The notes beneath the pieces are model-generated. The model ran no database searches and was not told the DNA's origin. It saw only the letters and a list, made by a program, of their open reading frames with translations. The position numbers were made by a program, and so were the translations under genes. Shown piece after piece: positions 1 through 64,000 of a stretch of DNA of 64,000 nt (position 1 is the stretch's first letter; each line of letters starts with the position of its first letter). The DNA lies in contig NZ_JAVDDX010000002.1 in NCBI RefSeq assembly GCF_030848575.1, positions 930,001 through 994,000 of the forward strand. The letters are read 5' to 3'. The DNA is from Haloarcula sp. H-GB4 (GTDB taxonomy: Archaea > Halobacteriota > Halobacteria > Halobacteriales > Haloarculaceae).

Positions 1-2
1 GG

Positions 3-968
3 AAACTGGCGTTCCTTGAGGACGAGACGGTCGCCGAGCGTACCGAGAGTACGCCCGGAGCCGCAGCGCATGGCCACGCGGCGACCGACGGCGGGACCGC
101 GACGGACGGCGGCGCGGTGACGGCGAGGGCCACGGTGACGGCCACTGGAGTGGAGTCGACCCACGAGGTCGGCGGCGAAGAACACGCCAGCCACGCCAGC
201 TTCTGGCCGTTCCTCGTCAGCCTCGGCGGCTTCATCGCGTTTCTCGGGCTCTCGGGTGTGCGGACGGGAAGCGTGTTCTACCTGTCCATGGTTGCCGTCG
301 GCGGGGTGGCGACGTTCGGGTCGCTTGTCGGCATGACCCGCGAGCCGTTCCACGCGCCGGAGATGGCCATCGCCGAACGGTGGCCCTTCGAGAAAGTCGA
401 AAAGATGAAACTCGGGATGTGGACGTTCCTCGCCAGCGACATCGTCCTGTTCGGGGCGTTCATCGGCTCCTACGCCTTTGTCCGGGTCGCCTACGGCTGG
501 ACGGCCTGGCATCATGACCTCATCCCCGCCGAGCACGTGACCATGCCCGGCCTCATCAACACGTACCTGTTGCTCACGTCGAGTTTCCTCGTCGTGCTGG
601 CGATGGTCGCCGCCGAACGGGAGAGCAAGCGCGGGACCGTTGCCGCGCTGGTCGGAACGTTCGCGCTCGGGGTCGGCTTCCTCATCAACAAGGGACTGGA
701 GTGGCAGCACCTGTTCCACATCAGCACAGAGACCTTCCCGAACGGGTGGAATCTCTCGACGAACATCGCGTCGTCGACGTTCTACCTGACGACCGGGCTC
801 CACGGAGCCCACGTCACTATCGGGCTCATCATCTGTGCGTACATGACCGTCCGGGCATGGAACGGGGCCTACCAAGGCGACGATAGGGCCATAGAGTACT
901 TCGGATTGTACTGGCACTTCGTCGACATCGTCTGGCTGTTCCTGTTCCCCCTCTTCTACATCCTTTAG
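3..968 (+). CDS. coxAC: Cytochrome c oxidase subunit III domain, C-terminal part of a probable CoxAC (I/III) fusion; 5' end outside window
   Basis: This is the heme-copper oxidase subunit III region: hydrophobic segments, the family-like stretch around 'KLGMWTFLASD', and the C-terminal 'LHGAHVTIG' and 'YWHFVDIVWLFLF' motifs typical of COX3. A GTG at 117 could start a separate 283-residue protein. However, the frame is open without a stop to the left edge, and the 38 codons before it encode a Gly/Ala/Thr/Asp-rich linker. I therefore read it as the tail of a subunit I/III fusion, an arrangement known in haloarchaea. It acts in the membrane as part of the terminal oxidase. The subunit IV gene follows after 4 bases, so they are co-transcribed. 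The subunit I part is not visible, so the fusion is inferred. Confidence 0.85.
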   Translation, partial: KLAFLEDETVAERTESTPGAAAHGHAATDGGTATDGGAVTARATVTATGVESTHEVGGEEHASHASFWPFLVSLGGFIAFLGLSGVRTGSVFYLSMVAVGGVATFGSLVGMTREPFHAPEMAIAERWPFEKVEKMKLGMWTFLASDIVLFGAFIGSYAFVRVAYGWTAWHHDLIPAEHVTMPGLINTYLLLTSSFLVVLAMVAAERESKRGTVAALVGTFALGVGFLINKGLEWQHLFHISTETFPNGWNLSTNIASSTFYLTTGLHGAHVTIGLIICAYMTVRAWNGAYQGDDRAIEYFGLYWHFVDIVWLFLFPLFYIL

Positions 969-972
969 AACA

Positions 973-1239
973 ATGGACTGGAAAGGCTACACCATCATAT
1001 ACGTCGTACTGTTCGCCTTCGCGACCGCACAGGCCGTCGTCGAGTTCGCCGGCCTCGTCGACAGCGCTTACTGGGCCGCCTTCGCGCTCATCATGGTGCT
1101 GTCGATTATCAAGGCCGTCGGCGTCGCCGCGTACTACCAGCACCTCCGCTGGGAACCCCGCGCCGTCACGTACCTCGTGCTGGGCGGGACTGTCGCCGCG
1201 CTCGCGCTGACCGGGGCCGCCGCGTACTCGATACTGTGA
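973..1239 (+). CDS. Cytochrome c oxidase subunit IV-like membrane protein
   Basis: An 88-residue protein with three hydrophobic segments (about residues 5-25, 32-52 and 65-87), the size and layout of prokaryotic COX4-type subunits. The charged loop 'YYQHLRWEPR' between segments 2 and 3 resembles this family, which often has a 'H...E' loop. It follows the subunit III region by 4 bases, so it is almost certainly in the same operon and part of the same oxidase complex. The assignment rests on size, topology and position. Confidence 0.8.
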   Translation: MDWKGYTIIYVVLFAFATAQAVVEFAGLVDSAYWAAFALIMVLSIIKAVGVAAYYQHLRWEPRAVTYLVLGGTVAALALTGAAAYSIL

Positions 1240-1242
1240 GGC

Positions 1243-1686
1243 TCAGGCCCCGACAAGCTGGAAGCCGACCGCGATAAGAAAGAGGACGCCCGCGACGGTC
1301 GCGGACTCGGCGACCGCCAGCGAGCGGGGGTGCCCCCGGCGCGTCGCCGAGAGATACACCCCAAACAGCAGGTAGCCACAGAGGCCCACGCCGCCGACGA
1401 CAGCGACCGCCAGCCCAGCGATCGACTGGGTCTCGACGGGGCCGGAGATAGACGCGACGACGCCGACGAGGAGGCCGACGACCAGCACCGCGAACGCGCC
1501 GACCCAGACCATCGGCTTGTCGGCGTACGTCTCGAAGCGGCTCTCGCGGTCGCTCGCCGGGGACCGGCCGCTCGTGGACGTCGACGGACTATACTGATAC
1601 CAGCCGCGCCCGCGGACCATCCATGCGACTACCGCCATCACTAACACACCCATTAGTGCCGTGCTAGCGAGGTACGCGGTTGTCAT
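1243..1686 (-). CDS. Four-helix membrane protein beside the oxidase operon
   Basis: A 147-residue protein with four predicted membrane segments (about residues 5-23, 58-80, 88-110 and 124-145) and a polar Ser/Thr-rich loop at 28-50. It converges on the oxidase subunit IV gene, with 3 bases between the stop codons. I do not recognise a family. Position suggests, but does not prove, a link to respiratory membranes. Codon use and acidic loops match the core genome. Confidence 0.75.
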   Translation of the reverse strand: MTTAYLASTALMGVLVMAVVAWMVRGRGWYQYSPSTSTSGRSPASDRESRFETYADKPMVWVGAFAVLVVGLLVGVVASISGPVETQSIAGLAVAVVGGVGLCGYLLFGVYLSATRRGHPRSLAVAESATVAGVLFLIAVGFQLVGA

Positions 1687-1830
1687 GTGATGGCATTACA
1701 ACACAATGCATAATAATCGTTTGTGCTCAGCTGACCAGAAATCGGTATCTTGGGCTATTGCAGTGTTGAACTAGCGGGGCGTCTCTCTTTTCACGGAAAG
1801 CCTATACATATCTAAAACCGACTGAGGCCT

Positions 1831-2241
1831 GTGCAATTCGTCCCGTTCGCCGGTGAACACCCGTTTGTCGGTGCTGCTTTCGCGCTTTCGGTCGTCATCT
1901 ACATTGGGAATCTCATCGCACTGGGCTACTGGGCCCGTGCAGAGGCCAGAGCACGCAACGGGTCCGTGATCGGAACGTTCCTGCTGCTCTCCACGGGTTT
2001 TGGGCTGGTCTACTACGTCTGGGTTCGCTACGTCCGAAACGACTGGGAGCCGCGCTCGGAGCCAGCCGACCGGCGTGAGCGGGTTGTCACTGCCTACTCG
2101 CTGGCCGTCCTCCTTGCATTCGTGGCCGGCGCGCTCGTCACACCGCCAGATCCGATGATGCAAGTCCTGGCTCTCCCGCCGCTGTTTGCCGTCTCATTCG
2201 TCGTCTCGTATTTGTTTGTCACGCGAGGGGGTCGGCGGTAG
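1831..2241 (+). CDS. Small multi-pass membrane protein, function unknown
   Basis: A 136-residue protein starting at GTG, with about four hydrophobic segments (residues 10-30, 45-65, 88-105 and 110-132) separated by charged loops. A TATA-like stretch at 1802-1810 lies about 26 bases before the GTG, which fits a leaderless transcript and supports this start. No family motif is visible. It stands alone between the oxidase region and the ABC exporter. Confidence 0.65.
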   Translation: MQFVPFAGEHPFVGAAFALSVVIYIGNLIALGYWARAEARARNGSVIGTFLLLSTGFGLVYYVWVRYVRNDWEPRSEPADRRERVVTAYSLAVLLAFVAGALVTPPDPMMQVLALPPLFAVSFVVSYLFVTRGGRR

Positions 2242-2506
2242 CGGCGGAACTACTGCCTAAGCTGTAAGAGTGTGTAGTCCGTGGATGGGACTTAGCTAGC
2301 ACTACCAGACACCGCCAGACCAGCGTGACAGGAGAGAACTTGGTTCTGCCAGGGATGCATCTTTCAGCGACCGGCTGTTTCAATCCGGCTTATGTCTGGA
2401 GAATTGGCTGTTGACAGGGCCGAACAGCTCGGACATGGAACCCTCACCCCTTCAATCGTCGGCAACTCCTGATAACTGACGGTTCGAACATTGCGTTCTC
2501 ACCGTT

Positions 2507-4429
2507 TCAGTCATCAGCATCCGTCCGCGCCCGTCGCTGAATCGCCCGCTCAACGAACTCCTCGGGAAGCTCGTCGATTTCGCCGGCCTGAACTGCCCAG
2601 AGGTTGGCATAGAGGCCGTCGGCGGCGAGCAGTTCGGCGTGGCTCCCACGCTCAACGATGCAGCCGTCCTCGACGACCAGAATCGTGTCGGCGTCTTTCA
2701 CCGTCGAGAGGCGGTGCGCGATGGCAAACGTGGTCCGGTCGGCGGTCAGGTCATCAAGCGACCGCTGAATGAGCATCTCCGTCTCCGTGTCCACGTCGCT
2801 GGTCGCCTCGTCGAGGATGAGGATCTCGGGGTCTTTCAGGATCGCCCGCGCGATGGCGATTCGCTGGCGCTGGCCGCCGGAGAGCTTGACACCACGCTCG
2901 CCGACCATCGTGTCGTAGCCGTCCGGAAGGTTGCGGACGAACTGGTCGGCCTCGGCGGCCTCCGCGGCAGCGACGATTTCCTCCTCGGTCGCGTCGAAGG
3001 TTCCGTAGGCGATGTTCTCCCGGACGGTGCCGTAGAACAGGAACGTCTCCTGGCTGACGTAGCCGATGGCGCGACGGATGCTCTGTATCTGTACGTCCTG
3101 CACGTTCTGGCCGTCAATGCGAACCGTGCCGGAGTCAACGTCGTACATCCGGAGCAGGAGCTTCAGTACGGTCGACTTCCCCGCGCCGGTCGGGCCAACG
3201 AGTGCGACCGTCTCGCCGCCATCGGCCTCGAAGGAAATGTCCGAAAGCACCGGCTCGTCGTCGCCATCGTAGCCAAAGGCCACGTCCTCGTACTCGACTC
3301 GCCCCTCGGTCACGGCAAGCGGCGGCGCGTCCTCGGCCTCTTCGAGGCGGCCGGGCGTGTCCATCAGCCCGAACACGCGCTCGGCGGAGGCGTAGGCCCG
3401 CTGGTACATGTTGATGATCTGCCCGAACTGCGCCATCGGCCAGACGAACCGCTGCGTGTAGATGATGAACGCGACGAACTGCCCGCGGGAGAGCGGTGCC
3501 GTCAGCGGCCCGGGTGCCTGGCCGGTGACCATCAGTCCGCCGACGATGAACGTGACGACGAAGCCGATGCCCGAGACCAGCCGAAGGCCGGGGAAGAAGG
3601 TGATGCGCGTCTCGATGGCGTCCCAGTTGGCGTCGAGATAGTCTTCGGAAGTATCTTCCACCCGGTCAGCCTCGTAGGGCTCGGTGTTGGCGGTCTTGAT
3701 TATCTGAATGCCGCTGAGGTTGTTTTCCAGTCTGGAGTTGAGCTTGCCGACCGTCGACCGCACCTCGGCGTATTTGGGCTGAATAACGTCGATAAACCGC
3801 TTCGTGAACACGGCGATAATCGGGACCGGAAGCAGGGCGACCAGCGCCAGCTGCCAGTTCATGTAGAACAGGTACGTGGCGATGCCAACGACCATGATTA
3901 TCATCCGCGAGGCGGAGTTGAGCCCGTCGTTGAGGAACTTCTCCAGCCGGTTCACGTCGTTTGACAGCACTGACATCATCTCGCCGGTCTGCTTATCGGC
4001 GAAGAAGTCCATGTTCAGCCGCTGCATCGTCTCGTAGGTGTCGGTGCGAACGGCGTGTTGGACGTGCTGGGCGAACTTGTTCCAGCCCCAGTTCCGACTC
4101 CAGTGGAAGACAGCCCCAAAGCCGAACGAGGCGGCGATGATGCCGGCGGTGAGCCACAACTGTGACCCCTGTCCGTCGGGAATCCATGTGTCGGGTATCA
4201 GGAAGAGGCCGTATTCGGTCTCCTGTAGAAAGATGGCGTCGATAGCCAGCGCCAGGAGGAGCGGTGGCAGCAGGTCCAGCATCCGAGCGACAATAGAACT
4301 GAATAAGCCGACAACGAACGCCCCCCAGTGACCCTGTCCGTAGCCGGTGAACAGTCGAAGCATCGGTCGGTCGACGCGTTCTCTGGCGTCCTCGAACACG
4401 TCGTCGTCCGAACCCGCGTCGAAATCCAT
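2507..4429 (-). CDS. ABC exporter, fused permease and ATPase (multidrug/lipid type)
   Basis: A 640-residue half-transporter. The first ~340 residues form a six-helix ABC transmembrane domain. The last ~250 form the ATPase, with Walker A 'GPTGAGKST', signature 'LSGGQRQR', Walker B 'ILILDEATS' and the H-loop 'AIAHRLST'. It should work as a homodimer exporting a lipid or hydrophobic compound. I chose the ATG at 4429, where the acidic N-terminus 'MDFDAGSDDD' begins; an upstream in-frame ATG at 4456 adds nine less typical residues. The DUF192 gene lies 39 bases upstream on the same strand, so they may be co-transcribed. Confidence 0.9.
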   Translation of the reverse strand: MDFDAGSDDDVFEDARERVDRPMLRLFTGYGQGHWGAFVVGLFSSIVARMLDLLPPLLLALAIDAIFLQETEYGLFLIPDTWIPDGQGSQLWLTAGIIAASFGFGAVFHWSRNWGWNKFAQHVQHAVRTDTYETMQRLNMDFFADKQTGEMMSVLSNDVNRLEKFLNDGLNSASRMIIMVVGIATYLFYMNWQLALVALLPVPIIAVFTKRFIDVIQPKYAEVRSTVGKLNSRLENNLSGIQIIKTANTEPYEADRVEDTSEDYLDANWDAIETRITFFPGLRLVSGIGFVVTFIVGGLMVTGQAPGPLTAPLSRGQFVAFIIYTQRFVWPMAQFGQIINMYQRAYASAERVFGLMDTPGRLEEAEDAPPLAVTEGRVEYEDVAFGYDGDDEPVLSDISFEADGGETVALVGPTGAGKSTVLKLLLRMYDVDSGTVRIDGQNVQDVQIQSIRRAIGYVSQETFLFYGTVRENIAYGTFDATEEEIVAAAEAAEADQFVRNLPDGYDTMVGERGVKLSGGQRQRIAIARAILKDPEILILDEATSDVDTETEMLIQRSLDDLTADRTTFAIAHRLSTVKDADTILVVEDGCIVERGSHAELLAADGLYANLWAVQAGEIDELPEEFVERAIQRRARTDADD

Positions 4430-4468
4430 TGTCGAATTCAGGGGCTGAACCCGCAAAAGGCCGTCGGG

Positions 4469-5059
4469 CTACGTGGCTTCGGGCGGCAAGTCAACCCGGT
4501 CACCGACCGCAACGCCGGTTCGGTTTGTCCACCCGCGGTTCACTTCGAGGACGTACTTGCCCCGCCCCTCGTAGCCCGTCAGGTCGTTCTCGCTGGTCCC
4601 CGCCGGCGGGAGCGGCGCGTGGTGGATGGTTGTGATAGTGCCGTTGGCGTCAATGAAGATGATGTCGAGGGGGAACGACATATTCCGCATGACGTAGGTG
4701 TGCTGGCCCGCCTCGTCGTGGACGAACAGCATGCCCTCGTCGGGGCCGAGTGACTCGGTCTCGCTCAGCCCGACATAGCGCTGATTGAACGTCTGTGCGA
4801 TGCGAACCTCGACCGTCCCCAGCGGTTCTCCAGCGTTTTCTTCACGCACCGCAACAGTCGTCCCTGGCGTCGAAGCATCCGTGGAGGGCTGTGTTGCAGT
4901 CGGCGTCACCGCTGCCTCCGCTCCTTCTCGGACCGTCACTGTGCCTTCCTCGTACTCACCAGTGCCGAGCACCTCGATCCAGAGGCCGGTCTGGAGGACC
5001 ACGGCGGCGGCGACGAGCAGGCCGACGAGTCCGAGCACAACCACGGCAGGGCGCTGCAT
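4469..5059 (-). CDS. DUF192 family secreted/membrane-anchored protein
   Basis: A 196-residue protein with an N-terminal membrane anchor (residues 3-27), a Thr/Ser-rich linker and a C-terminal DUF192 domain. Family-type features are the start 'RYVGLSETESL', 'GMLFVHDEAG', 'VMRNMSFPLDIIFID' and the end 'YVLEVNRGW'. The domain probably faces the outside. DUF192 has no firmly established function. The start at 5059 ('MQRPAVV') puts the hydrophobic anchor directly at the N-terminus; a longer frame from 5104 adds 15 residues with no better support. Confidence 0.85.
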   Translation of the reverse strand: MQRPAVVVLGLVGLLVAAAVVLQTGLWIEVLGTGEYEEGTVTVREGAEAAVTPTATQPSTDASTPGTTVAVREENAGEPLGTVEVRIAQTFNQRYVGLSETESLGPDEGMLFVHDEAGQHTYVMRNMSFPLDIIFIDANGTITTIHHAPLPPAGTSENDLTGYEGRGKYVLEVNRGWTNRTGVAVGDRVDLPPEAT

Positions 5060-5156
5060 ACTCCATGTGAGGGACAGACTGTGGGTAATACTGTCGGTGC
5101 CCACTGTCGACCGAGAGAGAAAGCGTTATTCCTGCCGATGGAAAACGGTGGAGTAC

Positions 5157-5230
5157 GGGTCCGTGGTCTAGTTGGTTATGACGTGGCCTTTACAAGGCCG
5201 AGGCCGGTGGTTCGAATCCGCCCGGACCCA
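5157..5230 (+). tRNA. tRNA-Val (anticodon UAC)
   Basis: A 74-base cloverleaf. The acceptor stem GGGTCCG pairs with CGGACCC, with discriminator A at 5230. The anticodon stem TGGCC/GGCCG encloses the loop TTTACAA, giving anticodon TAC, and the T-arm is GGTGG-TTCGAAT-CCGCC. CCA is not encoded. Confidence 0.95.
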
Positions 5231-5351
5231 TCCTGCGACGAACGGACGTGAGGAGCGGATGGTCCCTGTGGATTCGATTCCTGCCAGTCGCGCGCAACAT
5301 CGTAGCCCAGGTATCAGGGCGTCTATCTCGATTGATAGTCGCCCGTAATCC

Positions 5352-5359
5352 ATATATCC
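5352..5359 (+). promoter_or_regulatory. TATA box of the small zinc-finger gene
   Basis: The AT stretch 'atatatcc' lies about 26 bases before the ATG at 5381, the spacing expected for a leaderless archaeal transcript. Confidence 0.5.
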
Positions 5360-5380
5360 GGAGTGGTGGTAGTGCATGGC

Positions 5381-5500
5381 ATGATAGATGGCTCGACGTG
5401 TCCGGCCTGCAGCGGGGACGTCTCAACGACCAACGGCACTGAGTACGAATGCGACGACTGTGGTGAGACGTTCGACAGCGCCGACCTATTTCTCCCGTAA
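5381..5500 (+). CDS. 39-residue CPxCG zinc-finger microprotein
   Basis: A short ORF encoding 'MIDGSTCPACSGDV...YECDDCGETF...'. Two knuckles, CPAC and CDDC, about 18 residues apart, form a zinc-ribbon-like pair. It is acidic, as expected for haloarchaea, and has a TATA box at leaderless distance. Haloarchaea encode many such one-domain zinc-finger microproteins, some with roles in motility or stress. The specific role here is unknown. It lies between two tRNA genes in the core chromosome, just outside the integrated element. Confidence 0.8.
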   Translation: MIDGSTCPACSGDVSTTNGTEYECDDCGETFDSADLFLP

Positions 5501-5589
5501 TCGACGGTCGACCCTCCCCGCGGATGCCACAAAACCTGCGCCCGCTTTCGAAATGCTTTTTTCTACCCTCGTCATCGATTGGAGTGCGC

Positions 5590-5663
5590 GCCGCCTTAGC
5601 TCAGACTGGGAGAGCACTCGACTGAAGATCGAGCTGTCCCCGGTTCAAATCCGGGAGGCGGCA
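5590..5663 (+). tRNA. tRNA-Phe (anticodon GAA); integration target
   Basis: A 74-base cloverleaf: acceptor GCCGCCT/AGGCGGC with discriminator A, anticodon stem CTCGA/TCGAG around CTGAAGA giving GAA, and T-arm CCCCGG-TTCAAAT-CCGGG. The last 14 bases of the gene plus the next base recur at 19768-19782, marking this tRNA as the attachment site of the element that follows. The tRNA stays intact on the left side. Confidence 0.96.
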
Positions 5664-5664
5664 T
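5650..5664 (+). repeat. Left attachment site (att core) in tRNA-Phe
   Basis: 15-bp TCCGGGAGGCGGCAT, spanning the 3' strand of the T-stem and acceptor of tRNA-Phe plus one further base. It is identical to 19768-19782. Confidence 0.9.
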
Positions 5665-5732
5665 ACCCTTCTCGGTTTAGATGCCCAAACGACAACCCCC
5701 CATAGCCGGGGGTCTGTCCGGGAGTGGTCGGC

Positions 5733-6302
5733 GTGACCGATTCGGACCCCGACGGCGAGGGCACTTCTCCCGACGCGAACCCCGGGAACGAGAGTCTCGA
5801 AACCACCGTTCAGGCGCTGGAAGCGCGGCTCGACGCGCTTTCGAAGCAAGTCTCCGGACTCCGTGAGGAGCTTCACGAGGAACGGAGTGAACGCCAGGAG
5901 CTAGAGGACGAGCTGGCCGAGCGTGACGAACGTATCGACGACTTAGAAGCGGAGGTTGCGCGCCTCGATGCGCGCACCGACATTCTGGAAGTCGTCGAGA
6001 ACGCCGACAAGATGACTGGCAAGCAGCGCGCGGTGACGCTGGTCCAGCACCTTCACAGAGCGGCGAAAGCTCGTGAGCGGCGAGACGAACCGCCTGCAGC
6101 GACCGTCGACCGGGACGAAGCTGAGGAAGCACTCCACTACCCGAACATCGACCGGACGACGATCTACCGCGACATGGAGCGCGCGGCGCGGCTAATCGAT
6201 AGTGACGCGCTTCGGTACACGAACGGAGAGCTACGGCTCGATCTCGACGCTGGAAGCGTTCCTCGGAAGTACACGGCTGACCGGGAGGGCGAGAATCTGT
6301 GA
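5733..6302 (+). CDS. Coiled-coil protein with C-terminal helical domain, first gene of the element
   Basis: A 189-residue acidic protein. Residues ~20-90 form a long heptad-rich coiled coil (repeated Leu and Glu/Arg, as in 'LEDELAERDERIDDLEAEVARL' shortened). A helical, possibly winged-helix part follows at ~95-180, including 'TTIYRDMERAARLI'. It begins 69 bases after tRNA-Phe and precedes the helicase gene. Both the GTG at 5724 and the GTG at 5733 are possible; I prefer 5733, which has GGAG 9 bases upstream. The coiled coil plus DNA-binding-like tail and the neighbouring operators suggest a replication or regulatory role, but no family is recognised. Confidence 0.75.
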   Translation: MTDSDPDGEGTSPDANPGNESLETTVQALEARLDALSKQVSGLREELHEERSERQELEDELAERDERIDDLEAEVARLDARTDILEVVENADKMTGKQRAVTLVQHLHRAAKARERRDEPPAATVDRDEAEEALHYPNIDRTTIYRDMERAARLIDSDALRYTNGELRLDLDAGSVPRKYTADREGENL

Positions 6303-6312
6303 AGTCCTCACA
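6298..6312. promoter_or_regulatory. Palindromic site 1, probable operator
   Basis: TGTGAAGTCCTCACA, a near-perfect palindrome overlapping the stop of the preceding gene. It is a close match to the perfect palindrome at 6489-6503. Confidence 0.5.
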
Positions 6313-6429
6313 ACAGATGCGATGGGGGAAGCCCCCACCGGATAGGTCCGGTCTGAGCGAAACCGTCTGAAACCTTAGAATTTGCAGGGTAGGACGGTTA
6401 TGTAAACAACTGTCGATTAGCTGTTAGTA

Positions 6430-6457
6430 CGCTCGCAAACCGCTCGCACCGCTCGCA
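6430..6457 (+). repeat. Three direct repeats CGCTCGCA before the helicase gene
   Basis: Copies start at 6430, 6441 and 6450. Spaced direct repeats upstream of a replicative helicase could be iteron-like protein-binding sites, but three 8-mers are weak evidence. Confidence 0.35.
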
Positions 6458-6469
6458 GTCAAGACGAAT

Positions 6470-6490
6470 CAACAGCCTCCGCGGCTGTTG
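6470..6490. promoter_or_regulatory. Perfect 8-bp inverted repeat before the helicase gene
   Basis: CAACAGCC, a 5-base spacer, then GGCTGTTG. It abuts the palindromic site 2, so 33 bases of back-to-back dyad symmetry end 11 bases before the helicase ATG. Confidence 0.5.
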
Positions 6491-6503
6491 TGAAGACTTC
6501 ACA
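6489..6503. promoter_or_regulatory. Palindromic site 2, probable operator of the helicase gene
   Basis: TGTGAAGACTTCACA is fully symmetric around its centre and lies 10 bases before the ATG at 6514. Together with site 1 it brackets the intergenic region, as expected for a dimeric repressor. Confidence 0.55.
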
Positions 6504-6513
6504 GAAATCCACG

Positions 6514-8559
6514 ATGGCCGAAAACCACGAACTCACCGAAGACCTGATACAATTCTTCCGGGACTACTACCCGGAAGAGATCGCACAGCTCGCACAACGC
6601 TACCCCCGAGAACAGAAGTCACTCCACGTCGACTACGATGACCTGTACCGGTTTGATCCGGGTATTGCCGATGACGTGCGGAACCATCCGAAGGAGATGC
6701 AGGAACACCTAGAGGAAGCGTTCCGTCTCTACGACTTGCCGGTAGCAGTCGAGCTCAACGACGCCCACGTACGAATCTACAATCTCCCGGAGATGCACGT
6801 CTTCGACCCTTCGGGTGTATCTCGTCATGAGAACATCGGCCAACTGCTCGACATCCGCGGACAGGTCCAGAAGGTGTCCGACGTGAAGCCCCGCCTCACA
6901 GAAGCCGTCTGGGAATGCCAGCGGTGTGGGACCCAGACTGAGATTCCACAGCACGGGGATAGTCTGCAGGAACCGCACGAGTGTCAGGGATGCGAACGGC
7001 AGGGCCCCTTCTCGCTCGACGCCAGCGCCAGTAGCTGGATCGATCACCAGTACGCCCGTGTCCAGCAACCGCCCGAGAAAACGAACGGTGGAGAAGCACA
7101 GAGCGTCGACGCGCACCTCGAAGACGACCTGATTGAAGGCTTCGACGCGGGTGATAGGGTGGTTCTGACCGGGATTCTGGATATAGAAGAGCCCGGTGCC
7201 GATCAAGAGCTCGACTTCGACACGAACCTCGACGCGCGTTCAGTCGTGAAAGAGGAAAGCGACTACGACGATGTCGACGTAGAGGAGCACCTCGACGAAA
7301 TCGAAGCCGTCGCCAACGGGGAACGCGGCGACCCGTACCAGCTACTCATCGATTCGATCAACCCGAAGCACAGGGGTGATGAACAGGTCAAGCTGGCCGT
7401 CGCCCTGCAGCTCTTCGGCGGCTGGGCTCACGAGTACCCGGACGGGAGCCGCGACCGCGGGGACTGGCATATGCTTCTCCTCGGTGACCCGGGCTGTGGG
7501 AAGTCGACGTTCCTCCGCTACGTCGACCAGATTGCCCCGCGGTCGACGTATGCATCGGGGAAAGGCGCGACGGCAGCGGGCATGACCGCGGCGGCAGTCG
7601 CTGATGACTTCGGAGATACTGAGTGGGGACTGGAAGCCGGTGCGCTGGTACTGGCCGATGGCGGTATCGCCTGCGTCGACGAGATTGATAAGATGCAGTC
7701 CGACGCGGTGTCCTCGATGCATGACGCCCTGGAGAGCCAGCGGGTCCACGTCAACAAGGCCGGTATCAACGCAACACTGAACGCCCGGACTTCGCTGCTG
7801 GCGGCAGGGAATCCGAAAGACGGTCGCTTCGACCGCTACCGCCCGAAGGGTGAACAGATCGATATGAGCCCGACGCTGCTCTCCCGGTTCGACCTGATGT
7901 TCATGGTATCCGACCAACCCGATCGGGAGGACGATGCGGATGTCGTTGAGCACATGGTCCAGAGTCGGCAGGCTGCAGGCCGTCACACCCGGGGTGAGGA
8001 ACTGAGTGACGAGGAACAGCAGCGGGTCGAGCCCGCGATAGACCGGTCGATGATGCGGGCCTACGTTGCTCACGCGAAGCAGACCTGTCGACCCATCATC
8101 GAGGATGACGAAGTTGCGGAGCGATTGAAACAGTTCTTCGTCGAGTTCCGAGCTGGGGCTGGTGAGCAAGACGATGACTCACCGATTCCCGTCACATTCC
8201 GGAAGGTCGAAGCGATACAGCGGCTTGCCGAGTCCAGTGCACGGGTTCGTCTTTCGGATACTGTGGAGATTGAAGACGTAGAGCGGGCGATTAAATTAGT
8301 GACAAGATCGATGAAGCAGGTAGGGTACGATCCAGAAAGTGACGAGTTCGATGCTGATATTATTGAAACAGGACAATCGAAGAATCAGCGGAGTCGCCGT
8401 GAACGTATCTTAGCGAGGATTACTGAATCAGATGGGGTTTCCATCGAATCTCTGAACGACGAAGTAGACTTCGACCAAGAGAGACTAAAGCGTGACATTG
8501 AAAACTTGAAAACAGAAGGACGGATCTACAGTATGAATGGGGAGTACAGAAAAACTTAG
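6514..8559 (+). CDS. mcm: MCM-type replicative helicase of the element
   Basis: A 681-residue minichromosome maintenance homologue: DNA-dependent ATPase and 3'-5' helicase, acting as a hexamer. The N-terminal domain carries a zinc motif with CxxC pairs near residues 134 and 157. The AAA+ domain has Walker A 'GDPGCGKST' (~324), Walker B 'CVDEIDKM' (~388), sensor 'LAAGNPKDG' and the arginine-finger stretch 'LLSRFDL'. A winged helix closes the C-terminus. The frame extends to a GTG at 6490, but the ATG at 6514 clears the palindromic operators. Integrated MCM copies are common in archaeal plasmids and viruses and imply self-directed replication. The last ~80 codons turn AT-richer, matching the DNA that follows. 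Confidence 0.95.
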   Translation: MAENHELTEDLIQFFRDYYPEEIAQLAQRYPREQKSLHVDYDDLYRFDPGIADDVRNHPKEMQEHLEEAFRLYDLPVAVELNDAHVRIYNLPEMHVFDPSGVSRHENIGQLLDIRGQVQKVSDVKPRLTEAVWECQRCGTQTEIPQHGDSLQEPHECQGCERQGPFSLDASASSWIDHQYARVQQPPEKTNGGEAQSVDAHLEDDLIEGFDAGDRVVLTGILDIEEPGADQELDFDTNLDARSVVKEESDYDDVDVEEHLDEIEAVANGERGDPYQLLIDSINPKHRGDEQVKLAVALQLFGGWAHEYPDGSRDRGDWHMLLLGDPGCGKSTFLRYVDQIAPRSTYASGKGATAAGMTAAAVADDFGDTEWGLEAGALVLADGGIACVDEIDKMQSDAVSSMHDALESQRVHVNKAGINATLNARTSLLAAGNPKDGRFDRYRPKGEQIDMSPTLLSRFDLMFMVSDQPDREDDADVVEHMVQSRQAAGRHTRGEELSDEEQQRVEPAIDRSMMRAYVAHAKQTCRPIIEDDEVAERLKQFFVEFRAGAGEQDDDSPIPVTFRKVEAIQRLAESSARVRLSDTVEIEDVERAIKLVTRSMKQVGYDPESDEFDADIIETGQSKNQRSRRERILARITESDGVSIESLNDEVDFDQERLKRDIENLKTEGRIYSMNGEYRKT

Positions 8560-8731
8560 TAAGACTGCTGCTTAGGCGTCAGCATCGGTACTGCTGTCAC
8601 TGTCTGACCCCCAGAACCGAGTCCAAACAGACTTATCACGGTTACGTCGTGGACCCTTGTTGAATTTCATCTCAATCAAATATTGAGAGTCTGAATTCAA
8701 AAAGCTTGTCCTCAATCTGCTATACTTGATT

Positions 8732-9763
8732 TCAGTATATTCTATCGTCAATTATCAATAGCAAGGCGCCTACTAGTACAAATAGAGAAAAATCCACAGG
8801 ATGAACCAGTAGTAGTAGTTCAAATATTGAGTCAGGAAGTAGCATGGCCAAAATGGCTGGGTGTGAGGGGGACAAGCGAAGAGCACTTGGACTGAGTAAT
8901 AAGACCGCCGTAGCGAGGTTAAGAATGAATATCATGGAAAAGAACCAGACTTGTTTTGGATATCCGTAAATCACATTTGATACAGTGAACATTAAGAAGT
9001 AGAATGGAACTGCAACCCAGATGTATGTTATATGTGCTTCAATAAAACATACCCATGCGCCAGTTACTATGATTGTTGGTAATATCGAAATTCCGGTATA
9101 GAGTAAGTGGCGTCCTCCGGCTAATTCGGGGAAAGAGAGAACGTTTGAATATATAATTACAGCAGGGAGAGACACCAATAGTGGTAAGACTGCGATTACA
9201 TCACTGGTGCCATTATTAACCGTCCCCGTGATAAATACGCCAGCAGCAATATATGCTAATGCGTTGATTGTTATTATTGTCGTATAAGTTATAAATCTCC
9301 CGTTATCTTGCAGGACTGAGTCGTTGTGTGAAATATATTCCTTGTTTTTGTTTACAATCATAGACACGGAGTCGCGCTTTCTTTGCTTTTCATAATATGC
9401 CCGGTCGACTTCACGTGGATCAATTCCGCCCTGTAGGGCCGAGGCTCTGTAAGTTATAGCCCCGGCTGCTAAGGATCCAATCAGTAGAGTAACACCAATG
9501 ACGGAATTAATATTTATTAGTACATCTATATCTGGACTGGAGTTCCCGACTGCTACTGATGCCAAGCCAATAACTATACTTAAAAAAAGAATATTAGCTC
9601 GGTATATCCGGATAGCCTTATCATCTATGTCAGATAGAGTGTCAATCTGATAATCCAGTGTTCGGTTTGTTTGGTCAAGGATTGTTTCCAACGAATCTCT
9701 TGTTGGCGGTTGCTCATTGTTTTTGTTCTCGTCACACTTGTCAGAGCCACAATCGTCAGACAT
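8732..9763 (-). CDS. Multi-pass membrane protein in an AT-rich block, unknown function
   Basis: A 343-residue protein. The N-terminus is soluble and polar (1-~52, containing 'LDYQIDTLSDIDDKAIRIYR'), followed by two membrane segments (~53-72, 80-100), a charged stretch (~105-150), and about six more hydrophobic segments to the C-terminus. Codon use is clearly AT-rich compared with the core chromosome, a sign of recent transfer. It lies downstream of the DUF91/EVE nuclease gene on the same strand, 140 bases apart. Nuclease plus membrane protein is a layout seen in defence modules, but no family is recognised. Confidence 0.7.
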   Translation of the reverse strand: MSDDCGSDKCDENKNNEQPPTRDSLETILDQTNRTLDYQIDTLSDIDDKAIRIYRANILFLSIVIGLASVAVGNSSPDIDVLININSVIGVTLLIGSLAAGAITYRASALQGGIDPREVDRAYYEKQRKRDSVSMIVNKNKEYISHNDSVLQDNGRFITYTTIITINALAYIAAGVFITGTVNNGTSDVIAVLPLLVSLPAVIIYSNVLSFPELAGGRHLLYTGISILPTIIVTGAWVCFIEAHITYIWVAVPFYFLMFTVSNVIYGYPKQVWFFSMIFILNLATAVLLLSPSALRLSPSHPAILAMLLPDSIFELLLLVHPVDFSLFVLVGALLLIIDDRIY

Positions 9764-9903
9764 CCAGATATTGGTACCAATATCTATTGACCAAATAAAT
9801 CTACTCGTGGGAAGTTGCCATTTTGCATATATCTGATTGATAAATTTGGCGTCAAAGTCGTTAAAAAGGCTGTCAGAGTAGACCTAGCCAGAGAAAATGC
9901 TGG

Positions 9904-11034
9904 TTAAAGAGCAGAGACACCGAACTCATCATAGAGTCGATCTAGTGTCTGCTGGTCTTTCAATCGAGTTACGGTATTTTGGTTTGCATACATGCCCTTC
10001 TCCCAGATAGCGTCATTCATATCAACAGTTTCAATCCAATCAACCCCGATTAAATATTCTCGAAGGTCAGGGTCATCTTTATTCTGACTGAGGTCACCTT
10101 CAAGTTGTGCCTCTGTAATTGGCTTGTTACCATCCTCAATCATGAACTCATCAGCAGGCGTCTTTTCTTGGGTAACTGTTCCGACCCCGATGTATCCATC
10201 CCCAGGGTGGTAAACAAATATTCTGGAGCCCTCTGTCGCTTTGTCCATTGTCCGATGGTACCACTCTCCGCCTCCGCCTGTAATAAACCCGTATTCTCGG
10301 GCATCACTCCATTTTCGGTAAGAGTTCGCCCCAAAGTTACCATAGAAGTCATGGCCGTTCCATGATTCTTGCTCCTGTTCCGTCTCCTCATCTTCAATCT
10401 CATGTGGATCATTAAGCCAAGACCGAGCGATATACTCTCGACCATCTTCCTGATAATAATTGAAACGGACTGCATTGATTGGTACCTCAAATTCTTCAGA
10501 AAGGTACTCAATAATCCGTTGAGTGGATCCGTCAAGTTCCGATGCGACAATCGTTAAATAATGCTGATTGTTAATTTCGTCAGGACCCTTTGGTGTGTCG
10601 TCGTTACTCGGACGGAATTTAGCATCAAATCCTGCTTCAAACGAGTCGGTATTTTCTGCAGAGTCTTCATAATGTCGTTTAATATCTTCGTATCCAAGGT
10701 TACTAGCCCAAGACGCATAGTCCATTGTCTGAGCCGTAACTTCTCGCGGGGTTTGATCGCGTTTTAATTCGATTACGTGAAGATCCCCGTCGCTGTCTAT
10801 AGCAAGGATATCGAGACGCTTTCCATCTAGAGTGGTTATCTGCCGGTCGATTACCAGCAGTGGCTGACCGAGTACGTTTGGGTCTTGTAGAAGGAACTTT
10901 TCCAAACGGTCTTCCTTATCAAGACGATTCGAAGATACTCGTTCAAACTCATCATCGTCTCTAATACGCCATAGGCCTAAATCGATTGGCACAATCAATG
11001 TCCATGTAAAGTCAATGTATATCTTCTTCGCCAC
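9904..11034 (-). CDS. DUF91/NucS-like PD-(D/E)XK nuclease fused to an EVE/PUA-like domain
   Basis: A 376-residue, probably two-domain protein. Residues ~25-140 match the DUF91/NucS-type nuclease fold: Glu45, Asp75 in 'KRLDILAIDSDGDLHVIELK', Glu89 and Lys91, then 'TAQTMDYASWA', which carries the motif-IV Gln/Tyr. Residues ~215-376 look like an EVE/PUA-type domain ('GEWYHRTMDKATEGSRIFVYHPGD' region, then 'GYIGVGTVT'), a fold known to read modified bases. It probably binds and cuts particular DNA, possibly modified DNA; the target is not visible. AT-rich codons suggest transfer. It probably forms a unit with the membrane protein downstream. Confidence 0.75.
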   Translation of the reverse strand: MAKKIYIDFTWTLIVPIDLGLWRIRDDDEFERVSSNRLDKEDRLEKFLLQDPNVLGQPLLVIDRQITTLDGKRLDILAIDSDGDLHVIELKRDQTPREVTAQTMDYASWASNLGYEDIKRHYEDSAENTDSFEAGFDAKFRPSNDDTPKGPDEINNQHYLTIVASELDGSTQRIIEYLSEEFEVPINAVRFNYYQEDGREYIARSWLNDPHEIEDEETEQEQESWNGHDFYGNFGANSYRKWSDAREYGFITGGGGEWYHRTMDKATEGSRIFVYHPGDGYIGVGTVTQEKTPADEFMIEDGNKPITEAQLEGDLSQNKDDPDLREYLIGVDWIETVDMNDAIWEKGMYANQNTVTRLKDQQTLDRLYDEFGVSAL

Positions 11035-11192
11035 ATGAGTGGATTCTGACTAACAGACAGTCAAAATACATTTTATTAACAAGTCAAAGTTGTTGAAGAA
11101 CTACGACACGGAACCCGCGATATCGAGCCATAGCCGACGACTCCGGGTCAAACTGTGGTTTATGGTGTCGGACTTTTCATTGAGAAGTATCC

Positions 11193-11792
11193 ATGCGAAT
11201 CGAGCGAAATCAGAACCATCACTCGTACCGCTGCTGGCTGACGCCGGACGAGTACAAGACCCTCAAACAGAGCGCAGGTAGCTACCAGGACTCCCTCATC
11301 ATCCAGCTCGGCGGCGAAGTCGGGCTTCGGTCCTTCGAGATACCCCAGATTCATCCGGAGCACATCAAGCACGTCGACGGGCACGCTCGGCTCCGCGTTC
11401 CCCAAGGGAAGGACACTGAGGGGAGCGGCGGGAAGCCTCGCGACGCCTACCTCCCGGAGCAAGTCGAAAGCGAGCTGCTCCGCTACGCCAACGTCGAGGA
11501 CATCGACCGCGACGAGCCAATCATCGACCTGAGTGAGCGGTCGGTACAGCGGCGGATCAAAGCCACCGCCGAGCGGGTTGCAGAGGAGACCGGCGACGCC
11601 GACTGGCAGAAGCTTTCGAGTCACGATCTCCGACGGTACTACGCGCAGACGCTCCTAGTGCGTGAGCGGATGAACCCCAGAGTGGTGATGGAAGTCGGTG
11701 GGTGGTCGTCGTTCTCCGCGGTCGAACCGTACCTGAACGCTCCCACCGCGGAGGTAGTGAACCGGGAGTTCGATGACGTGGCGTTCAGTTGA
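11193..11792 (+). CDS. Short tyrosine recombinase (catalytic domain only)
   Basis: A 199-residue site-specific recombinase made of the catalytic domain alone. The expected active-site set is visible: Arg46 in 'GEVGLRSFEI', a Lys around 73-81, His144-x-x-Arg147 in 'SSHDLRRYYAQ', Trp171 in 'GGWSS' and Tyr180. It lacks the N-terminal core-binding domain of full integrases. It is the second recombinase in the element and may serve a nested element, dimer resolution or gene inversion. The convergent nuclease gene ends 25 bases away. Its own attachment site was not found. Confidence 0.85.
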   Translation: MRIERNQNHHSYRCWLTPDEYKTLKQSAGSYQDSLIIQLGGEVGLRSFEIPQIHPEHIKHVDGHARLRVPQGKDTEGSGGKPRDAYLPEQVESELLRYANVEDIDRDEPIIDLSERSVQRRIKATAERVAEETGDADWQKLSSHDLRRYYAQTLLVRERMNPRVVMEVGGWSSFSAVEPYLNAPTAEVVNREFDDVAFS

Positions 11793-11817
11793 TCGAGTTA
11801 GCTGCTACAGTTCCAGT

Positions 11818-12435
11818 TCACTCTGAGAGAAGCCAGGTGATGACGGCGCCGTGTTGGTGATGGGGGTGCTGTAGTCCGTCGAAAGTTTCGAGCGTGGCAA
11901 TCTCGATATCGATGTCGTACCAGTAGGAAACATCCTGCTCGAACTTCTCGGCTATCGTCTCCGCACGTAGTTGTTCGTACTCCTCATCCTCTTTCTCGTA
12001 GTAGAGACCGAGTAGTCCCGTGGGCTGGTCGAAGTCAGATCCGATTAACTTCTTCGCGTCGGTAAGCATAGACGACGAGCTACGTTCCGGGAAGGGGCTG
12101 AAGACGCTCTTGTACATATTCGGGTCGACGTTTCCATTATCCCGCCTGAAGCGGAGCAGCTTCGCTTCAACCGGGAGACAAACATCGCCACTCTGGACCA
12201 ACAGGTCACACCGCCGTTGACTGCCTGGATAGGACATCTCGGTCCGAATCTCCACGCCCGTATCGTCACTGTCGGCCAGCCCGTCGAGGATCATCTGGAT
12301 TTGGTTCTCCTCCTCAAAGGGACCGATACCGGCTTTCCACTCTTCATGACGTGCTTCGGCATCGACTCGCGGGATCACATCTGCAAAATCACGGGCAACT
12401 CGTTGGAGAACTACCGAGGGGGTCTGCATACACAT
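11818..12435 (-). CDS. PD-(D/E)XK nuclease-like protein
   Basis: A 205-residue protein whose centre has the restriction-nuclease pattern: acidic residues at 41-43, Asp77 in 'RRCDLLV', then Glu90-x-Lys92 in 'LPVEAKLLRF'. The C-terminal half is acidic with aromatic patches. No specificity domain is seen, so the target is unknown; anti-invader DNA cleavage is a reasonable inference. It converges with the short recombinase. The noncoding repeat region lies upstream. Confidence 0.7.
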   Translation of the reverse strand: MCMQTPSVVLQRVARDFADVIPRVDAEARHEEWKAGIGPFEEENQIQMILDGLADSDDTGVEIRTEMSYPGSQRRCDLLVQSGDVCLPVEAKLLRFRRDNGNVDPNMYKSVFSPFPERSSSSMLTDAKKLIGSDFDQPTGLLGLYYEKEDEEYEQLRAETIAEKFEQDVSYWYDIDIEIATLETFDGLQHPHHQHGAVITWLLSE

Positions 12436-13413
12436 CGATGGCGAGTGATAACGGATATGCTTTCCCCAGCAGATAAGGGGGCAAAGCAGGTGGAAAGGGG
12501 GTGCTCAGGAGTGCTGAGCGGTCGCTCTCCGGAACCCGGCTAAGCTGAGAAGCGAAAAGCAGCAGTAGAGGGGTCAGAAGCTGTACTCAAGCGGTAGAAA
12601 GAGCAGGCAGGAAGGGCCCTTTGAGGGGGTGGTAGCTGGTGGTCGTCTAATCACGACCCAGATTTAGGGTAGAGGGCACTCAAGCAGCGCTCAAGTACAG
12701 AAGCTAGCGGTGGTCGAGGACCTCTCAAGCAGTGGTCGTGCTGGTACGAGCTGGAAGAGCAAGGGGACGACCCACCACGAAGGGGCCCTTTAACCCCTTG
12801 CTTCCATGCACCGGCTGTCACGACCAGCGAGAAAGGGCGCTTCAGTTCCCTCAAGCAGAGAAAATCTTCGCTTGCGAGCAGCGGCGAGAAGCAGCAATTC
12901 TGCCTGCTTCCCAAGTACGGAGTCTGCGACCAGCGAAACGAGGGGTTAGAGGGGCCTGAAGCAGCACAAATCAGGCGGTAAGAGCAGGGGTGAAGGGGCC
13001 CTTCAGGGGTGGCCTTCGGTGGTCGAGTTGAATCGAGGGGGTAGAGACCAGCAGATACCACTAAGTTGATTACAATATACCTTGTCTAATTGCCACTTCA
13101 TTATGAGTCAGGCTATTCTCGGATCAACACCTTGCCGCAATTCGAATCTCTTCTCCGGCTACTATCTCAACGAACGAATTTTTCGCTAGGACACAGTCAT
13201 ACCCTTCAAATAAATATCTCCATGCTTGCCTTCAGATTAATTCCTTACTAAAAACCCGATATTTACCCCGTAATTATTTCTTGAAAGAAAATATGGTTAA
13301 ACCATGCACCAATCACTAGTACGCACAATAACCACTGACGGCGCCAGTTTAGCGAAATCGAAAAGCCTAGTACCCCTGCCGTCCTTGGATATAGTACATA
13401 GCACGGCCGCAGA
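12436..13413. other. 978-bp noncoding region with repeated palindromes and purine-rich motifs
   Basis: No convincing gene is present: ORFs here are not acidic and have poor codon use. From 12.48 to 13.06 kb the + strand is purine-rich. It carries three copies of a near-palindrome GAAGGG(G)CCCTT(T/C) at 12611, 12779 and 12992, recurring 'CTCAAGCAG' (12674, 12723, 12850) and recurring 'GTGGTCG'. From about 13.07 to 13.41 kb the DNA turns AT-rich and probably holds the promoter of the next operon ('atatagtacata' near 13390). Candidates are a noncoding RNA, a replication or partition site, or a decayed gene. Confidence 0.55.
12611..13004. repeat. Three dispersed copies of a GAAGGGGCCCTTC-like palindrome
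   Basis: Copies at 12611-12622, 12779-12791 and 12992-13004, each centred on GGGCCC. Spacing is about 168 and 213 bases. Confidence 0.5.
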
Positions 13414-13422
13414 GTGACACAT

Positions 13423-14133
13423 ATGGGATTTGATACAGAAGCCGACATGCGCGAAGTAGCCCAGGGGGCTCTTCGGAATGCATTCAACGAACCCGAAGCA
13501 AAACTATTCGAAGAATTCTCGTACGGATCGGGACGCGCAGACTATGTCCTTGCCCGTGTGTCTGAAGCGTACCTCTCACGCAGACTCGATGACTTAAATA
13601 TTAAAACCGCGATTGACAACGATCGCATTCTACAAGCGTTTCTCCTCCTTCACAACCGCGAAACCATCTCAAAAGACTACTACTACGAGATGGGTGCTCT
13701 AGACCAGTCATCAAAGAAAGAGGCACTCAACTGGCTTACCGAACATGGCTTCGCCAAAGAAATCGGGGAGTCATACATACGTTCAACCCCAAACCTTCGA
13801 CGTCACGTCACCACTGCATACTCAATCGAATTGAAACTTAGTAAATGGAAAGAAGCGCTCAGACAAGCGTTCCGTGGCAAGGGATTCTCCGAATACCAAT
13901 GCGTAGTCATGGACGCCGAATACGTTGATCGAGCACTCAACAACAAACACCGGTTCGAAGAGCATGGTATCGGTCTTATGTCACTGACCGAAGACGGGCA
14001 CTATGAAATCCATTTGAAGCCGGAACGTAGCAACCCCTATTCGTTGATAAACAAGTGGCGGCTTAATGAAAGAATTATAGTGGAGGCGTCAAAATCTAAC
14101 ACTCATCAATATGTTGGAGCAGCTGGGGATTGA
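13423..14133 (+). CDS. PD-(D/E)XK-like protein with internal winged helix, gene 1 of the kinase operon
   Basis: A 236-residue protein. Residues 28-45 give 'FEEFSYGSGRADYVLA' with Asp40. A helical, probably winged-helix insert follows (~60-130). Then come 'YSIELKLSKWKEALRQA' with Glu136 and Lys138, and a strand 'QCVVMDAEYV'. The split Asp...Glu-x-Lys pattern is that of PD-(D/E)XK nuclease-fold proteins, so DNA binding or cleavage is inferred. A GTG at 13414 is an alternative start. Its end overlaps the kinase start by 23 bases, so the two are translationally coupled. Codon use is less GC-biased than in core genes. Confidence 0.65.
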   Translation: MGFDTEADMREVAQGALRNAFNEPEAKLFEEFSYGSGRADYVLARVSEAYLSRRLDDLNIKTAIDNDRILQAFLLLHNRETISKDYYYEMGALDQSSKKEALNWLTEHGFAKEIGESYIRSTPNLRRHVTTAYSIELKLSKWKEALRQAFRGKGFSEYQCVVMDAEYVDRALNNKHRFEEHGIGLMSLTEDGHYEIHLKPERSNPYSLINKWRLNERIIVEASKSNTHQYVGAAGD

Positions 14134-14971
14134 TGATATTCAAAATCATTTCCCTGAATTCAAGATAGAGAACCACATCGCGGACGGTGGCCAAAAGAAA
14201 GTTTATCTTGGAGAATACGACGGAGAACAAGTTGTTATCAAGCTGATTCCAACCGAACGCCGAAGATCAGCTCGACGCGCAAAACGCGAAGTTGAGACCA
14301 TGGAAACCGTCGCTGCTGACGCACTCGTGAATCTCATCGACTACTTTACAGACGCCATCAACGACACCTCTGTGCTCGTTATGGTCGAAGAGTACATCCC
14401 TGGGCCAACACTCCACGAAGTCATTGATAACGGAAATGTAAGCGCTGAACTCGGCATCAATGTCGCTCAGACCCTACTAGAAGCCTTGCAGAAGTTTGAT
14501 GAAGTCGATATTGTTCATCGGGATATTAAACCATCAAATATCATCATTGCCCCAGATGACCGAGTTCGGTTACTCGACGTTGGTATCGCTCGAATGCTCA
14601 CACGCACCAGTATCACTCCAACACGTGCCTCCCATGGCCCGGGAACACCCACCTATGCATCTCCGGAGCAACTCAACAACAACAAAGATCTCCAAGATAT
14701 CCGCAGTGACTTGTTCTCCTCAGGAATTGTGATGTTCGAATCACTTACTGGAGCGCATCCGTTCGCGTCCGACGATCTCGGACTTCCAATCCCCGATGCT
14801 ATCCTTCAAAACGACAAGAGACCATTAGAGGGTTACTTAGACGACCAGAGCTTAGAACAAAAACTATACCCCATCTACGACAAGATGACGAAACCACAAC
14901 CCTTCCAACGATACCGACAGCCGCAGCATGCACTTGAGGAACTAAACGATGCAATTGAGGGTGAAATCTGA
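14111..14971 (+). CDS. Serine/threonine protein kinase, gene 2 of the operon
   Basis: A 286-residue Hanks-type kinase domain with no receptor part. Visible motifs: a modified glycine loop 'DGGQKKVYLG', catalytic-pocket Lys ~43 in 'VVIKLI', the catalytic loop 'HRDIKPSN' (~135-142), metal-binding 'DVG' in place of DFG (~156), and an activation segment ending 'GTPTYASPEQL' with 'SDLFSSGIVMFE'. All residues needed for activity appear present. It overlaps the gene before it by 23 bases and the gene after it by one base (TGATG). It probably phosphorylates a partner in the same cassette, with the phosphoesterase three genes on as a possible counterpart. Kinases of this type are known in several antiviral systems. 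Confidence 0.93.
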   Translation: MLEQLGIDDIQNHFPEFKIENHIADGGQKKVYLGEYDGEQVVIKLIPTERRRSARRAKREVETMETVAADALVNLIDYFTDAINDTSVLVMVEEYIPGPTLHEVIDNGNVSAELGINVAQTLLEALQKFDEVDIVHRDIKPSNIIIAPDDRVRLLDVGIARMLTRTSITPTRASHGPGTPTYASPEQLNNNKDLQDIRSDLFSSGIVMFESLTGAHPFASDDLGLPIPDAILQNDKRPLEGYLDDQSLEQKLYPIYDKMTKPQPFQRYRQPQHALEELNDAIEGEI

Positions 14972-16173
14972 TGTTTGACGAACCAAGCTTCTTCATTCAA
15001 ATGGGTTACAATGCCGGGAAACTCGGCCCGGAAATAATGGAGAAAGGCTTTGCAGACGGTGCCATTCTCAGTCCCGCAGACTTCGATAAAGACCGGAACG
15101 TAGAGCTATCCCGAGAATTCCACCGGGCTGGTGGTACCGTCTTGTTCGACCCACAGTTCTATATCCCGCGAGCAGACCGGCCCAGTCTCAGCTCATATGA
15201 TTACTTCGGTGATCACGGAGGGCACGACTTCGATACTGCTGAAGTTGGTGGAAACCTGAACGAAGTCTGTACACAAATCCTGGCTGTTCAGGATGATTTA
15301 GATGTTGACGCATACGTGTCACCAGCAAGAACTCTCGACACGTTCTCCTCTACGAAGGTTGACGAGTGGCTTGATTATACTGAAGCTTTCATCGAGGTCG
15401 TTGACGATCAGGGACGAGATATTCCAGTTCTGGCATCTCTGCCTCTCGAAGGAGTGCCTCTCAACGATAAGGATCAACGAGACACCCTCCTTAACCGAAT
15501 TACTGGACTTGACCCTGACGGGTTCTATGTGTCCGTTGAGTTCGACAAAGCAGACCGATATCCACTGACTGGTGTGTCGAATATTTATTCGTATCTCGAA
15601 CTTCTGAACACTCTACGAAAGAACCAGTACGATATCATTGTCGGGCACACCCACCACGTTGCGCATCTATTCATGGGTATCGGCATCAATGCTTTCGCAT
15701 CCGGTCATTACAACAACCTTCGTGCGTTTGATCAACGTCGATGGAAGCCAGACGACGGCCAAGGAGGTGGACGACTCGTCACAAAATATTATTCAGACAA
15801 ACTATTGAACGAGTTGCGTCTTGACCCAGATCTGGATCTCATGTATCAAAAAGGCGGGTTTGACATGGATCGAATCCGAATGAATTCGCCCTACGACGCA
15901 CCCCTGTTCAACAGTACCGATCCACCATCGACGGTCGGGTGGAACTTCCGCGAAGGTGCTTGGGATCACTATATTTGGGCCTGTTACCAGATTTCCCGCC
16001 AGTACCGTGGGAAGTCCTTGCCTGAGCGATTTGAAACTACAATGACAAAAATAGAAGATGCTGAAGACCTATTTGCAGATGTACAAGCAGAATTTGGGAT
16101 GATGAATGAGCCAGAAGGCAGTGTCTTCGATGATTGGAAAGCAGCGCTATCCACCATGAAATCAGATTTATAG
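14971..16173 (+). CDS. 400-residue protein of unknown function, possible TIM barrel, gene 3 of the operon
   Basis: I do not recognise a family. The sequence alternates hydrophobic strands and helices: 'DGAILSP', 'GTVLFDPQFYIPR', 'DAYVSPAR', 'IPVLASLPLE', 'DGFYVSVEF', 'DIIVGHTHH' and 'GINAFASGHYNNLRAF'. This is the rhythm of a TIM-like barrel, loosely like tRNA-guanine transglycosylase-type folds, though their signature motifs are absent. Conserved-looking polar spots are Asp-Pro-Gln (~63) and Gly-His-Thr-His-His (~225). The start is fixed by a TGATG overlap with the kinase stop, and the phosphoesterase begins 2 bases after its stop. An enzyme or sensor for a nucleotide or RNA substrate is possible but unproven. 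Confidence 0.7.
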   Translation: MFDEPSFFIQMGYNAGKLGPEIMEKGFADGAILSPADFDKDRNVELSREFHRAGGTVLFDPQFYIPRADRPSLSSYDYFGDHGGHDFDTAEVGGNLNEVCTQILAVQDDLDVDAYVSPARTLDTFSSTKVDEWLDYTEAFIEVVDDQGRDIPVLASLPLEGVPLNDKDQRDTLLNRITGLDPDGFYVSVEFDKADRYPLTGVSNIYSYLELLNTLRKNQYDIIVGHTHHVAHLFMGIGINAFASGHYNNLRAFDQRRWKPDDGQGGGRLVTKYYSDKLLNELRLDPDLDLMYQKGGFDMDRIRMNSPYDAPLFNSTDPPSTVGWNFREGAWDHYIWACYQISRQYRGKSLPERFETTMTKIEDAEDLFADVQAEFGMMNEPEGSVFDDWKAALSTMKSDL

Positions 16174-16175
16174 AA

Positions 16176-16862
16176 ATGGAAATTGGCGTAGTCTCGGATC
16201 TCCACTCAAATATGGTTGCACTTGATGCAGTCCTCCGAGACCTCGAAACAGAAAACATCGAGAATATACTCTGTGCAGGCGATCTGGTAGGGTATTACCC
16301 GTTCCCGAATGAAACCGTCTCACGCGTTCGAGATTTGAATGCACTGTGTGTGCTCGGCAATCACGACTTTGCCCTTGTCACCGAGACACCGAGAGATTTC
16401 AACCGGCTAGCGAAACGAGCACTGGACTGGAACCGCCGGAACCTCTCCGAAGAGAACCTCGTCTACTTAGAGGAACTACCAGAGACACGTCGATTGACAC
16501 TGGACGGTCTGGATATTTTCCTTGCACATGGCTCACCAGCCCGACCAATAAACGAATATATTTGGGAGGAAGACATTGACGAGCACTTCCTTGATGTGTT
16601 CTTTGAGTCACCGCCAGATGTCGTGATTCTCGGTCATACCCATCGTCCCTATGTAAAAGTAGTGGGGGACACATTGTGCATGAATCCGGGTAGTGTTGGG
16701 CAGCCGCGTGATGGTGATCCACGCGCATCATTTGGCGTTATAGACACTGAGTCGCTTGAGGCGGAGATTCGTCGCGTTGAATATGAGATTGACTGGGTTG
16801 CGGAAGAGACAGAGGAATATTTACCGAGACGGCTCGCGGAACGTCTCTATGAAGGCCGCTAA
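16176..16862 (+). CDS. Calcineurin-like metallophosphoesterase (YfcE/MJ0936 type), gene 4 of the operon
   Basis: A 228-residue single-domain phosphoesterase with the full metal-binding set: 'DLHSN' at residues 8-12, 'GDLVGY', 'GNHDF', 'AHGSP' and 'GHTHRP', plus the family's 'NPGSVGQPRDGDPRASF' stretch. It should hydrolyse phosphodiesters or phosphomonoesters; small members of this group act on cyclic nucleotides or nucleic-acid ends. It starts at an ATG 2 bases after the preceding stop, so it is the last gene of a four-gene operon. It may reverse or terminate a signal generated by the kinase or by gene 3. Confidence 0.93.
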   Translation: MEIGVVSDLHSNMVALDAVLRDLETENIENILCAGDLVGYYPFPNETVSRVRDLNALCVLGNHDFALVTETPRDFNRLAKRALDWNRRNLSEENLVYLEELPETRRLTLDGLDIFLAHGSPARPINEYIWEEDIDEHFLDVFFESPPDVVILGHTHRPYVKVVGDTLCMNPGSVGQPRDGDPRASFGVIDTESLEAEIRRVEYEIDWVAEETEEYLPRRLAERLYEGR

Positions 16863-16919
16863 TCCTGGGCAACTAACTCAGCAGTGAAAGAGAACCAGAG
16901 TGGACACAAGCATGGCCGT

Positions 16920-17120
16920 TCAACTCTTTTCCTCTACGACCTCAAGAAGTTCGTCAAGCAGCTCGGGGTGGTGTTCGTGAAGAATAGCGAGATCTTCGGA
17001 CAGTTCCTCGTCGATCTTCCGCCGGATACGGGAGACTGCCTGGTAGTAACGGTCGGACTTCTCCTCGGCTTCGAGGAGTTCCCGCTCGGTGTCTGTGAGT
17101 AGTGCGCGGCGGCGTCCCAT
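16920..17120 (-). CDS. 66-residue helical acidic protein, element-borne
   Basis: A small charged protein rich in Glu and Arg, helical throughout ('LLTDTERELLEAEEKSDRYY', then 'AVSRIRRKIDEEL'), ending in 'LLDELLEVVEEKS'. A TATA-like stretch at 17146-17153 (minus strand TATAATGA) lies about 30 bases before the ATG at 17120, supporting this start over the in-frame ATG at 17144. It may be a small regulator or coiled-coil adaptor. It is divergent from the Tat-signal gene. Confidence 0.7.
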   Translation of the reverse strand: MGRRRALLTDTERELLEAEEKSDRYYQAVSRIRRKIDEELSEDLAILHEHHPELLDELLEVVEEKS

Positions 17121-17324
17121 TTGCGAAGCCTGTTTGGGGGGCATCTCATTATACTGTGCCCTTCGTAGGCCCGTAAGGTTCCCATTTGCGGCAACTTCCC
17201 ACATATGGCAAAAGACTAAGTCCCATGTTGCCACAAGTGGGAATAAGAACACCGCGGCTACGCCATTTGGAAATGGCCGGTGCAAGGACACCGACCGCGG
17301 GTTCTCAACACAAGCCAAGAACCC

Positions 17325-17624
17325 ATGTCAACCGATGATACACGCAGAAATGAAAGCATCGCCTCGACGAACGACTCAAGCCGACGGCAGTTTCTCGGTG
17401 CTGCGGCCGCGGTCGCCGCGCTCCCGGTCGACCCACCAGCGGAGCCACAGCCCACTATCTCGGACGGTTTCGCCGCACACGTCGCCACCGAACACGTTGA
17501 ACCGGCCCTTCGGACTCTGACACGGACAGACTACGACCGCACAGAAGCTATCCCAAAGCTCGAAGACGCCCTTTCTCAACTCCGGAAAGAGACCGAGCAA
17601 CACCCCGATGGGAGGCGTAACTAA
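17325..17624 (+). CDS. Small protein with a Tat-like signal sequence
   Basis: A 99-residue protein. Residues 19-36 contain 'SRRQFLGAAAAVAALPV', a twin-arginine motif plus short hydrophobic stretch followed by prolines. That suggests Tat export or a membrane-tethered peptide. The remainder is polar and helical with no known domain. An upstream in-frame ATG at 17280 exists, but the ATG at 17325 places the twin arginines within a normal signal length. Why an integrated element should export a small protein is unclear; a surface-exclusion or toxin-like role is speculation. Confidence 0.6.
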   Translation: MSTDDTRRNESIASTNDSSRRQFLGAAAAVAALPVDPPAEPQPTISDGFAAHVATEHVEPALRTLTRTDYDRTEAIPKLEDALSQLRKETEQHPDGRRN

Positions 17625-18130
17625 CCCATTCACTCATTCATTCAATCAATTATTCACTCATTGACATATACTAAGTAGAGCCAGTTACTATGTGATACAC
17701 ATGCAGCACAAAAACACCCAAGAACAGAGATGAATTGCTTAGTAATTAACTAAGTAATTAACTTATTAACTAATCAACAGTTACTAAGTAGACTCACCGA
17801 ATATGGACTCAATACGCGGAATACAACCAACAAACAACTCACAGGATTCAGACAGATGACTCTCAAAAGTGGTAAAGTGCAAACGCATGGCCCTGACAAG
17901 CTCACCAGGCTTGGGCCATACGTTTTGAATCGATTGGACCGGGAAGATGTCTTCCCACTCTTAATTACTAGAGCTAGATACTTAGCACTTGGGGACGACA
18001 CGCTCCCGGTCCGGTGTCGCCGGCCTAACCGGCCTTCATCGGACGATGGAATTCAGACACGATGAGCTAACGTCGACCCAGCGAAGTATCGCATGCCACC
18101 CGAACAGTCGCCAGTCTGGGGGTGAGTGGG
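17625..18130. other. AT-rich intergenic region with short repeats and a hairpin
   Basis: 17631-17662 is a run of ATTCACTCATTCATT-like units. 17664-17790 is strongly AT-rich with three ACTAAGTA copies (17670, 17749, 17783) in TTAGTAATTAACTAAGT-type repeats. 17887-17919 can fold as ATGGCCC/GGGCCAT with an inner AAGC/GCTT stem. A 69-codon ORF at 17856-18065 and a 30-codon ORF at 18046-18138 are open, but neither has convincing codon use. The AT-rich repeats would suit a replication origin or regulator-binding region of the element. Confidence 0.5.
17664..17790. repeat. AT-rich repeat cluster with ACTAAGTA motifs
   Basis: Three identical 8-mers, two of them embedded in overlapping TTAGTAATTAAC direct and inverted repeats. 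The local GC content is far below that of the surroundings. Confidence 0.5.
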
Positions 18131-18277
18131 ATGATTGAGCGGTTCGGCCACGACAAGATTCGACTCGTCGAGTGTCCAGTCTGTGGCATCGACCTTCGGG
18201 ACAAGCGAGTCTCCCACCACGTCGCATCACATCGACCGAGTGAGTTCGGACTGTCGCCGCAGGGGGTGATTCAATGA
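18131..18277 (+). CDS. 48-residue C2H2 zinc-finger protein
   Basis: A short ORF encoding 'MIERFGHDKIRLVECPVCGIDL...'. The CPVC pair is followed 12 residues later by HHVASH, a classical C2H2 zinc-finger arrangement of the kind common in archaeal viruses and plasmids. Its stop overlaps the start of the next gene as ATGA (18274-18277), which supports translation and coupling. It is probably a DNA-binding regulator of the element. Confidence 0.75.
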   Translation: MIERFGHDKIRLVECPVCGIDLRDKRVSHHVASHRPSEFGLSPQGVIQ

Positions 18278-18462
18278 CGGCGAAGAGCGCAGCCGGGGAC
18301 CAATTCGTTCAGGAGAACAAGGACACGCTCGTCCGCATCATCAAGCACGGTGACGACGAGTTCGTCCGCGCGATGGCGCTGCAGGCGCTGATCCGGTACG
18401 GCAACGAACCCACCCTTCACGACGTGCAAAGCGAGATAGAGCGCGCAAAGGAGGAGGTGTAG
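18274..18462 (+). CDS. 62-residue helical protein coupled to the zinc-finger gene
   Basis: A small acidic protein of HEAT-like helical character ('VRIIKHGDDEFVRAMALQALIRYG'; I see one repeat only). It starts at an ATG overlapping the zinc-finger stop codon. It ends 12 bases before the convergent integrase stop. The function is unknown; position next to the integrase suggests a partner in element maintenance. Confidence 0.65.
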   Translation: MTAKSAAGDQFVQENKDTLVRIIKHGDDEFVRAMALQALIRYGNEPTLHDVQSEIERAKEEV

Positions 18463-18474
18463 ACGGTGTCAGCT

Positions 18475-19722
18475 TCAGCTCTCGGTGGCGTCAGCGAACG
18501 CCCGTGCCTCGCGGAGGATTTCGGGGTTCTCATCACCGAGCTCAATGAACCGCTCGACACGGTCGAGGTTGTCGAGGAAGTCGGGATCGTCGTGAGCAAT
18601 CTGCAACAGCTCCGATCGAATCTCCTTCTGTTCTCGTTCGATCTCCTCAACCGCCGCCGCGTCCATCGCCTGACTGCACCAGACGCAGGTGGGTTCGTCG
18701 CGGGGCGTCTCGTTCCGGCATCGCGGGCAAGTGGCCGGCGCAATCGGGTCGGACTCGTCTTCCTCCACGTCGACTCCGTGGGCCTGCGCGATAGCGCGGT
18801 CGTTGGCGTCACCGAAGACGGCGACGTACCGGGAAGCCACGTCCGAACCCCGGTCCCAGCCGTGGTGGTCTTCGAGGTGGGCTTGATTGACACCGTCCGA
18901 AGCCAGATACGACGCCGACGACTTCCGCATCTGCGTGAACGTTACCTCGGTGTGGTCGATTCCGGCCTTCCGAGCGTGCTTCTTGAGAATCTTCAGCTTC
19001 ATCTGGTAGCTGATATCCTCGGGTTTACTCAGTTTCGACCAGAGGGGCGCATCCGGCTGGTCCTTTCCCGGGTGGACGTTCAGCCACTGTCGGAGATGAG
19101 GGACGGATGGGACGAGCGTAATCGACCGCTCGCCCTTCTTCCCGTCGACGGAGATACGCAGGCCGTATTTGTGGTCAGAAACGTCTCCGACGGTGAGGTT
19201 ACGGAGTTCCCCGCTCCGGGCCCCGGAGTCCCATGCGACGGCGATGAGCGCCTTGTCGCGGGCGTGGCGGCACTCGTCAAGCATGGGCAAGATGTGTTCC
19301 TCCCACCAGAGCATCTTCGCCGGGTTCGGCATCGGATTGTAGTCCTTCGACGTAGTTGCCGAGACCCACGAGATGCTATCGGGAATCTCGTCGCCGTCGG
19401 TGACGTGCTTCCCGAACATCCTGAAGGCAACCCGGTAGTCCCGGTTGGACTCCTCGTTGTCGTAGGTGTCGTGAATCCAGCGGACGATATCCTCGGCAGC
19501 TCGCTTGTCGTCAAGAGAGTCAGCCAGTCCGCCGACTTCCTCGGCGATACGCACACAGTGCCTGAGGAGCTTTTCACGGCGCTCCTTGCCGTACTGACTC
19601 CCGAGCAGGGCGAGTCTGTTGTCGAAGGCCTGCAACACGTTCTGGTCGTCTCCACTCATCTCTTCGGCGCGCTCGATGCGCTCCTGCAGATTCTCGATTC
19701 GACGATCTGCGTTTCTCGTCAT
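18475..19722 (-). CDS. Tyrosine integrase of the element, with C-terminal zinc ribbon
   Basis: A 415-residue recombinase. It has an N-terminal core-binding part (~1-150) and a catalytic domain with Arg169 ('DSGARSGEL'), 'FTQMRKSSA' (Arg266), 'HHGW' (286-289) and Tyr299 in 'SRYV'. The usual first His of the HxxR box is Thr here. A zinc-ribbon-like segment with two CxxC pairs (~334-352) and a helical tail follow. It points away from the right attachment site, 45 bases beyond its start, the standard place for an element's own integrase. It should recombine the two 15-bp tRNA-Phe repeats. Codon use is GC-rich like the chromosome. Confidence 0.93.
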   Translation of the reverse strand: MTRNADRRIENLQERIERAEEMSGDDQNVLQAFDNRLALLGSQYGKERREKLLRHCVRIAEEVGGLADSLDDKRAAEDIVRWIHDTYDNEESNRDYRVAFRMFGKHVTDGDEIPDSISWVSATTSKDYNPMPNPAKMLWWEEHILPMLDECRHARDKALIAVAWDSGARSGELRNLTVGDVSDHKYGLRISVDGKKGERSITLVPSVPHLRQWLNVHPGKDQPDAPLWSKLSKPEDISYQMKLKILKKHARKAGIDHTEVTFTQMRKSSASYLASDGVNQAHLEDHHGWDRGSDVASRYVAVFGDANDRAIAQAHGVDVEEDESDPIAPATCPRCRNETPRDEPTCVWCSQAMDAAAVEEIEREQKEIRSELLQIAHDDPDFLDNLDRVERFIELGDENPEILREARAFADATES

Positions 19723-19767
19723 CTACATGGGGGGTTGTCATATAGGCATGTAAACCACCAGTTGAGG

Positions 19768-19782
19768 TCCGGGAGGCGGCAT
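19768..19782 (+). repeat. Right attachment site (att core)
   Basis: 15-bp TCCGGGAGGCGGCAT, identical to the tRNA-Phe 3' end at 5650-5664. The flanking bases differ, so this is a partial copy of the tRNA end without the gene body. Confidence 0.9.
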
Positions 19783-19920
19783 TTCTTACGGACAAAGTGA
19801 ACAGTGAAAACGCTCTCCAGCGGATTTGAACGATGTAACTAAGTAGCGACCACCGCGCTGCCCCGTTGACTCACCACAGTCGCCGGAACAGGTACTTCCG
19901 TGGCGACGAGTAGCATGGGT

Positions 19921-20484
19921 ATGACAGAGGAGCCAGCACACGAGCAGATGGAGCGCCATGCGACCCTGACCGATGAACTCGCGGAGCTCAGTGCGGAGCG
20001 GGATGCCGTCGCGGCGTCAGTACAGGACCGGCTTACTGACGCGGTTTCAGAGGCGATAGCAAAAGCGGGGACGAACGTCGGGAGTCTGGGGCAGTCCAAA
20101 GACGGCAAGCGGTTTCGGTTCGAGGCGCGGCTTGATCGAGCGGCGCTGGTGGCGGCGGTAACGGAAGCGCTGCCGGATGGGTTTGTCGTCTCCCATGTCA
20201 ACGAGGACGGAACACTGAGTGTGGACTGGACCGGCGACAGCACCACACCGTCGAAGCGGGAACACGGGGCCATCCTGAAAGCGATCATCGCAGAGGAAAC
20301 AGCGACGGATAGCGACGGCTTCATCGAATCCGTCCCCAGCCGTGACCGCGTGCTGGCGCGGGCGGTTGAACTGGGTATCGACGAGGGAGACGCGGCAGAC
20401 CGCCTCAGTCGGCTGGCGACGCTGGACGTGGTGGATATCACTGACGAAGGGGTCTACCCCGACAAGAACTTCTCGCGATATTAG
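19921..20484 (+). CDS. Conserved-type haloarchaeal protein, function unknown
   Basis: A 187-residue acidic protein: a helical start (~1-50), a middle alpha/beta part ('KRFRFEARLDRAALVAAVTEAL', 'VSHVNEDGTLSVDW'), and a C-terminal helical part resembling a winged helix ('AILKAIIAEETA', 'ADRLSRLATLDVV'). Starts at 19900 (GTG) and 19915 (ATG) are also possible. It is the first gene right of the integrated element and looks like core chromosome by composition. It may bind nucleic acid; no family is recognised. Confidence 0.65.
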   Translation: MTEEPAHEQMERHATLTDELAELSAERDAVAASVQDRLTDAVSEAIAKAGTNVGSLGQSKDGKRFRFEARLDRAALVAAVTEALPDGFVVSHVNEDGTLSVDWTGDSTTPSKREHGAILKAIIAEETATDSDGFIESVPSRDRVLARAVELGIDEGDAADRLSRLATLDVVDITDEGVYPDKNFSRY

Positions 20485-20587
20485 CGATCGAGGGCGGATA
20501 TCAGCCGACAGCAGGCGGAAAGGGACACGTGGACGGAGTGACGTGACCGACGTTTATTACTTGGTCCAGTCTGTGGTGTCAGACGAA

Positions 20588-20833
20588 ATGGCAGTACTAT
20601 CGACAGAAAACGAGGGGAAGTTCCTCATGGACGCACAGGGAGAACAGATCGGCATTGTGACCGAGGTTGCCTCGAAGGAACAGGTCGCGTACGTCGAACC
20701 GGACCCGGACCTCGCCGAGGCCTGGGTGCAGGGGCTCGGGTTCGGTGACGCCGACGAAGACGACATCGAGGTCGCTGCCGACGCCATTGGGACAATAACT
20801 GACAGCGAACTGCGTGTGACTGTCGACCTGTAG
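20588..20833 (+). CDS. Small beta-rich conserved haloarchaeal protein (PRC-barrel-like, possibly DUF5749)
   Basis: An 81-residue protein, 'MAVLSTENEGKFLMDAQGEQIGIVTEV...', with a strand pattern like PRC-barrel proteins and a C-terminal acidic half ('GDADEDDIEVAADAIGTITDSEL'). The ATG at 20588 fits the conserved-looking start; the frame upstream is not acidic and looks noncoding. Function unknown. It converges on the methyltransferase gene with no gap. Confidence 0.75.
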   Translation: MAVLSTENEGKFLMDAQGEQIGIVTEVASKEQVAYVEPDPDLAEAWVQGLGFGDADEDDIEVAADAIGTITDSELRVTVDL

Positions 20834-21508
20834 TCACGCGACAGACTCGGGACGCTCGCCCACTACGAACGTCCACCACTTGATCAGCTGCGTCCGTTCA
20901 TAGAGACCGAGAAGCCGCGCAGACACATTCGACTCGGAGATGCTCGCGAGCATCAACGGCGACCCGAGCGTCTGTTTTTCTATGATCTCGAACAAGTCGG
21001 AGACGAGGTCAGTGACAGCAGTCTCCGATAGGTGGCGATAAATGTCGGTGTCCTGTTCAAGCAGTCCTAGCCGGAACGCGGCACCCTTGGTGAGCTTGCG
21101 GTACAGCCCCGGTGTTCCTTCGAGCAGGGCGATACGGCCCTCAGGGCGGAGTACGCGGGCAGCCTCGCGAAGGATTTCAGGGCGGTCCGCGGGCGGAACG
21201 TGATGGAGAAACCGGCGGCCGATAACGGCGTCGAAAGAATCATCATCGAACGGCAAGGCGCGGGCGTCGCCGGCCAGCGCCGGCTTGCTGACGGTTTCAG
21301 CGTTCGACGGCCAGCCTTCCAGTCCGATATCGGCGCGGGGATGCATATGCTGGCCGAACGCGAGCTCGAGCGTCCGACCGGGCGGGAGCTGTGCGGCTAT
21401 GAGCTCGTCGTGTCGTTCGTATATTCGGTGCAACAGCGGGTGTTTTCGGATGTTCCGTGGCCGCTCGACGATTGCGCCGTCCTGAACATCCCAAGTCGCT
21501 TCGGACAT
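20834..21508 (-). CDS. Class I SAM-dependent methyltransferase
   Basis: A 224-residue protein with a Rossmann-type methyltransferase core. 'RTLELAFGQHMHPRADIGLE' covers motif I and the acidic ribose-binding residue, although the usual GxGxG is altered. 'ALPFDDDSFDAVIGRRFLHHV' covers motifs II-III, and 'EAARVLRPEGRIALLEGTPG' covers the last strand. It resembles the Methyltransf_11 / UbiE-like group acting on small molecules or lipids. The substrate cannot be told from sequence. Confidence 0.85.
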   Translation of the reverse strand: MSEATWDVQDGAIVERPRNIRKHPLLHRIYERHDELIAAQLPPGRTLELAFGQHMHPRADIGLEGWPSNAETVSKPALAGDARALPFDDDSFDAVIGRRFLHHVPPADRPEILREAARVLRPEGRIALLEGTPGLYRKLTKGAAFRLGLLEQDTDIYRHLSETAVTDLVSDLFEIIEKQTLGSPLMLASISESNVSARLLGLYERTQLIKWWTFVVGERPESVA

Positions 21509-21667
21509 GTTACGGCCTCACAGTTTGCGGTCGACGGTGCCTGCACGAGACTATAGAGGAGATAAGAGATCAGCAGTAGCTGACTAAGATCGGGATAGCA
21601 GGTTGCTAAGATCGTCCTTGTTGAGGCGGTCGTTTAGCATCGGCAAGCAACAGTGGAAAAAAGACGT

Positions 21668-22168
21668 CTATTCGATTTCGATTCGGTTCGAGTCGTTGGC
21701 GTCGTCCGCGCGCGGCAGCGTTATTTCGAGAACCCCGTTGTGGTAGGTGGCAGTGATGTCGTCGTCCACCACCGGTTCGGGAACAGCGACTCGTTCGGCG
21801 ACTCGTCGGCTGTGTCGGCGGGCGCCATCGCTCGTTTCCGCAGCGACCGTGGTCTCGCCCTGGATGCTGAGGACGCCGTCTTCGAAGCGAACGGCAAGGT
21901 CGTCGCGCTCGAAGCCCGGGAGGTCAGCCATCACGGCGTACCCGTCGTCGGTCTCGTCGACGTGGAGGTTCGTGTCGATGCCGTGCCGTCGGTGGTCGCC
22001 CGAGCGCGTGCTGGCGGTTGATCGGTCGGCGCGGTATCCGGGGCTGACAGGCATTCGGCGTCTCGAATCGTCATCCATCCGCCGGCCTAGACTATCGTCC
22101 ATCATCTCCCGTTGCGTCTGTGCGAAGAGTCGGAGCATCGTCTCGAAGGGATCGTTGCTGTGTGTCAT
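21668..22168 (-). CDS. Hsp20/alpha-crystallin family small heat-shock protein
   Basis: A 166-residue protein. An Arg-rich N-terminal arm (~1-65) is followed by an alpha-crystallin domain: 'NLHVDETDDGYAVMADLPGFERDDLAVRFEDG', shortened here to its ends NLHV...FEDG; then 'VLSIQGE', 'ERVAVPEPVVDDDITATYHNGVLEITLP', in which the family's 'A-x-x-x-x-GVL' motif appears as 'ATYHNGVLEI'. It is a holdase chaperone in the cytoplasm. The start at 22168 ('MTHSNDPF') is preferred; in-frame ATGs at 22177 and farther up add non-acidic residues. Confidence 0.9.
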   Translation of the reverse strand: MTHSNDPFETMLRLFAQTQREMMDDSLGRRMDDDSRRRMPVSPGYRADRSTASTRSGDHRRHGIDTNLHVDETDDGYAVMADLPGFERDDLAVRFEDGVLSIQGETTVAAETSDGARRHSRRVAERVAVPEPVVDDDITATYHNGVLEITLPRADDANDSNRIEIE

Positions 22169-22389
22169 AATCAACATACATACGACTCTGTTGATATTAG
22201 CAGTTGCGTAACACGTGCTATCACAGGGGGGGCGGAAGCGCCGTCCGTAGCCTGCGTTCGACCGGCCCAAGAATGCGTGATGAGATACCGTAGCGGAACT
22301 GTTTTGTCAGGCGTACAGCTAGAACAGCCACAGATAACCGCCGAGTACCCGGTCCATCGGTGGCCGGGCGACTGGACACGACACACACC

Positions 22390-25300
22390 ATGGCAACCGA
22401 TTCCGGCACCCGGATAGACCCTTCGGCTGACGAGGTATCGAACTACGACTACCAGAACGACACTGTTGCCCGGTCTGGCCTCGTCGATGACCTACAGGCG
22501 CGCGTCGACGGCGAGGTCCGGTTCGACGAGTACTCGCGACAGTTGTACGCGACCGACGCCAGCCTCTACGAGGTGCTGCCCATCGGCGTCGTCTATCCAC
22601 GGTCGACCGATGACGTGGCCGCGGTCATGTCCTACTGTGAGCAGCGTGAGATTCCGGTGCTGCCACGGGGCGGGGGGACAAGCCTCGCCGGTCAGACCGT
22701 CAACGAAGCCGTCGTGCTAGATTTCTCGCGGTACATGAACGACCTCCTCGAGGCCCGGCCCGATGACCGACGAGCGCGGGCCCAGCCGGGCATCAAGCTC
22801 GGCGACCTGAACGGAGAACTGGCCGACCACGGGCTGAAGTTTGCACCGGACCCGGCATGGGGCGACAAGAGTGTCCTTGGCGGCGCTATCGGCAACAACT
22901 CCACTGGGGCTCACTCCCTGCAGTACGGCAAGACCGACGCCTACATCGAGGAGTGCGAGGTCGTTCTTGCGGACGGCACTGTCACCACGTTCGGCGAAGT
23001 CACCCGCGAGGAACTGCGCGACCGGGCGGCCCCCGACGGAGACCTCGAAGCGCAGATTTACGCCGAAATCGAACGGATACTCACCGAAGAAGGCGAGGCA
23101 ATCGAGAGCCACTATCCGGACCTGAAGCGCAACGTCTCAGGGTACAACCTCGACTGGGTGCTCGAAGACGCACAGGATGGAACCATCAACGTCGCCTCGC
23201 TGCTGGCCGGCAGCGAAGGGACCCTCGCCATCGTCACCGAAGCCGAGGTGTCGCTGGAGCCGATTCCAGAAACCAAGTCGATGGGCCTGCTCGCCTACGA
23301 GGGGCTCATCGAGGCCATGGAAGACGTTGCGGACATCCTCGAGCACGACCCGGCAGCCGTCGAGGTGCTCGACGACGTGCTCATCGACCTGGCCCGGGAC
23401 ACCGCCGAGTTCGAAGACGTGGTCGGTATGCTGCCTGACGGGACACGGGCGGTCCTCATTGTTGAGTTCTACGCCGCCGACGAGGAGAGCGGGCGACAGA
23501 AGGTCGCCGATCTGCTGGCAGACCGAACAAACGGCGTCAACCCTGCCGCCGACCCGACCGCAGACCGGACGGTCGTTAACGCACCGATACGGGCGTTCGA
23601 CGCTATGGAGGCCCACGACGAGGCGAAGCGGGAGAAGTTCTGGAAGATGCGCAAGTCCGGCCTTCCGATACTGCTCTCGCGGACGACCGACGAGAAACAC
23701 GGCTCGTTCATCGAGGACACCGCCATCCCGCCGGCAAACCTCCCGGAGTACGTCGCCGACTTCCAAGAGATTCTGGAGGAACACGACACCTTCGCCTCCT
23801 TCTACGCCCACGCCGGCCCCGGCGTGCTCCACATCCGCCCGCTCATCAACACGAAGTCGGTCGAAGGCGTCGAAACCATGGAATCCATCGCCGACGCAGT
23901 AACCGACCTCGTGGTGAAATACGGCGGAAGCGTCTCGGGCGAGCACGGCGACGGCCGCGCCCGCACGCAGTGGAACGAGAAGCTCTACGGCGCGGACCTC
24001 TGGGAGACGTTCCAGGAACTCAAATCGACGTTCGACCCTGACTGGCTGCTCAACCCCGGACAGGTCGTTGGCGTCGACGCGGGCGAGGTCAAGTCCGGCG
24101 CGATGCCCGAGCGAGCACGCACAGTCGACATGACCGAGAACCTCCGCTTTGATCCGGAGTACGAGTTCGACACTGGCTTCGACCCCGCGCTGGAGTGGGA
24201 CAACGACAATGGAATGCAGGGGATGGTCGAACTCTGTCACGGCTGTGGGGGCTGTCGCGGCCCACAGGAGACGACCGGTGGCGTGATGTGTCCGACCTAC
24301 CGCGCGTCTGAGGAGGAGATGACGACGACCCGAGGGCGGGCGAATATGCTCCGGCAAGCGATGAGCGGCGACCTGCCGGACGACCCTACGGACGAGGAGT
24401 TCATGCACGAGGTGCTCGACCTCTGTATCGGCTGCAAGGGGTGTGCGAAGGACTGCCCGAGCGAGGTCGATATGGCGAAGCTCAAAGCGGAGGTGACCCA
24501 CGCCCACCACCAGGAACACGGCTCCAGCGTCCGGGACAAGCTGTTCACGAACGTCGACGCGCTTGCCGGGCTCGGAAGCGCGTTCGCACCGCTATCGAAC
24601 CTCGCGACGAAGGTGCCGGGCGCTCGAACCGTGCTGGAGAAGGCAGTCGGTATCGCCCCGGACCGCACGCTGCCGAGCTTCCAGCGGACGACGCTACAGG
24701 ACTGGTTCGACGAGCGCGGTCCGCAGGTCCCGGCCGACGAGGCCGAGCGACGGGCGCTGCTGTTCCCCGACACGTACACGAACTACAGCCATCCTGAAGT
24801 CGGGAAAGCCGCCGTCCGCGTGCTCGAAGCCACGGGCGTCCATGTCCAGTTGGCCAACCGAACCGACAGCGGGCGGCCGGCCCACTCGAAGGGCTTTCTC
24901 GACCAGTCCCGAGCGACTGCGCGGGACAATGTCAACGCGCTCGTCCCCGCAGTCGAGGAAGGCTGGGACGTGGTGCTGGTCGAGCCAAGCGACGCCGTGA
25001 TGTTCCAGTCGGACTATCTGGACCTGCTGTCAGGCAAGGACGTGGAAACGCTCGCGGCCAACGCCTACGGCGTCTGTGAGTACCTCGACACCTTCCGGCT
25101 AGACGAGGCGGCTGACTGGGACGTGCCGCCCGAGACGCTGACCTACCACGGCCACTGCCACCAGAAGGCGACGAAGAAGGACCACCACGCCGTCGGCGTC
25201 CTCCGGCGGGCCGGCTACGAGGTGGACCCGCTGGATTCTGGCTGTTGTGGCATGGCCGGGTCCTTCGGCTACGAGACCGAGCACTTCTCGATGAGCAAGG

Positions 25301-25455
25301 CCATCGGCTCCATCCTGTTTGACCAGATCGGAGCGAGCCGCGGCGACACAGTCGTCGCGCCCGGCGCGTCCTGCCGCACGCAACTGGACGACTGGGACGA
25401 AAGCGATGGCGAGCCACCGCATCCGGTGGAGAAGCTCGATGCGGCCCTAGCCTGA
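22390..25455 (+). CDS. Large FAD-linked oxidase with 4Fe-4S and CCG domains (D-lactate/glycolate dehydrogenase type)
   Basis: A 1021-residue flavoprotein. An FAD-binding PCMH domain (~60-290) contains 'LPRGGGTSLAGQTVN' and 'GGAIGNNSTGAHSLQYG'. A GlcD-type substrate domain follows (~290-565), with 'YAHAGPGVLHIRPLI' and 'GGSVSGEHGDGRAR'. Next is a ferredoxin-like part with Cys clusters 'CHGCGGCRG' and 'CIGCKGCAKDCPS' (~610-700), then a CCG-type heterodisulfide-reductase-like domain with 'YHGHCHQK' and 'DSGCCGMAGSFG'. It should oxidise a 2-hydroxyacid such as D-lactate and pass electrons through Fe-S clusters to the respiratory chain. The ATG at 22390 is preferred over the GTG at 22360. Confidence 0.9.
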   Translation: MATDSGTRIDPSADEVSNYDYQNDTVARSGLVDDLQARVDGEVRFDEYSRQLYATDASLYEVLPIGVVYPRSTDDVAAVMSYCEQREIPVLPRGGGTSLAGQTVNEAVVLDFSRYMNDLLEARPDDRRARAQPGIKLGDLNGELADHGLKFAPDPAWGDKSVLGGAIGNNSTGAHSLQYGKTDAYIEECEVVLADGTVTTFGEVTREELRDRAAPDGDLEAQIYAEIERILTEEGEAIESHYPDLKRNVSGYNLDWVLEDAQDGTINVASLLAGSEGTLAIVTEAEVSLEPIPETKSMGLLAYEGLIEAMEDVADILEHDPAAVEVLDDVLIDLARDTAEFEDVVGMLPDGTRAVLIVEFYAADEESGRQKVADLLADRTNGVNPAADPTADRTVVNAPIRAFDAMEAHDEAKREKFWKMRKSGLPILLSRTTDEKHGSFIEDTAIPPANLPEYVADFQEILEEHDTFASFYAHAGPGVLHIRPLINTKSVEGVETMESIADAVTDLVVKYGGSVSGEHGDGRARTQWNEKLYGADLWETFQELKSTFDPDWLLNPGQVVGVDAGEVKSGAMPERARTVDMTENLRFDPEYEFDTGFDPALEWDNDNGMQGMVELCHGCGGCRGPQETTGGVMCPTYRASEEEMTTTRGRANMLRQAMSGDLPDDPTDEEFMHEVLDLCIGCKGCAKDCPSEVDMAKLKAEVTHAHHQEHGSSVRDKLFTNVDALAGLGSAFAPLSNLATKVPGARTVLEKAVGIAPDRTLPSFQRTTLQDWFDERGPQVPADEAERRALLFPDTYTNYSHPEVGKAAVRVLEATGVHVQLANRTDSGRPAHSKGFLDQSRATARDNVNALVPAVEEGWDVVLVEPSDAVMFQSDYLDLLSGKDVETLAANAYGVCEYLDTFRLDEAADWDVPPETLTYHGHCHQKATKKDHHAVGVLRRAGYEVDPLDSGCCGMAGSFGYETEHFSMSKAIGSILFDQIGASRGDTVVAPGASCRTQLDDWDESDGEPPHPVEKLDAALA

Positions 25456-25971
25456 GAGTTCGTCGGGCTGGCGGACCGCCTGAACGATGCCGACCGTCTG
25501 GCCGACCAGCGCGAGCCCGATGCCGGCGAGCAGCGCGATTTCCGCCGGTGGGAACAGCGCGCCAGCGTACACCGCCGCACCGAGAACGCTCAGCACTGCG
25601 CCGGCCGTGTACGCCCGCTGGCCTGTCGGAACGTGCTTCCCAGTGTAGTAGAGGCCGACACCAGGAACAGCCAGCCACCCCAGTATGGTCGTCGTCAGGA
25701 ACGGAACCCGAAGCGGAGAGTAGAGGAGACCGACGATGCCTCCGAGAGTGAGCAAGAGTCCGACGAGGAGAATGTCGCGCCAGATCCGGAGGACGCCCGT
25801 CTCCATCTCGTCCCACGAAAGGACGGCAAAAGCGGCGATGAGAACGGCAGCGACGACGTGGAAGATCAGCACGGTCCGGTCAGTGACCACATCGAGATGA
25901 GCCAGCCCCACGAGCAGCCACGCCAGCGGGATGAGTACGGTCGGACCCTGTGCACGCAAGCGAGGGAACAT
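25447..25971 (-). CDS. Multi-pass membrane protein, unknown function
   Basis: A 174-residue protein with about six hydrophobic segments and short charged loops. The start 'MFPRLRAQGP' at 25971 is followed directly by the first membrane helix; the frame extends to 26064 but with Arg/Ser-rich residues atypical for the genome. It overlaps the FAD-linked oxidase stop by 9 bases on the opposite strand. No family is recognised. It is downstream of the sensor kinase on the same strand, so it may be co-transcribed with it. Confidence 0.75.
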   Translation of the reverse strand: MFPRLRAQGPTVLIPLAWLLVGLAHLDVVTDRTVLIFHVVAAVLIAAFAVLSWDEMETGVLRIWRDILLVGLLLTLGGIVGLLYSPLRVPFLTTTILGWLAVPGVGLYYTGKHVPTGQRAYTAGAVLSVLGAAVYAGALFPPAEIALLAGIGLALVGQTVGIVQAVRQPDELSG

Positions 25972-26023
25972 ACGCCTCACTGTGCCCCCCACAATCAAGA
26001 AACGTCGGTCGTGCCATGCCGTG

Positions 26024-27220
26024 TCACGCTCGCGGGAGTTCGACGACGAAGTGCGCGCCGTCAAGGTCGGTATTAGTCAATCTAAGGTCGGTGTTCTCAC
26101 CGGCGTCGGCGAGGTAGATATCACCGCCAAAGCTCGTAACGAGTGTTTCGACGAGATGGAGTCCGCCACCGTGCGTGTCGCCCGCCCGTGGGTCGAAAAT
26201 CCTGTCGCGCTGGCCCTCGGGAATCCCCGGGCCGTCGTCAACCACGTGAATCTCGACGACAGCATCGGTCTCGCGGATCGCGACAAATACTGACGGGTGA
26301 TCGTGCCCGTCTCCCGCCGACTGGGCCGTCTCCGCTCGCTGTGCCTCGTCCTGCAGTACTGCCCCGTCCGTCGCGGTCCCCTCGGCTGAGAGTTCGGCCG
26401 CTGGCGTCCCGTGCTCGATAGCGTTCTCTATGAGGTTCCGGAGAACCGGGCGAGCGGCCTCGTTGGTGTATACCATCGCGCTGTCCGGGGCTCGGTGCTC
26501 GATGGCGATGGAATGTGTCTGCTCGATTCGCCGTATCACCGCCTCGGCGATCCCGACGATGTCGGTCGGTTCGAAGGCCGGGTCGGAACCGAGGGTCTCG
26601 GCGACAGCCCCAGCGTTGTCGACCAGACTGTCGAGTTCGGTTACCTGCTCGTGGATCGCGTCCGCCGCCGTTTGAACCGTCTCCGAGTCGGCGTTACGCC
26701 GGATGATCGTCGTCCGGCCGTCGATAACGACCAGCCCGTTCGAGATATCGTGTCGAAGCAGGTCGTTGACAAACGACAGCGTGCTCGCGGTTCGAGTCGC
26801 ACGACTGGCATCCTGACGGGCCCGGACCGCGAGCGTGCCCGCGATGAGTCCCGTGACAGCGCCAGTCTCCATCGCCAACAGAGTGACAAACACCGGTTCG
26901 GCGATTGTTCGACCCTCGATCATGCGGATGAAGACGCTCAGACCGATGACAGTCCCGACTGCGAGGCTGCCAACAACGCTCCAGACGAACACAGTCCAGA
27001 TCTGCTCACCCGGTGTTGACGACGAGACGAGGCGATAGCTGCCATACACCAGCACCAGCGGTAGTAGCCCGTCGAGAGCCAACGCGAGGGCGGGGCCGCC
27101 AAGCTGTCCGATGCGCTGTGTCTCAACACCGAGGTGCCAGACGACAGCCGCACCTGTGAACGCGAGGCCGAAGCCAGCAAGCAGCCACGGCGCAAGGTGG
27201 GCCCGGGCACCACGGGACAT
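26024..27220 (-). CDS. Membrane-bound sensor histidine kinase
   Basis: A 398-residue kinase. About five membrane segments (~8-140) form the sensor. Then come the H-box 'VNDLLRHDISNGLVVIDG' (His ~167), a dimerisation helix, and an ATP-binding domain with N-box 'LRNLIENAIEHG', G1 'VVDDGPGIPEG' and G2 'GGGLHLVETLVTSFGG'. An unusual acidic insertion (~305-340, rich in Ala, Glu and Asp) lies between the N and G1 boxes. No response-regulator gene is adjacent, so its partner is unknown. The ATG at 27220 is preferred over the one at 27253. Confidence 0.9.
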   Translation of the reverse strand: MSRGARAHLAPWLLAGFGLAFTGAAVVWHLGVETQRIGQLGGPALALALDGLLPLVLVYGSYRLVSSSTPGEQIWTVFVWSVVGSLAVGTVIGLSVFIRMIEGRTIAEPVFVTLLAMETGAVTGLIAGTLAVRARQDASRATRTASTLSFVNDLLRHDISNGLVVIDGRTTIIRRNADSETVQTAADAIHEQVTELDSLVDNAGAVAETLGSDPAFEPTDIVGIAEAVIRRIEQTHSIAIEHRAPDSAMVYTNEAARPVLRNLIENAIEHGTPAAELSAEGTATDGAVLQDEAQRAETAQSAGDGHDHPSVFVAIRETDAVVEIHVVDDGPGIPEGQRDRIFDPRAGDTHGGGLHLVETLVTSFGGDIYLADAGENTDLRLTNTDLDGAHFVVELPRA

Positions 27221-27443
27221 GATTACAACTTGGGCTCGAATGGCTAATTCCATTTGGTTAGTGAGCCGGTAAGACCGAACGCGACACTGTGGCGTCTATA
27301 GCCAGCCGGGAGATCCGGCGACGTATGTGCCATGACAGTATTACCCACTGCATAACCGCCAGACTGCGGTCGGATCTCTCTGTTTCCCACCAGAGCATCG
27401 TACCGACACTGTTATCCGTGGTGCTGGCATCTCTTTGGTTGCA

Positions 27444-27638
27444 ATGGCGAAAGGAACGGTTGATTTCTTCAACGACACTGGCGGTTACGGTTTCATCGAC
27501 ACTGAGGACGCGGACGAGGACGTCTTCTTCCACATGGAAGATATCGGCGGCCCGGACCTCGAGGAAGGACAGGAGCTCGAATTTGACATCGAGCAGGCGG
27601 ACAAGGGTCCGCGAGCCAACAACGTCACGAGGCTCTAA
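27444..27638 (+). CDS. cspA: Cold-shock domain protein, first tandem copy
   Basis: A 64-residue CspA-type OB-fold with RNP1-like 'GTVDFFNDTGGYGFI' (the usual K-W of bacterial CspA is altered to D-F) and RNP2-like 'DVFFHMEDI'. It binds single-stranded nucleic acids as an RNA chaperone. The second copy begins after 2 bases. The ATG at 27444 is chosen because homologues begin at 'MAKGTV'. Confidence 0.95.
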   Translation: MAKGTVDFFNDTGGYGFIDTEDADEDVFFHMEDIGGPDLEEGQELEFDIEQADKGPRANNVTRL

Positions 27639-27640
27639 CA

Positions 27641-27835
27641 ATGGCGGAAGGCACTGTCGACTTCTTCAACGACACTGGTGGCTACGGCTTCATCGAAACC
27701 GACGATGCGGACGAAGACGTCTTCTTCCACATGGAAGACGTTGGCGGCCCTGACCTCGAAGAGGGGCAGGACGTCGAGTTCGACATCGAGCAGGCGGACA
27801 AGGGTCCGCGTGCGACCAACCTCACGCGACTGTAA
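27641..27835 (+). CDS. cspA: Cold-shock domain protein, second tandem copy
   Basis: A 64-residue protein almost identical to the preceding gene product, with changes mainly at 'AEG' for 'AKG', 'E' for 'D' near residue 20, and 'DVEF' for 'ELEF'. The two genes clearly arose by tandem duplication and share an operon, 2 bases apart. Confidence 0.95.
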   Translation: MAEGTVDFFNDTGGYGFIETDDADEDVFFHMEDVGGPDLEEGQDVEFDIEQADKGPRATNLTRL

Positions 27836-28001
27836 GACGGCTTCTGTCTACAGTCTAGCACTATAATCACTTGTCAGCGGTCGCGGTGTACCATAGCGTA
27901 CACGGCAGTGGCGCTGGCACGTACATAACTCACGACGAGCAACAGCGCTCATCGGGACACGTCACTACGTGAGTAGTCGTGACATCGCTCGATAGACAAT
28001 T

Positions 28002-28742
28002 CTACGTGAGTAGTGGCGACGCAGCCCGATAGACGATTTCCATCGGCAGCCCCGTCGCATCTCGCGGTGGTTCGGGCGGGAGCGTGTACAGGTCCCCGTC
28101 ACTCGGGGCAGCCGTGTACGCGAGCACAACGGCGTCCAGTACGTCGTCGACAGCCACCGCCGTCCCACCGGTTGCTTCGGCGGCTTTCTGGACTGTTGGG
28201 GCGGCGTCGCGGTCGTGTTGTGCGAGAATCCGCATCCGCTCGGCGTATCCCCCAGCAGTATGTTTTGCGTAGCTAAGCGGCTCGCCGCCGAAAGCGCGGA
28301 AACAGACTTCCGGGTGGGATTCTCGGATAGCGGCGGCGGCCTCGGGCAGTTCCTGCAAGAGTTCGTCGACCCGGGCGAGGCTGTCGCTCTGTGCGAACGC
28401 CCGTTCAGAGAGGGTGTGGTCAGTCTTGCGCTTGTGGACGCGATTGGCCGTCGAGTAGCGCTGTTTTCGGGTCGCTTCTCGCACCGGCGGTGTGCGGACC
28501 GTCGTGCTGCGCTCGCCGAGGACTGACCGGGCGAGTTCGTCACACCGGCGGTCCGGCTCGCCGGATTCGACAAGTCCGATCGGCACGCCGACCAGAATCC
28601 GGCGGGCGCGCTCCTCGTAGGCTGCCCAGCACGCACCGATACTGTCGAACACCGACGCGTGGTCGAAGCCGTCGCCAGTGAACGCGACAGCGACCCAGGA
28701 CTCATCGCTCCGATCGACGCCGACGTACAGCGGTTCCGCCAT
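28002..28742 (-). CDS. DUF429 family protein
   Basis: A 246-residue protein with an N-terminal 'YVGVDRSDESWVAVAF' strand-turn-strand, 'ILVGVPIGLVESGEPDRRCDELAR', and a later 'AVDDVLDAVVLAYTA'. These are the RNase H-like features of DUF429, including the acidic residues at the first strand and near the C-terminus. The biochemical role of the family is not established; nuclease-like chemistry is an inference from the fold. The ATG at 28742 gives the expected short N-terminus. Confidence 0.85.
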   Translation of the reverse strand: MAEPLYVGVDRSDESWVAVAFTGDGFDHASVFDSIGACWAAYEERARRILVGVPIGLVESGEPDRRCDELARSVLGERSTTVRTPPVREATRKQRYSTANRVHKRKTDHTLSERAFAQSDSLARVDELLQELPEAAAAIRESHPEVCFRAFGGEPLSYAKHTAGGYAERMRILAQHDRDAAPTVQKAAEATGGTAVAVDDVLDAVVLAYTAAPSDGDLYTLPPEPPRDATGLPMEIVYRAASPLLT

Positions 28743-28849
28743 TACTGATACTCGTTTCGACGGGCGCAAAAGTGTATCCCGAGGTGTTTCTTGACCAACC
28801 GGTCCGGTTCCAGGCTATCGGTCGACGCGCTGACTGTCCCGACGACGGG

Positions 28850-29035
28850 TCACGACCGCCCGAATTTCGTGAGGTCCTTGAGCGGCACGAGCCGGTGTTC
28901 CATCGCCGGCTTGGTGTAGCCAGCCGACTCCTCGGAGACGCCGCTGGTGAACACCAGCATCTTCTGCTGGAGGACGTGCGGTACGCCGTCGTTGTCCCGG
29001 ATGATGTCGACCGAGCGCCACGCTTCGTCTTCCAT
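28850..29035 (-). CDS. Small conserved-type haloarchaeal protein
   Basis: A 61-residue protein, beginning 'MEDEAWRSVDIIRDNDGVPH' and ending in 'LVPLKDLTKFGRS'. Composition, codon use and start are convincing for a real gene. The hydrophobic pattern suggests a small beta-rich fold. No function is recognised. It lies downstream of the zinc-finger gene on the same strand. Confidence 0.65.
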   Translation of the reverse strand: MEDEAWRSVDIIRDNDGVPHVLQQKMLVFTSGVSEESAGYTKPAMEHRLVPLKDLTKFGRS

Positions 29036-29076
29036 GTGTCTGAGTCACATGCTGCTGCCACCTGTCTCTTTCCCCG

Positions 29077-29235
29077 TCAGGCGTCCGGCCCGACGAAGAC
29101 AGTCCGGAGCCGCGCACCACAGTCCGGACAGCACAGCGTCTGCCAGCGGTTGGTGTCGAGGTCACCGAACGTCTCCCGGCGAATGGCTACCTCGGCGGTG
29201 ACTGGCCGGCCGCAGATGTCACACTCCTCGACCAT
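29077..29235 (-). CDS. Small zinc-ribbon protein
   Basis: A 52-residue protein with two Cys pairs, 'CDICG' near the start and 'CCPDCG' near residue 36, forming one zinc ribbon. The start 'MVEECDICG' at 29235 is preferred; the longer frame adds a non-acidic tail that overlaps the opposite side. It is divergent from the nucleotidyltransferase gene. Probably a nucleic-acid or protein-binding microprotein. Confidence 0.7.
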   Translation of the reverse strand: MVEECDICGRPVTAEVAIRRETFGDLDTNRWQTLCCPDCGARLRTVFVGPDA

Positions 29236-29310
29236 GCGTCGAGGTTGGCGGGCCACAGACAAAATCCGCTCGCCCACAGGCATTTAGCCGGCCCGAGCGT
29301 GGGGCCGGAT

Positions 29311-30033
29311 ATGGACGGCGTCGTACTCGCTGCCGGCGAAGGGACGCGGATGCGGCCACTCACTGCGGACAGACCGAAGGGACTGGTCGAGGTAGCCGGA
29401 AAGCCGCTGCTGACACATTGCTTCGATACGCTGCTGTCAGTCGGCGTCGACCGATTGGTGGTCGTCGTCGGCTACCGCGGTGACGACATCGTGTCCCACT
29501 ACGGCGACCAGTATCGGGACGCGCCAGTGGAGTACGTCCGGCAGGACGAGCAGTTGGGACTGGCGCACGCGCTCGAACAGCCCAGTTCCGCCGTTGACGG
29601 GACCTTTGTCATGCTGAACGGCGACAACGTCTGCCGGGCGAACCTTGACGACGTGCTTGACCGACACCGCGAGACCGACGCCAGCGCGACGCTGCTCGTC
29701 GAAGACGTGTCGCGGGCCGAGGCCAGAACGACCGGTGTCGTCACGACGGACGGCGAAGGCGAGGTGACGGGCCTCGTCGAGAAGCCGTCGGACCCGCCGT
29801 CGACGCTGGTCACGCGAGGCTTCTTTGTCTTCGAACCGGCCATCGGCCACGCCTGCGCGCTGACGCGACCCTCCGAGCGCGGCGAGTACGAACTCCCCGA
29901 CGCAATCGACCTGCTGTTGAGCGCTGGCCACCGCGTTGAGGCAGTCGAACTGGAGGGATGGTGTCACAACGTCAACGAGCCGGGCGACATCGATACCGTC
30001 GAACAGCGACTCGGCGAGAGCGTCGACCGCTGA
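29311..30033 (+). CDS. Sugar-phosphate nucleotidyltransferase (UTP-glucose-1-phosphate type)
   Basis: A 240-residue enzyme of the NTP-transferase family: 'VVLAAGEGTRMRPLTADRPKGLVEVAGKPLL' is the nucleotide-binding start (given as its ends VVLAAG...GKPLL), 'QLGLAHAL' and 'LNGDN' (metal-binding Asp ~104), 'VTGLVEKP' and 'FFVF' follow. It makes a nucleotide-activated sugar for polysaccharide or S-layer glycosylation. The hexapeptide tail of longer relatives is absent, as in short AglF-like or RmlA-like enzymes. The exact sugar is not determinable. Confidence 0.85.
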   Translation: MDGVVLAAGEGTRMRPLTADRPKGLVEVAGKPLLTHCFDTLLSVGVDRLVVVVGYRGDDIVSHYGDQYRDAPVEYVRQDEQLGLAHALEQPSSAVDGTFVMLNGDNVCRANLDDVLDRHRETDASATLLVEDVSRAEARTTGVVTTDGEGEVTGLVEKPSDPPSTLVTRGFFVFEPAIGHACALTRPSERGEYELPDAIDLLLSAGHRVEAVELEGWCHNVNEPGDIDTVEQRLGESVDR

Positions 30034-30098
30034 CGAGCGCGCCGACGCGCTGTACGTAGCGGCAGAACACGGAAGCATGTCTACCCCAATACAGGGGT

Positions 30099-30695
30099 AT
30101 GACAGCCGCTCGGCCACTCGTGCTCGTTGCACTCGCCGTTCTGGTCTCACTGGCGGGCTGTGGCACGTTTTTCGGAACTGGCGAAACAGGGCCGGAACCG
30201 ACGATAACGCCTGCCGCCGTGCCGACAGATGAACCACAGGCGGTGGAAGCGACGGACGAGGGGAGCTACTGGGGGAACGTCTCCGTCGACGCCAACCGGT
30301 CGGCAGTGACGCAGCCGCGAGTCCTCGAACTACGACCGAACTGCAAGCGGCCACCGGGACTGGTCGTCCATATTCAGGTGCTGGCGCTGCGGAACAACGA
30401 CCCGGCAACGAACGAGGGCATCAACACCACGTGGCAGTTCGCGTCCCCGTCGAACCGGGACCTGACGGGACCGTACGCGAACTTCGTCCGGACAATCCAG
30501 AGCGGGTTCGAACCGCTCCTGAACGCGACGGGCGTGCGGTACGGACCGCTGGACCGCGACGGCGACACCGCGTCACAGCCGGTGACCGTGGCCAACAGAA
30601 ACGGAACGACGACGAGCTACCGGTGGACGGTCGAAAAGCAGACCGAAACGCCATATGAAGGCTGCTGGATGACGGCTGGCGTCGCGCCGGCCTAA
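30099..30695 (+). CDS. Lipoprotein with acidic extracellular domain
   Basis: A 198-residue protein with a Sec signal (residues 5-20) ending in the lipobox 'LAGC' (Cys ~21), then a Thr/Pro-rich spacer and a compact domain of ~140 residues with two further Cys (~72 and ~188) that could form a disulfide. It is probably anchored outside the membrane. No family is recognised. It overlaps the convergent permease gene by 4 bases. Confidence 0.8.
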   Translation: MTAARPLVLVALAVLVSLAGCGTFFGTGETGPEPTITPAAVPTDEPQAVEATDEGSYWGNVSVDANRSAVTQPRVLELRPNCKRPPGLVVHIQVLALRNNDPATNEGINTTWQFASPSNRDLTGPYANFVRTIQSGFEPLLNATGVRYGPLDRDGDTASQPVTVANRNGTTTSYRWTVEKQTETPYEGCWMTAGVAPA

Positions 30696-31771
30696 CCTTC
30701 CATCCCGCTAAAGGAGAGGCCGCCCTCGATGTAGCGCTGGGCGAACAGGTACGCCAGCATGATCGGCGAGGCGAAGGTGAGCGCGAACGCGGAGAAGCGC
30801 GCCCACGGGATGGAGTACTCGTCGACCATCGCGTACAGGCCGACCGGCAGCGTGTAGTTCTCCGTCCCCAGCAGCGTCTGGGCGACGACGAACTCCGTCC
30901 AGCCGGTGAGGAAGACGAAGATGAACACCGTCGCCAGCCCAGCAGTCGACATCGGAATGATGACCTCGGTGACGACCCGCCACGGCGGCGCGCCGTCGAC
31001 GACGGCGGCCTCCTCGTAGGAGACCGGAATACCGTCCATGTAGGTCTTCAGCAGCCACGTGTTGAACGGCACGGCGGTCGCCGCGTAGTACACCGCAAGC
31101 GCCAGCTTGCTGTCGTTGATTCCGAACTGGACGTACAGCGCATACATCCCGATGAGCAGGGCAACGCCGAGGCCGCCCCCGACCTGTGTCATCAGTACGT
31201 AGAGGAACAGGACCTTTCGGCGGAAGAGGAACTCCCGGCGCGAGAGGGCATACGCCGCCGGAATGATGAGCGACATCGCGATCAGGACTGTTGGAATCGC
31301 CACCATGAGGCTGTTCCAGAGGAAGCGCTTGAACTCCGACGGGCGGTTGACGCCGTAGTCGGAGGCATCCAGAATTTCGATCCCCGGCGTCTGGAACACG
31401 AAGGCGAGGTCTGTGAACGGGATGGCCGCGGTAATCGAGTACGACGGCACGATGAGATCACCGATCACCCAGATGAACGGTTTGACCGTCGGATCAGCGG
31501 GCAGCAGTGAGAAGCTCTCTGAGGTGTACAGCGAGCTTCCGGAGCCGGAAAGGGCCGCCATCAGAATCCAGTAGATCGGGAAGAGCAGTGCCAGCACGAC
31601 CAGTGTCGCGCCAATCGTCGAGAGGATGACCTTCAGAACCTCCGACGCGGGTAGCTCGCCCCGACGGACCGCCTGCATGGTGTAGGACCACTTTCGAACT
31701 GTTCGGGCGGGCATCGTGGCGAACGTCTTGATGTCGTCGCCGAGCTTTCTGGCGATTGCACCAAGCAACAT
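30692..31771 (-). CDS. Maltose/maltodextrin-type ABC transporter permease, MalG type
   Basis: A 359-residue inner permease with six or more membrane helices and the EAA loop 'YEEAAVVDGAPPWRVVTEVIIPM' near residue 265, the contact site for the ATPase. It starts at an ATG overlapping the stop of the first permease gene (TGATG), so the pair is translationally coupled. A ~100-residue extracellular insert between the first two helices is typical of this group in haloarchaea. It imports a malto-oligosaccharide together with the partner permease, the binding protein and the ATPase at 36418. Confidence 0.9.
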   Translation of the reverse strand: MLLGAIARKLGDDIKTFATMPARTVRKWSYTMQAVRRGELPASEVLKVILSTIGATLVVLALLFPIYWILMAALSGSGSSLYTSESFSLLPADPTVKPFIWVIGDLIVPSYSITAAIPFTDLAFVFQTPGIEILDASDYGVNRPSEFKRFLWNSLMVAIPTVLIAMSLIIPAAYALSRREFLFRRKVLFLYVLMTQVGGGLGVALLIGMYALYVQFGINDSKLALAVYYAATAVPFNTWLLKTYMDGIPVSYEEAAVVDGAPPWRVVTEVIIPMSTAGLATVFIFVFLTGWTEFVVAQTLLGTENYTLPVGLYAMVDEYSIPWARFSAFALTFASPIMLAYLFAQRYIEGGLSFSGMEG

Positions 31772-32733
31772 CAGTCGTTCACCCCGTCGGCGAGCTTTCC
31801 TTTCTTGACATTGAGCCACATGAACGCGCCGATGAACACGAGCGCGATGATACTGATAGCCGCACCGCGGCCGTACTGCTGGAACGACAGTGCCTCACGA
31901 TAGCCGTAGACGACGATGAGTTCGTTCGCCCGCGCCGGGCCGCCCTGATTGAACACGAACGGAATGAGGAACTGCTGGAACGACGCCGCAGAGGTCAGAA
32001 TCGATGCGAACAGCACGGGACGTTTGATCGACGGCAGCGTGATGTGCGCAAAGCGTGCCAGAAACCCCGCGCCGTCGACGACGGCCGCCTCGTGGAGTTC
32101 CTGGGGTACGTCCTGTAGCGCGCTGACGGTGATGATGACCATGAACGGGTACGCCAGCCACGCCTCCGTGACGTTGTACGCGATGAAGGCAGTCCAGCGG
32201 CCCGAGAGCCACGCGACCGAACTCGCCCCGAATGCGGTCAGCAGCTGGTTCATCAGCCCGAATTCGGCGGAGCTGAAGATGCCGCGCCACACGGTGATGG
32301 TGAAAATCGGCGGCAGCCCCATCGGGAAGATGATGAGCGAGCGCAGGACGCGCTTACCGCGGACGAGGTCGCTGGTCACGACGAGCGCGATAGCCAGGCT
32401 CGCCCCGATTTTGAGCGTGACGCTCGTGGCGACAAACAGCCAAGTGACGCCAAAGGAGTTCCAGAACTGGCCGTCGGTCAGCACATCAGCGTAGTTCTCT
32501 AATCCGACAAACAGTGCGTCACCGAACGTGAGCACGGCGACGACGCCCTCGCCGGCGAACAGATTCGCCGGCTGGGCGTTTGTAAAGGAGATTCCTAGCA
32601 GGTAGAGGACCGGGAACAGCATGAACGCCGAGAAGACAAACAGCCCCGGGAGCACTAGCAGTAACGACGCGTCGTCCCGCGTCAGAAACGGGACCGACTC
32701 AATGCGGTCCGCCGCTCGTGAAACGGTACTCAT
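31771..32733 (-). CDS. Maltose/maltodextrin-type ABC transporter permease, MalF type
   Basis: A 320-residue permease with about six helices and the EAA loop 'LHEAAVVDGAGFLARFAHITLP' near residue 225. It lies 9 bases downstream of the binding-protein gene and overlaps the MalG-type gene by one base, forming a three-gene transport operon. It has no periplasmic P2 loop of the long MalF kind, as in most non-enteric sugar permeases. Confidence 0.9.
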   Translation of the reverse strand: MSTVSRAADRIESVPFLTRDDASLLLVLPGLFVFSAFMLFPVLYLLGISFTNAQPANLFAGEGVVAVLTFGDALFVGLENYADVLTDGQFWNSFGVTWLFVATSVTLKIGASLAIALVVTSDLVRGKRVLRSLIIFPMGLPPIFTITVWRGIFSSAEFGLMNQLLTAFGASSVAWLSGRWTAFIAYNVTEAWLAYPFMVIITVSALQDVPQELHEAAVVDGAGFLARFAHITLPSIKRPVLFASILTSAASFQQFLIPFVFNQGGPARANELIVVYGYREALSFQQYGRGAAISIIALVFIGAFMWLNVKKGKLADGVND

Positions 32734-32742
32734 GGGCGTTTC

Positions 32743-34023
32743 TTACTCCCAGTTGCTGCGGATTTCCTCGGCGGCGGTCGTCAGTGCGTCTTCGGCGCTT
32801 GAATCGCCGTTGAACACTTCGATGAGGGCGTTCTCAAGCGGCGACCACACCTTGTTCATGCGCGGGTCAGTCGGCATCGGGACCCCCTGGCTGACGGTCT
32901 GGGAGTACGTCTGGACGTGGTCGGGGAGTTCGTCGCTGCCGACGAGGCTGTCGAGCACCGGAATCGCACCCTGCTCCTCGGCGAGTCGCGTGGCGTGGTC
33001 CTCGTTGGTAGCGAACCACTCGACGAAGTTCCGGGCGGCCGTGGCGTCGGCTCCACCCTCGTTCATCGCGTCCGCGAAGTACCACATCGAAATGCCGGTG
33101 TACGGCGTCACCTCGCCGCCGTCGATGGCAGGGAACGTCGCCACTTCGTAGTTCACGTCGCTCTGGTTCAGCGTCGCCAGGTACCACGGCCCGTTAACTG
33201 CGAAGGCGGCGTTCCCCTCGGAGAACGTCGCAGCCTGCGGTTCGTAGTTCGGGTCGTCGGGCATATACGGACGGAGGGTATCGAGAGCGAACTGGAGTCC
33301 CTCGATGGCCTCGTCGGCATCCAAGCCGAGCGCCGGGTCCTGCTCCGGGTCAAAGTAGTAGCCGCCAAAGGCCTGTATCCACCCGCTCGTGAAGTACGGG
33401 TCAAACGGCATGGCGAGGCCGTACTGGCTGCTGCTCGGATCGTGGTACTCCTCCATTGTCGCCACCATGTCGTCGGCAGTCTCGGGCGCTTCGTCGACGA
33501 TGTCCGTGTTGTAGATGAGCGTCACTGTCTCCGCCGAGTGAGGGAGGCCAACAACGGCATCGTCGAACTGGACGGCGGAGGCGGCAGCGTCCGTGAACTG
33601 GTCTAAGCTCACGGAGAGTTCGTCGGACTGGTCGACGACGAACTCCCGCTGGTAGTAGTCGCCCACCCAGTCGTGTGCCCACTCAAAGACCTCCGGCCCC
33701 TGCCCGGCCGGAATCGCGCTCGTGGTCTTCTTTTCCATGTTGGAGATGTCCGACCCCTCGACACCGAACTCCGTCTTGCTCGCGAACGTCTCCATCGCGT
33801 CCTCGCGTGCAGGGATCTCCGAATCCTGCAACTGATACCACGCCGTCGCAGTCCCGCCTGCCTGCTGACTTCCGCCGCTTGCCCCATCGCCCGAGCCGTC
33901 ACCGGAAGCCGTTTCCCCCTCCGAGCCGCCACTGCCCTGCTCTTGCACACTACAGCCAGCAAGGGCTGTAGCCGCCCCGACACCGCCGATCCGTTTGAGC
34001 ACCGTCCGTCGTTCCATTGTCAT
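32743..34023 (-). CDS. Tat-exported sugar-binding lipoprotein of the ABC importer
   Basis: A 426-residue solute-binding protein. 'MERRTVLKRIGG' carries twin arginines, followed by a lipobox 'LAGC' (Cys ~24), then a Ser/Gly linker and a family-1 extracellular binding domain. Typical elements are 'GPEVFEWAHDWVGDY', 'VGLPHSAETVTLIYN', 'FAVNGPWYLA' and 'GAIPVLDSLV'. Tat export of folded lipoproteins is normal in haloarchaea. ATGs at 34017 and 34053 are alternatives. It should capture malto-oligosaccharides, judged from the flanking hydrolase genes. It is first in the permease operon. Confidence 0.9.
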   Translation of the reverse strand: MTMERRTVLKRIGGVGAATALAGCSVQEQGSGGSEGETASGDGSGDGASGGSQQAGGTATAWYQLQDSEIPAREDAMETFASKTEFGVEGSDISNMEKKTTSAIPAGQGPEVFEWAHDWVGDYYQREFVVDQSDELSVSLDQFTDAAASAVQFDDAVVGLPHSAETVTLIYNTDIVDEAPETADDMVATMEEYHDPSSSQYGLAMPFDPYFTSGWIQAFGGYYFDPEQDPALGLDADEAIEGLQFALDTLRPYMPDDPNYEPQAATFSEGNAAFAVNGPWYLATLNQSDVNYEVATFPAIDGGEVTPYTGISMWYFADAMNEGGADATAARNFVEWFATNEDHATRLAEEQGAIPVLDSLVGSDELPDHVQTYSQTVSQGVPMPTDPRMNKVWSPLENALIEVFNGDSSAEDALTTAAEEIRSNWE

Positions 34024-34234
34024 GGATAGATATGGGATGAAATAGTCCTTCATAACTTAAATCATTCGGAAATAGAAGAAGACAATGATGATAGATTCCG
34101 GAGATCGACGTGACATCGCCTCGCAATGTATCGGTTTCAGCAAATCGGAGATAGTAGAATAGGCGAAGTAATATTTTTTCTAAAATCTAACCAGAAGCGT
34201 AACACTCACACTACCGACCCCGCACCGTAGGCGT

Positions 34235-36325
34235 ATGCACTATCCAGGACCGCCGCGGTTCGCCACCGTCGGCGAATCGGTGGAACTGGCCCCGCGCCAG
34301 CCCGATCCCGACATGGTTGCCGAGTGGCGGGTAGTCGAGCGGCCAGCGGCGAGTACAGCAACGCTTGGCGACGTCCCAGTCTGTCACTTCGAACCAGACG
34401 CCCCGGGTGTCTATCGAGCCGAGCTAACCGTCGCAGACGGTACACACGAGCAGGTCATCCGAGCGTTCCCGGACGTCACCGAGACGGCTCGGTTCAGCGT
34501 CACGGCGGACGACTTCGACGACGGCAGCGATCTCCCCGTTGCCGACCGCGCCATCGTCATCGGAAAGTTCAACGACTTCACGATGGGAACCCACTGGGCC
34601 GAACGCGACGGCGACGAGTGGGTCATCGAGACCGAACTCCCGCCGGGGACCCACCACGCGATTTTCAGTTTCGACGGCTCCTTCAAGTCGACCGCGACCG
34701 ACGAGGTCACTATCGAAGGTCCCGGTCGTCCCCGGGTCGAACTCACCAGTGAAACGGTGGATGCGGACCTCGTCGTCTCGGCGGACGCCCGCGCGGCCCC
34801 GTCGGGGAGCGAACCGGAAGTCGAATTCTATCTTGACGGCCGAGATGCACTGGCGGAGTCGGCCGTGACCGTCGACGGCGACAAACTTCGGGTCCCACGC
34901 GAAACACTGCCTGAAACGGCCCGGATTCACGCGGTCGCCGTCGCAGAGCGCCACAGTGTCGCGGACACGCTAGTCGTGGAATGTGGCAAGAAAAGCGAGG
35001 ACACAGGCGCGGGCGAGACGATATCTGTCTCGCGGCCGGCCGACCCGCCGGCCTGGGCCGGCGACGCCACCATCTACGAGATATTCGTCCGGTCGTTCGC
35101 CGGCGAGACCGTCGACACGACCTTCGAGGCCATCGAGCGGCGGGTCCCCTACATCGAGTCGCTGGGCGTCGACGTGGTGTGGCTCACCCCCGTCCAGGCG
35201 AGTCCGACCCGGCACGGCTACCATATCACCGATTTCTTCGACACCGCCACGGACCTAGGGACGCGCGCGGCGTTCGAGTCGCTGGTCGACCAGCTCCACG
35301 ACGCCGGAATTCGGGTTGTCTTCGACCTGGTCCTCAACCACAGCTCGCGGGACCACCCGGCGTTCCAGCTCCACCGAGCCGGCGTCCCCGAGTACGCCGA
35401 CTACTACGAGCGAATCCCGGCATCGCAGGATGTCTCCGACGTCGACTGGGCGGGCGAAGACGCGCCGGGGCACTACTTCAACTGGACGCGGATTCCGAAC
35501 CTCAACTACGACTCGCTCGACGTCCGGCGCTGGATGCTCGACGTGGTCGACGAGTGGCGCGACGTGGTCGATGGGTTCCGCTGTGACGTGGCCTGGGGCG
35601 TGCCACACGGCTTCTGGAAGGAGGTCCGCGAGCGGGTGAAAGCCGACGACCCGGAGTTCCTGCTGCTCGACGAGACGGTCCCGCGTGACGCTGCCTTCGC
35701 CGAGAACGAGTTCGACCTCCACTACGACACGGACCTGTTCGACACGCTCCGAGATATCGGGACCGGCGAGGAACCGGCGTCGGCGCTGTTCGAAGCGCTC
35801 GACGCGACGGCCGGGCACGGCTATCCCGACCGCGCCGGCCACATGCGATACGTCGATAACCACGACGAGGACCGCTACATCGACGAATGCGGGGCCGCGT
35901 CACTGCGGGCGGCTGTGGGGGCCACGTTCACGCTCCCCGGGACGCCGATGATATACGCCGGGCAGGAGCGCGGCGTCGAACAGCAACGCGGGACGATGCG
36001 CTGGCACGACGGCGACAACGCCTTGACCGACTTCCACCGGCGACTGGTGGCGTTACGAGCGGACCACGCGGCACTGAGCGCGCCCGGGGTGCGCCCGGTT
36101 GCCCATACCGTCGAAACGGGCGATTCGGACAGCGTTATCGCGTACGAGCGCACCGACGGCGATGAGACGCTGGTGGTCGTTCTGCACTTCGGTGAGGGAA
36201 CAGCGACAGTCTCGCTCGACACCCCAGCCGGGGACACCGACCTTCTCAGCGGTGACTCTGTCAATAGCGACGGGACAGTCGAGGTCAGCGATATTGTCGT
36301 GGTACCGGTGGCGAGAGAGCGCTGA
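34235..36325 (+). CDS. GH13 alpha-amylase family enzyme (cytoplasmic cyclomaltodextrinase/neopullulanase-like)
   Basis: A 696-residue glycoside hydrolase. N-terminal Ig/CBM-like domains (~1-270) precede the barrel. GH13 regions seen are 'DVVWLTPVQASPTRHGYHITDF' (shortened), 'VVFDLVLNHSS' (region I), 'GFRCDVAW' (nucleophile Asp ~451), 'LLLDET' (acid Glu ~479) and 'YVDNHDED' (transition-state Asp ~543). It should cleave alpha-1,4 bonds of imported maltodextrins; no signal peptide is present, so it works in the cytoplasm. The transporter ATPase follows about 90 bases later. It is divergent from the binding-protein operon. Confidence 0.9.
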   Translation: MHYPGPPRFATVGESVELAPRQPDPDMVAEWRVVERPAASTATLGDVPVCHFEPDAPGVYRAELTVADGTHEQVIRAFPDVTETARFSVTADDFDDGSDLPVADRAIVIGKFNDFTMGTHWAERDGDEWVIETELPPGTHHAIFSFDGSFKSTATDEVTIEGPGRPRVELTSETVDADLVVSADARAAPSGSEPEVEFYLDGRDALAESAVTVDGDKLRVPRETLPETARIHAVAVAERHSVADTLVVECGKKSEDTGAGETISVSRPADPPAWAGDATIYEIFVRSFAGETVDTTFEAIERRVPYIESLGVDVVWLTPVQASPTRHGYHITDFFDTATDLGTRAAFESLVDQLHDAGIRVVFDLVLNHSSRDHPAFQLHRAGVPEYADYYERIPASQDVSDVDWAGEDAPGHYFNWTRIPNLNYDSLDVRRWMLDVVDEWRDVVDGFRCDVAWGVPHGFWKEVRERVKADDPEFLLLDETVPRDAAFAENEFDLHYDTDLFDTLRDIGTGEEPASALFEALDATAGHGYPDRAGHMRYVDNHDEDRYIDECGAASLRAAVGATFTLPGTPMIYAGQERGVEQQRGTMRWHDGDNALTDFHRRLVALRADHAALSAPGVRPVAHTVETGDSDSVIAYERTDGDETLVVVLHFGEGTATVSLDTPAGDTDLLSGDSVNSDGTVEVSDIVVVPVARER

Positions 36326-36417
36326 CAGCACTCGGTTCCACAACCGTACTGACTCTGCTAGAACTTCTATGAAAAATCCCATCAAACTTATTAGCGATGG
36401 GTGTGAGACTCTGTGTA

Positions 36418-37584
36418 ATGGCGAGTCTCGAACTAGACGGTCTCCGCAAGGAGTTCGACGGTGGCTCCATCGTGGCGGTCGACGACATCGACCTGTCCAT
36501 CGACGATGGGGAGTTCGTAACGGTCGTCGGCCCGTCGGGGTGTGGGAAATCGACGACACTGCGGATGATTGCCGGGCTTGAGCGACCGACAAGCGGCCGG
36601 ATCCGCATTGGTGACGAGGACGTGACGGACGTTCATGCCCGCAAGCGCGACGTGGCGATGGTGTTCCAGAACTACGCGCTGTACCCGCACAAGTCCATCC
36701 GGCAGAACATGGCGTTCGGTCTCCGGATGAGCACGGACCTCTCGAAGGAGGAACGGCAAGAGCGAGTCACCGAGACGGCAGAAATGATGGGTATCGGGGA
36801 CCTGCTCGATGACACGCCGGACCAGCTTTCCGGCGGGCAGAAACAGCGAGTCGCCCTCGGGCGTGCCATCGTCCGGGAGCCGGATGTGTTCCTCTTCGAC
36901 GAGCCACTCAGCAACCTCGATGCGAAGCTTCGGACGACGATGCGGACGGAAATCCAGCGCCTGCAAGAGGAACTCGGAATTACGGCCGTCTACGTCACGC
37001 ACGATCAGGAGGAAGCAATGACGATGGGCGACCGCATCGTCATCCTCAACGACGGGGAACTCCAGCAGGCCGGCCAGCCAAAGACGGTGTACGAGAACCC
37101 AACCAACCAGTTCGTCGGCGGCTTCGTCGGCTCGCCCTCGATGAATTTCCTCGACGTGACCACGGAGCCGCTCAGCAGCGGCGTGCGGCTCACCGGCGCT
37201 AACGACGACTTCTCCTATGACCTCACGGGCGGCCGTGCCAATGCATTCGGCGACAGCCAGCGTGGGTCGTACGTGCTGGGGATCCGACCGGAACACGTTT
37301 CGGTCAGCGACGGGGGCGACCAGAACGCCGTCCCGGCAACGGTCGACGTGCTCGAACCCATCGGCAGCGACAACTACCTCTATCTCGACTTGGGTGAATC
37401 GAAGACCGGGTTCGAGGGCGACGGCGCGCCGGATTTCATCGCCAGGGTGAGCACCGACGTGGAGCCGGCCATCGGCGATCAAGTACAGGTGTCGTTCGAC
37501 GAATCCGCTGTCCATCTGTTCGATTCGGAGACTGGCGAGGCAGTCACAGCCGGCGAGGACGCGCCTGTCGCAGCACCGCAGTAG
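36418..37584 (+). CDS. ABC transporter ATPase, MalK/MsmX/UgpC type
   Basis: A 388-residue ATPase with Walker A 'GPSGCGKST' (~39-47), signature 'LSGGQKQR' (~137), Walker B '[12 protein letters not shown]' and H-loop 'YVTHDQEEA', followed by a TOBE/OB-type regulatory domain (~240-370). This is the architecture of sugar-importer ATPases. It should energise the two permeases encoded at 30692-32733. It lies downstream of the GH13 gene, and the upstream 90 bases contain AT stretches that could hold its own promoter. Confidence 0.95.
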
Positions 37585-37697
37585 GGCATCGGTACCTGTT
37601 TTCGGTCGTCGCCGCTGTTCTCGACCGTAGTTGCTGTTTTCGGCCATCGACTCCCACCTTCGGGATTTTCCGAAGTGAATGGGCCGCGTAGAAAGAG

Positions 37698-39716
37698 TTA
37701 TTCGCGGACGCTCAGCGGCTCGGCAGTGAGTTCCTCGGCGTCAGTGAGGTGGGCCACCGTTGCCAGCCGGAGCGCGTGGGGCCAGCCAAGCGGCGTGCCA
37801 CAGTCTGGCGTCCCGTCGTCAAACAGTTGCTCGGGGAGGTAGCCGCTGGGCTGAACGAGCGAGCCGCCGGGGAGAATCTCCTCCAGCAAGTCCCGTGATC
37901 GGGCGTAGGCCCCCGTTGCTCGGCTGTCGTCGGCATCACGCAGGAGGGCACCCAGCTGGGCGGCACTGTTTGCGCCCCACGCCGTCGAGACGCTCCAGAT
38001 TTTCTCGCGGTCCTGTGAGCCACATCGCCAGTCGTCGCCCTCGAAGCGGATGAGGCCGCGGATGTCGCCGGTGTCCCGCTCTAGCCCGTCGAGTGTCGTC
38101 TCGACGTGGGTGTAGAGCCGGTCGCGGGTCGCCGCCGGCAGGTCGATAGCCTTGGCAGCGACGCGACAGGCGGCGGGGAGGGCCAGCGTCGCGGAGTCCA
38201 GTCGGTCGTCGATGGCCCCGTCGTGTTCACGAAGGGCGTAGCGGTCGCCGGTCCACAGCGCGTCCAGCGACGAAAGCACCGTTTCGGCCTGTGACCGGGC
38301 GTGGTCTCGGAGCGTGGCACAGACGGGCGCGCGGGCGACGGCCGCGTAAGCGTGCAAGAAGGTTGCAGCGGTGTGCGTGAACCGGCCCTGCATGTTCTCC
38401 CAGGCGTTCTGGCAGGCAATGGGGAGGCCGTCGTCAGCCAACGTGTCATCGATGCTCTCGACGGCGCGCCCAAGCGTGGCTTCGATGCACTCCGGGTCAG
38501 CCGGCTCGCCGGTCCGGAGGTACGTCGCGAGGAAGGTGGTCACACTCGCGGTTTGGTCGGCCTGATAGTCCGCGTCCGAGCCGCTTTCGAGCCGAGCATT
38601 TGCCCAGCCCGGCGCGAGCGTCTCGTCGCCGGGCCAGACACGGTGGGGCCAGCTTCCGTCCGGTTGCTGCGTGCGACAGTAGAATTCAGCGGAGCGCTGA
38701 TGCCACGCATCGAGTCCGAGGTCGAACATCCCGTCGGCTTCGAGCAGGAACGCCGATATCTCGGCGTCGTCGCGGAACCACGTGTAGCCGTAGCCGCCGG
38801 AGGTGACGTAGTACGGGTCGAAGTCGGGTGCAGCGATTCTGGCCCCGTTCGTAGCTGAAAGCAGCGAGAGGACCCGGAGGTCGGCCACGACGCTTTCACG
38901 GCTCGGCGTGTCCGCGGGGACGCGCCATCGCCGCTGTGCCTGGCCTGCTTCGAGCAGCGTCTCAGCGGTGTAGTGGTCGCTCACCAGCCGGTCAATGGTC
39001 GACAGCGCCGCGTCACGACCGGTTTCGTCCGTATCCGTCAGCAGCGTCGTCAGCGTGACGCCGCCGTCGACGAACGGCGCGGACAGCAGAACTCCGCCGG
39101 TTAGCGTCGTATCCTCGTACCGGCGCGCTCCGGTGTCTCGGGGGAACGAGACCGGGTCGTCGTCGACGAGTTCGGAGAACCGCTCGGGAATCTGGCCCGC
39201 AGCAGTGTCGAGTTCGGTAGAGACGCCGATGAAGTCGTGTTCGGAGCGGTGGTAGGCCTCAACCGTGTCTCCGTGCATCAGCAGGCTCTGCTGGCCGGTC
39301 CGCCCATCCGGTGCGAAATCGACGAACGCCCGCAGCGACACGTCAGCGGGCGCGTCACCGCGAAGTTCGAACCGGGTGACGTGGGCCTGTTCGATGGTGC
39401 AGTCCGTCTGGACGACAGCCCAGTCGCCGCGGTCGTGAATGGTCTCGACGACGCCGGTGTCGCCGCGATACCGCTGGTCAGCATCGGCGCTGAACCACGT
39501 CGTTGAACCTGTTTCGATGCCGAACCGCGAGCGGTCGATCCCTGTGAGCCCACACAGCGGATAGGAGTAGTCCCGCAACGAGCCGTCGCTGTCGACGTGC
39601 ACTAACCGGCTGTCGAGTCCGGAGAAACTGCCCGTCGTAGAGCGGAGTTCGCCCGGGAACTGCTGCCGGCGGTCCCGGGTCCGCTTGAAGTCGTTGAGTG
39701 CCGTCCGGAGCGTCAT
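37698..39716 (-). CDS. GH15 family glucoamylase / glucodextranase-like enzyme
   Basis: A 672-residue enzyme of archaeal GH15 type. A beta-sandwich N-domain (~1-270) contains 'YSYPLCGLTGIDRSRFGIE'. The (alpha/alpha)6 barrel (~290-650) contains 'YVTSGGYGYTWFRDDAEI', 'QQPDGSWPHRVWPGDE' and 'TCQNAWENMQG'-like 'ACQNAWENMQG'. It should release glucose from the ends of maltodextrins. It has no signal peptide. A TATA box 25-34 bases before the ATG at 39716 fixes this start; the longer frame from 39845 is not acidic. Confidence 0.88.
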   Translation of the reverse strand: MTLRTALNDFKRTRDRRQQFPGELRSTTGSFSGLDSRLVHVDSDGSLRDYSYPLCGLTGIDRSRFGIETGSTTWFSADADQRYRGDTGVVETIHDRGDWAVVQTDCTIEQAHVTRFELRGDAPADVSLRAFVDFAPDGRTGQQSLLMHGDTVEAYHRSEHDFIGVSTELDTAAGQIPERFSELVDDDPVSFPRDTGARRYEDTTLTGGVLLSAPFVDGGVTLTTLLTDTDETGRDAALSTIDRLVSDHYTAETLLEAGQAQRRWRVPADTPSRESVVADLRVLSLLSATNGARIAAPDFDPYYVTSGGYGYTWFRDDAEISAFLLEADGMFDLGLDAWHQRSAEFYCRTQQPDGSWPHRVWPGDETLAPGWANARLESGSDADYQADQTASVTTFLATYLRTGEPADPECIEATLGRAVESIDDTLADDGLPIACQNAWENMQGRFTHTAATFLHAYAAVARAPVCATLRDHARSQAETVLSSLDALWTGDRYALREHDGAIDDRLDSATLALPAACRVAAKAIDLPAATRDRLYTHVETTLDGLERDTGDIRGLIRFEGDDWRCGSQDREKIWSVSTAWGANSAAQLGALLRDADDSRATGAYARSRDLLEEILPGGSLVQPSGYLPEQLFDDGTPDCGTPLGWPHALRLATVAHLTDAEELTAEPLSVRE

Positions 39717-39740
39717 TGGAGAGAGACACCACTGCAGGGG

Positions 39741-39750
39741 ATATAAAATA
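39741..39750 (-). promoter_or_regulatory. TATA box of the GH15 gene
   Basis: 'atataaaata' read on the minus strand as TATTTTATAT, centred about 29 bases before the ATG at 39716. It lies in the 174-bp divergent region shared with the TrmB-type regulator gene, so the regulator may act here. Confidence 0.6.
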
Positions 39751-39890
39751 TGGTGTAATAGTTTTTCATTCTTGTGAGTCGTGGTGTCGGGACAGCCGAG
39801 GGCGCGTCCCCTCGCTGGTGGCTTTGAGGACTTTTCAGGGTACACAGCACCGAAACACAGTTATCCGCCGCCGTTACCAGATGTGAACAG

Positions 39891-40943
39891 ATGGACGATT
39901 CGACTCTCAGGGACAGGCTGGAACAACTGGGCCTGTCGGAGAAGGAAGTCGACACGTACCTGTCGATTCTCGGCAGCGGCGAGGCCACAGCCAGCGAAAT
40001 CGCCGACGACACCGGCGTTTCCAAACGGTACGTCTACAGCATCAGTGAATCGCTCGAAGACCGCGGATTCGTCGAGGTCAACGACCATGTCGTGCCCACG
40101 ACGATCCGCGCCCGACCGCCCGAGGAGGTCATTGATGCCCTGACCGACCGGCTCGAAGAGATGAGCGGCGCGCTCGATTCACGATACTCCGCGAGCGCAC
40201 GGGAACCCCAGCAGTTCGATGTCATCAAGTCACGGGTGACAGTCATCAAACGGCTCACGGAGTACATCAGAAACGCGGAGCGTGAGATCATGCTGTCGGT
40301 TCCACAGCAGTACCTCCCGGAGATTTCGGAGGAACTGGGTGCGGCCGTCGACCGCGGCGTCCTCGTGATGCTGGTCGTCAGCGGCGCTGACGGTCTGCGC
40401 TTGGACGACACGAGTGGGCTGGCCTCTGTGGTCCGGTCCTGGGACCAGCCGATGCCGATAATGCTCACCGTCGACGCCCAGTTCGGCCTGGTCTCCCCGA
40501 CCGAGATGGTGACACGCACGAACTCCGACCAGCGCGCCATCGCCTTTGTCCAGCAACAGCTCGTTCCGGTGCTGTCGGGGTCGTTCCTCGGGAACTACTG
40601 GCTGATGGCTACCGAGGAGACCGTCACTGACCCGGCTCCGCTTCCGGCCACCTACCACGACTTCCGCCACGCCGTCCTCCAGGCGACGCTCCACCTGCGC
40701 GCCGGCCACGATATCCACGTCTCTGCAGAAGTGCGGGCCGTACAGGCCGACGACGACACCGCCACCATCGAGGGGACCGTCGTCGAGACGAAACAGGGCG
40801 TCGCCGAGCCACAGACCAACTCCTACCCCATCGAACACACGCTGGTCGTCGACATCGGCGACCGGACTGTCTCGCTTGGGGGCTCCGGGTCGTTCCTCGA
40901 AGACTACGAAACCGACGCAGTCACACTCTCGCTGGCCGAGTGA
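39891..40943 (+). CDS. TrmB family sugar-responsive transcriptional regulator
   Basis: A 350-residue regulator. The N-terminal winged helix (~1-75) includes 'LGLSEKEVDTYLSILGSGEA' and 'IADDTGVSKRYVYSISESLEDRGFV'. A central phospholipase D-like/TrmB effector part (~110-240) and a C-terminal sugar-binding TrmB domain follow (~245-345). TrmB proteins repress or activate sugar transport and glycolysis genes depending on bound maltose, trehalose or glucose. It is divergent from the GH15 gene and next to the whole maltodextrin locus, which it most likely controls. Confidence 0.92.
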   Translation: MDDSTLRDRLEQLGLSEKEVDTYLSILGSGEATASEIADDTGVSKRYVYSISESLEDRGFVEVNDHVVPTTIRARPPEEVIDALTDRLEEMSGALDSRYSASAREPQQFDVIKSRVTVIKRLTEYIRNAEREIMLSVPQQYLPEISEELGAAVDRGVLVMLVVSGADGLRLDDTSGLASVVRSWDQPMPIMLTVDAQFGLVSPTEMVTRTNSDQRAIAFVQQQLVPVLSGSFLGNYWLMATEETVTDPAPLPATYHDFRHAVLQATLHLRAGHDIHVSAEVRAVQADDDTATIEGTVVETKQGVAEPQTNSYPIEHTLVVDIGDRTVSLGGSGSFLEDYETDAVTLSLAE

Positions 40944-40974
40944 TGGACTTCGTCCCGCCTGAAATTCGGGCGAC

Positions 40975-41472
40975 TCAGTTGCGCTGGCTCGGGTCCGGCC
41001 AGCGATAGATAACGTACGTTTCCGACTCCGGTTCGTCAGCGGGGTTCCAGACGAGTCGAAGCGTCGCGTCATGCAGGTCCAGCGGTGCTCCGCTACCAGT
41101 GAACTGCCCCTGATGTATCGTAATTTCTGTCCCCGACGTAATCCGGGTTGAGGCCTGCGCCTGTATTGGATTAGTGTCGAGCGTCACGTCGCTGCCGTCA
41201 GCTCGCTTGGCATCGGAGACGACGACAGAGAGGTTGTCCCTGTAGACAGTGTCACCGCTGCTGAAGCTGAGATTTAGATACTCTCCATTGCCGGTGGTCC
41301 GTTCGTTGTAGTCGGCCACGATAGCGACCTGTGGAGCCTGTGTCGGCTGCTGCTCGCTGAAGCCGAGGGCAAACACGCCGACAGTGGCGGCGAGAATTGC
41401 AACAATGCCGACGAGGATAACAACACCAATGACCGGGCTCACAGCCCGCCTTCGCTCATCTACCCGACTCAT
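40975..41472 (-). CDS. Archaeal type IV pilin-like protein
   Basis: A 165-residue protein with a prepilin signal: 'RRRAVSPVIGVVILVG', a positively charged leader cut before the conserved 'AVSPVIGVVIL' helix, followed by a beta-rich, Thr/Ser-rich outer domain. Prepilin peptidase should process it and it should assemble on the surface or act as a minor pilin. No pilus assembly genes are nearby, so it is an orphan here. Confidence 0.9.
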   Translation of the reverse strand: MSRVDERRRAVSPVIGVVILVGIVAILAATVGVFALGFSEQQPTQAPQVAIVADYNERTTGNGEYLNLSFSSGDTVYRDNLSVVVSDAKRADGSDVTLDTNPIQAQASTRITSGTEITIHQGQFTGSGAPLDLHDATLRLVWNPADEPESETYVIYRWPDPSQRN

Positions 41473-41550
41473 TGAACAGAGGTGAGAACTGGGTATATAA
41501 AAGGAACAGCGTCGACTCAGCGTTCGATATCCGACGGCGATACCACCCGG

Positions 41551-42549
41551 TTACGCTGTTGGGAACAACGTCTCGGGAAGGTCGCCCGGCAGTTCATCGC
41601 GGTTGTGGGCAGCCTCGAAGTCGGGGTCGGGACCCATCGGGACGATGCGTTTCGGGCTCACGTCGGGGTGGGTGGTGTAGTAGTGCTCCGTGATGTGGTC
41701 CATGTTCACCGTCTCGGCAACGCCGGGGAGCTGGTAGAGGTCACGGAGGTACGGCCAGAGGTTGTCGTACTCGCGAATGAGCTTGTGGTTGCACATGAAG
41801 TGGGTGTGATACACCTCGTCGAAGCGAACGAGCGTCGTAAACATGCAGATGTCCGCCTCGGTCAGGCGGTCGCCGGCAAGGAAGCGCTGATCGTCGAGGA
41901 CAGCGTCCCAGTGGTCCAGCGCGTCGAACAGTTCCTCGACGGCCTCGTCGTAGGCCGACTGGCTGTCGGCGAAGCCAGACCGATAGACCCCGTTGTTGAT
42001 CGGCTCGTAGATGTCGTCGATGATGCGGTCGACCTCGTCCTGATAGCCCTCTGGGTAGAGGTCAACATCGTTGTCCGATACGTCGTCGAACTCGGTATCG
42101 AGCATCCGGAGGATCTCCTCGGATTCGTTGTTGACGATGGTTCCTTCCTGCTTGTCCCACAGCACCGGCACTGTCACGCGGCAGGTCGCGTCGGGGTCAG
42201 CTTCGGCATAGACCTCGCGGAGGTACTCCGACCCGTTGACCGTATCCGGCGTACAGCCCGCCTTCTCGGGCGTGAACTGCCAGCCGTCCTCACCGCGGAA
42301 GGGGTCAACGTAGTCGACGGTGATGGCGTCTTCGAGTCCCAGTAGCTTCCGGGCGACTAGAATCCGGTGGGCCCACGGACAGGCGCGGCAGGCGTACAGG
42401 TGATACCGGCCAGCTTCGGGCTGGAACCGCGCGTCGGGGTCGTCCTCGATTCGGTCGCGGAAAGTAGTGTCCTGCCGGTCGAAGGCCCCGTCCTCGTTCG
42501 TTGTTTCGTATGCGTCGGTGCGCCATTCGCCGTCAACGAGCATATTCAT
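41551..42549 (-). CDS. Xi-class glutathione S-transferase-like protein (S-glutathionyl-hydroquinone reductase family)
   Basis: A 332-residue protein of the YqjG/ECM4 family. The thioredoxin-like domain has the catalytic Cys in 'LYACRACPWAHR', and 'VPVLWDKQEGTIVNNESEEI' (shortened) shows the thiol-binding loop. The helical domain has 'GDRLTEADICMFTTLVRFD'. The family removes glutathione from hydroquinones. Haloarchaea use gamma-glutamylcysteine instead of glutathione, so the natural thiol is probably different. The ATG at 42549 or 42543 starts the conserved part; a much longer open frame upstream (to 42885) runs through the divergent L10e promoter and is not used. Confidence 0.9.
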   Translation of the reverse strand: MNMLVDGEWRTDAYETTNEDGAFDRQDTTFRDRIEDDPDARFQPEAGRYHLYACRACPWAHRILVARKLLGLEDAITVDYVDPFRGEDGWQFTPEKAGCTPDTVNGSEYLREVYAEADPDATCRVTVPVLWDKQEGTIVNNESEEILRMLDTEFDDVSDNDVDLYPEGYQDEVDRIIDDIYEPINNGVYRSGFADSQSAYDEAVEELFDALDHWDAVLDDQRFLAGDRLTEADICMFTTLVRFDEVYHTHFMCNHKLIREYDNLWPYLRDLYQLPGVAETVNMDHITEHYYTTHPDVSPKRIVPMGPDPDFEAAHNRDELPGDLPETLFPTA

Positions 42550-42769
42550 GGTATCTCTGATATGTGCGCAAAGCCTAAAAGAACGCGGTGACAGCGGTGT
42601 TACTGGGCCAGTACCGATATTCTCCAGACAACTGAGAACAGGTGCCTCAGCAACCACAGCCATGGTCAGTTTGGGCCCGCTCGCGGTTGTGTGAGACACT
42701 ACGACACGCCGCCGGGCGGGTTCGAAGCCCTTATTGGGCCGCTCGGCGACGTATTCTCCAAGAGTACCT

Positions 42770-43303
42770 ATGTCGGACAAACCCGCCTCAATGTACCGGG
42801 ACATCGACAAGCCCGCGTACACCCGACGCGAATACATTACAGGCATTCCCGGGTCGAAGATCGCACAGCACAAGATGGGCCGCAAACAGAAGGACGCCGA
42901 GGATTACCCCGTCCAGATCAGCCTCATCGTCGAGGAGACCGTCCAGCTCCGTCACGGCTCGCTGGAGGCCTCCCGCCTGTCGGCCAACCGCCACCTGATC
43001 AAGGAAATCGGCGAAGAGGGTGACTACAAGATGACGCTGCGGAAGTTCCCCCACCAGGTCCTGCGCGAGAACAAGCAGGCGACCGGTGCCGGAGCTGACC
43101 GTGTCTCCGACGGGATGCGTGCCGCCTTCGGGAAGATCGTTGGCACCGCCGCCCGCGTTCAGGCCGGCGAACAGCTGTTCACCGCCTACTGCAACGTCGA
43201 GGACGCAGAGCACGTCAAGGAAGCGTTCCGCCGTGCCTACAACAAGATCACGCCCTCTTGCCGCATCAAAGTTGAGCGCGGCGAAGAGCTGCTGATTGCG
43301 TAA
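42770..43303 (+). CDS. rpl10e: 50S ribosomal protein L10e (uL16)
   Basis: A 177-residue archaeal L10e, recognisable from '[20 protein letters not shown]', '[16 protein letters not shown]', '[16 protein letters not shown]' and '[27 protein letters not shown]' (shortened). It belongs to the large subunit near the peptidyl-transferase centre and the tRNA elbow. The start at 42770 is the conserved N-terminus. It stands alone rather than in a ribosomal operon. Confidence 0.97.
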
Positions 43304-43542
43304 GTCAATCAGCAACGTCCGCTCACCGTTCGCAGAACGCGGCGGAGAACTGGTTGTCGTGTAAGTCGGACAGCGGCGTTCTCTCGCCGTTCACAGGCGG
43401 GACAGCCGCTCCCGACCTCGTTTTTCAGCGTCACTCCGAAGAGAACCATCCCAGTCGCTGGACATCGCAGTCGTAGCCGCTGTTTTATTGTATGTTATCA
43501 GTACCCACAATACTCTTGCACACGTCCCGCGTACCATCTCGT

Positions 43543-43737
43543 ATGGCGTTCCGACTCGCACTCATGGCTCTCGGTGTCCTCGAACTGCTCCGGCCCCGGA
43601 AAGTCGTCGACTTCTGGATGGGGCTTGCAGCGACAAACGGTGATGAGGTAGACCTGCGCCCATGGGTGTACAGTGCCGCCCGCGTCGAGGGCGCGCTCCT
43701 CGTGCTGTGGGCGCTCCAGCGGCGCAGCAGCGAGTAA
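43543..43737 (+). CDS. Small membrane-associated conserved-type protein
   Basis: A 64-residue protein with a hydrophobic N-terminus ('MAFRLALMALGVLELL'), a polar middle and a second hydrophobic segment near the C-terminus ('VEGALLVLWALQ'). The ATG at 43543 directly precedes the hydrophobic start. Function unknown. Confidence 0.6.
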   Translation: MAFRLALMALGVLELLRPRKVVDFWMGLAATNGDEVDLRPWVYSAARVEGALLVLWALQRRSSE

Positions 43738-43805
43738 CTCGGTACAGCGGCTGAGAAACGGCCCGCCAAACCACACGGATGACCGGCGCTGCTAGCGGGT
43801 ACCCG

Positions 43806-44237
43806 CTACTTACCGCCGGATAACCGGACCGTTAACACCGGTGCGTCCGCTGTCCGGACGACTTTCTCAGTGACGCTCCCCAGTAGAAACCGGTCCAGAC
43901 CGCTCCGGCCGTGGGTTCCCATGACGATCATATCGATACCTGCAGTCTCGGCATAGTCGATAATCTCCTCGTAGGGGTCGCCCATTCGGTGCTCGGCGAC
44001 AACGGCCGCACCGTGGTCGGCGATATCGTCGACAGTCTCGTCAATGACCTGTTCGGTCTGTTTCTGCAGCGATTCGATAGTCGTTGCTTCGGCCGCGGCG
44101 CTCCCGAGATACGTCGAATCAACGACAGAGAGCACGTGAATCGTCGCGTCGTGCGTCGCTGCCAGTTCGAGCGCATGTGCGAGCGCCTCGTCTGCACCGT
44201 CACTCCCGTCGGTCGGAAACAGAATATCGTCGTACAC
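43806..44237 (-). CDS. Universal stress protein (UspA family)
   Basis: A 143-residue single Usp domain: 'ILFPTDGSDGADEAL' at the start and the ATP-binding signature 'GTHGRSGLDRFLLGSVTEKVVRTADAPVLTV' (as GTHGRSG then GSVTEKVV). ATP-binding type rather than the UspA-only type. Haloarchaea hold many copies; the specific stress is unknown. Confidence 0.93.
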   Translation of the reverse strand: MYDDILFPTDGSDGADEALAHALELAATHDATIHVLSVVDSTYLGSAAAEATTIESLQKQTEQVIDETVDDIADHGAAVVAEHRMGDPYEEIIDYAETAGIDMIVMGTHGRSGLDRFLLGSVTEKVVRTADAPVLTVRLSGGK

Positions 44238-44413
44238 GCGTGGCCTATTCTCCCCAATATACTTAGTATTTGTCTGACAATTTTGAAGATAGTTGCGTAT
44301 TCATCCACTCTACCCGCTATTCTGTGGATTGTAGCGGCCGGAACGGGGCGTGCGTTAGGGCCTCGACTGGGTGGCTGCGAGTGTGTTTTATTCCTCCACG
44401 ACAACGAGAATCC

Positions 44414-45277
44414 ATGCACAGGCTGGCCGTCGCCACGAACGCCGAGACTTTCGATCGGATGCAGGCCCCGCTGGCGGCCCGAGATATCGAGGTGGGCCAC
44501 GTCGAGACGGCCGAGCGGACGCTGCCACTCGATGAGAGTCCTTTCGACGAGTACGACGTGGGGTTCGTCTATCCCTCTCGAATCATGGAGGGAGCGGTCG
44601 CCGACGCCATGCTGGACGTGCCGTGGGTCAACGACCGCGAGGCCATTCTCCGCTCGCGGAACAAGGCCGACGTGCTGGCGCGTCTCGGCCGTGCGGACGT
44701 TCCGGTTCCCGAGACCGTCGTCGTATCGAACCCGGCGAGCGAGGCCGAACTAACGGCGGCGTTCGAGCGGTTCGACTCGCCTGTGGTCGTGAAGCCAAAC
44801 TCGACGACACGCGGCGTCGGCGTCGCGAAAGCCCACGATCTGGACTCGTTTCTCGGGATTGTCGACTACCTCGATCTGGTTCACGACTACCGCGCGGTCG
44901 GCGACCAGTCGTTTCTCGTGCAGGAGTACATCGCCGACGCCGCCGACTACCGCGTGATGATCGTCGACGGTGAGTACGTCGGCGCGGTCGAGCGCCGCCT
45001 CCCCGAAGCGAGCCGCGAACAGGGTCGGTGGAAGCACAACGTCCACCGCGGGGCCGAGGCCGAAGGGCAGGAACTGCCAGCGGCGCTCCGGGAACTGGCC
45101 GAAAGCGCGGCCGACGAACTGGCGATTCCGTACCTCGGCGTCGACCTGCTGGTGACCGAGGACCGCGCAGTGGTCAACGAGACGAACGCCCGGCCGACGA
45201 TCGACTCGGCGACGAAGTACGAGGACGGCTTCTGGGATGACCTGGCGGCGTTGATACGGCAAACAGCGGAGCGGTAG
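44414..45277 (+). CDS. ATP-grasp ligase, RimK-like
   Basis: A 287-residue enzyme. An N-terminal pre-ATP-grasp domain (~1-90) precedes the ATP-grasp fold with 'SPVVVKPNSTTRGVGVAK', 'FLVQEYIADAADYRVMIVDGEYVGAVER' (ends shown), 'YLGVDLLVTEDRAVVNETNARPT' (metal-binding Glu/Asn pair). RimK-type enzymes ligate amino acids to proteins or small carboxylates. The substrate is not visible here; no lysine- or coenzyme-pathway neighbours are present. The start at 44414 fits the RimK-like N-terminus. Confidence 0.85.
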   Translation: MHRLAVATNAETFDRMQAPLAARDIEVGHVETAERTLPLDESPFDEYDVGFVYPSRIMEGAVADAMLDVPWVNDREAILRSRNKADVLARLGRADVPVPETVVVSNPASEAELTAAFERFDSPVVVKPNSTTRGVGVAKAHDLDSFLGIVDYLDLVHDYRAVGDQSFLVQEYIADAADYRVMIVDGEYVGAVERRLPEASREQGRWKHNVHRGAEAEGQELPAALRELAESAADELAIPYLGVDLLVTEDRAVVNETNARPTIDSATKYEDGFWDDLAALIRQTAER

Positions 45278-45329
45278 CGATGCGAGTGCGCTGTTCTCGC
45301 CTTTTAAAAAGTAGAACGTGTGCTGCGCG

Positions 45330-45716
45330 CTACAGTTCGATGTCTGCGGAGTCCTCTTCGGGGTCGAAGGTGACTTCGAGGATGCCGTTGTTGTACGTCG
45401 CGGCGGCCGAGTGTTCGTCGACGCGGGTCGGCAGGGTCAGTCGTTCATGGTACTCGCGCTCCGGACTTTCGGCGTTGATCGTGAGGACAGTGCCGTCGCA
45501 CTTGAGGTCGATTGCGTCCTTGTCGACACCCGGAACGTCGGCGACGACACGGATCTCTTCGTCGGTTTCGTGAACGTCGACGTGGAGGTCGGCCCCACCG
45601 CCACCGGTGTCCCGGTCGATGTGGACGTCGCCTTCGGCCCCCATCATCTCGTCCATCATCCGCTCTATTTCCCGGAAGAACTCGTCGAACGGGTCGTCAC
45701 TGTCATCGCGTCTCAT
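45330..45716 (-). CDS. Hsp20/alpha-crystallin family protein
   Basis: A 128-residue small heat-shock protein with a short acidic N-terminal arm, then a crystallin domain including 'DLHVDVHETDEEIRVVADVPGV' (shortened), 'DLKCDGTVLTINAE' and 'ATYNNGILEVTF', the family's A-x-x-x-x-GIL signature. It is the second Hsp20 gene in the window, with a different arm and no C-terminal I-x-I beyond 'ADIEL'. Confidence 0.92.
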   Translation of the reverse strand: MRRDDSDDPFDEFFREIERMMDEMMGAEGDVHIDRDTGGGGADLHVDVHETDEEIRVVADVPGVDKDAIDLKCDGTVLTINAESPEREYHERLTLPTRVDEHSAAATYNNGILEVTFDPEEDSADIEL

Positions 45717-45917
45717 TCCTATAGGTCAGTACGTCCGTCCGTTTCAAAAGCCTTCGGACGAACCTAGTACCTGCCAACAAATACCGTCCAGCGGGCGCTC
45801 TCATCTGAGCTGGCACCCTCACTATTAATCATTCGTGCCCGAACACGCATAAACAAACACAAATTTACAACAAATCCGAAAACATTTTACACTGACCGAC
45901 TGCCATTCTAGACACCA

Positions 45918-46922
45918 ATGAGTAAGCCAGTCCGTGTCGGCCTCAACGGCTTCGGCCGTATCGGCCGCAACGTACTCCGCGCATCGTTACACAACGACGA
46001 CGTCGAAATCGTCGGCATCAACGACGTCATGGATGATTCTGAGATCGATTACTTCGCCCAGTACGACACTGTCATGGGTGAACTCGAAGGAGCCAGCGTC
46101 GACGACGGCGTCCTCACAGTCGAGGGGACCGACTTCGAGGCGGGCATCTTCCACGAGACCGACCCCACACAGCTCCCGTGGGAGGACCTCGATGTGGATG
46201 TCGCCTTCGAGGCAACCGGCATCTTCCGCACCAAGGAGGACGCGAGCCAGCATCTCGACGCCGGGGCTGACAAGGTCCTCATCTCCGCACCGCCGAAGGG
46301 CGACGAACCGGTCAAACAGCTCGTCTACGGTGTCAACCACGACGAGTACGACGGCGAAGACGTCGTCTCGAACGCCTCCTGTACGACCAACTCCATCACC
46401 CCGGTCGCGAAGGTCCTCGACGAGGAATTCGGCATCAACGCCGGCCAGCTAACGACGGTCCACGCCTACACCGGCTCGCAGAACCTGATGGACGGCCCGA
46501 ACGGCAAGCCCCGCCGTCGCCGCGCGGCCGCCGAGAACATCATCCCGACCTCGACCGGTGCCGCGCAGGCGGCCACTGAGGTCCTGCCCGAGCTTGAGGG
46601 CAAGCTCGACGGGATGGCCATCCGCGTCCCGGTGCCGAACGGCTCCATTACCGAGTTCGTCGTCGACCTTGACGACGACGTGACGGAAAGCGACGTTAAC
46701 GCCGCCTTCGAGGAGGCCGCCGCCGGCGAACTCGAAGGCGTGCTGGGCGTCACGAGCGACGATGTCGTCTCCTCCGACATCCTCGGAGACCCGTACTCCA
46801 CACAGGTCGACCTGCAGTCGACGAACGTCGTCTCCGGGATGACGAAGATCCTCACCTGGTACGACAACGAGTACGGCTTCTCGAACCGGATGCTCGACGT
46901 GGCCGAGTATATCACGGAGTAA
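45918..46922 (+). CDS. gap: Glyceraldehyde-3-phosphate dehydrogenase, type I
   Basis: A 334-residue bacterial-type GAPDH. 'VRVGLNGFGRIGRNVLRAS' is the NAD-binding start, the catalytic Cys (~152) is in 'SNASCTTNSITPV', and 'HAYTGSQNLMDGP', 'RRRAAAENIIPTSTGAA' and 'WYDNEYGFSNRM' complete the signatures. It interconverts glyceraldehyde-3-phosphate and 1,3-bisphosphoglycerate in central metabolism. Haloarchaea use this type mainly for gluconeogenesis or for glycolysis-linked steps, alongside other GAPDH types. The pgk gene follows after a 321-bp gap that appears to hold an RNA gene. Confidence 0.96.
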   Translation: MSKPVRVGLNGFGRIGRNVLRASLHNDDVEIVGINDVMDDSEIDYFAQYDTVMGELEGASVDDGVLTVEGTDFEAGIFHETDPTQLPWEDLDVDVAFEATGIFRTKEDASQHLDAGADKVLISAPPKGDEPVKQLVYGVNHDEYDGEDVVSNASCTTNSITPVAKVLDEEFGINAGQLTTVHAYTGSQNLMDGPNGKPRRRRAAAENIIPTSTGAAQAATEVLPELEGKLDGMAIRVPVPNGSITEFVVDLDDDVTESDVNAAFEEAAAGELEGVLGVTSDDVVSSDILGDPYSTQVDLQSTNVVSGMTKILTWYDNEYGFSNRMLDVAEYITE

Positions 46923-46970
46923 TCGCTGGCCGACTGCTTCGGGGAGGCCCGATTGGCAACGGCAGGAAGA

Positions 46971-46980
46971 TTTATAATTA
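46971..46980 (+). promoter_or_regulatory. TATA box of the gap-pgk intergenic RNA
   Basis: 'tttataatta' is centred about 22-24 bases before the first paired base of the hairpin that begins at 46997, the expected spacing for a transcription start at the hairpin foot. It is the only clear TATA in the gap. Confidence 0.55.
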
Positions 46981-46996
46981 TTGTTCACTAGGTTTC

Positions 46997-47137
46997 GATA
47001 CACAGAGAGCCCGAGCCAGTGCCTGACCACTGGCCATCTCTGTGTGTCAGCACAGACAACCGTGCCCGCAATCGACACGCTGTGACCCGGTGTCGGCTGT
47101 GCACGGCGCAGGTGTCTCCACCGACTTCCCACCCCCA
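46997..47137 (+). ncRNA. Probable structured noncoding RNA between gap and pgk
   Basis: Two nested-stem hairpins follow the TATA box. Hairpin 1: 46997-47008 pairs with 47037-47048 (12 bp, one G-U), with inner stem GCCAGTG/CACTGGC (47015-47021 with 47028-47034). Hairpin 2: CCGTGC/GCACGG (47060-47065 with 47101-47106) enclosing CGACAC/GTGTCG (47073-47078 with 47090-47095). Each has an internal loop between outer and inner stem, an outline shared with archaeal H/ACA guide RNAs; I could not match the loops to known rRNA targets from memory and no clear ACA box follows. A C-run and T-run at 47131-47142 may end transcription. It could instead be a leader of the pgk mRNA. Confidence 0.5.
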
Positions 47138-47243
47138 TTTTTACCGTGGCAACCAGAGCAGATAGCGGTGCTACTCCCTCAGCAGGCCACTCGCTGCTCG
47201 GACTCGGAAACCGTTAAGCGGTCGGCAGGTTTCCTCTCGAGTG

Positions 47244-48446
47244 ATGACCTTCCAGACGCTCGATGACCTCGACGACGGACAGCGCGTTCTCGTCCGACTC
47301 GACCTCAACTCACCGGTGGAGGACGGCACGGTACAGGACAACCGACGGTTCGATCGCCACGCGGAGACGATCAGCGAACTTGTCGACCGTGGGTTCGAGG
47401 TCGCGGTGCTGGCCCACCAGGGCCGCCCGGGCCGCGACGACTTCGTCTCGCTTGCGCAACACGCCGACATCCTCGCCGACCACATCGGCCACGACGTGGA
47501 CTTCGTCGACGAGACTTACGGGCCACAGGCGATTCACGACATCGCTGACCTCGACGGCGGCGACGTACTCGTGCTGGAGAACACGCGGATGTGCGACGAC
47601 GAACTGCCCGAGGAAGACCCGGAAGTCAAGTCACAGACGGAGTTCGTCCAGACGCTCAAAGGCGAGTTCGATGCCTACATCAACGACGCCTACTCCGCAG
47701 CCCACCGCTCGCACGCCTCGCTGGTGGGCTTCCCGCTGGTCATGGACGCCTACGCCGGCCGCGTGATGGAAACCGAGTACGAGGCCAACACCGCCATCGC
47801 CGAGAAGGAGTTCGACGGGCAGGTGACGATGGTCGTCGGCGGGACGAAGGCCACCGACGTCATTGACGTGATGACCCACCTCGACGAGACGGTCGACGAC
47901 TTCCTGCTTGGCGGTATCGCGGGCGAACTCTTCCTGCGGGCCGCTGGTTACCCGGTCGGCTACGACATCGACGACGCGAACCTCTACGACGAGCAGTGGG
48001 AGCAAAACAGCGAGAAGATCGAGACGATGCTCGAAGACCACCGCGACCAGATCACGCTCGCGGTCGACCTGGCCTACGAAGACGACGGTGACCGCGCTGA
48101 GCAGGCCGTCGACGACATCGAGGAGAAGAGCGTCTCCTACCTCGACGTCGGGAGCGAGACCGTCATGGAGTACTCGCCGATCATCCGGGACTCCGAGGCC
48201 GTCTTCGTGAAGGGCGCGCTGGGGATGTTCGAGGACGAGCGGTTCTCGGTCGGCACTGCTGGCGTGCTTGAAGCCATCGCCGACACCGACTGCTTCTCCG
48301 TCATCGGCGGCGGCGACACCTCACGAGCTATCGAGATGTACGGAATGGAAGAGAACGAGTTTGGCCACGTCTCTATCGCGGGCGGGGCCTACATCCGGGC
48401 ACTGACCGGGGCGGAACTGGTCGGCGTCGAAGCGCTCCAGCGCTAA
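47244..48446 (+). CDS. pgk: Phosphoglycerate kinase
   Basis: A 400-residue enzyme transferring phosphate between 1,3-bisphosphoglycerate and ADP. Family features: 'RVLVRLDLNSPVEDG' and 'AVLAHQGRPGRDDFVSL' in the N-domain, 'AYSAAHRSHASLVGFP' , 'MVVGGTKATDVIDVM' and 'LLGGIAGELFL' at the hinge, and 'FSVIGGGDTSRAI' near the C-terminus (the nucleotide-binding GGGD). The ATG at 47244 gives the conserved 'MTFQTLDD' start; a GTG lies one codon before. Downstream partner of gap in the triose-phosphate pathway. Confidence 0.96.
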   Translation: MTFQTLDDLDDGQRVLVRLDLNSPVEDGTVQDNRRFDRHAETISELVDRGFEVAVLAHQGRPGRDDFVSLAQHADILADHIGHDVDFVDETYGPQAIHDIADLDGGDVLVLENTRMCDDELPEEDPEVKSQTEFVQTLKGEFDAYINDAYSAAHRSHASLVGFPLVMDAYAGRVMETEYEANTAIAEKEFDGQVTMVVGGTKATDVIDVMTHLDETVDDFLLGGIAGELFLRAAGYPVGYDIDDANLYDEQWEQNSEKIETMLEDHRDQITLAVDLAYEDDGDRAEQAVDDIEEKSVSYLDVGSETVMEYSPIIRDSEAVFVKGALGMFEDERFSVGTAGVLEAIADTDCFSVIGGGDTSRAIEMYGMEENEFGHVSIAGGAYIRALTGAELVGVEALQR

Positions 48447-48589
48447 CTGCGGCCTTTCGTCTCGGCGTGTCGCAGGTCCCAGTCCTCAATTAGTTCCTCG
48501 GGCACCTCGACGATTCGACCGGTTTCGGTCGGCTCCGTCCGTGCGTGACGGGCAGTCCAGTCGTGGTCAGCATTGGGCGTGGCTGCCAT
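48443..48589 (-). CDS. Small conserved-type haloarchaeal protein
   Basis: A 48-residue acidic protein starting 'MAATPNADHDWTARHART' and ending 'DLRHAETKGRS'. Codon use is like the core genome. Its stop overlaps that of pgk by 4 bases on the opposite strand. The frame reaches 48640, but the upstream residues are not acidic. No function recognised. Confidence 0.55.
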   Translation of the reverse strand: MAATPNADHDWTARHARTEPTETGRIVEVPEELIEDWDLRHAETKGRS

Positions 48590-48717
48590 ACACCGCGTTA
48601 CCAGCGGCGAGTGTAAATTCCTTCTGCAAGAGTGGTGCAAATAATTACTCGATTCCGAGTCTATATTACGTCTCCGGGAAGCGAAGTGCTTTCCGCCAGC
48701 CGCGCCGTATCTGGCAT

Positions 48718-49296
48718 ATGTTCACCGGAATCGTCGAGACGACCGGCGAGGTGCAGGCGGTTATTGACGACGAGGGCGGGCGTCGGATGCGGATCGGCGC
48801 GCCGTTCGAGGGACTCGACCACGGTCAGTCGATCAGCGTCAGCGGCGTCTGTCTCACCGTCGAGAAGGCGGCCGACGGCGAGTGGTTCGAGGTGTTTCTC
48901 GCCCAGGAAACCCTCGCCCGGACGTTCTTCGATGATCTCGACGGTGGTGACCAGGTGAATCTTGAGCGGGCGATGCCCGCCGACGGCCGGTTCGACGGCC
49001 ACATCGTGCAAGGCCACGTCGATACGACAGCCGAAATCGTCGGTATCGAGCAGGAAGGCGACGACTGGACGTTCACGTTCTCCCTGCCCGAGGCCCATCG
49101 GGACTATCTGGTCCAGAAAGGGTCGATAACGGTCGACGGCATCAGTCTCACCGTCGCCGACCGCCGCTCCGAGGCGTTCGACGTGGCGATCATCCCAACG
49201 ACGTACGCTGAGACGACGCTGTCGGAGAAGTCGGTCGGCGATCCGGTACACTTAGAGGTCGACGTGGTTGCGAAGTACGTCGAACAGCTTGCTTAA
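48718..49296 (+). CDS. ribE: Riboflavin synthase (RibE, lumazine-binding type)
   Basis: A 192-residue enzyme of two repeated lumazine-binding halves: 'MFTGIVETTGEV' with 'SVSGVCLTVEK', and 'HIVQGHVDTTAEIVGI' with 'TVDGISLTVADR'. It dismutates two lumazine molecules to riboflavin in the last step of the pathway. The ATG at 48718 is the invariant MFTG start. It overlaps the convergent PrsW gene by 4 bases. Haloarchaea are among the archaea with the bacterial-type enzyme. Confidence 0.96.
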   Translation: MFTGIVETTGEVQAVIDDEGGRRMRIGAPFEGLDHGQSISVSGVCLTVEKAADGEWFEVFLAQETLARTFFDDLDGGDQVNLERAMPADGRFDGHIVQGHVDTTAEIVGIEQEGDDWTFTFSLPEAHRDYLVQKGSITVDGISLTVADRRSEAFDVAIIPTTYAETTLSEKSVGDPVHLEVDVVAKYVEQLA

Positions 49297-50327
49297 GGGT
49301 CGAACTCGGTCTGTTCCGGACGAATATCGGTCTCGTCAGGGTCTTCATGTGCACGATTGTACGCCTGCCGATAGGCGCGAATCTTCTTCAGCAACAGAAG
49401 CCCGAAGAACGAGTCGTACACGATGACGAAGCCGAAGAACGCCACGAGGAAGTCAACATTGTATATCGTGGCCGCAATAGCCGTAACTGGGCCGGCCAGC
49501 GTGTTGTAGACGGCGTGGATGACAGAGGCGATGAGCAACCCTTTCAGGACAATCGGGCCGGCGTCGTCCGGATTGAATTTGGCCAGACCGAGGTAGTAGC
49601 CGGCGAAGGCCGAGTAGATGACGTGGCCCGGCCCCGCGAGCGCTCTGACCGCAGTGATGTCGCTGCTGGCGGCGAGTAACTCAACTGTCCCGGTAGCCAT
49701 CTCGGCGTTTTGGGTGATATACAACGCGTTTTCAATGGTCGCAAAGCCAAGACCCGCGGCAGCACCGTACACCGCGCCGTCGACAACGGTATCGAAGCGG
49801 TCATCGCGGAAGGCGTACAGACGCACCGCGAGTTGCTTCACTGTCTCTTCGACAGGGCCAACGATGAGGAAGAAAACAAACACCTGGCCGAGAAACGGGA
49901 CCAGACCGAACCCGGAGCCGATTGCCTGCACCGGATCGCCCAAGCGGCCGTTGAGAATACCGGCAAAGCCGGCAAACAGCACGCCCAGCAGGAACGTCCC
50001 CACGAGCAGTGTCAGCGGCTCCGGCGTAGTCACGTCGGCGTAGTAGATGTAGGCCGCGAGTCCGAGCGCCGGCACGGCGGAGAGAATCGCCATCCCGGCA
50101 AACAGTGGCTGGTCGCTGAGTGCGCCGAGGCTCCCGAACGCGAGCTGCAGGAGGAGGATCAGAACGGCCGCAAGGATGACCAGATACCGCAGCATCCGTA
50201 TTCCGATGTGGTAGAGCCAGTGGGCGAACCGGTCCAGTGTCGACCGGGGCTCCCAAGTCGATATCTCGTAGAGATCAGCAGACCCGTCAGCGTTTGCCTC
50301 GACCGGGTCCTGCCGTCGCTTTCCCAT
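49293..50327 (-). CDS. PrsW family intramembrane metalloprotease
   Basis: A 344-residue membrane protein with about eight helices. The PrsW motifs are seen: 'GPVEETVKQLAV' (Glu-Glu), 'LGFATIENALYI' (Glu/Asn), 'PGHVIYSAFAGYYLG' (His) and 'SVIHAVYNTL' (His). These residues are thought to bind the catalytic metal. PrsW-type proteases cut anti-sigma or signalling proteins in bacteria; archaeal substrates are unknown. It ends at the riboflavin synthase stop and is divergent from pdxT. Confidence 0.9.
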   Translation of the reverse strand: MGKRRQDPVEANADGSADLYEISTWEPRSTLDRFAHWLYHIGIRMLRYLVILAAVLILLLQLAFGSLGALSDQPLFAGMAILSAVPALGLAAYIYYADVTTPEPLTLLVGTFLLGVLFAGFAGILNGRLGDPVQAIGSGFGLVPFLGQVFVFFLIVGPVEETVKQLAVRLYAFRDDRFDTVVDGAVYGAAAGLGFATIENALYITQNAEMATGTVELLAASSDITAVRALAGPGHVIYSAFAGYYLGLAKFNPDDAGPIVLKGLLIASVIHAVYNTLAGPVTAIAATIYNVDFLVAFFGFVIVYDSFFGLLLLKKIRAYRQAYNRAHEDPDETDIRPEQTEFDP

Positions 50328-50492
50328 GTCTCACGTCTGCATCCCGTCTCACCTAACCGTTTGGTTCGGCTATACCTGAGCGAGCCCTGGGCGGCGGTAT
50401 GGACGATACTGGGCACAGTCAGGGCAGCCCCGCCGAGACGGACACTTGCAGGAGACGAGAAGCTTTTCGCACGGGGCCACAAACAGGGGTGT

Positions 50493-51086
50493 ATGACGCT
50501 ACGCGCGGGTGTACTCGCGGTTCAGGGCGATGTCTCTGAACACGGGGACGCAATCGAGCGGGCAGCAGCGGCCCACGACCGGACTGCGGAGGTCGTCGAG
50601 ATACGCGAGGCAGGGCTGGTCCCGGACTGCGATGTCCTGTTGCTACCAGGCGGGGAATCGACCACGATTTCGCGGCTTATCCACCGGGAAGGTATCGCAG
50701 AAGAGATCGAGTCCCACGTCGAGGCCGGCAAGCCGGTGCTGGCGACGTGTGCTGGGCTCATCGTCAGCGCGACCGACGCACAGGACGACCGCGTCGACAC
50801 GCTGAACGTCATCGATGTCTCCGTCGAACGCAACGCCTTCGGCCGACAGAAGGACAGCTTCGAGGCCCCACTTGACGTGACCGGGCTCGGTGAGTCGTTC
50901 CCGGCAGTGTTCATCCGTGCACCGGTCATCGACTACGTGGGCGAGGACATTGAAGTGCTGGCGACGTGGGACGACCGCCCGGTCGCGGTCCGTGACGGGC
51001 CGGTCGTCGGCACGTCATTCCATCCCGAACTGACCGAGGACCCACGCATCCACGATCTGGCCTTTTTCGACTCCGTGGAGTCGTAG
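50493..51086 (+). CDS. pdxT: Pyridoxal 5'-phosphate synthase glutaminase subunit
   Basis: A 197-residue class I glutamine amidotransferase with 'LAVQGDVSEHGDAI', the glycine loop 'LLLPGGESTT', the nucleophile Cys in 'VLATCAGLIV', and the His-Glu pair in 'TSFHPELTED'. It supplies ammonia to PdxS for vitamin B6 synthesis; the pdxS gene is not in this window. The ATG at 50493 precedes the conserved 'LRAGVLAVQG'. The hisE gene follows 36 bases later. Confidence 0.95.
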   Translation: MTLRAGVLAVQGDVSEHGDAIERAAAAHDRTAEVVEIREAGLVPDCDVLLLPGGESTTISRLIHREGIAEEIESHVEAGKPVLATCAGLIVSATDAQDDRVDTLNVIDVSVERNAFGRQKDSFEAPLDVTGLGESFPAVFIRAPVIDYVGEDIEVLATWDDRPVAVRDGPVVGTSFHPELTEDPRIHDLAFFDSVES

Positions 51087-51122
51087 CGACGGCCTGAAGG
51101 CCCCGCTAACCGAACGGCGGCT

Positions 51123-51419
51123 ATGAACGACGACACCGACGACGTTATCGACGAACTGTTCGCTGTCATCGAGGACCGCAAGGCGAACCTTCCCGAAGAC
51201 TCCTATACGGCGTCGCTGTTCACCCACGAGAAGGGCGAAAACGCCGTGCTGGAGAAGCTCGGCGAAGAGACCACGGAACTGATTCTGGCGGCCAAAGACG
51301 ACGACACCGAGGAACTGGCCCACGAGTCAGCCGACATCGTCTATCATCTGCTCGTCCTGTTGTCGATGAAGGAGATGGACGTCGACGATTTGCGGACGGA
51401 ACTGGCCAAGCGACGGTAA
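51123..51419 (+). CDS. hisE: Phosphoribosyl-ATP pyrophosphatase
   Basis: A 98-residue MazG-like enzyme for the second step of histidine synthesis. 'SYTASLFTHEKGENAVLEKLGEETTELILAAKDDD' (shortened) carries the metal-binding Glu residues, and 'ELAHESADIVYHLLVLL' the EsxD motif. It is probably co-transcribed with pdxT. Confidence 0.95.
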   Translation: MNDDTDDVIDELFAVIEDRKANLPEDSYTASLFTHEKGENAVLEKLGEETTELILAAKDDDTEELAHESADIVYHLLVLLSMKEMDVDDLRTELAKRR

Positions 51420-51482
51420 GACCACCTCTCGTCAGGTTCAGCGTACGACAGATTGACACTAACACGGTGCATATCAGGGTGT

Positions 51483-53420
51483 ATGGGCCATGTGGCGTCG
51501 GGTGTTACAGTCCTCTGTGTCGATGACGAACCGTCGTACGCCGACCTCATCGCGACACATCTCGAACGCAGCGACGAGGCGGTCAACGCCACCGGGGTCA
51601 TGAGCGCTACAGACGGACTGTCGTATCTGGACGAGCACGACGTGGACTGCATCGTCAGCGACTACGATATGCCCGGTACCGACGGACTGGAGTTTCTAGA
51701 AACGGTCCGCGCCAGAGACCCGGACATGCCGTTTCTGCTGTTTACAAGCCAAGGGAGCGAGGCGCTCGCGAGCGAGGCAGTCTCGGCCGGTGTCACCGAT
51801 TACATTCAAAAAGCGCACGGGACCCAGCAGTACGCCGTGCTCGCGAAGCGAGTCCGAAGCGCAGTTGAGCGAGTCAGAGCCAAAGCAACAGCCAACGCCG
51901 CACAGGCACGGACGAAACGGATTCTCGACGCGACGAGCGATGCGGTCCTCGTCAGCGTCGCCGACAGCGTCGTGTACGCGAACCCGGCGGCAGTTGATCT
52001 GTTCGGTGCCGCCGACAGCGACGAACTCCGCGACCGAGCGCTGACTGAACTCGTCGAGCCAACGGCGGACGGCGGAGTCGAGACCGTCGAAAGCGTCGTC
52101 GAAGACGACCAAACGGCCGGCCAGGTCAGACGGATGATACGGACGCTAGCCGGCAACAGCGTTCAGGCCAGCATCACAGCGTGTGACGTGACCTGGGACG
52201 GCAACGACGGCACAGTGTCCGTCATCAGCGACCGGAGCGATACAGACAAGCGCGAGCAGCGACTCGAAGCGCTACACGAGGCCACCCGGCAGTTGATGGC
52301 CGCCGAAGTCCACAACGAAGTCGCCGGTATCGGCGTCAACGCCGCCGCAGAGATCATTGGACTCGACGTGAACGCCGTCCACCTCGTCAATGATGACGGA
52401 CAGTTAGAGCCCGTCGCTGCGACCGCATCGGCCCGGGAGTTGGTCGGTGATCTCCCGACGTTCGAGTCGGGCGACAGCATCGCCTGGCGGGTGTACGAAC
52501 GTGGCGAGGCGACTGCGGTTCCCGACGTGCGGCTGGAAGCAGACGTGCAGAACCCCGAGACACCGATACGCAGTGAACTGTTTCTGCCACTGGGCGAGTA
52601 CGGCATTCTAATCGCCGCATCAACCACCATCGACGCCTTCGACGAAGCAGACATCGTCGCTGGACGGGTTCTCGCGGCGAACATGGAAGCGGCCCTTGCC
52701 GCCGTCGAGCGTGATAAACAGCTCCGTGACCGTGAGCAGGAACTGTCGACGCAAAACGACCGTCTGGAACAGTTCGCGACAGTCGTCAGCCACGACCTTC
52801 GAAACCCATTGAACGTCGCTATCGGTCGGCTGGGTGCATTGAAAGAGGAATGTGACGACGACAACATCACTGCGATAGAGCAGGCACTCGAGCGGATGCA
52901 GGCGTTGATAGACGACCTGCTGTTGCTGGCCCGGACCGGCGACAGCATCACCGAGATGGAAACGATAGCACTGGGAACGGCAGTCGAGGACTGCTGGGAG
53001 GTCGTCGATACCGGCGACGCGGCGCTGGTGGTCGACACCGACCGCAAGATACAGGCAGACGCAACGCGGCTCAAGCAGTTGCTTGAAAACCTTATCCGAA
53101 ACGCCATCGAGCACAGCGCCACGGACGAGCAGATGCAGTCTGGCGGTGCCAGCGACTACGACGGTCCGGGCGTGACAATAACGATGAGTGCGATTCCAGG
53201 TGGATTCACCGTCTCGGATGACGGCCCGGGCATCCCCGAAGCCGACCGGGAGACGGTGTTCGAAAGCGGCTACTCGACGACGACTGACGGGACCGGATTC
53301 GGGCTCTCAATTGTCTCACAGATCGCCGCTGCGCATGGCTGGACAGTCACCCTCACTGAAAGTGACACCGGCGGCGCATGCTTCGAGTTTACTGGTGTCG
53401 ACGTGGTGTCGGAAGAATAG
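51483..53420 (+). CDS. Cytoplasmic hybrid histidine kinase: receiver, PAS, GAF, kinase
   Basis: A 645-residue soluble kinase. An N-terminal receiver domain (~8-125) has phospho-acceptor Asp in 'IVSDYDMPGTDG'. Then come a PAS domain (~145-255), a GAF domain (~265-415), the H-box 'TVVSHDLRNPLNVA' (~430) and a catalytic domain with 'LLENLIRNAIEHS', 'VSDDGPGIPEA' and 'GTGFGLSIVSQIAAAHG'. It has no membrane segment, so it senses an internal signal; receiver-first kinases of this kind are abundant in haloarchaea. The ATG at 51483 is preferred over 51453. Confidence 0.93.
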   Translation: MGHVASGVTVLCVDDEPSYADLIATHLERSDEAVNATGVMSATDGLSYLDEHDVDCIVSDYDMPGTDGLEFLETVRARDPDMPFLLFTSQGSEALASEAVSAGVTDYIQKAHGTQQYAVLAKRVRSAVERVRAKATANAAQARTKRILDATSDAVLVSVADSVVYANPAAVDLFGAADSDELRDRALTELVEPTADGGVETVESVVEDDQTAGQVRRMIRTLAGNSVQASITACDVTWDGNDGTVSVISDRSDTDKREQRLEALHEATRQLMAAEVHNEVAGIGVNAAAEIIGLDVNAVHLVNDDGQLEPVAATASARELVGDLPTFESGDSIAWRVYERGEATAVPDVRLEADVQNPETPIRSELFLPLGEYGILIAASTTIDAFDEADIVAGRVLAANMEAALAAVERDKQLRDREQELSTQNDRLEQFATVVSHDLRNPLNVAIGRLGALKEECDDDNITAIEQALERMQALIDDLLLLARTGDSITEMETIALGTAVEDCWEVVDTGDAALVVDTDRKIQADATRLKQLLENLIRNAIEHSATDEQMQSGGASDYDGPGVTITMSAIPGGFTVSDDGPGIPEADRETVFESGYSTTTDGTGFGLSIVSQIAAAHGWTVTLTESDTGGACFEFTGVDVVSEE

Positions 53421-53440
53421 GGCGCTTAGCTTTCGGGGCG

Positions 53441-53758
53441 CTACTCGTCGACGGGCGCAAACCGGTGGCGGACGACATCGCTGTCGTCGTCCCACTCGAA
53501 GCTGCCGTGGACTTTCTTCATTCGGTTCTTGTACGCAGCGAGGTCCTCTGACCCCTCTCGCTGTGCGTCCTCGTCAGTCATGTCGCCAAGCGTCCGGTGT
53601 GTTACGTCTGTCACCTCAAACTCGGTGCCGTCGATATCGAACGTGTCGCCCTCATCAGCGTACTGGTGACCACGGTGCATCTGAGTGACCCGCCCCTCAG
53701 CGGCCATCTGCTGGACGTGGTCGTTGGGCAGAATCTCGCCGGCGTCAATCTGTGCCAT
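53441..53758 (-). CDS. ASCH domain protein
   Basis: A 105-residue protein with an ASCH-type beta-barrel: 'AQIDAGEILPNDHVQQMAA', 'DTFDIDGTEFEVTDVTHRTLGDM' (shortened) and 'SFEWDDDSDVVRHRFAPV'. ASCH domains share a PUA-like fold and bind RNA or hydrolyse modified nucleosides. The ATG at 53758 is preferred; the open frame to 54010 crosses the divergent GTPase start. Specific role unknown. Confidence 0.8.
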   Translation of the reverse strand: MAQIDAGEILPNDHVQQMAAEGRVTQMHRGHQYADEGDTFDIDGTEFEVTDVTHRTLGDMTDEDAQREGSEDLAAYKNRMKKVHGSFEWDDDSDVVRHRFAPVDE

Positions 53759-53852
53759 ACCGAAACTGTGTCCGGGACGCTCAAAAACATGACTCGCAAC
53801 AGTTTGGGGCGCGATTGAACGCGCTTTTACGCTCCGGCCGTCAACGGAACCT

Positions 53853-54848
53853 ATGAGCCATCCCTTCGAGGGTCTGCCGACGACGCCCACTGCCGAGGAG
53901 CTCGTGGACAAAGCCTTCTCGCGGGCGTCACGCGCCGGCGGGGCCAAGGACGGGAACGAAGCCCAGCAGTCGATGCTGATGACGGCGTCGAACATCGCCT
54001 CCGACAACATGGAGAACGTGGTGACCGCGTGGCCGACGATTGACGACCTCGACCCCTTCTACGTCGAACTCGCCGACGCCGTTGTCGGCGAGGCCTACCC
54101 CGCGGACGACGACCCCGGTATCGACGCGCTGAAACAGCACCTTTCGGAGATCTCGTGGGCCGCCGACAAGGTCGTCGAGATCCGCCAGGAGTACGAGAGC
54201 CGCGTCGCCCGCGGCGATATCGACACCGCCCGGAAGCTCCGCAAGCAGGCCTTCGCCCGTATCGCCGACGTCGTCGAGGAAGTCGAAGACGACCTCGCCG
54301 CCGTCTCGACCGCACACAACGCCCTCAAAGACATCCCCGACATCCGCCCGGACGAGCCAGCTATCGTCGTCGCCGGCTACCCCAACGTCGGCAAGTCGTC
54401 GTTCGTCAACCGCGTTACGCGGGCCGACAACGAGATCGCTTCGTATCCGTTTACCACGACGCAGATCCGCGTCGGTCACTTCGAGGACCAGCGCATCCGC
54501 TACCAGCTCGTCGACACACCCGGCCTGCTCGACCGGCCACCGGAGGACCGCAACGAGATCGAGTCACAGGCTGTGAGCGCGCTTGAACACCTCGCCGACG
54601 CAGTCCTTGTATTCATCGACCCGAGTGGCGAGTGTGGCTATCCGCTCGCGGACCAGCTGGAACTGCGAAACGCCATCGAAGCGCGCTTCGACGTGCCGGT
54701 GCTGACCATCGCAAACAAGAGCGACCTCTCGACGGACGTGGAGGCCGACCACTACATGAGCGTCACCGAAGACGACAACGTCGACGGCGTGTTGCAGGCC
54801 GCTATCGACGCGGTGGACTACGAACTCGAACTGCCGTTTGACGAGTAG
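53853..54848 (+). CDS. NOG1-type GTPase
   Basis: A 331-residue protein. A helical N-domain (~1-160) precedes a GTPase domain with G1 'GYPNVGKSSFVN' (~172-183), G3 'DTPGLLDRPPEDRNEIE' and G4 'NKSDLS', plus the NOG1-type 'YPFTTTQIRVGHFE' switch. Archaeal NOG1 acts in large-subunit ribosome assembly. It is divergent from the ASCH gene. Confidence 0.93.
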   Translation: MSHPFEGLPTTPTAEELVDKAFSRASRAGGAKDGNEAQQSMLMTASNIASDNMENVVTAWPTIDDLDPFYVELADAVVGEAYPADDDPGIDALKQHLSEISWAADKVVEIRQEYESRVARGDIDTARKLRKQAFARIADVVEEVEDDLAAVSTAHNALKDIPDIRPDEPAIVVAGYPNVGKSSFVNRVTRADNEIASYPFTTTQIRVGHFEDQRIRYQLVDTPGLLDRPPEDRNEIESQAVSALEHLADAVLVFIDPSGECGYPLADQLELRNAIEARFDVPVLTIANKSDLSTDVEADHYMSVTEDDNVDGVLQAAIDAVDYELELPFDE

Positions 54849-54999
54849 CGAGACGCCGACCATCGGGAGGCGTCTCGAAAACGCCGAGCGGGGAGCGCAG
54901 CGACCCACGAGGGTACGGTTGCCGTCGCGAGGCTGTCGTCATCGGAAGATGACGTGTAAAAACGGCCAAGCAGAAGCCGCAGTGGTGAGTAAGAACGGC

Positions 55000-55713
55000 T
55001 TATTCTAGTTCGTACGTGACACTAACGGAGGCGTCGACAGTGACATCGCCGGGCTGGATGTTCGTGCGTCCGCCGGCATCACTGGCAGCCATCGCTTCCG
55101 CGTACACGACGGGGCGGCCGTGGTCGCTGGTCTGGACCGTGACAGCGTCACCGACGGATCGATCCTCCGCAGCGGCGACGACTTCGGCGTCCGTCCGAGC
55201 GTTGTCCATAGCGGTCGTCAGGGCTTCTTCACGGGCGTCCTGTCGCGTCTCCTCGCTCAGTGAGTAGCGCACGCCCTCGACACGATCCGCGCCGGCGTCG
55301 ACTGCGGCATCGATGAGTGTCCCGGCAGTCGAAACGTTGCTCGTTTCGGCCTCGACGGTGTGGATCGCCACGTAGCCCACCTGTTCGCGACCCTCTCGAC
55401 TCTCCTCGTACTCGGGGCGGATCTGGAACCGAGAGGAGGTCACGTCTGCGCCCTCGGCTTCCAGCGCCGACGTGATGGCGTCAGCGTCGCCGCTGAGGTT
55501 GTTGCGCGCCGCTTCGGCGGTCTCACCGCGGCCCACGGCGGCGACGGTGACAGTTGCACGGTCGGGCGCGCGTTCGACGGTCGCATCGGCGTTGACGCTC
55601 ACGGTCGAATTCGTTGACGGTGCGACGGTTCCAGTATCCGCGAGTGCGAATCCAACGCCACCGGCGACGAGCAATGTCAGCACACCAGCGATTGCGAGTG
55701 GTCGTGATACCAT
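55000..55713 (-). CDS. SIMPL/DUF541 family secreted protein
   Basis: A 237-residue protein with an N-terminal signal or anchor (~5-24) and a SIMPL domain: 'VSVNADATVERAPDRATVTVAAVGRGETAEAA' (shortened), 'GYVAIHTVEAETSNVSTAG', 'VEGVRYSLSEETRQDAREEALT' and 'VTVDASVSVTYEL'. Family members are surface or periplasmic oligomers with unclear function. Confidence 0.9.
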   Translation of the reverse strand: MVSRPLAIAGVLTLLVAGGVGFALADTGTVAPSTNSTVSVNADATVERAPDRATVTVAAVGRGETAEAARNNLSGDADAITSALEAEGADVTSSRFQIRPEYEESREGREQVGYVAIHTVEAETSNVSTAGTLIDAAVDAGADRVEGVRYSLSEETRQDAREEALTTAMDNARTDAEVVAAAEDRSVGDAVTVQTSDHGRPVVYAEAMAASDAGGRTNIQPGDVTVDASVSVTYELE

Positions 55714-55774
55714 ATCATCTCCGACACACCCAGTGGTATTTATGTCGTCGAACGCTCAAAGTCGGTTTTGAGCG

Positions 55775-57055
55775 TCAGCCGTTCCGTTCAACAGTGACAT
55801 AGTGAACTTCCGTCGCAACGTCTCGACCGGCCGCGTCGTCAGCCGCGATATCGATCTGGTCGGCAAGCAGTGGTTGCTCCGCATCCGGCGGCAGACCGAC
55901 GGTGACAACGACGCGGCGCGGCCGCTGGAAAATGGCAGTGTTCGTCGACTCGACTTCGACCGACAGGACACTCGCCGGCGGGTCGACGCTCCCCTCAATG
56001 CCCTCGCGGATGTCCGACTCCGTCGTCGCTCGCTGGTAGGAGTCCAGCGTCACGCCGCCCAGAAACGCCGACAGGACGAGTATCGAGACGGCGAGAACGC
56101 CGATGCGTTTGACGGTCGCCGACCGCGCGTTGCTCTCCTGAAACCAGTGTTCCGGGCGGTAGCCCTGATACCAGAGTCCGACGAGCACTGCGAGGTTGAT
56201 CGAGAGGACGTTCACCAGCAAAAGCACGGCAGACCCGAGACTGACGAGCGGCTGGCCCCAGGCTATGCCGATGCCGACCGTAGCCGCCGGCGGGATGAGT
56301 GCGACGGCAATCATGACGCCGACGAGTGCCGTCGAGACGCCGCTGGTGAGGCTGACAACGCCGGCCGCACCAGCACCGAGTGCGACGATAAGCGAGAGGA
56401 AGTCGGGCGCGACCCGCTCGCGTATCTGGCCGACCGAGGTCACGTCGGCGAGCGGCGGAATGACGTTGGCGTACCGGACGAGCAGGGCGAAGGCAGTCGC
56501 GCTTGCGACGGCAAGTCCGAGCCCGATAGCCTGGAGTTTGACGCCACGGGCGAACATCTCGTTGTCGTCGACGACGGTCCCGACGTTGGCAGTCATCGCC
56601 GGCCCGATGAGCGGCGCGATCACCATCGAACCGACGACGACAGCCGGGGAATCGAGCAGGAGCCCGGCAGTCGCGATAATCGCGCTGATGATGGTCATGA
56701 GCGCGTAGTTCGACAGTGAGGGGGCGAGGTCCTTCGCTTTCGATGTGAGCTCTTCCCGGGCGATACGGTCCTCGTCTTCCTCCTCAGCGTACGTCTCCTC
56801 TAGCTCCTCGAACTGGCTAGAGATGACAGTGTTCGCGTCCACGATGACAGTATAGCCGTCGTCGCTGATACCGACATCCCGCAGCTCTTCGAGGACTGGT
56901 TCAAGCGCGTTGGTCGGGACTGGGAAGGTGACGACAGCGGTGAACTCCCGACCGCTCGTCTCGTCGGTAAGCACGTAGTCGATGCCCTCCTCGGTCAGCA
57001 CGCCCAAGACGGCATCGCGCTTCCCGGTCGGAATCAGTAGCTGTACCAGCCGCAC
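55775..57055 (-). CDS. DUF389 family membrane protein (TIGR00341 type)
   Basis: A 426-residue protein with a soluble N-domain (~1-115), about seven helices with 'SPAVVVGSMVIAPLIGPAMTANVG' (shortened) and 'GVMIAVALIPPAATVGIGIAWG' (shortened), and a C-terminal soluble domain (~350-426). These membrane motifs define DUF389. Transport or sensing is assumed but not shown. A GTG at 57055 starts the conserved 'RLVQLLIPTGK'; the frame upstream to 57163 is not acidic. It is divergent from the EngB gene. Confidence 0.9.
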   Translation of the reverse strand: MRLVQLLIPTGKRDAVLGVLTEEGIDYVLTDETSGREFTAVVTFPVPTNALEPVLEELRDVGISDDGYTVIVDANTVISSQFEELEETYAEEEDEDRIAREELTSKAKDLAPSLSNYALMTIISAIIATAGLLLDSPAVVVGSMVIAPLIGPAMTANVGTVVDDNEMFARGVKLQAIGLGLAVASATAFALLVRYANVIPPLADVTSVGQIRERVAPDFLSLIVALGAGAAGVVSLTSGVSTALVGVMIAVALIPPAATVGIGIAWGQPLVSLGSAVLLLVNVLSINLAVLVGLWYQGYRPEHWFQESNARSATVKRIGVLAVSILVLSAFLGGVTLDSYQRATTESDIREGIEGSVDPPASVLSVEVESTNTAIFQRPRRVVVTVGLPPDAEQPLLADQIDIAADDAAGRDVATEVHYVTVERNG

Positions 57056-57202
57056 GGCTCCGGCTGGGACCGCCGACAATAAAAAGGCGGCTAGTCGGTG
57101 GGTCGCAGGTACAGAGCAAGCGGGAAACGCGGTCGTGAATCCGGACACTGTCGGTCTCTGCAAAACGGACGCGCTTTTCCCCGCTGGCGGAGTATACGGG
57201 GT

Positions 57203-57820
57203 ATGTTCGAATCACGACCAGACCGGGACGCCGAGGTGGTGCTCATTGGTCGGTCAAACGTCGGGAAATCGACGTTGATGCGCGAGATAACGGGCCACAC
57301 GTTCGACACGGGCCAGCGGCCCGGCGTCACGCGTTCGCCAAACCACTTCGACTGGGCCAGCGCCGACTTCGTTATCAGTGACCTCCCCGGCTTCGGGTAC
57401 ATGAAAGGCGTCCCCGAAGATGTCCGTGAGGAAATCAAGACCGACGTGGTTCAGTACGTCGAGCGAAATGCCGAGCATATTCTCGTCGGTATTCTCGTCG
57501 TGGACGGCAAGTCGGTCATCGACATCATCGACCGCCACTCCGGCCCCGACGAGATTCCACACGACGTGGAGATGTTCCATTTCCTCCGGGAGGTTGGCGT
57601 CGAACCGGTCGTCGCCGTCAACAAGATGGACAAGGTCGACGAGAAGGATGAGCGGTTGAATGAACTCTGTGATCGGCTCGGATTGCACCCGCCGTGGCAG
57701 CAGTGGCAGGAAACTATCGCACCGATCAGCGCAAAGCGCGGCACCACCGAGCCGCTGAACGAGACCGTCCGACACCACCTCCATGAGGCCCAGCGGGACG
57801 ACCTGTTTCAGTTCTTTTAA
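57203..57820 (+). CDS. engB: EngB-type GTP-binding protein
   Basis: A 205-residue TRAFAC GTPase with G1 '[14 protein letters not shown]', G2 '[11 protein letters not shown]', G3 '[13 protein letters not shown]' and G4 '[11 protein letters not shown]', closing with 'ISAKRGT' (G5). It is the archaeal EngB, likely a ribosome-assembly factor. The ATG at 57203 places the P-loop at the usual distance. Confidence 0.94.
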
Positions 57821-57970
57821 GCGGCTAAACCGTTCATAACCCAGCCTTACCCGAAAATCCACCGCGTGACAGCAGGACACCGGCGTTTGCCATCATGCTT
57901 TGTCCCAGAACATATGTGCGACTTTCAAGCACTAATTATTCATTAGAAGTGAACCATGGCATCTTGTCGT

Positions 57971-57978
57971 ATATATAA
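57971..57978 (+). promoter_or_regulatory. TATA box of the micropeptide/HprK-like operon
   Basis: 'atatataa' lies 33-40 bases before the ATG at 58011, so transcription would start near 58000 with a short leader. Confidence 0.5.
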
Positions 57979-58010
57979 CAATATGCAGTAGTCGCGTACA
58001 GACGAGCACG

Positions 58011-58073
58011 ATGAGTCAGATGATTGTCTATCTCGGTCCGACGCCGGGCCAGCATCTATCGAGGTGGCTATGA
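58011..58073 (+). CDS. 20-residue ORF coupled to the HprK-like kinase gene
   Basis: An ORF 'MSQMIVYLGPTPGQHLSRWL' ends in TGA at 58071-58073, overlapping the kinase ATG at 58070 (ATGA). It is preceded by a good TATA box. It could be a coupling leader, a real micropeptide or a precursor of a modified peptide, since HprK-like kinases also occur beside modified-peptide genes. Short size makes chance possible. Confidence 0.4.
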   Translation: MSQMIVYLGPTPGQHLSRWL

Positions 58074-59206
58074 ACCAACGCTCGTATGACTTCTTTGGCG
58101 ACGTTGTCGTGACTGTTCTCGGGGACGGTGGGCGGACGAGCCGGCAGTATCGGAAGATGTACGATCAGTTCGAGACCGACACGCCCGCGAACGACCCCGA
58201 CATCGTCATTGAGGAGACGACAGACGAGGTCCACGCGGAGGTCGTTCTCGGTGACCCCGACGACCATTACGCTTGGACTGGCGATGAGTTCGTCATCCGA
58301 AACGGGGCGGACTTCATCGCGGTCACGCCGGGCTGGCAACACATTCGAGTGACACGCGGTTTTGAGCCGTTTTACTCCATCTATCCGGTCGAGTTCCGTA
58401 TCCGACAGCAGCGGGCTGCGCGACAGCAGGCACTGATACACGCGTCAGGCGTACGACTCAACGGCCAGACGACGCTATTCCCGGCCTGGCGCGGAGCCGG
58501 CAAGACCAACACGTTGCTGTCGCTGTTGCGCGAGGGTGCGGACTTCCTCTCCGATGACCGGCTCTGGGTCGGCGCGGACGGCACGGCTGTCGGCTACCCG
58601 CTCGGTGTGAACCTCCAGCCGTTCAATATCGAGTCGTTCCCCGAAATAAAACGACAGCACGACACAGAGCGGGACCGACTACGCAGTGAACTCCACGGGT
58701 TTATCGACGAACGAGTCGATAGAGCCGGTTCGTTCCCGGAAACGGTACTCAACTTCCTGAACGAGACGTTTCTCGGCGACGACAGCCGGGATTTCACGAA
58801 TATCTCAGACCTGTATCCCCGTTCGGAGCACGTTGAGCAATCGACGGTCGACAACGTCGTGTTCCTCCAGGCCGCACCAAACGCTGACACAATCACTGTG
58901 GAAGGCATCTCGACCGACACCGCGATGTCGGCCACATCGTCTATCTGTAACTTCGAATGGGATGGACGACTCAGGGAATACTTCCACGCCTACGATTCAC
59001 TCGTTGATGACGGTTCGATGGTCGCCGCCCTCGATGCGGTCGTCAAACAGGAGCGAGCGACGTTCCGGGAACTGTTCGACGACGTCGCGACCTACCGCGC
59101 ATACATCCCCCGGAAACGGGACTGGGGCGACCACAATCTCGACACCGCCATCGTTGAGGCCGTCGAGTCGCTTGACTCCCCGCGTGTGATACAGGCCATG
59201 GATTGA
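58070..59206 (+). CDS. HprK-like P-loop kinase
   Basis: A 378-residue protein with a beta-rich start (~1-110) and an HPr-kinase-like core: 'ALIHASGVRLNGQTTLFPAWRGAGKTNTLLSLL' (P-loop at 'WRGAGKTNT', ~137-145) and 'DFLSDDRLWVGADG', the Asp-Asp metal-binding motif after the P-loop. HPr itself may be absent in this organism, so the target is unknown; such proteins in other prokaryotes sit near sulfotransferases, peptide-modifying enzymes or sugar-coat genes. The ATG at 58070 overlaps the upstream small ORF; a GTG at 58064 is an alternative. Confidence 0.8.
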   Translation: MNQRSYDFFGDVVVTVLGDGGRTSRQYRKMYDQFETDTPANDPDIVIEETTDEVHAEVVLGDPDDHYAWTGDEFVIRNGADFIAVTPGWQHIRVTRGFEPFYSIYPVEFRIRQQRAARQQALIHASGVRLNGQTTLFPAWRGAGKTNTLLSLLREGADFLSDDRLWVGADGTAVGYPLGVNLQPFNIESFPEIKRQHDTERDRLRSELHGFIDERVDRAGSFPETVLNFLNETFLGDDSRDFTNISDLYPRSEHVEQSTVDNVVFLQAAPNADTITVEGISTDTAMSATSSICNFEWDGRLREYFHAYDSLVDDGSMVAALDAVVKQERATFRELFDDVATYRAYIPRKRDWGDHNLDTAIVEAVESLDSPRVIQAMD

Positions 59207-59551
59207 GCCGAGTATCGTATATGCGTCGTGAAAACGGAATGAAACCGCGACATAACCTGAGAGTGACATTGAACCCCCCGGCTATGAGTAGATGGATAGT
59301 TGCGACAAAGCGTTCCCGTTGTGATAGCACCGAAAAGCAACGGCATACTCGCAGTAACCGAGCAATAACTAATCGCCGTTCAGCGAACGGGTCTGTGTTC
59401 GAGAGCCTAGCAATGTATCGATTATATGCCGAGACGGCCGACCGATGGCAGACGCGAGAGTCCCATCGTGGCGGGCGAGACAACGGATGGATCATAAGGA
59501 AGCAGTCGGGTTGCACCCTGACTCACCGCAGGATCTGTGCCGGGTGTGCGT
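59207..59551. other. 345-bp intergenic region
   Basis: No gene with convincing codon use is seen. A TATA-like 'cgattatatgc' near 59418-59428 is the only AT patch of note, but it is about 125 bases before the next ATG. The rest is moderately GC-rich with stop codons in all frames. Confidence 0.5.
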
Positions 59552-61399
59552 ATGGACAATAGCGACAGGTTCGAACGGTCGGCCACGACGACCAGACGAA
59601 GGGTGCTCAAAGGCATCGGTGCTGGCGTGAGTCTCACCGCGCTGGGAACCACTGTCAGCACCGGCCAGCAGTCAGACTACTGGACGGTTGTCGCACTGCC
59701 GGACACGCAGGTGTACGCCAAAGAGGGGACGCCCTACGCCAAGGATCAGACGCAGTGGATCGCCGACAACGCGGACGCGGAGAACATCGCGTTCGTCAGC
59801 CACGAAGGCGATGTGGTCGACCACGGCGACGACGACGCGGAGTGGCAGTACATGGATGCGGCCATGTCCACGCTCGATGGAGTGGTCCCATACGCTACCG
59901 TGACGGGTAATCACGACTACGCGACACTGTGGGACCGGAATTCCTCTATTGCCAAGTATCGGGAGTATTTCGGCCCGTCGCGGTACGATGGCCGGGACTG
60001 GTTCGGCGGGGCAGGCCCGACCAACGGCGACGAAGATCGAGACAACCTCAGCACCTACCAACTGTTTTCTGCCGGCGGCTACGACTTCCTCCATCTCGCC
60101 TTAGAGTGGGAGCCGCCGGGAACGGTGGGCGACCCGTCGACAACGCTGGGCTGGGCTCAGAGCGTCCTCGACCAGTATCCGAACCGGGCAACGATACTTA
60201 CGACGCACTCGTATCTCCGCGACGAGCCACAGCGACGGACCCGAGAGTTGCAGGAAGCGAGCGAGGTCGGCAATACGGGTCAGACCGTCTGGGAAGACCT
60301 CGTCTCCCCAAACGGTCAGATATTCATGATTCTCTGTGGCCACTGGCACGATGGGGCGGGCAAGAGCGGCGGGGAGGCCCATCAGGTGTCGACAAACGGC
60401 GACGGCACAGCAGTGTACGAGCTGCTTGCGAACTACCAGTTCCGAAACGACGGCGGGCATGGTCTGCTTCGCCGCATCGAGTTCCGTCCGGGGGACGGTT
60501 CTGACGCCCCGGACCGGATCCAGGTCCGGACATCCTCGCCGAGCACAGACGAGGAACAGACCGACGACGACTCGCAGTTCGGGTTCGACCTCGACTTTGA
60601 CGCCCGGTTCGGTTCGTCGTCCAAGACACCGGAACCAACGGCAACACCCGAGACGCCAGACGGACCGACGGCGACATTCCAGCAACGGACCGATGGCTAC
60701 AGCGGGACGACTGACACGGTGATACGCGCTGCCGATCCAGAGGCGAGCTACAGCACTGCTGAGACGCTGTCTATCAGCGGCGGCGGCCCGGAGGGCTCGG
60801 GCAGTAGCACGCAGGCACTCCTCCGGTTCGATGGTATCATCGGTACAGACGGCGGGCAGATACCGCCCGGATCGGACGTGAAACAGGCCACTGTAGCGCT
60901 GGAAACATCGGACAAGGGTGATGGCGCAGCCGTCCACCGACTGCGAACAGACTGGAGCGCCGATTCAACGTGGGCGTCGCTGGACGGCGGCATCCAGGCG
61001 GACGGGTCCCAGGCCGTCGCCGATGCGGTCACACGAACCGATGCGGTAGAGACAGGTGAGACTTCGATTGATGTGACAGCGAGTGTGGAGGCATGGGCAA
61101 ACGGTGCACAGAACGCAGGATGGGTGTTTCGTCCGCTCGGAAGCGACGGCTGGGATATCCAGAGCGCCGACAGCGACAGACCACCAACGCTGACCGTCAG
61201 CTACACCCCCGGAGAAACCGTGGCCGGCGATGCCGACGGCGACGGTGACGTTGACACTGGCGACGTAGACCGGATCCAGCGGTCGGTCGCCGGCGAGGAC
61301 AGTGATATCGACCGGGATGCGGCAGACATCGACGGCGACGGTGATGTCGACATCGGCGATGCCGTTGCCGCCCAGAACTTGGCGGGAGGGGACCAATGA
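59552..61399 (+). CDS. Tat-exported metallophosphoesterase with DNRLRE-like and dockerin domains
   Basis: A 615-residue secreted protein. 'TTTRRRVLKGIGAG' is a twin-arginine signal. The calcineurin-like domain (~38-320) has 'LPDTQVY', 'HEGDVVDHG', 'VTGNHDYA', 'TTHSYL' and 'CGHWHDG'. A Thr/Pro/Asp linker (~330-385), then a DNRLRE-type structural domain (~385-555) follow. The C-terminus (~560-612) is a type I dockerin: two Ca-binding loops, 'DADGDGDVDTGDVDRI' and 'DIDGDGDVDIGDAV'. It should hydrolyse phosphoesters outside the cell and dock to a cohesin. Its stop overlaps the next gene by 4 bases (ATGA). The ATG at 59552 is preferred over the GTG at 59537. Confidence 0.92.
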   Translation: MDNSDRFERSATTTRRRVLKGIGAGVSLTALGTTVSTGQQSDYWTVVALPDTQVYAKEGTPYAKDQTQWIADNADAENIAFVSHEGDVVDHGDDDAEWQYMDAAMSTLDGVVPYATVTGNHDYATLWDRNSSIAKYREYFGPSRYDGRDWFGGAGPTNGDEDRDNLSTYQLFSAGGYDFLHLALEWEPPGTVGDPSTTLGWAQSVLDQYPNRATILTTHSYLRDEPQRRTRELQEASEVGNTGQTVWEDLVSPNGQIFMILCGHWHDGAGKSGGEAHQVSTNGDGTAVYELLANYQFRNDGGHGLLRRIEFRPGDGSDAPDRIQVRTSSPSTDEEQTDDDSQFGFDLDFDARFGSSSKTPEPTATPETPDGPTATFQQRTDGYSGTTDTVIRAADPEASYSTAETLSISGGGPEGSGSSTQALLRFDGIIGTDGGQIPPGSDVKQATVALETSDKGDGAAVHRLRTDWSADSTWASLDGGIQADGSQAVADAVTRTDAVETGETSIDVTASVEAWANGAQNAGWVFRPLGSDGWDIQSADSDRPPTLTVSYTPGETVAGDADGDGDVDTGDVDRIQRSVAGEDSDIDRDAADIDGDGDVDIGDAVAAQNLAGGDQ

Positions 61400-62700
61400 G
61401 AGCCAGCCGAACGCTTGTTATCGCCGTTGCCCTGACGGTCGTAGTCGGAACGCTCCCGGTGGCGGTCGCCACACTGGCACCGGGATCTGCAAGCGCGATT
61501 TCGCTCGGTGACACAGTTTCGGGAGCGCCCGACGACGCGATCTCCGTTGCGCCCGGTGAAACAGTCACCGTGCGGGTCTGGGCCAACACAACAGCAGTGC
61601 GTGGCTACCAGACCAACGTCACGTTTGACCCCACCATCGCGGAGATTGACAGCGTTGCCGGCAGCGACGACTTTGACAGCCCCGTCACGAACGTGAACAA
61701 CGAGGCCGGCTGGGTCGCGTTCAACCAGCTTCGGTCCGAGGAGACAGACGACCCAGTTCTCGCCGAAATCACCCTCACAGTCCCGGCGGATGCGACCGGG
61801 ACTACACAGCTCGCCTTCGTCGAAGCGGACACGAAACTGTCGAACAGCGACGGCGAGACTGTCGCACCTGAAGCGTTCAACAGTATTGAGCTACGTGTCG
61901 ACAATGGTTCGGCGACTCCGACAGACACCGCGACACCGTCAGAAACGGACACGGCAACGGCTACGGAAGCAGTGACCGACACTGATGGCGGCGAAGATGG
62001 AAACGGTACTGACGGGTCTGATAGCAGCAACGACGGCGGTAGCAGCGATAGCGACGATGATGATGACAACGACAGTGGGGGCGGAGGCGGTGCTGTCTCC
62101 CCACCTGAACCATCGTTCTCAGTCATAAACACGTCGCTCAACAGAACATCGGTCGCGCCTGAACAGTCGGTCATGGTGTCCGGAACCATCGAGAATGCCG
62201 GTGACAGGGACGGGACGTTCGAAGCGCGTATCTATGATAACGGAACAGTGACTGGGAGGAATGCGAGCGTTGAGGTCCCGGACGGAGAACAGCGGCAGGT
62301 GAACCTCACAGTCCGGTTCAATACATCTGGTGTCCACGCCGTGAAACTCAACACAACCAGTGTGGGTAACGTAACCGTTCGAGCGGCAAACAGTACTACG
62401 AATGGGACGACGAATTCAGCCGGAAACGAGACCATGACTGAGACAGCAGCTAGGACCGTATCATCGACGCCAGGTTCGACAGCGTCGGCCACTGTAACCG
62501 ACACCGAGACGGCCACCGCATCGCAGACTGCTGCACAGACGACAGCCTCGGACACCGGGACCAGCACGACAACGCCCGTTTCGGATACGCAGACGGCAAC
62601 AACGGACGGCTCTGGCCCCGGCTTCAGTCTCACCGCCGTTGTCGTCTCGCTATCGCTATTGCTTGGCTGGCTCGGCCATCGACGGGACGGGAAGCAGTGA
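61396..62700 (+). CDS. Cohesin-domain surface protein with PGF-CTERM anchor
   Basis: A 434-residue protein. A Sec signal (~5-28) leads into a cohesin-like beta-sandwich (~35-170) with 'VSVAPGETVTVRVWANTT'-type strands ('ISVAPGETVTVRVWANT') and 'VAFNQLRSEETDDPVLAEITLTV' (shortened). A Thr/Asp/Ser/Gly-rich spacer (~175-235), a CARDB-like domain (~240-335) and a Thr/Ser spacer follow. The C-terminus has 'GPGFSLTAVVVSLSLLLGW' and basic residues, matching the PGF-CTERM sorting signal cut by archaeosortase. It should sit on the cell surface as the receptor for the dockerin of the upstream protein. Confidence 0.88.
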   Translation: MRASRTLVIAVALTVVVGTLPVAVATLAPGSASAISLGDTVSGAPDDAISVAPGETVTVRVWANTTAVRGYQTNVTFDPTIAEIDSVAGSDDFDSPVTNVNNEAGWVAFNQLRSEETDDPVLAEITLTVPADATGTTQLAFVEADTKLSNSDGETVAPEAFNSIELRVDNGSATPTDTATPSETDTATATEAVTDTDGGEDGNGTDGSDSSNDGGSSDSDDDDDNDSGGGGGAVSPPEPSFSVINTSLNRTSVAPEQSVMVSGTIENAGDRDGTFEARIYDNGTVTGRNASVEVPDGEQRQVNLTVRFNTSGVHAVKLNTTSVGNVTVRAANSTTNGTTNSAGNETMTETAARTVSSTPGSTASATVTDTETATASQTAAQTTASDTGTSTTTPVSDTQTATTDGSGPGFSLTAVVVSLSLLLGWLGHRRDGKQ

Positions 62701-62963
62701 CTCACGACGGCCGCCACGGCTACAGATAGCCAGTCGTTTCGACCACAGTCTACACGGTGAAAAGCTCAGCCCGGAAGCGGGTGTTACGACAGCCGGTTTT
62801 TGCGGAGAACATTCCTACGAGAAAATACCAGACGACCATGCAGATAGGGTGAGAGGGCCGCGTACCCGCAACAGCAACGATATGTGATCAGCTCGAAGTT
62901 CGCAGTACGCCAAGTGTGACGCTGTCGCTGCTCCATCGAATTCTACATGACGAAAATCTGGTA

Positions 62964-63035
62964 TGGACTCGCCGGGATTTGAACCCGGGGCCTCTTCCTT
63001 GCGAAGGAAGCGATCTGCCACTGATCTACGAGCCC
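62964..63035 (-). tRNA. tRNA-Ala (anticodon CGC)
   Basis: A 72-base cloverleaf on the minus strand: GGGCTCG/CGAGTCC acceptor with the G3-U70 pair that identifies alanine tRNA, anticodon stem CTTCC/GGAAG with loop TTCGCAA giving CGC, and T-arm CCGGG-TTCAAAT-CCCGG. Discriminator A. Confidence 0.96.
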
Positions 63036-63173
63036 GCGTGGTCTGCCACTCGAACGCGGAGTTATAAAAACCCTGCGCGTGAGAGCGGCCTTCGATAGCG
63101 ATTCACACTGTCCCGGCCAGCGGTTCGGACGGGTGGCACACCGACGCTGTCGCGAAGCGACAGCCCTCGGGGA

Positions 63174-63485
63174 TCAGTCCTCGAGGACGATCTCGATGGA
63201 GACGTCGTTGGGAACCTGGATGCGCATCAGTTGGCGCAGTGCCCGTTCGTCGGCGTCGATATCGATGAGCCGCTTGTGGACGCGCATCTCCCAGTGTTCC
63301 CACGTCGCAGTCCCCTCACCGTCGGGGGATTTGCGGCTGGGAACCTCCAGCGTCTTGGTTGGGAGCGGAACCGGACCGGAGAGTTCGACACCGGTCTTGT
63401 TCGCTATCTCCCGCACGTCCGCGCAGATGTCGTCAAGGTCCTCGGGGCTTGTGCCCGCGAGCCGAACGCGTGCCTGCTGGGACAT
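63174..63485 (-). CDS. rpsJ: 30S ribosomal protein S10 (uS10)
   Basis: A 103-residue S10. '[20 protein letters not shown]' starts it, with '[22 protein letters not shown]' (shortened) and '[19 protein letters not shown]' as archaeal S10 signatures. It sits 3 bases downstream of the EF-1alpha gene in the conserved archaeal order EF-1alpha, S10, tRNA. Confidence 0.97.
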
Positions 63486-63488
63486 ACG

Positions 63489-64000
63489 TTATCGCTCGTT
63501 GACGCTGAGGACTTTGCCGGCGGCGATGGTCTGACCCATGTCGCGGATAGCGAACGATCCGAGCTCCGGGATCTCGGAGGACGGCTCGATGCTGAGTGGC
63601 TTCTGTGGGCGGACCGTCACGACGGCGGCGTCCCCGTTCTGGATGAAGTCGGGGTTCTCCTCGGCGACCTCACCGGAGGACGGGTCGATCTTCTTGTCGA
63701 TGGACTCGACGGTACAGGCGACCTGTGCCGTGTGAGCGTGGAAGACCGGCGTGTAACCCTCGGTGATGACGGACGGGTGCTGCATCACGACGATCTGGGC
63801 CTGGAAGGTCTCGGCGACCGATGGCGGGTCGTCAGCCGGACCACAGACGTCACCGCGTCGGATGTCGTCCTTGCCGACGCCACGGACGTTGAACCCGACG
63901 TTGTCACCGGGCTCGGCCTTCGGGACTTCCTCGTGGTGCATCTCGACGGTCTTCACTTCACCGGAGACATCAGACGGCTGGAAGCTGACGTTGTCGCCGG
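63489..64000 (-). CDS. tuf: Elongation factor 1-alpha, C-terminal part; 5' end outside window
   Basis: The open frame runs past the right edge, so only about the last 170 residues of the GTPase that delivers aminoacyl-tRNA are present: the beta-barrel domains II-III with '[22 protein letters not shown]' (shortened), '[23 protein letters not shown]' (shortened) and '[16 protein letters not shown]'. An internal Met at 63956 is not the start. Followed by S10. Confidence 0.95.

What the first reader, a model, noticed from the sequence alone, without database searches (positions are those of the whole stretch)
13414..16862. Undescribed four-gene operon: PD-(D/E)XK-like protein, Ser/Thr kinase, unknown 400-aa protein, phosphoesterase
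The genes are tightly coupled (23-base overlap, TGATG overlap, 2-base gap), so they act as one unit. Composition is alien to the flanks, and the operon sits in a tRNA-integrated element among other nuclease genes. I know of no named system combining a wHTH-inserted nuclease-fold protein, a stand-alone kinase, a possible TIM-barrel enzyme and a calcineurin-like phosphoesterase. A sensing-phosphorylation-effector circuit, with the phosphoesterase as off-switch, is a plausible reading. Function is inference; order, overlaps and motifs are seen directly.
Basis: partly seen in the sequence, partly recalled or inferred. Interest (0 to 1): 0.88.

Follow-up and report, generated by a model that had tools for sequence, protein, structure and literature searches.

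The report
Kinase–TGT-fold–nuclease module beside restriction systems
A mobile haloarchaeal island carries three tightly linked genes, a DNA-cutting-type nuclease, a protein kinase and an unfamiliar protein shaped like a tRNA-base-swapping enzyme; the same trio recurs in distant bacteria and archaea, often beside DNA restriction systems, so it is probably an undescribed virus-defence module.

Summary
In detail: four co-directional genes (23-bp overlap, 1-bp TGATG overlap, 2-bp gap) in a GC-poor, tRNA-Phe-integrated element. B is always immediately upstream of C, once fused to it. The phosphoesterase (D) is only a haloarchaeal extra (4 of 24). C has no Pfam, NCBIfam, PHROG or PADLOC match, but its predicted structure is a tRNA-guanine transglycosylase (TGT) fold (Z about 21 over 318 residues). 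By strand order the family keeps one TGT active-site Asp but appears to have lost the nucleophile and zinc site. A is a PD-(D/E)XK nuclease with intact D…ExK; B an intact Hanks kinase. Eight of 24 loci adjoin a DNA-modification-based restriction system (types I, II, III, BREX-like, Ssp phosphorothioation), twice inside the hsdS–hsdR interval. Best reading: an undescribed accessory defence module, a TGT-fold/kinase sensor controlling a nuclease. The association is shown; the mechanism is inferred.

The parts
13423..14133 (+). Gene A: PD-(D/E)XK nuclease with a wHTH-like insertion between the motif-II Asp and the ExK motif (alternative GTG start at 13414)
   Evidence: D and ExK, plus the following Q, kept in all homologues aligned; structural matches mostly PD-(D/E)XK nucleases; short homologues lack the insertion
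14111..14971 (+). Gene B: stand-alone Hanks-type Ser/Thr kinase (286 aa) with intact Lys, HRDxKPxN and DxG motifs
   Evidence: Pfam Pkinase E 1.6e-34; motif conservation
14971..16173 (+). Gene C: TGT-fold protein (400 aa), new family with no library match
   Evidence: AF2 pLDDT 78, pTM 0.84; Foldseek and VIA top hits are TGTs, Z 20-21; no Pfam/NCBIfam/PHROG/PADLOC match
16176..16862 (+). Gene D: YfcE-type calcineurin-like phosphoesterase; accessory, present only in some haloarchaeal copies
   Evidence: Metallophos_2 E 2.5e-30, TIGR00040 above cut-off; homologues adjacent in L007, L008 and L046 only
5640..5664 (+). attachment site at the tRNA-Phe 3' end
   Evidence: 25-nt direct repeat with 19758-19782; tRNA 5590-5663
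19758..19782 (+). second attachment site, other end of the element
18475..19722 (-). tyrosine integrase of the element
   Evidence: Phage_integrase E 1.8e-14

Best explanation
A-B-C is an undescribed, horizontally spread three-gene defence module, often an add-on to DNA-modification-based restriction systems. Shown: conserved linkage across domains of life, intact kinase and nuclease active-site motifs, a predicted TGT fold for C, and repeated location beside restriction-modification, BREX-like and Ssp systems and on mobile elements. Inferred: C forms a complex with kinase B, and its barrel pocket reads a nucleobase or nucleic-acid state (DNA with wrong or missing modification, or a tRNA or nucleotide signal of infection) rather than exchanging bases. 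Engagement switches B on; phosphorylation of A, or of a partner, then licenses A to cut DNA, so that invading or doomed-cell DNA is destroyed. In some haloarchaea, D resets the phosphorylated state.
For: 24 of 24 C-bearing loci have A and B adjacent. Twenty came from the first searches; four more came from a wider C profile and were checked afterwards. B directly precedes C in every locus (gaps -23 to 87 bp over 20 loci, most within 11 bp). B and C are fused in L047. B and C divergence is correlated (Spearman 0.60, 0 of 2000 permutations). The D...ExK and HRD/DxG motifs are retained in the aligned A and B proteins. TGT fold. Eight of 24 loci lie beside modification-based restriction: type I in L042, L043 and L047; type III in L045; DpnII/DpnM in L014; Eco57I-type in L007; PglZ+SNF2+methylase in L039; SspBCD with SspF/SspG and HerA in L015/L086. 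N6-methylase genes: 38 in about 61 Mb of these genomes, so about 0.15 expected within 6 kb of 20 loci, 3 observed. Sporadic spread: 1 of 17 species listed in the genus, on a tRNA-integrated element and on a plasmid.
Against: No experiment. 16 of 24 loci show no adjacent modification-based system, including the window's own element. Enrichment near R-M genes could partly reflect shared variable islands; the control uses one methylase family. The kinase's substrate and C's ligand are unknown. A is less tightly coupled: its position and strand vary, and its divergence correlates only weakly with B and C (Spearman 0.24-0.28); A-like proteins also occur without B and C.
Confidence: 0.45

Rival explanations
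1. C is an active base-exchange enzyme that marks host DNA with a 7-deazaguanine-like base, as DpdA does, and A restricts unmarked DNA; the kinase is regulatory. The trio would be a compact Dpd-like restriction-modification system.
For: TGT fold with a conserved Asp at the end of strand 3; nuclease partner; a TGT also appears in the BREX-related capture system (PMC12839542).
Against: By strand order the nucleophilic Asp (D280 of Z. mobilis TGT, own knowledge) and the zinc cysteines are missing. No DpdB/DpdC-like or 7-deazaguanine-synthesis gene was recognised among the neighbours read. Many copies sit beside a system that already has its own modification enzyme.
Confidence: 0.15
2. C is a hydrolytic base-excision enzyme (TGT chemistry without the covalent step, like a restriction glycosylase), and A cuts at the resulting site.
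For: Residues Q10, D60, P118, G184, Y186, G245 and N249 are invariant although overall identity falls to about 20%, which suggests ligand chemistry; restriction glycosylases exist as a class (PMC10273834, title and abstract only).
Against: No glycosylase motif was tested; the invariant adjacency to a kinase is not explained.
Confidence: 0.12
3. A tRNA-directed backup effector: C binds tRNA as TGTs do and the module shuts down translation when restriction is blocked, like PrrC, which lies in a type I R-M locus.
For: The trio lies between hsdS and hsdR in L042 and L043, the position of prrC in its locus (own knowledge); TGT enzymes bind tRNA.
Against: A resembles DNA restriction nucleases (PaqCI, BamHI), and the wHTH-like insert suggests DNA. 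No RNA-cleavage evidence.
Confidence: 0.15
4. A regulatory or metabolic cassette of mobile elements with no defence role; co-location with restriction genes is shared-island noise.
For: 16 of 24 loci lack an adjacent modification-based system; all functional links are by association.
Against: Nuclease and kinase motifs are kept over cross-domain distances; insertion inside a type I operon in two genomes; contact with at least five different restriction system types.
Confidence: 0.12

Closest known systems
tRNA-guanine transglycosylase superfamily (TGT, ArcTGT, DpdA)
   Same: Full-length fold match of C, Z about 21; Asp at the end of strand 3; one fusion homologue (L047) carries a CxCxxC...H zinc-type motif
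   Different: No sequence-profile similarity; nucleophilic Asp and zinc Cys apparently lost; linked to a kinase; every genome checked also has a normal TGT
PglW (type 2 BREX) and DndF, NERD-nuclease + Ser/Thr kinase proteins
   Same: Kinase and PD-(D/E)XK nuclease combined beside modification-based systems (PMC12839542; PMC10853773)
   Different: Here separate genes, a nuclease without NERD match, a TGT-fold third partner, no PglW or DndF sensor domains
BREX-related capture (BRC) system, 2026
   Same: Recruits a TGT-family protein into a restriction system (PMC12839542)
   Different: BRC is defined by HerA/FtsK, PglZ and others; no kinase+nuclease trio is described; no BRC core gene was seen in the window's element
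Dpd 7-deazaguanine DNA modification system
   Same: TGT-fold protein in a DNA-restriction context
   Different: No DpdB/DpdC partners recognised; C apparently lacks the catalytic nucleophile
PD-T4-6 and MADS Mad6 kinases
   Same: Closest PADLOC models to kinase B (E 8e-48 and 1.5e-43)
   Different: PD-T4-6 is a single-gene system (own knowledge); A, C and D match no MADS component

Membership tests
TGT superfamily (gene C) | TGT (beta/alpha)8 fold over the full chain | tested here: met
   AF2 model pLDDT 78, pTM 0.84; Z 20-21.4, about 300-320 residues, rmsd 3.4-3.9 A to TGT entries
TGT superfamily (gene C) | match to the TGT sequence profile PF01702 | tested here: not met
   no TGT match in any scanned member; profile-profile comparison not significant
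TGT superfamily (gene C) | catalytic Asp pair (base at strand 3, nucleophile at strand 8) | tested here: inconclusive
   strand-order mapping: D60 kept, nucleophile position not acidic; no residue-level superposition was available
TGT superfamily (gene C) | Cys3-His zinc site | tested here: not met
   absent in the window protein and the other homologues; CxCxxC only in L047
PD-(D/E)XK nucleases (gene A) | D...(D/E)xK active site in the core fold | tested here: met
Hanks-type protein kinases (gene B) | kinase domain with catalytic Lys, HRD, DxG | tested here: met
YfcE phosphodiesterases (gene D) | TIGR00040 above curated cut-off | tested here: met
   73.9 bits against 56.25
Dpd system | DpdA with DpdB/DpdC and restriction partners | tested here: inconclusive
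   none recognised among neighbouring ORFs read by eye; not profile-searched
BRC system | universal HerA/FtsK plus PglZ, DUF6079, DUF4007 | tested here: inconclusive
   none among the element ORFs scanned; not every window ORF was scanned. L015 lies beside an Ssp system, which also has DUF4007 and HerA
MADS | Mad1-8 gene set | tested here: not met
   only the kinase domain matches mad6; A, C and D match no mad model
Anti-viral defence system | protection against virus or plasmid | not testable with these tools
   needs plaque or transformation assays

The most novel reading that the evidence does not exclude
A new class of immune sensor: a retired base-exchange (TGT) barrel that reads nucleobase identity or modification state and signals through a dedicated protein kinase to a nuclease, serving as a portable second layer for many kinds of restriction system in bacteria and archaea.
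Probability: 0.3. Interest if true: 0.88.

Novelty: new variant of a known kind. Interest (0 to 1): 0.72.

Why it matters
If confirmed, it adds a defence module that spans both prokaryotic domains and that current defence libraries see only as a kinase. It would give TGT-fold proteins a role as sensors rather than base exchangers, and would make directly testable how Hanks kinases found beside restriction systems (PglW, DndF, Mad6) take part in immunity, because this version has only three small separate genes.

Tried and rejected
Fixed four-gene system: rejected, D occurs in 4 of 24 loci. Phage-borne genes: no C homologue in phage records or IMG/VR; one A-like hit in IMG/VR. Sequence-only link of C to TGT: not found, so the assignment rests on the predicted fold. 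First impression that the Elusimicrobia locus lacks A was wrong; the profile found it upstream of B. First impression that the wHTH insert is haloarchaeal only was also wrong; long bacterial A proteins carry an equivalent insert. Foldseek alone on the A model was weak (best E 3e-3); the VIA re-alignment gave mostly PD-(D/E)XK nucleases. BFVD search of C gave only weak TIM-barrel and queuine-transferase hits. Literature searches found no description of the trio; subscription papers and bioRxiv are not covered.

Full report
WHAT IS THERE. The stretch is 47-50% GC against 60-65% in most of the window. It lies in a roughly 14.1-kb element bounded by the tRNA-Phe 3' end at 5640-5664 and an 84%-identical 25-nt repeat at 19758-19782, next to an integrase. 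The element also carries an MCM helicase, a strong PADLOC defence-candidate match (PDC-S11, E 1.9e-133, 9904-11034) and a small ORF at 11818-12435 that looks nuclease-like but has only a weak library match.

WHAT THE PROTEINS ARE. B is a Hanks kinase with catalytic motifs intact; its nearest PADLOC models are PD-T4-6 and Mad6 kinases. D is a YfcE-type phosphoesterase above the curated cut-off. A has no confident Pfam, NCBIfam or PADLOC family but one viral PHROG match (phrog_22231, E 3e-16). Its alignment keeps G-x-x-D ... E-x-K ... Q in the 20 homologues aligned, and its model, though moderate (pLDDT 70), aligns mostly with PD-(D/E)XK enzymes: an uncharacterised protein 3dnx Z 11.2, PaqCI Z 10.2, XisH Z 8.7, Can2/Cdn1 Z about 7, BamHI Z 6.8. 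C matches no family model. Its AF2 model (pLDDT 78, pTM 0.84) has tRNA-guanine transglycosylases as top Foldseek hits, and all 50 listed VIA entries are TGTs at Z 20-21 over about 300-320 residues.

IS C A TGT ENZYME? The fold says relative; the catalytic evidence says probably not an ordinary one. Matching strands in order (own reading, with Z. mobilis TGT residue numbers from memory), the Asp ending strand 3 (D60, 'FDPQ') lines up with the TGT general base and is invariant in the 18-member alignment. The strand-8 nucleophile position and the strand-4 Asp position are not acidic, and the zinc cysteines are gone. One divergent kinase-C fusion (L047) still has CxCxxC followed by histidines, which supports descent from TGT. 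No residue-level superposition was available, so the catalytic question is marked inconclusive. All seven genomes checked also have a normal TGT, so C is not the housekeeping enzyme.

CO-OCCURRENCE. C homologues were found in 6 of 393 genomes of the phylum by the single sequence, 6 of 293 genomes of the order by profile (1 of 17 listed in the genus), 8 of 395 in the phylum of the Desulfobacteraceae bin, 2 of 17 in the phylum of an unnamed bacterial bin and 5 of 199 in the phylum of the Elusimicrobia bin, including a Natribaculum plasmid. All 24 loci with neighbourhoods read carry A and B next to C. The last four were found with a wider C profile and then checked; all four passed, though two of them (L083, L084) are near-identical. 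One copy (L044) is broken, with B and C interrupted, so the module also decays. Three arrangements occur: A>B>C (11 loci), B>C>A (6) and B>C with A convergent (7). B is always directly 5' of C, once fused; B-C divergence correlates strongly (Spearman 0.60, 0 of 2000 permutations) while A correlates weakly (0.24-0.28). D is present in the window, L007, L008 and L046 only.

SURROUNDINGS ELSEWHERE. Eight of 24 loci adjoin a DNA-modification-based restriction system: type I (L042 and L043 with the trio between hsdS and hsdR; L047 before hsdM and an hsdS-like gene), type III (L045), DpnII/DpnM (L014), Eco57I-type (L007), PglZ+SNF2+methylase (L039) and SspB-SspC-SspD with SspF/SspG-like and HerA genes (L015/L086). 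L043's type I genes were read by eye from their similarity to those of L042 and one N6-methylase match. Three more have other defence-type neighbours: Mrr (L008), a PDC-S37-like helicase-nuclease (L038), PDC-S11 (window). As a background figure, N6-methylase genes number 38 in about 61 Mb of these genomes: about 0.15 expected within 6 kb of 20 loci, 3 observed (Poisson about 5e-4, own arithmetic). This controls one family only, and shared islands could contribute.

MECHANISM. Most likely (0.45): C and B form a sensor-kinase pair and A is the effector nuclease. Adjacency, fusion and retained catalytic motifs are shown; the ligand, phosphorylation target and antiviral outcome are inferred. The recurrent pairing with many different modification systems suggests either that the ligand is DNA with absent or abnormal marks, or that the module is a backup fired when restriction is blocked. 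Rivals are a Dpd-like marking system, a glycosylase, a tRNA-directed backup effector, and no defence role.

NOVELTY. The nearest described things are PglW and DndF kinase-nuclease proteins (PMC12839542, PMC10853773), the TGT-bearing BRC system and Dpd. None is this trio, and PADLOC 2023, NCBIfam 2026 and Pfam gave no model for A or C. Folds are known, the combination and the C family are new; 'new variant of a known kind' is the cautious label.

Noticed in passing
window 9904-11034 (-): NucS-like gene matching PADLOC candidate PDC-S11 at E 1.9e-133: a second predicted defence gene in the same element.
   Followed up: partly
window 5640-19782: tRNA-Phe-integrated element of about 14.1 kb with integrase and MCM helicase; a second integrase-like ORF at 11193-11792 suggests an older insertion nested inside.
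   Followed up: partly
L047:798-2867: Natural fusion of the kinase with a C-like domain that carries CxCxxC...H, followed by A and a type I R-M operon; a possible bridge between C and true TGTs.
   Followed up: partly
L074, L075, L076 (haloarchaeal contigs), L018 (IMG/VR): A-like PD-(D/E)XK proteins without B or C, in two haloarchaeal contigs beside DNA methylase-like genes; A also matches a viral PHROG family (phrog_22231).
   Followed up: partly
L055, L056: Extra TGT paralogues in two haloarchaea with DSGGF and CxCxxC motifs, resembling DpdA-type proteins.
   Followed up: no
L044:5448-7934: A decayed copy of the module, with kinase and C interrupted.
   Followed up: no
L086:12737-17227 (-): 1496-aa protein with tandem kinase domains, PglW-like and SspF-like regions beside SspD, in the same contig as the L015 module.
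   Followed up: no

Follow-up and report, generated by a model that had tools for sequence, protein, structure and literature searches.

What does the third gene of a small haloarchaeal operon encode, and what does the operon do with it? The window analysed here is a stretch of 64,000 nucleotides from Haloarcula sp. H-GB4. An earlier note, made from its letters, proposed that this gene defines a new enzyme family with a TIM-like barrel and that, being the sole gene of the operon without a recognised identity, it probably sets what the system senses or modifies, possibly tRNA or a nucleotide. The features on which the answer turns are listed in window coordinates.

13423..14133, + strand: predicted PD-(D/E)XK nuclease, 236 aa from an ATG (GTG 13414 is the start of the mechanical ORF)
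13603..13809, + strand: winged-helix insertion of the nuclease (residues about 61-129), placed after the D and before the ExK motif
14111..14971, + strand: Ser/Thr protein kinase, 286 aa, overlapping the end of the nuclease gene and the beginning of the barrel gene (Pfam Pkinase, E 1.6e-34)
14971..16173, + strand: barrel protein P0001, ATG start, 400 aa
15145..15171, + strand: FDPQFYIPR signature of P0001, residues 59-67 (codon of the invariant D60 at 15148-15150)
15697..15699, + strand: codon of A243, which pairs with the nucleophile Asp of tRNA-guanine transglycosylases (TGTs) by a weakly scoring hhalign alignment and by strand order
16176..16862, + strand: calcineurin-like metallophosphoesterase of YfcE type (Metallophos_2, E 3.1e-30; TIGR00040 over cut-off)

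P0001 is a genuine coding sequence, because its homologues, 38-60% identical within the haloarchaea and about 17-24% in archaea outside them and in bacteria, keep a similar length and pattern; the opposite strand over 14971-16173 carries many stop codons. The kinase stop codon overlaps the ATG of P0001, and the metallophosphoesterase starts three bases past the P0001 stop. Searches with P0001 found no Pfam family at E ≤ 10 and no match in PADLOC, PHROGs or the PDB sequences; NCBIfam gave one non-significant match (E 0.23), and a profile of seven members gave nothing meaningful against the PDB. The family is thus unnamed in every library used, as the earlier note had it when it saw no signature of a known family. 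P0001 is not, as was claimed, alone in the operon in being unrecognised: the gene at 13423-14133 is unannotated too, and its product, which that note did not recognise, is the nuclease described below.

An AlphaFold2 (AF2) model of P0001 from a seven-row alignment has moderate confidence (pTM 0.81, pLDDT 74.8, with residues 246-269 below 50). It shows eight strands (6-10, 30-33, 56-59, 114-116, 153-160, 184-190, 221-225 and 241-243) with helices between them, so that the strand and helix alternation and the barrel read from the letters were both borne out. VIA-align 2 was run on the 1000 best PDB chains from Foldseek, and all of the best 50 matches listed are TGTs, led by mouse QTRT1 (7b2i_C, Z 21.9, rmsd 3.6, 316 residues aligned) and including the Pyrococcus archaeosine TGT (1iq8_A, Z 21.0, 309 aligned). 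These alignments take in the C-terminal helices; the PDB is so rich in TGT entries that the list does not reach the next-best family. The structural comparison with TGTs proposed beforehand therefore came out with TGT as the best match, and neither a non-barrel fold nor an ordinary metabolic enzyme emerged, although plain Foldseek lists metabolic TIM barrels at low TM-score. Its best 50 PDB rows are generic TIM barrels with no TGT among them, the top ones being sugar epimerases, pyruvate kinase and dehydroquinase (TM-score 0.3-0.4), while against viral models a phage 'tRNA guanine transglycosylase' ranked second (E 2.2e-4) among mixed barrels.

Profile comparison, also proposed in the earlier note, ran the same way but weakly. 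Alignment of the P0001 family by hhalign with nine true TGTs gave E 0.014 and a probability of 3%, with the first half misaligned, and the score of 22.8 lies just above the best of 60 column shuffles (22.5). The global mode of hhalign was useless, and the profile similarity to TGT is kept as a weak hint only. The PF01702 profile found no match in P0001 at E ≤ 10, nor in the seven members or the further proteins scanned. Two PF01702 matches lie elsewhere in the 4.19 Mb genome, and the idea that P0001 is its missing archaeosine TGT was rejected on their account. The TGT-type (beta/alpha)8 barrel predicted for P0001, with the fold of QTRT1 and archaeosine TGT (PF01702) over most of its length at Z 21-22, is well supported by the model, and common descent with TGT is likely.

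Which parts of the barrel are under constraint was read from an alignment of 26 sequences that excludes a broken copy (L037) and two loci at contig ends (L015 and L016). Three residues are invariant (D60, P118 and G184), and close to invariant are Y186 and G245 (25/26 each), Q10 and G12 (24), N249 (23), H333 (22) and R251 (20). Most of the strongly conserved positions sit at or just past the C-terminal ends of strands, the ligand-binding side of barrels. Two motifs had been singled out from the letters. FDPQFYIPR is indeed a family signature, with D60 in 26/26, P61 in 24/26 and Q62 in 20/26. GHTHH is not family-wide (H226 and H228 are each found in 8/26, the aligned rows that have them being haloarchaeal), and as it is not conserved the idea that it forms the active site was dropped.

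The catalytic positions of TGT can be compared one by one. In the Zymomonas mobilis enzyme the nucleophile is Asp280, at the end of strand 8, and the Asp of the DSG motif after strand 3 is Asp102. The column of the nucleophile, A243 in P0001, holds A in 16, T in five, G in two, C in two and S in one of the 26 sequences, and never Asp. D60, invariant in all 26, directly follows strand 3 and may correspond to the DSG Asp, though the SG is not kept; this pairing was made by strand order and by eye, and hhalign did not align the two. The CxCxxC followed by His that stands after the barrel in TGTs was found in just two of the 26 aligned proteins, the kinase-fused L036 and Priestia (L053) proteins. 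P0001 has no such cysteine cluster and appears by its sequence to have lost the zinc-site cysteines; H333 (22/26) may be a leftover zinc ligand. The family resembles TGT in the CxCxxC..H after the barrel of two fused members and possibly in the Asp after strand 3, and differs from it in lacking a PF01702 match, in having no Asp at the nucleophile position in 26/26 and in its partners, a kinase and a nuclease. The picture is that of a putative TGT descendant which would have kept the pocket and given up the covalent chemistry. With the nucleophile lost, base exchange becomes less likely, and with the pocket retained, ligand binding is favoured as a prediction. Of the proposed new enzyme family, then, the unnamed family stands and the word enzyme is doubtful. 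The role proposed for P0001, that of setting what is sensed or modified, is plausible, with a leaning to sensing. QTRT2 and ArcS, likened here by description, are TGT-fold proteins with another or a non-catalytic role; they too lack the classical active site and act with a partner, and neither is known to be linked to kinases or nucleases.

The barrel family is rare and patchy across two domains of life. P0001 as query found a homologue in 1/98 near relatives (its own genome only) and in 7/392 genomes of the phylum. Profile searches found members in 11/391 genomes of the class (two judged false), in 5/149 of the phylum of an Elusimicrobia locus, in 7/297 (one judged false) and then 8/395 of the phylum of a Desulfobacteraceae locus, these two samples overlapping, and in 2/17 of a small bacterial phylum; a scan of genome contigs with one short pattern gave five loci. 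Three matches were dropped: the matching ORF in G812 (L091) looks by eye like an M3-type peptidase, G1005 covers the same query span and is presumed to be the same false match, and the ORF in G535 (L038) looks transposase-like by eye. The raw tallies of 11/391 and 7/297 still include these three genomes. The broken copy L037 comes from G660, and L086 and L087 represent one locus present in two genomes, of which a single copy was kept.

Plasmid homologues occur in Natribaculum (59% identical to P0001), in Priestia and as a divergent Gordonia pair. The P0001 query itself found one plasmid record, and other queries found the same record, Priestia, Gordonia or none. The Gordonia relative (L055) is very divergent, has no nuclease and stands outside the family counts. 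No relative was found in phages with P0001 and the Priestia barrel as queries, nor in viral contigs with short exact patterns, the use of such patterns making the latter absence weak evidence.

An iterative search seeded with the window nuclease alone found a nuclease homologue at 29/30 barrel loci read out, and the sole locus without one is the contig end L016. The resulting module of kinase, barrel and nuclease is found in haloarchaea, methanogens, Desulfobacterota, Elusimicrobia and on a Bacillota plasmid. Among 24 unfused loci the order is nuclease-kinase-barrel in 14, kinase-barrel-nuclease in five and kinase-barrel with a convergent nuclease in five. The kinase lies directly 5' of the barrel in all 24, commonly with an overlap of 1-8 bases (the gap at L090 is unreliable), and kinase and barrel are fused at L036 and on a Priestia megaterium plasmid, where the nuclease is convergent. 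The invariant adjacency and the fusions indicate that the barrel belongs to the kinase, and the freely varying position of the nuclease that this is an effector of its own. Over 26 loci the three proteins have correlated pairwise distances, with Mantel r of 0.80, 0.87 and 0.75 (0/5000 permutations each), values to which shared vertical descent contributes; the barrels of these co-varying loci are as little as 12-24% identical.

The gene at 13423-14133 gave no significant Pfam, NCBIfam or PADLOC match and one PHROGs family of unknown function. Its AF2 model (26 rows) has a pLDDT of 95.1 and matches PaqCI (Z 12.0 over 123 residues), EndoMS (10.4) and XisH (9.8) in VIA-align. E6, G37, D40, E136, K138 and Q148 are invariant in 27/27 homologues, and E6, D40, E136, K138 and Q148 make up a catalytic set with the D..ExK pattern of PD-(D/E)XK enzymes. 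MarR/ArsR-type winged-helix chains align in VIA to residues about 61-129, an insert that five short nucleases lack (L013, L014, L015, L019 and L020). The top rows of plain Foldseek were mostly winged-helix proteins, above E 0.01, and for this reason the fold call rests on VIA and the motifs. By model and motifs together the product is a predicted PD-(D/E)XK nuclease with intact catalytic residues.

The kinase also looks functional by its residues, the VAIK-type Lys, the HRD motif and the DxG (DFG-type) Asp being intact in 27/27 aligned kinases. It scores well against the PADLOC kinase models PD-T4-6 (E 8e-48) and mad6 (E 1.5e-43), with which it shares the kinase domain only; the partner genes here have no such match. 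The metallophosphoesterase adjoins the barrel in 7/9 haloarchaeal loci read by eye and is an accessory gene of the haloarchaeal version, in which it could be the opposing phosphatase.

The window locus lies in a low-GC island (GC 0.41-0.57, while most of the flanking DNA has about 0.62-0.66) in which tyrosine-recombinase genes are present. No recognised restriction-modification (R-M) or BREX gene was found among the neighbours scanned there with Pfam, PADLOC and NCBIfam. A candidate-defence gene, PDC-S11, was called by PADLOC at 9904-11034 of the window.

Several other members stand inside or beside known antiviral systems. By PADLOC models, L033 is surrounded by BrxC, PglX, BrxHI and PglZ of BREX, and SspB and SspD follow L019. 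Type I R-M methyltransferase and restriction subunits lie around L035, a restriction subunit goes with L089 and a methyltransferase follows L036; L035 and L089 are close relatives (64%) and so count as one event. Also by PADLOC, a type III methyltransferase is beside L054, a type II methyltransferase and restriction enzyme are beside L018, and a type IIG/DrmMI-like protein is near L002. Pfam adds a helicase-MTES_1575 protein (helicase-REase) beside L032, a C5 methylase near L086 and Mrr beside L088. Recognised defence neighbours were found at 11/26 loci, which is neither a rate nor an enrichment since only promising-looking neighbours were scanned, without a matched chance control; about half of the loci have none recognised nearby. 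These neighbours resemble those of the backup modules described for BREX in PMC12839542. Together with the kinase-barrel pairing, the lost nucleophile and the retained pocket, this favours a kinase-coupled sensor that gates a nuclease.

A kinase-linked barrel and a nuclease beside anti-virus systems suggest an undescribed immune switch. Our leading reading, which we hold to be somewhat better than an even bet, is that P0001 is a TGT-fold sensor partner of the kinase and that the two gate the PD-(D/E)XK nuclease in an anti-invader module. The barrel, without the TGT nucleophile, would regulate the adjacent Ser/Thr kinase or act as its sensor, and kinase and barrel would form one functional unit. 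Through a pocket around D60 the barrel would read a nucleobase or nucleotide-like feature, be it a base, free or flipped out, or a nucleic acid, and the unit would control the separate effector nuclease by phosphorylation, which in haloarchaea the metallophosphoesterase may reverse. The whole would be a small anti-invader device, possibly a backup or abortive one, often housed inside defence operons based on DNA modification. What the data show is the predicted fold, the three-gene module, the intact kinase and nuclease motifs, the missing nucleophile and the recurrent defence neighbours; the sensing, the direction of the phosphorylation signal, the target and the defence function are inferred. 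More tentatively, and as a possibility on which we would not rely, a TGT-type barrel that once modified RNA may now serve an immune kinase as its nucleobase-reading sensor. The kinase-barrel unit would then monitor the state of a base or of its modification, or a phage product that disturbs this state, and by phosphorylation license the nuclease, as a three-gene guard in BREX, Ssp and R-M operons of archaea and bacteria.

Pairs of REase and kinase are already known (PglW, DndF). As far as the pertinent parts of PMC12839542 and PMC10853773 describe it, an REase and an S/T/Y kinase are joined in a modification-linked defence system as single large proteins with a NERD-type REase and, unlike here, no TGT-like barrel. 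A search of open-access PMC found no paper on a kinase-TGT-nuclease triad, which does not imply its absence in print. The combination of kinase, TGT-fold barrel and nuclease appears to be new: neither the models used nor the literature searched contains it.

TGTs recognise the anticodon region of tRNA, and this speaks for a different role in which the barrel has kept tRNA binding and aims the nuclease at anticodons, so that the module would guard the restriction system next to it by stopping translation, in the manner of PrrC or PARIS. The position of some copies within type I R-M and BREX operons also recalls PARIS, described in the relevant passages of PMC12839542 as a backup module within BREX or R-M loci that cleaves tRNA on sensing anti-restriction, and thus likewise a small effector module installed inside a larger modification-based system. 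PARIS differs in being built of an OLD-ABC ATPase and TOPRIM rather than a kinase, a barrel and a PD-(D/E)XK protein. Against it stand the likeness of the nuclease to DNA restriction enzymes (PaqCI, EndoMS), the MarR-like winged helix that most of the nucleases contain, and the charge of the barrels, each more acidic than its genome's true TGT in 5/5 pairs; we regard a tRNA-directed guard as unlikely.

The plasmid copies, the low-GC island and the patchy presence (1/98 relatives) would also suit a toxin-antitoxin-like or regulatory module that plasmids and islands keep without any direct antiviral action, the kinase neutralising the nuclease and the barrel sensing a metabolite. Recurrent placement in BREX, Ssp and R-M operons exceeds what plasmid upkeep would need, and makes this quite unlikely.

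Could the barrel be an active DNA base-exchange enzyme after all, marking host DNA as DpdA does, so that the nuclease cuts unmarked DNA under regulation by the kinase? The TGT fold, the invariant D60 and a restriction-type partner agree with it, and DpdA-like TGTs are known in Dpd systems and proposed in BREX-Related Capture (BRC) systems, according to the sections of PMC12839542 on these systems, which give Dpd the TGT homologue DpdA together with DpdB and DpdC. Dpd thus has a TGT homologue in a restriction-like gene set, as here, but the present module lacks the Asp nucleophile. BRC with TGT and GNAT likewise places a TGT homologue in a composite defence operon, in archaea and bacteria, but its core differs (PglZ, DUF6079, STAND, DUF4007 and HerA), and the same sections of PMC12839542 describe no kinase-TGT-REase triad. 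Against base exchange, the nucleophile position is never Asp in 26/26, the zinc-type CxCxxC is limited to two fused members, and several copies sit in operons that already have a modification enzyme of their own; no DpdB, DpdC or preQ0-synthesis gene was noticed near the module loci, whose neighbour ORFs were read by eye. We judge such an enzyme decidedly unlikely. That P0001 is an ordinary metabolic TIM barrel, its TGT likeness merely that of common barrels, is very improbable: the generic rows of plain Foldseek and the weak profile similarity point that way, but all 50 VIA matches listed are TGTs with the C-terminal helices aligned too, the linkage to kinase and nuclease is strict, and two fused members have the CxCxxC..H after the barrel as in TGT.

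The module gives two unannotated protein families a fold, partners and specific residues for testing, and versions ready for experiments exist in haloarchaea and on the Priestia plasmid. The module recurs in BREX, Ssp and type I R-M operons, whose backup effectors are now being catalogued. If the reading is true, an unnamed module, rare but widespread, would combine kinase signalling of a eukaryote-like type with a tRNA-modification fold put to new use and a restriction nuclease, and P0001 would be a tangible example of how the fold of a base-modifying enzyme can become a sensor.

The kinase–barrel–nuclease module sits within an island of low GC content (window positions about 8000–18 000; GC 0.41–0.57, versus about 0.62–0.66 across most of the flanking DNA). 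Features in and beside this island, by window position, are:

9904–11034, candidate-defence nuclease-like gene in the island (PADLOC model PDC-S11, E 2e-133)
11193–11792, tyrosine-recombinase ORF in the island
11818–12435, minus strand, ORF of 205 aa
13423–14133, PD-(D/E)XK nuclease without annotation, its winged helix placed between the D and ExK motifs
18475–19722, second tyrosine-recombinase ORF, slightly beyond the island

The product of 13423–14133 is regulator-like in appearance, yet its catalytic set is complete. The sole match of the 205-aa ORF is weak (E 0.003) and falls in the end part of a model for an antiphage NACHT protein; the ORF product is possibly a further nuclease-like protein.

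A tail-to-tail layout of nuclease and barrel recurs among the relatives in other genomes and plasmids. At loci L032, L035, L053, L085, L086 and L089 the nuclease gene is convergent to the kinase–barrel pair, and its 3′ end overlaps that of the barrel gene by about 23–39 bases (tabulated for five of the six). Relatives with other departures, numbered within each locus, are:

L037:4948–7434, broken module copy in one bacterial genome, with kinase and barrel each in two ORFs
L054:6011–6634, protein of 207 aa between barrel and nuclease, at this single locus, adjoining a type III methyltransferase
L055:9040–10248, very divergent barrel relative on a Gordonia plasmid
L053:7984–10653, kinase and TGT-like barrel in a single protein, on a Priestia megaterium plasmid

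A Pfam scan of the 207-aa protein gave no match. In the Gordonia locus a phosphotransferase gene adjoins the barrel relative and a DNA methyltransferase lies upstream; a nuclease of the module family was not found there.

The Priestia fusion retains the TGT-type zinc motif, CxCxxC..H, and its gene is the one that the L053 nuclease gene converges on and overlaps. This plasmid locus is well suited as an experimental version of the module.
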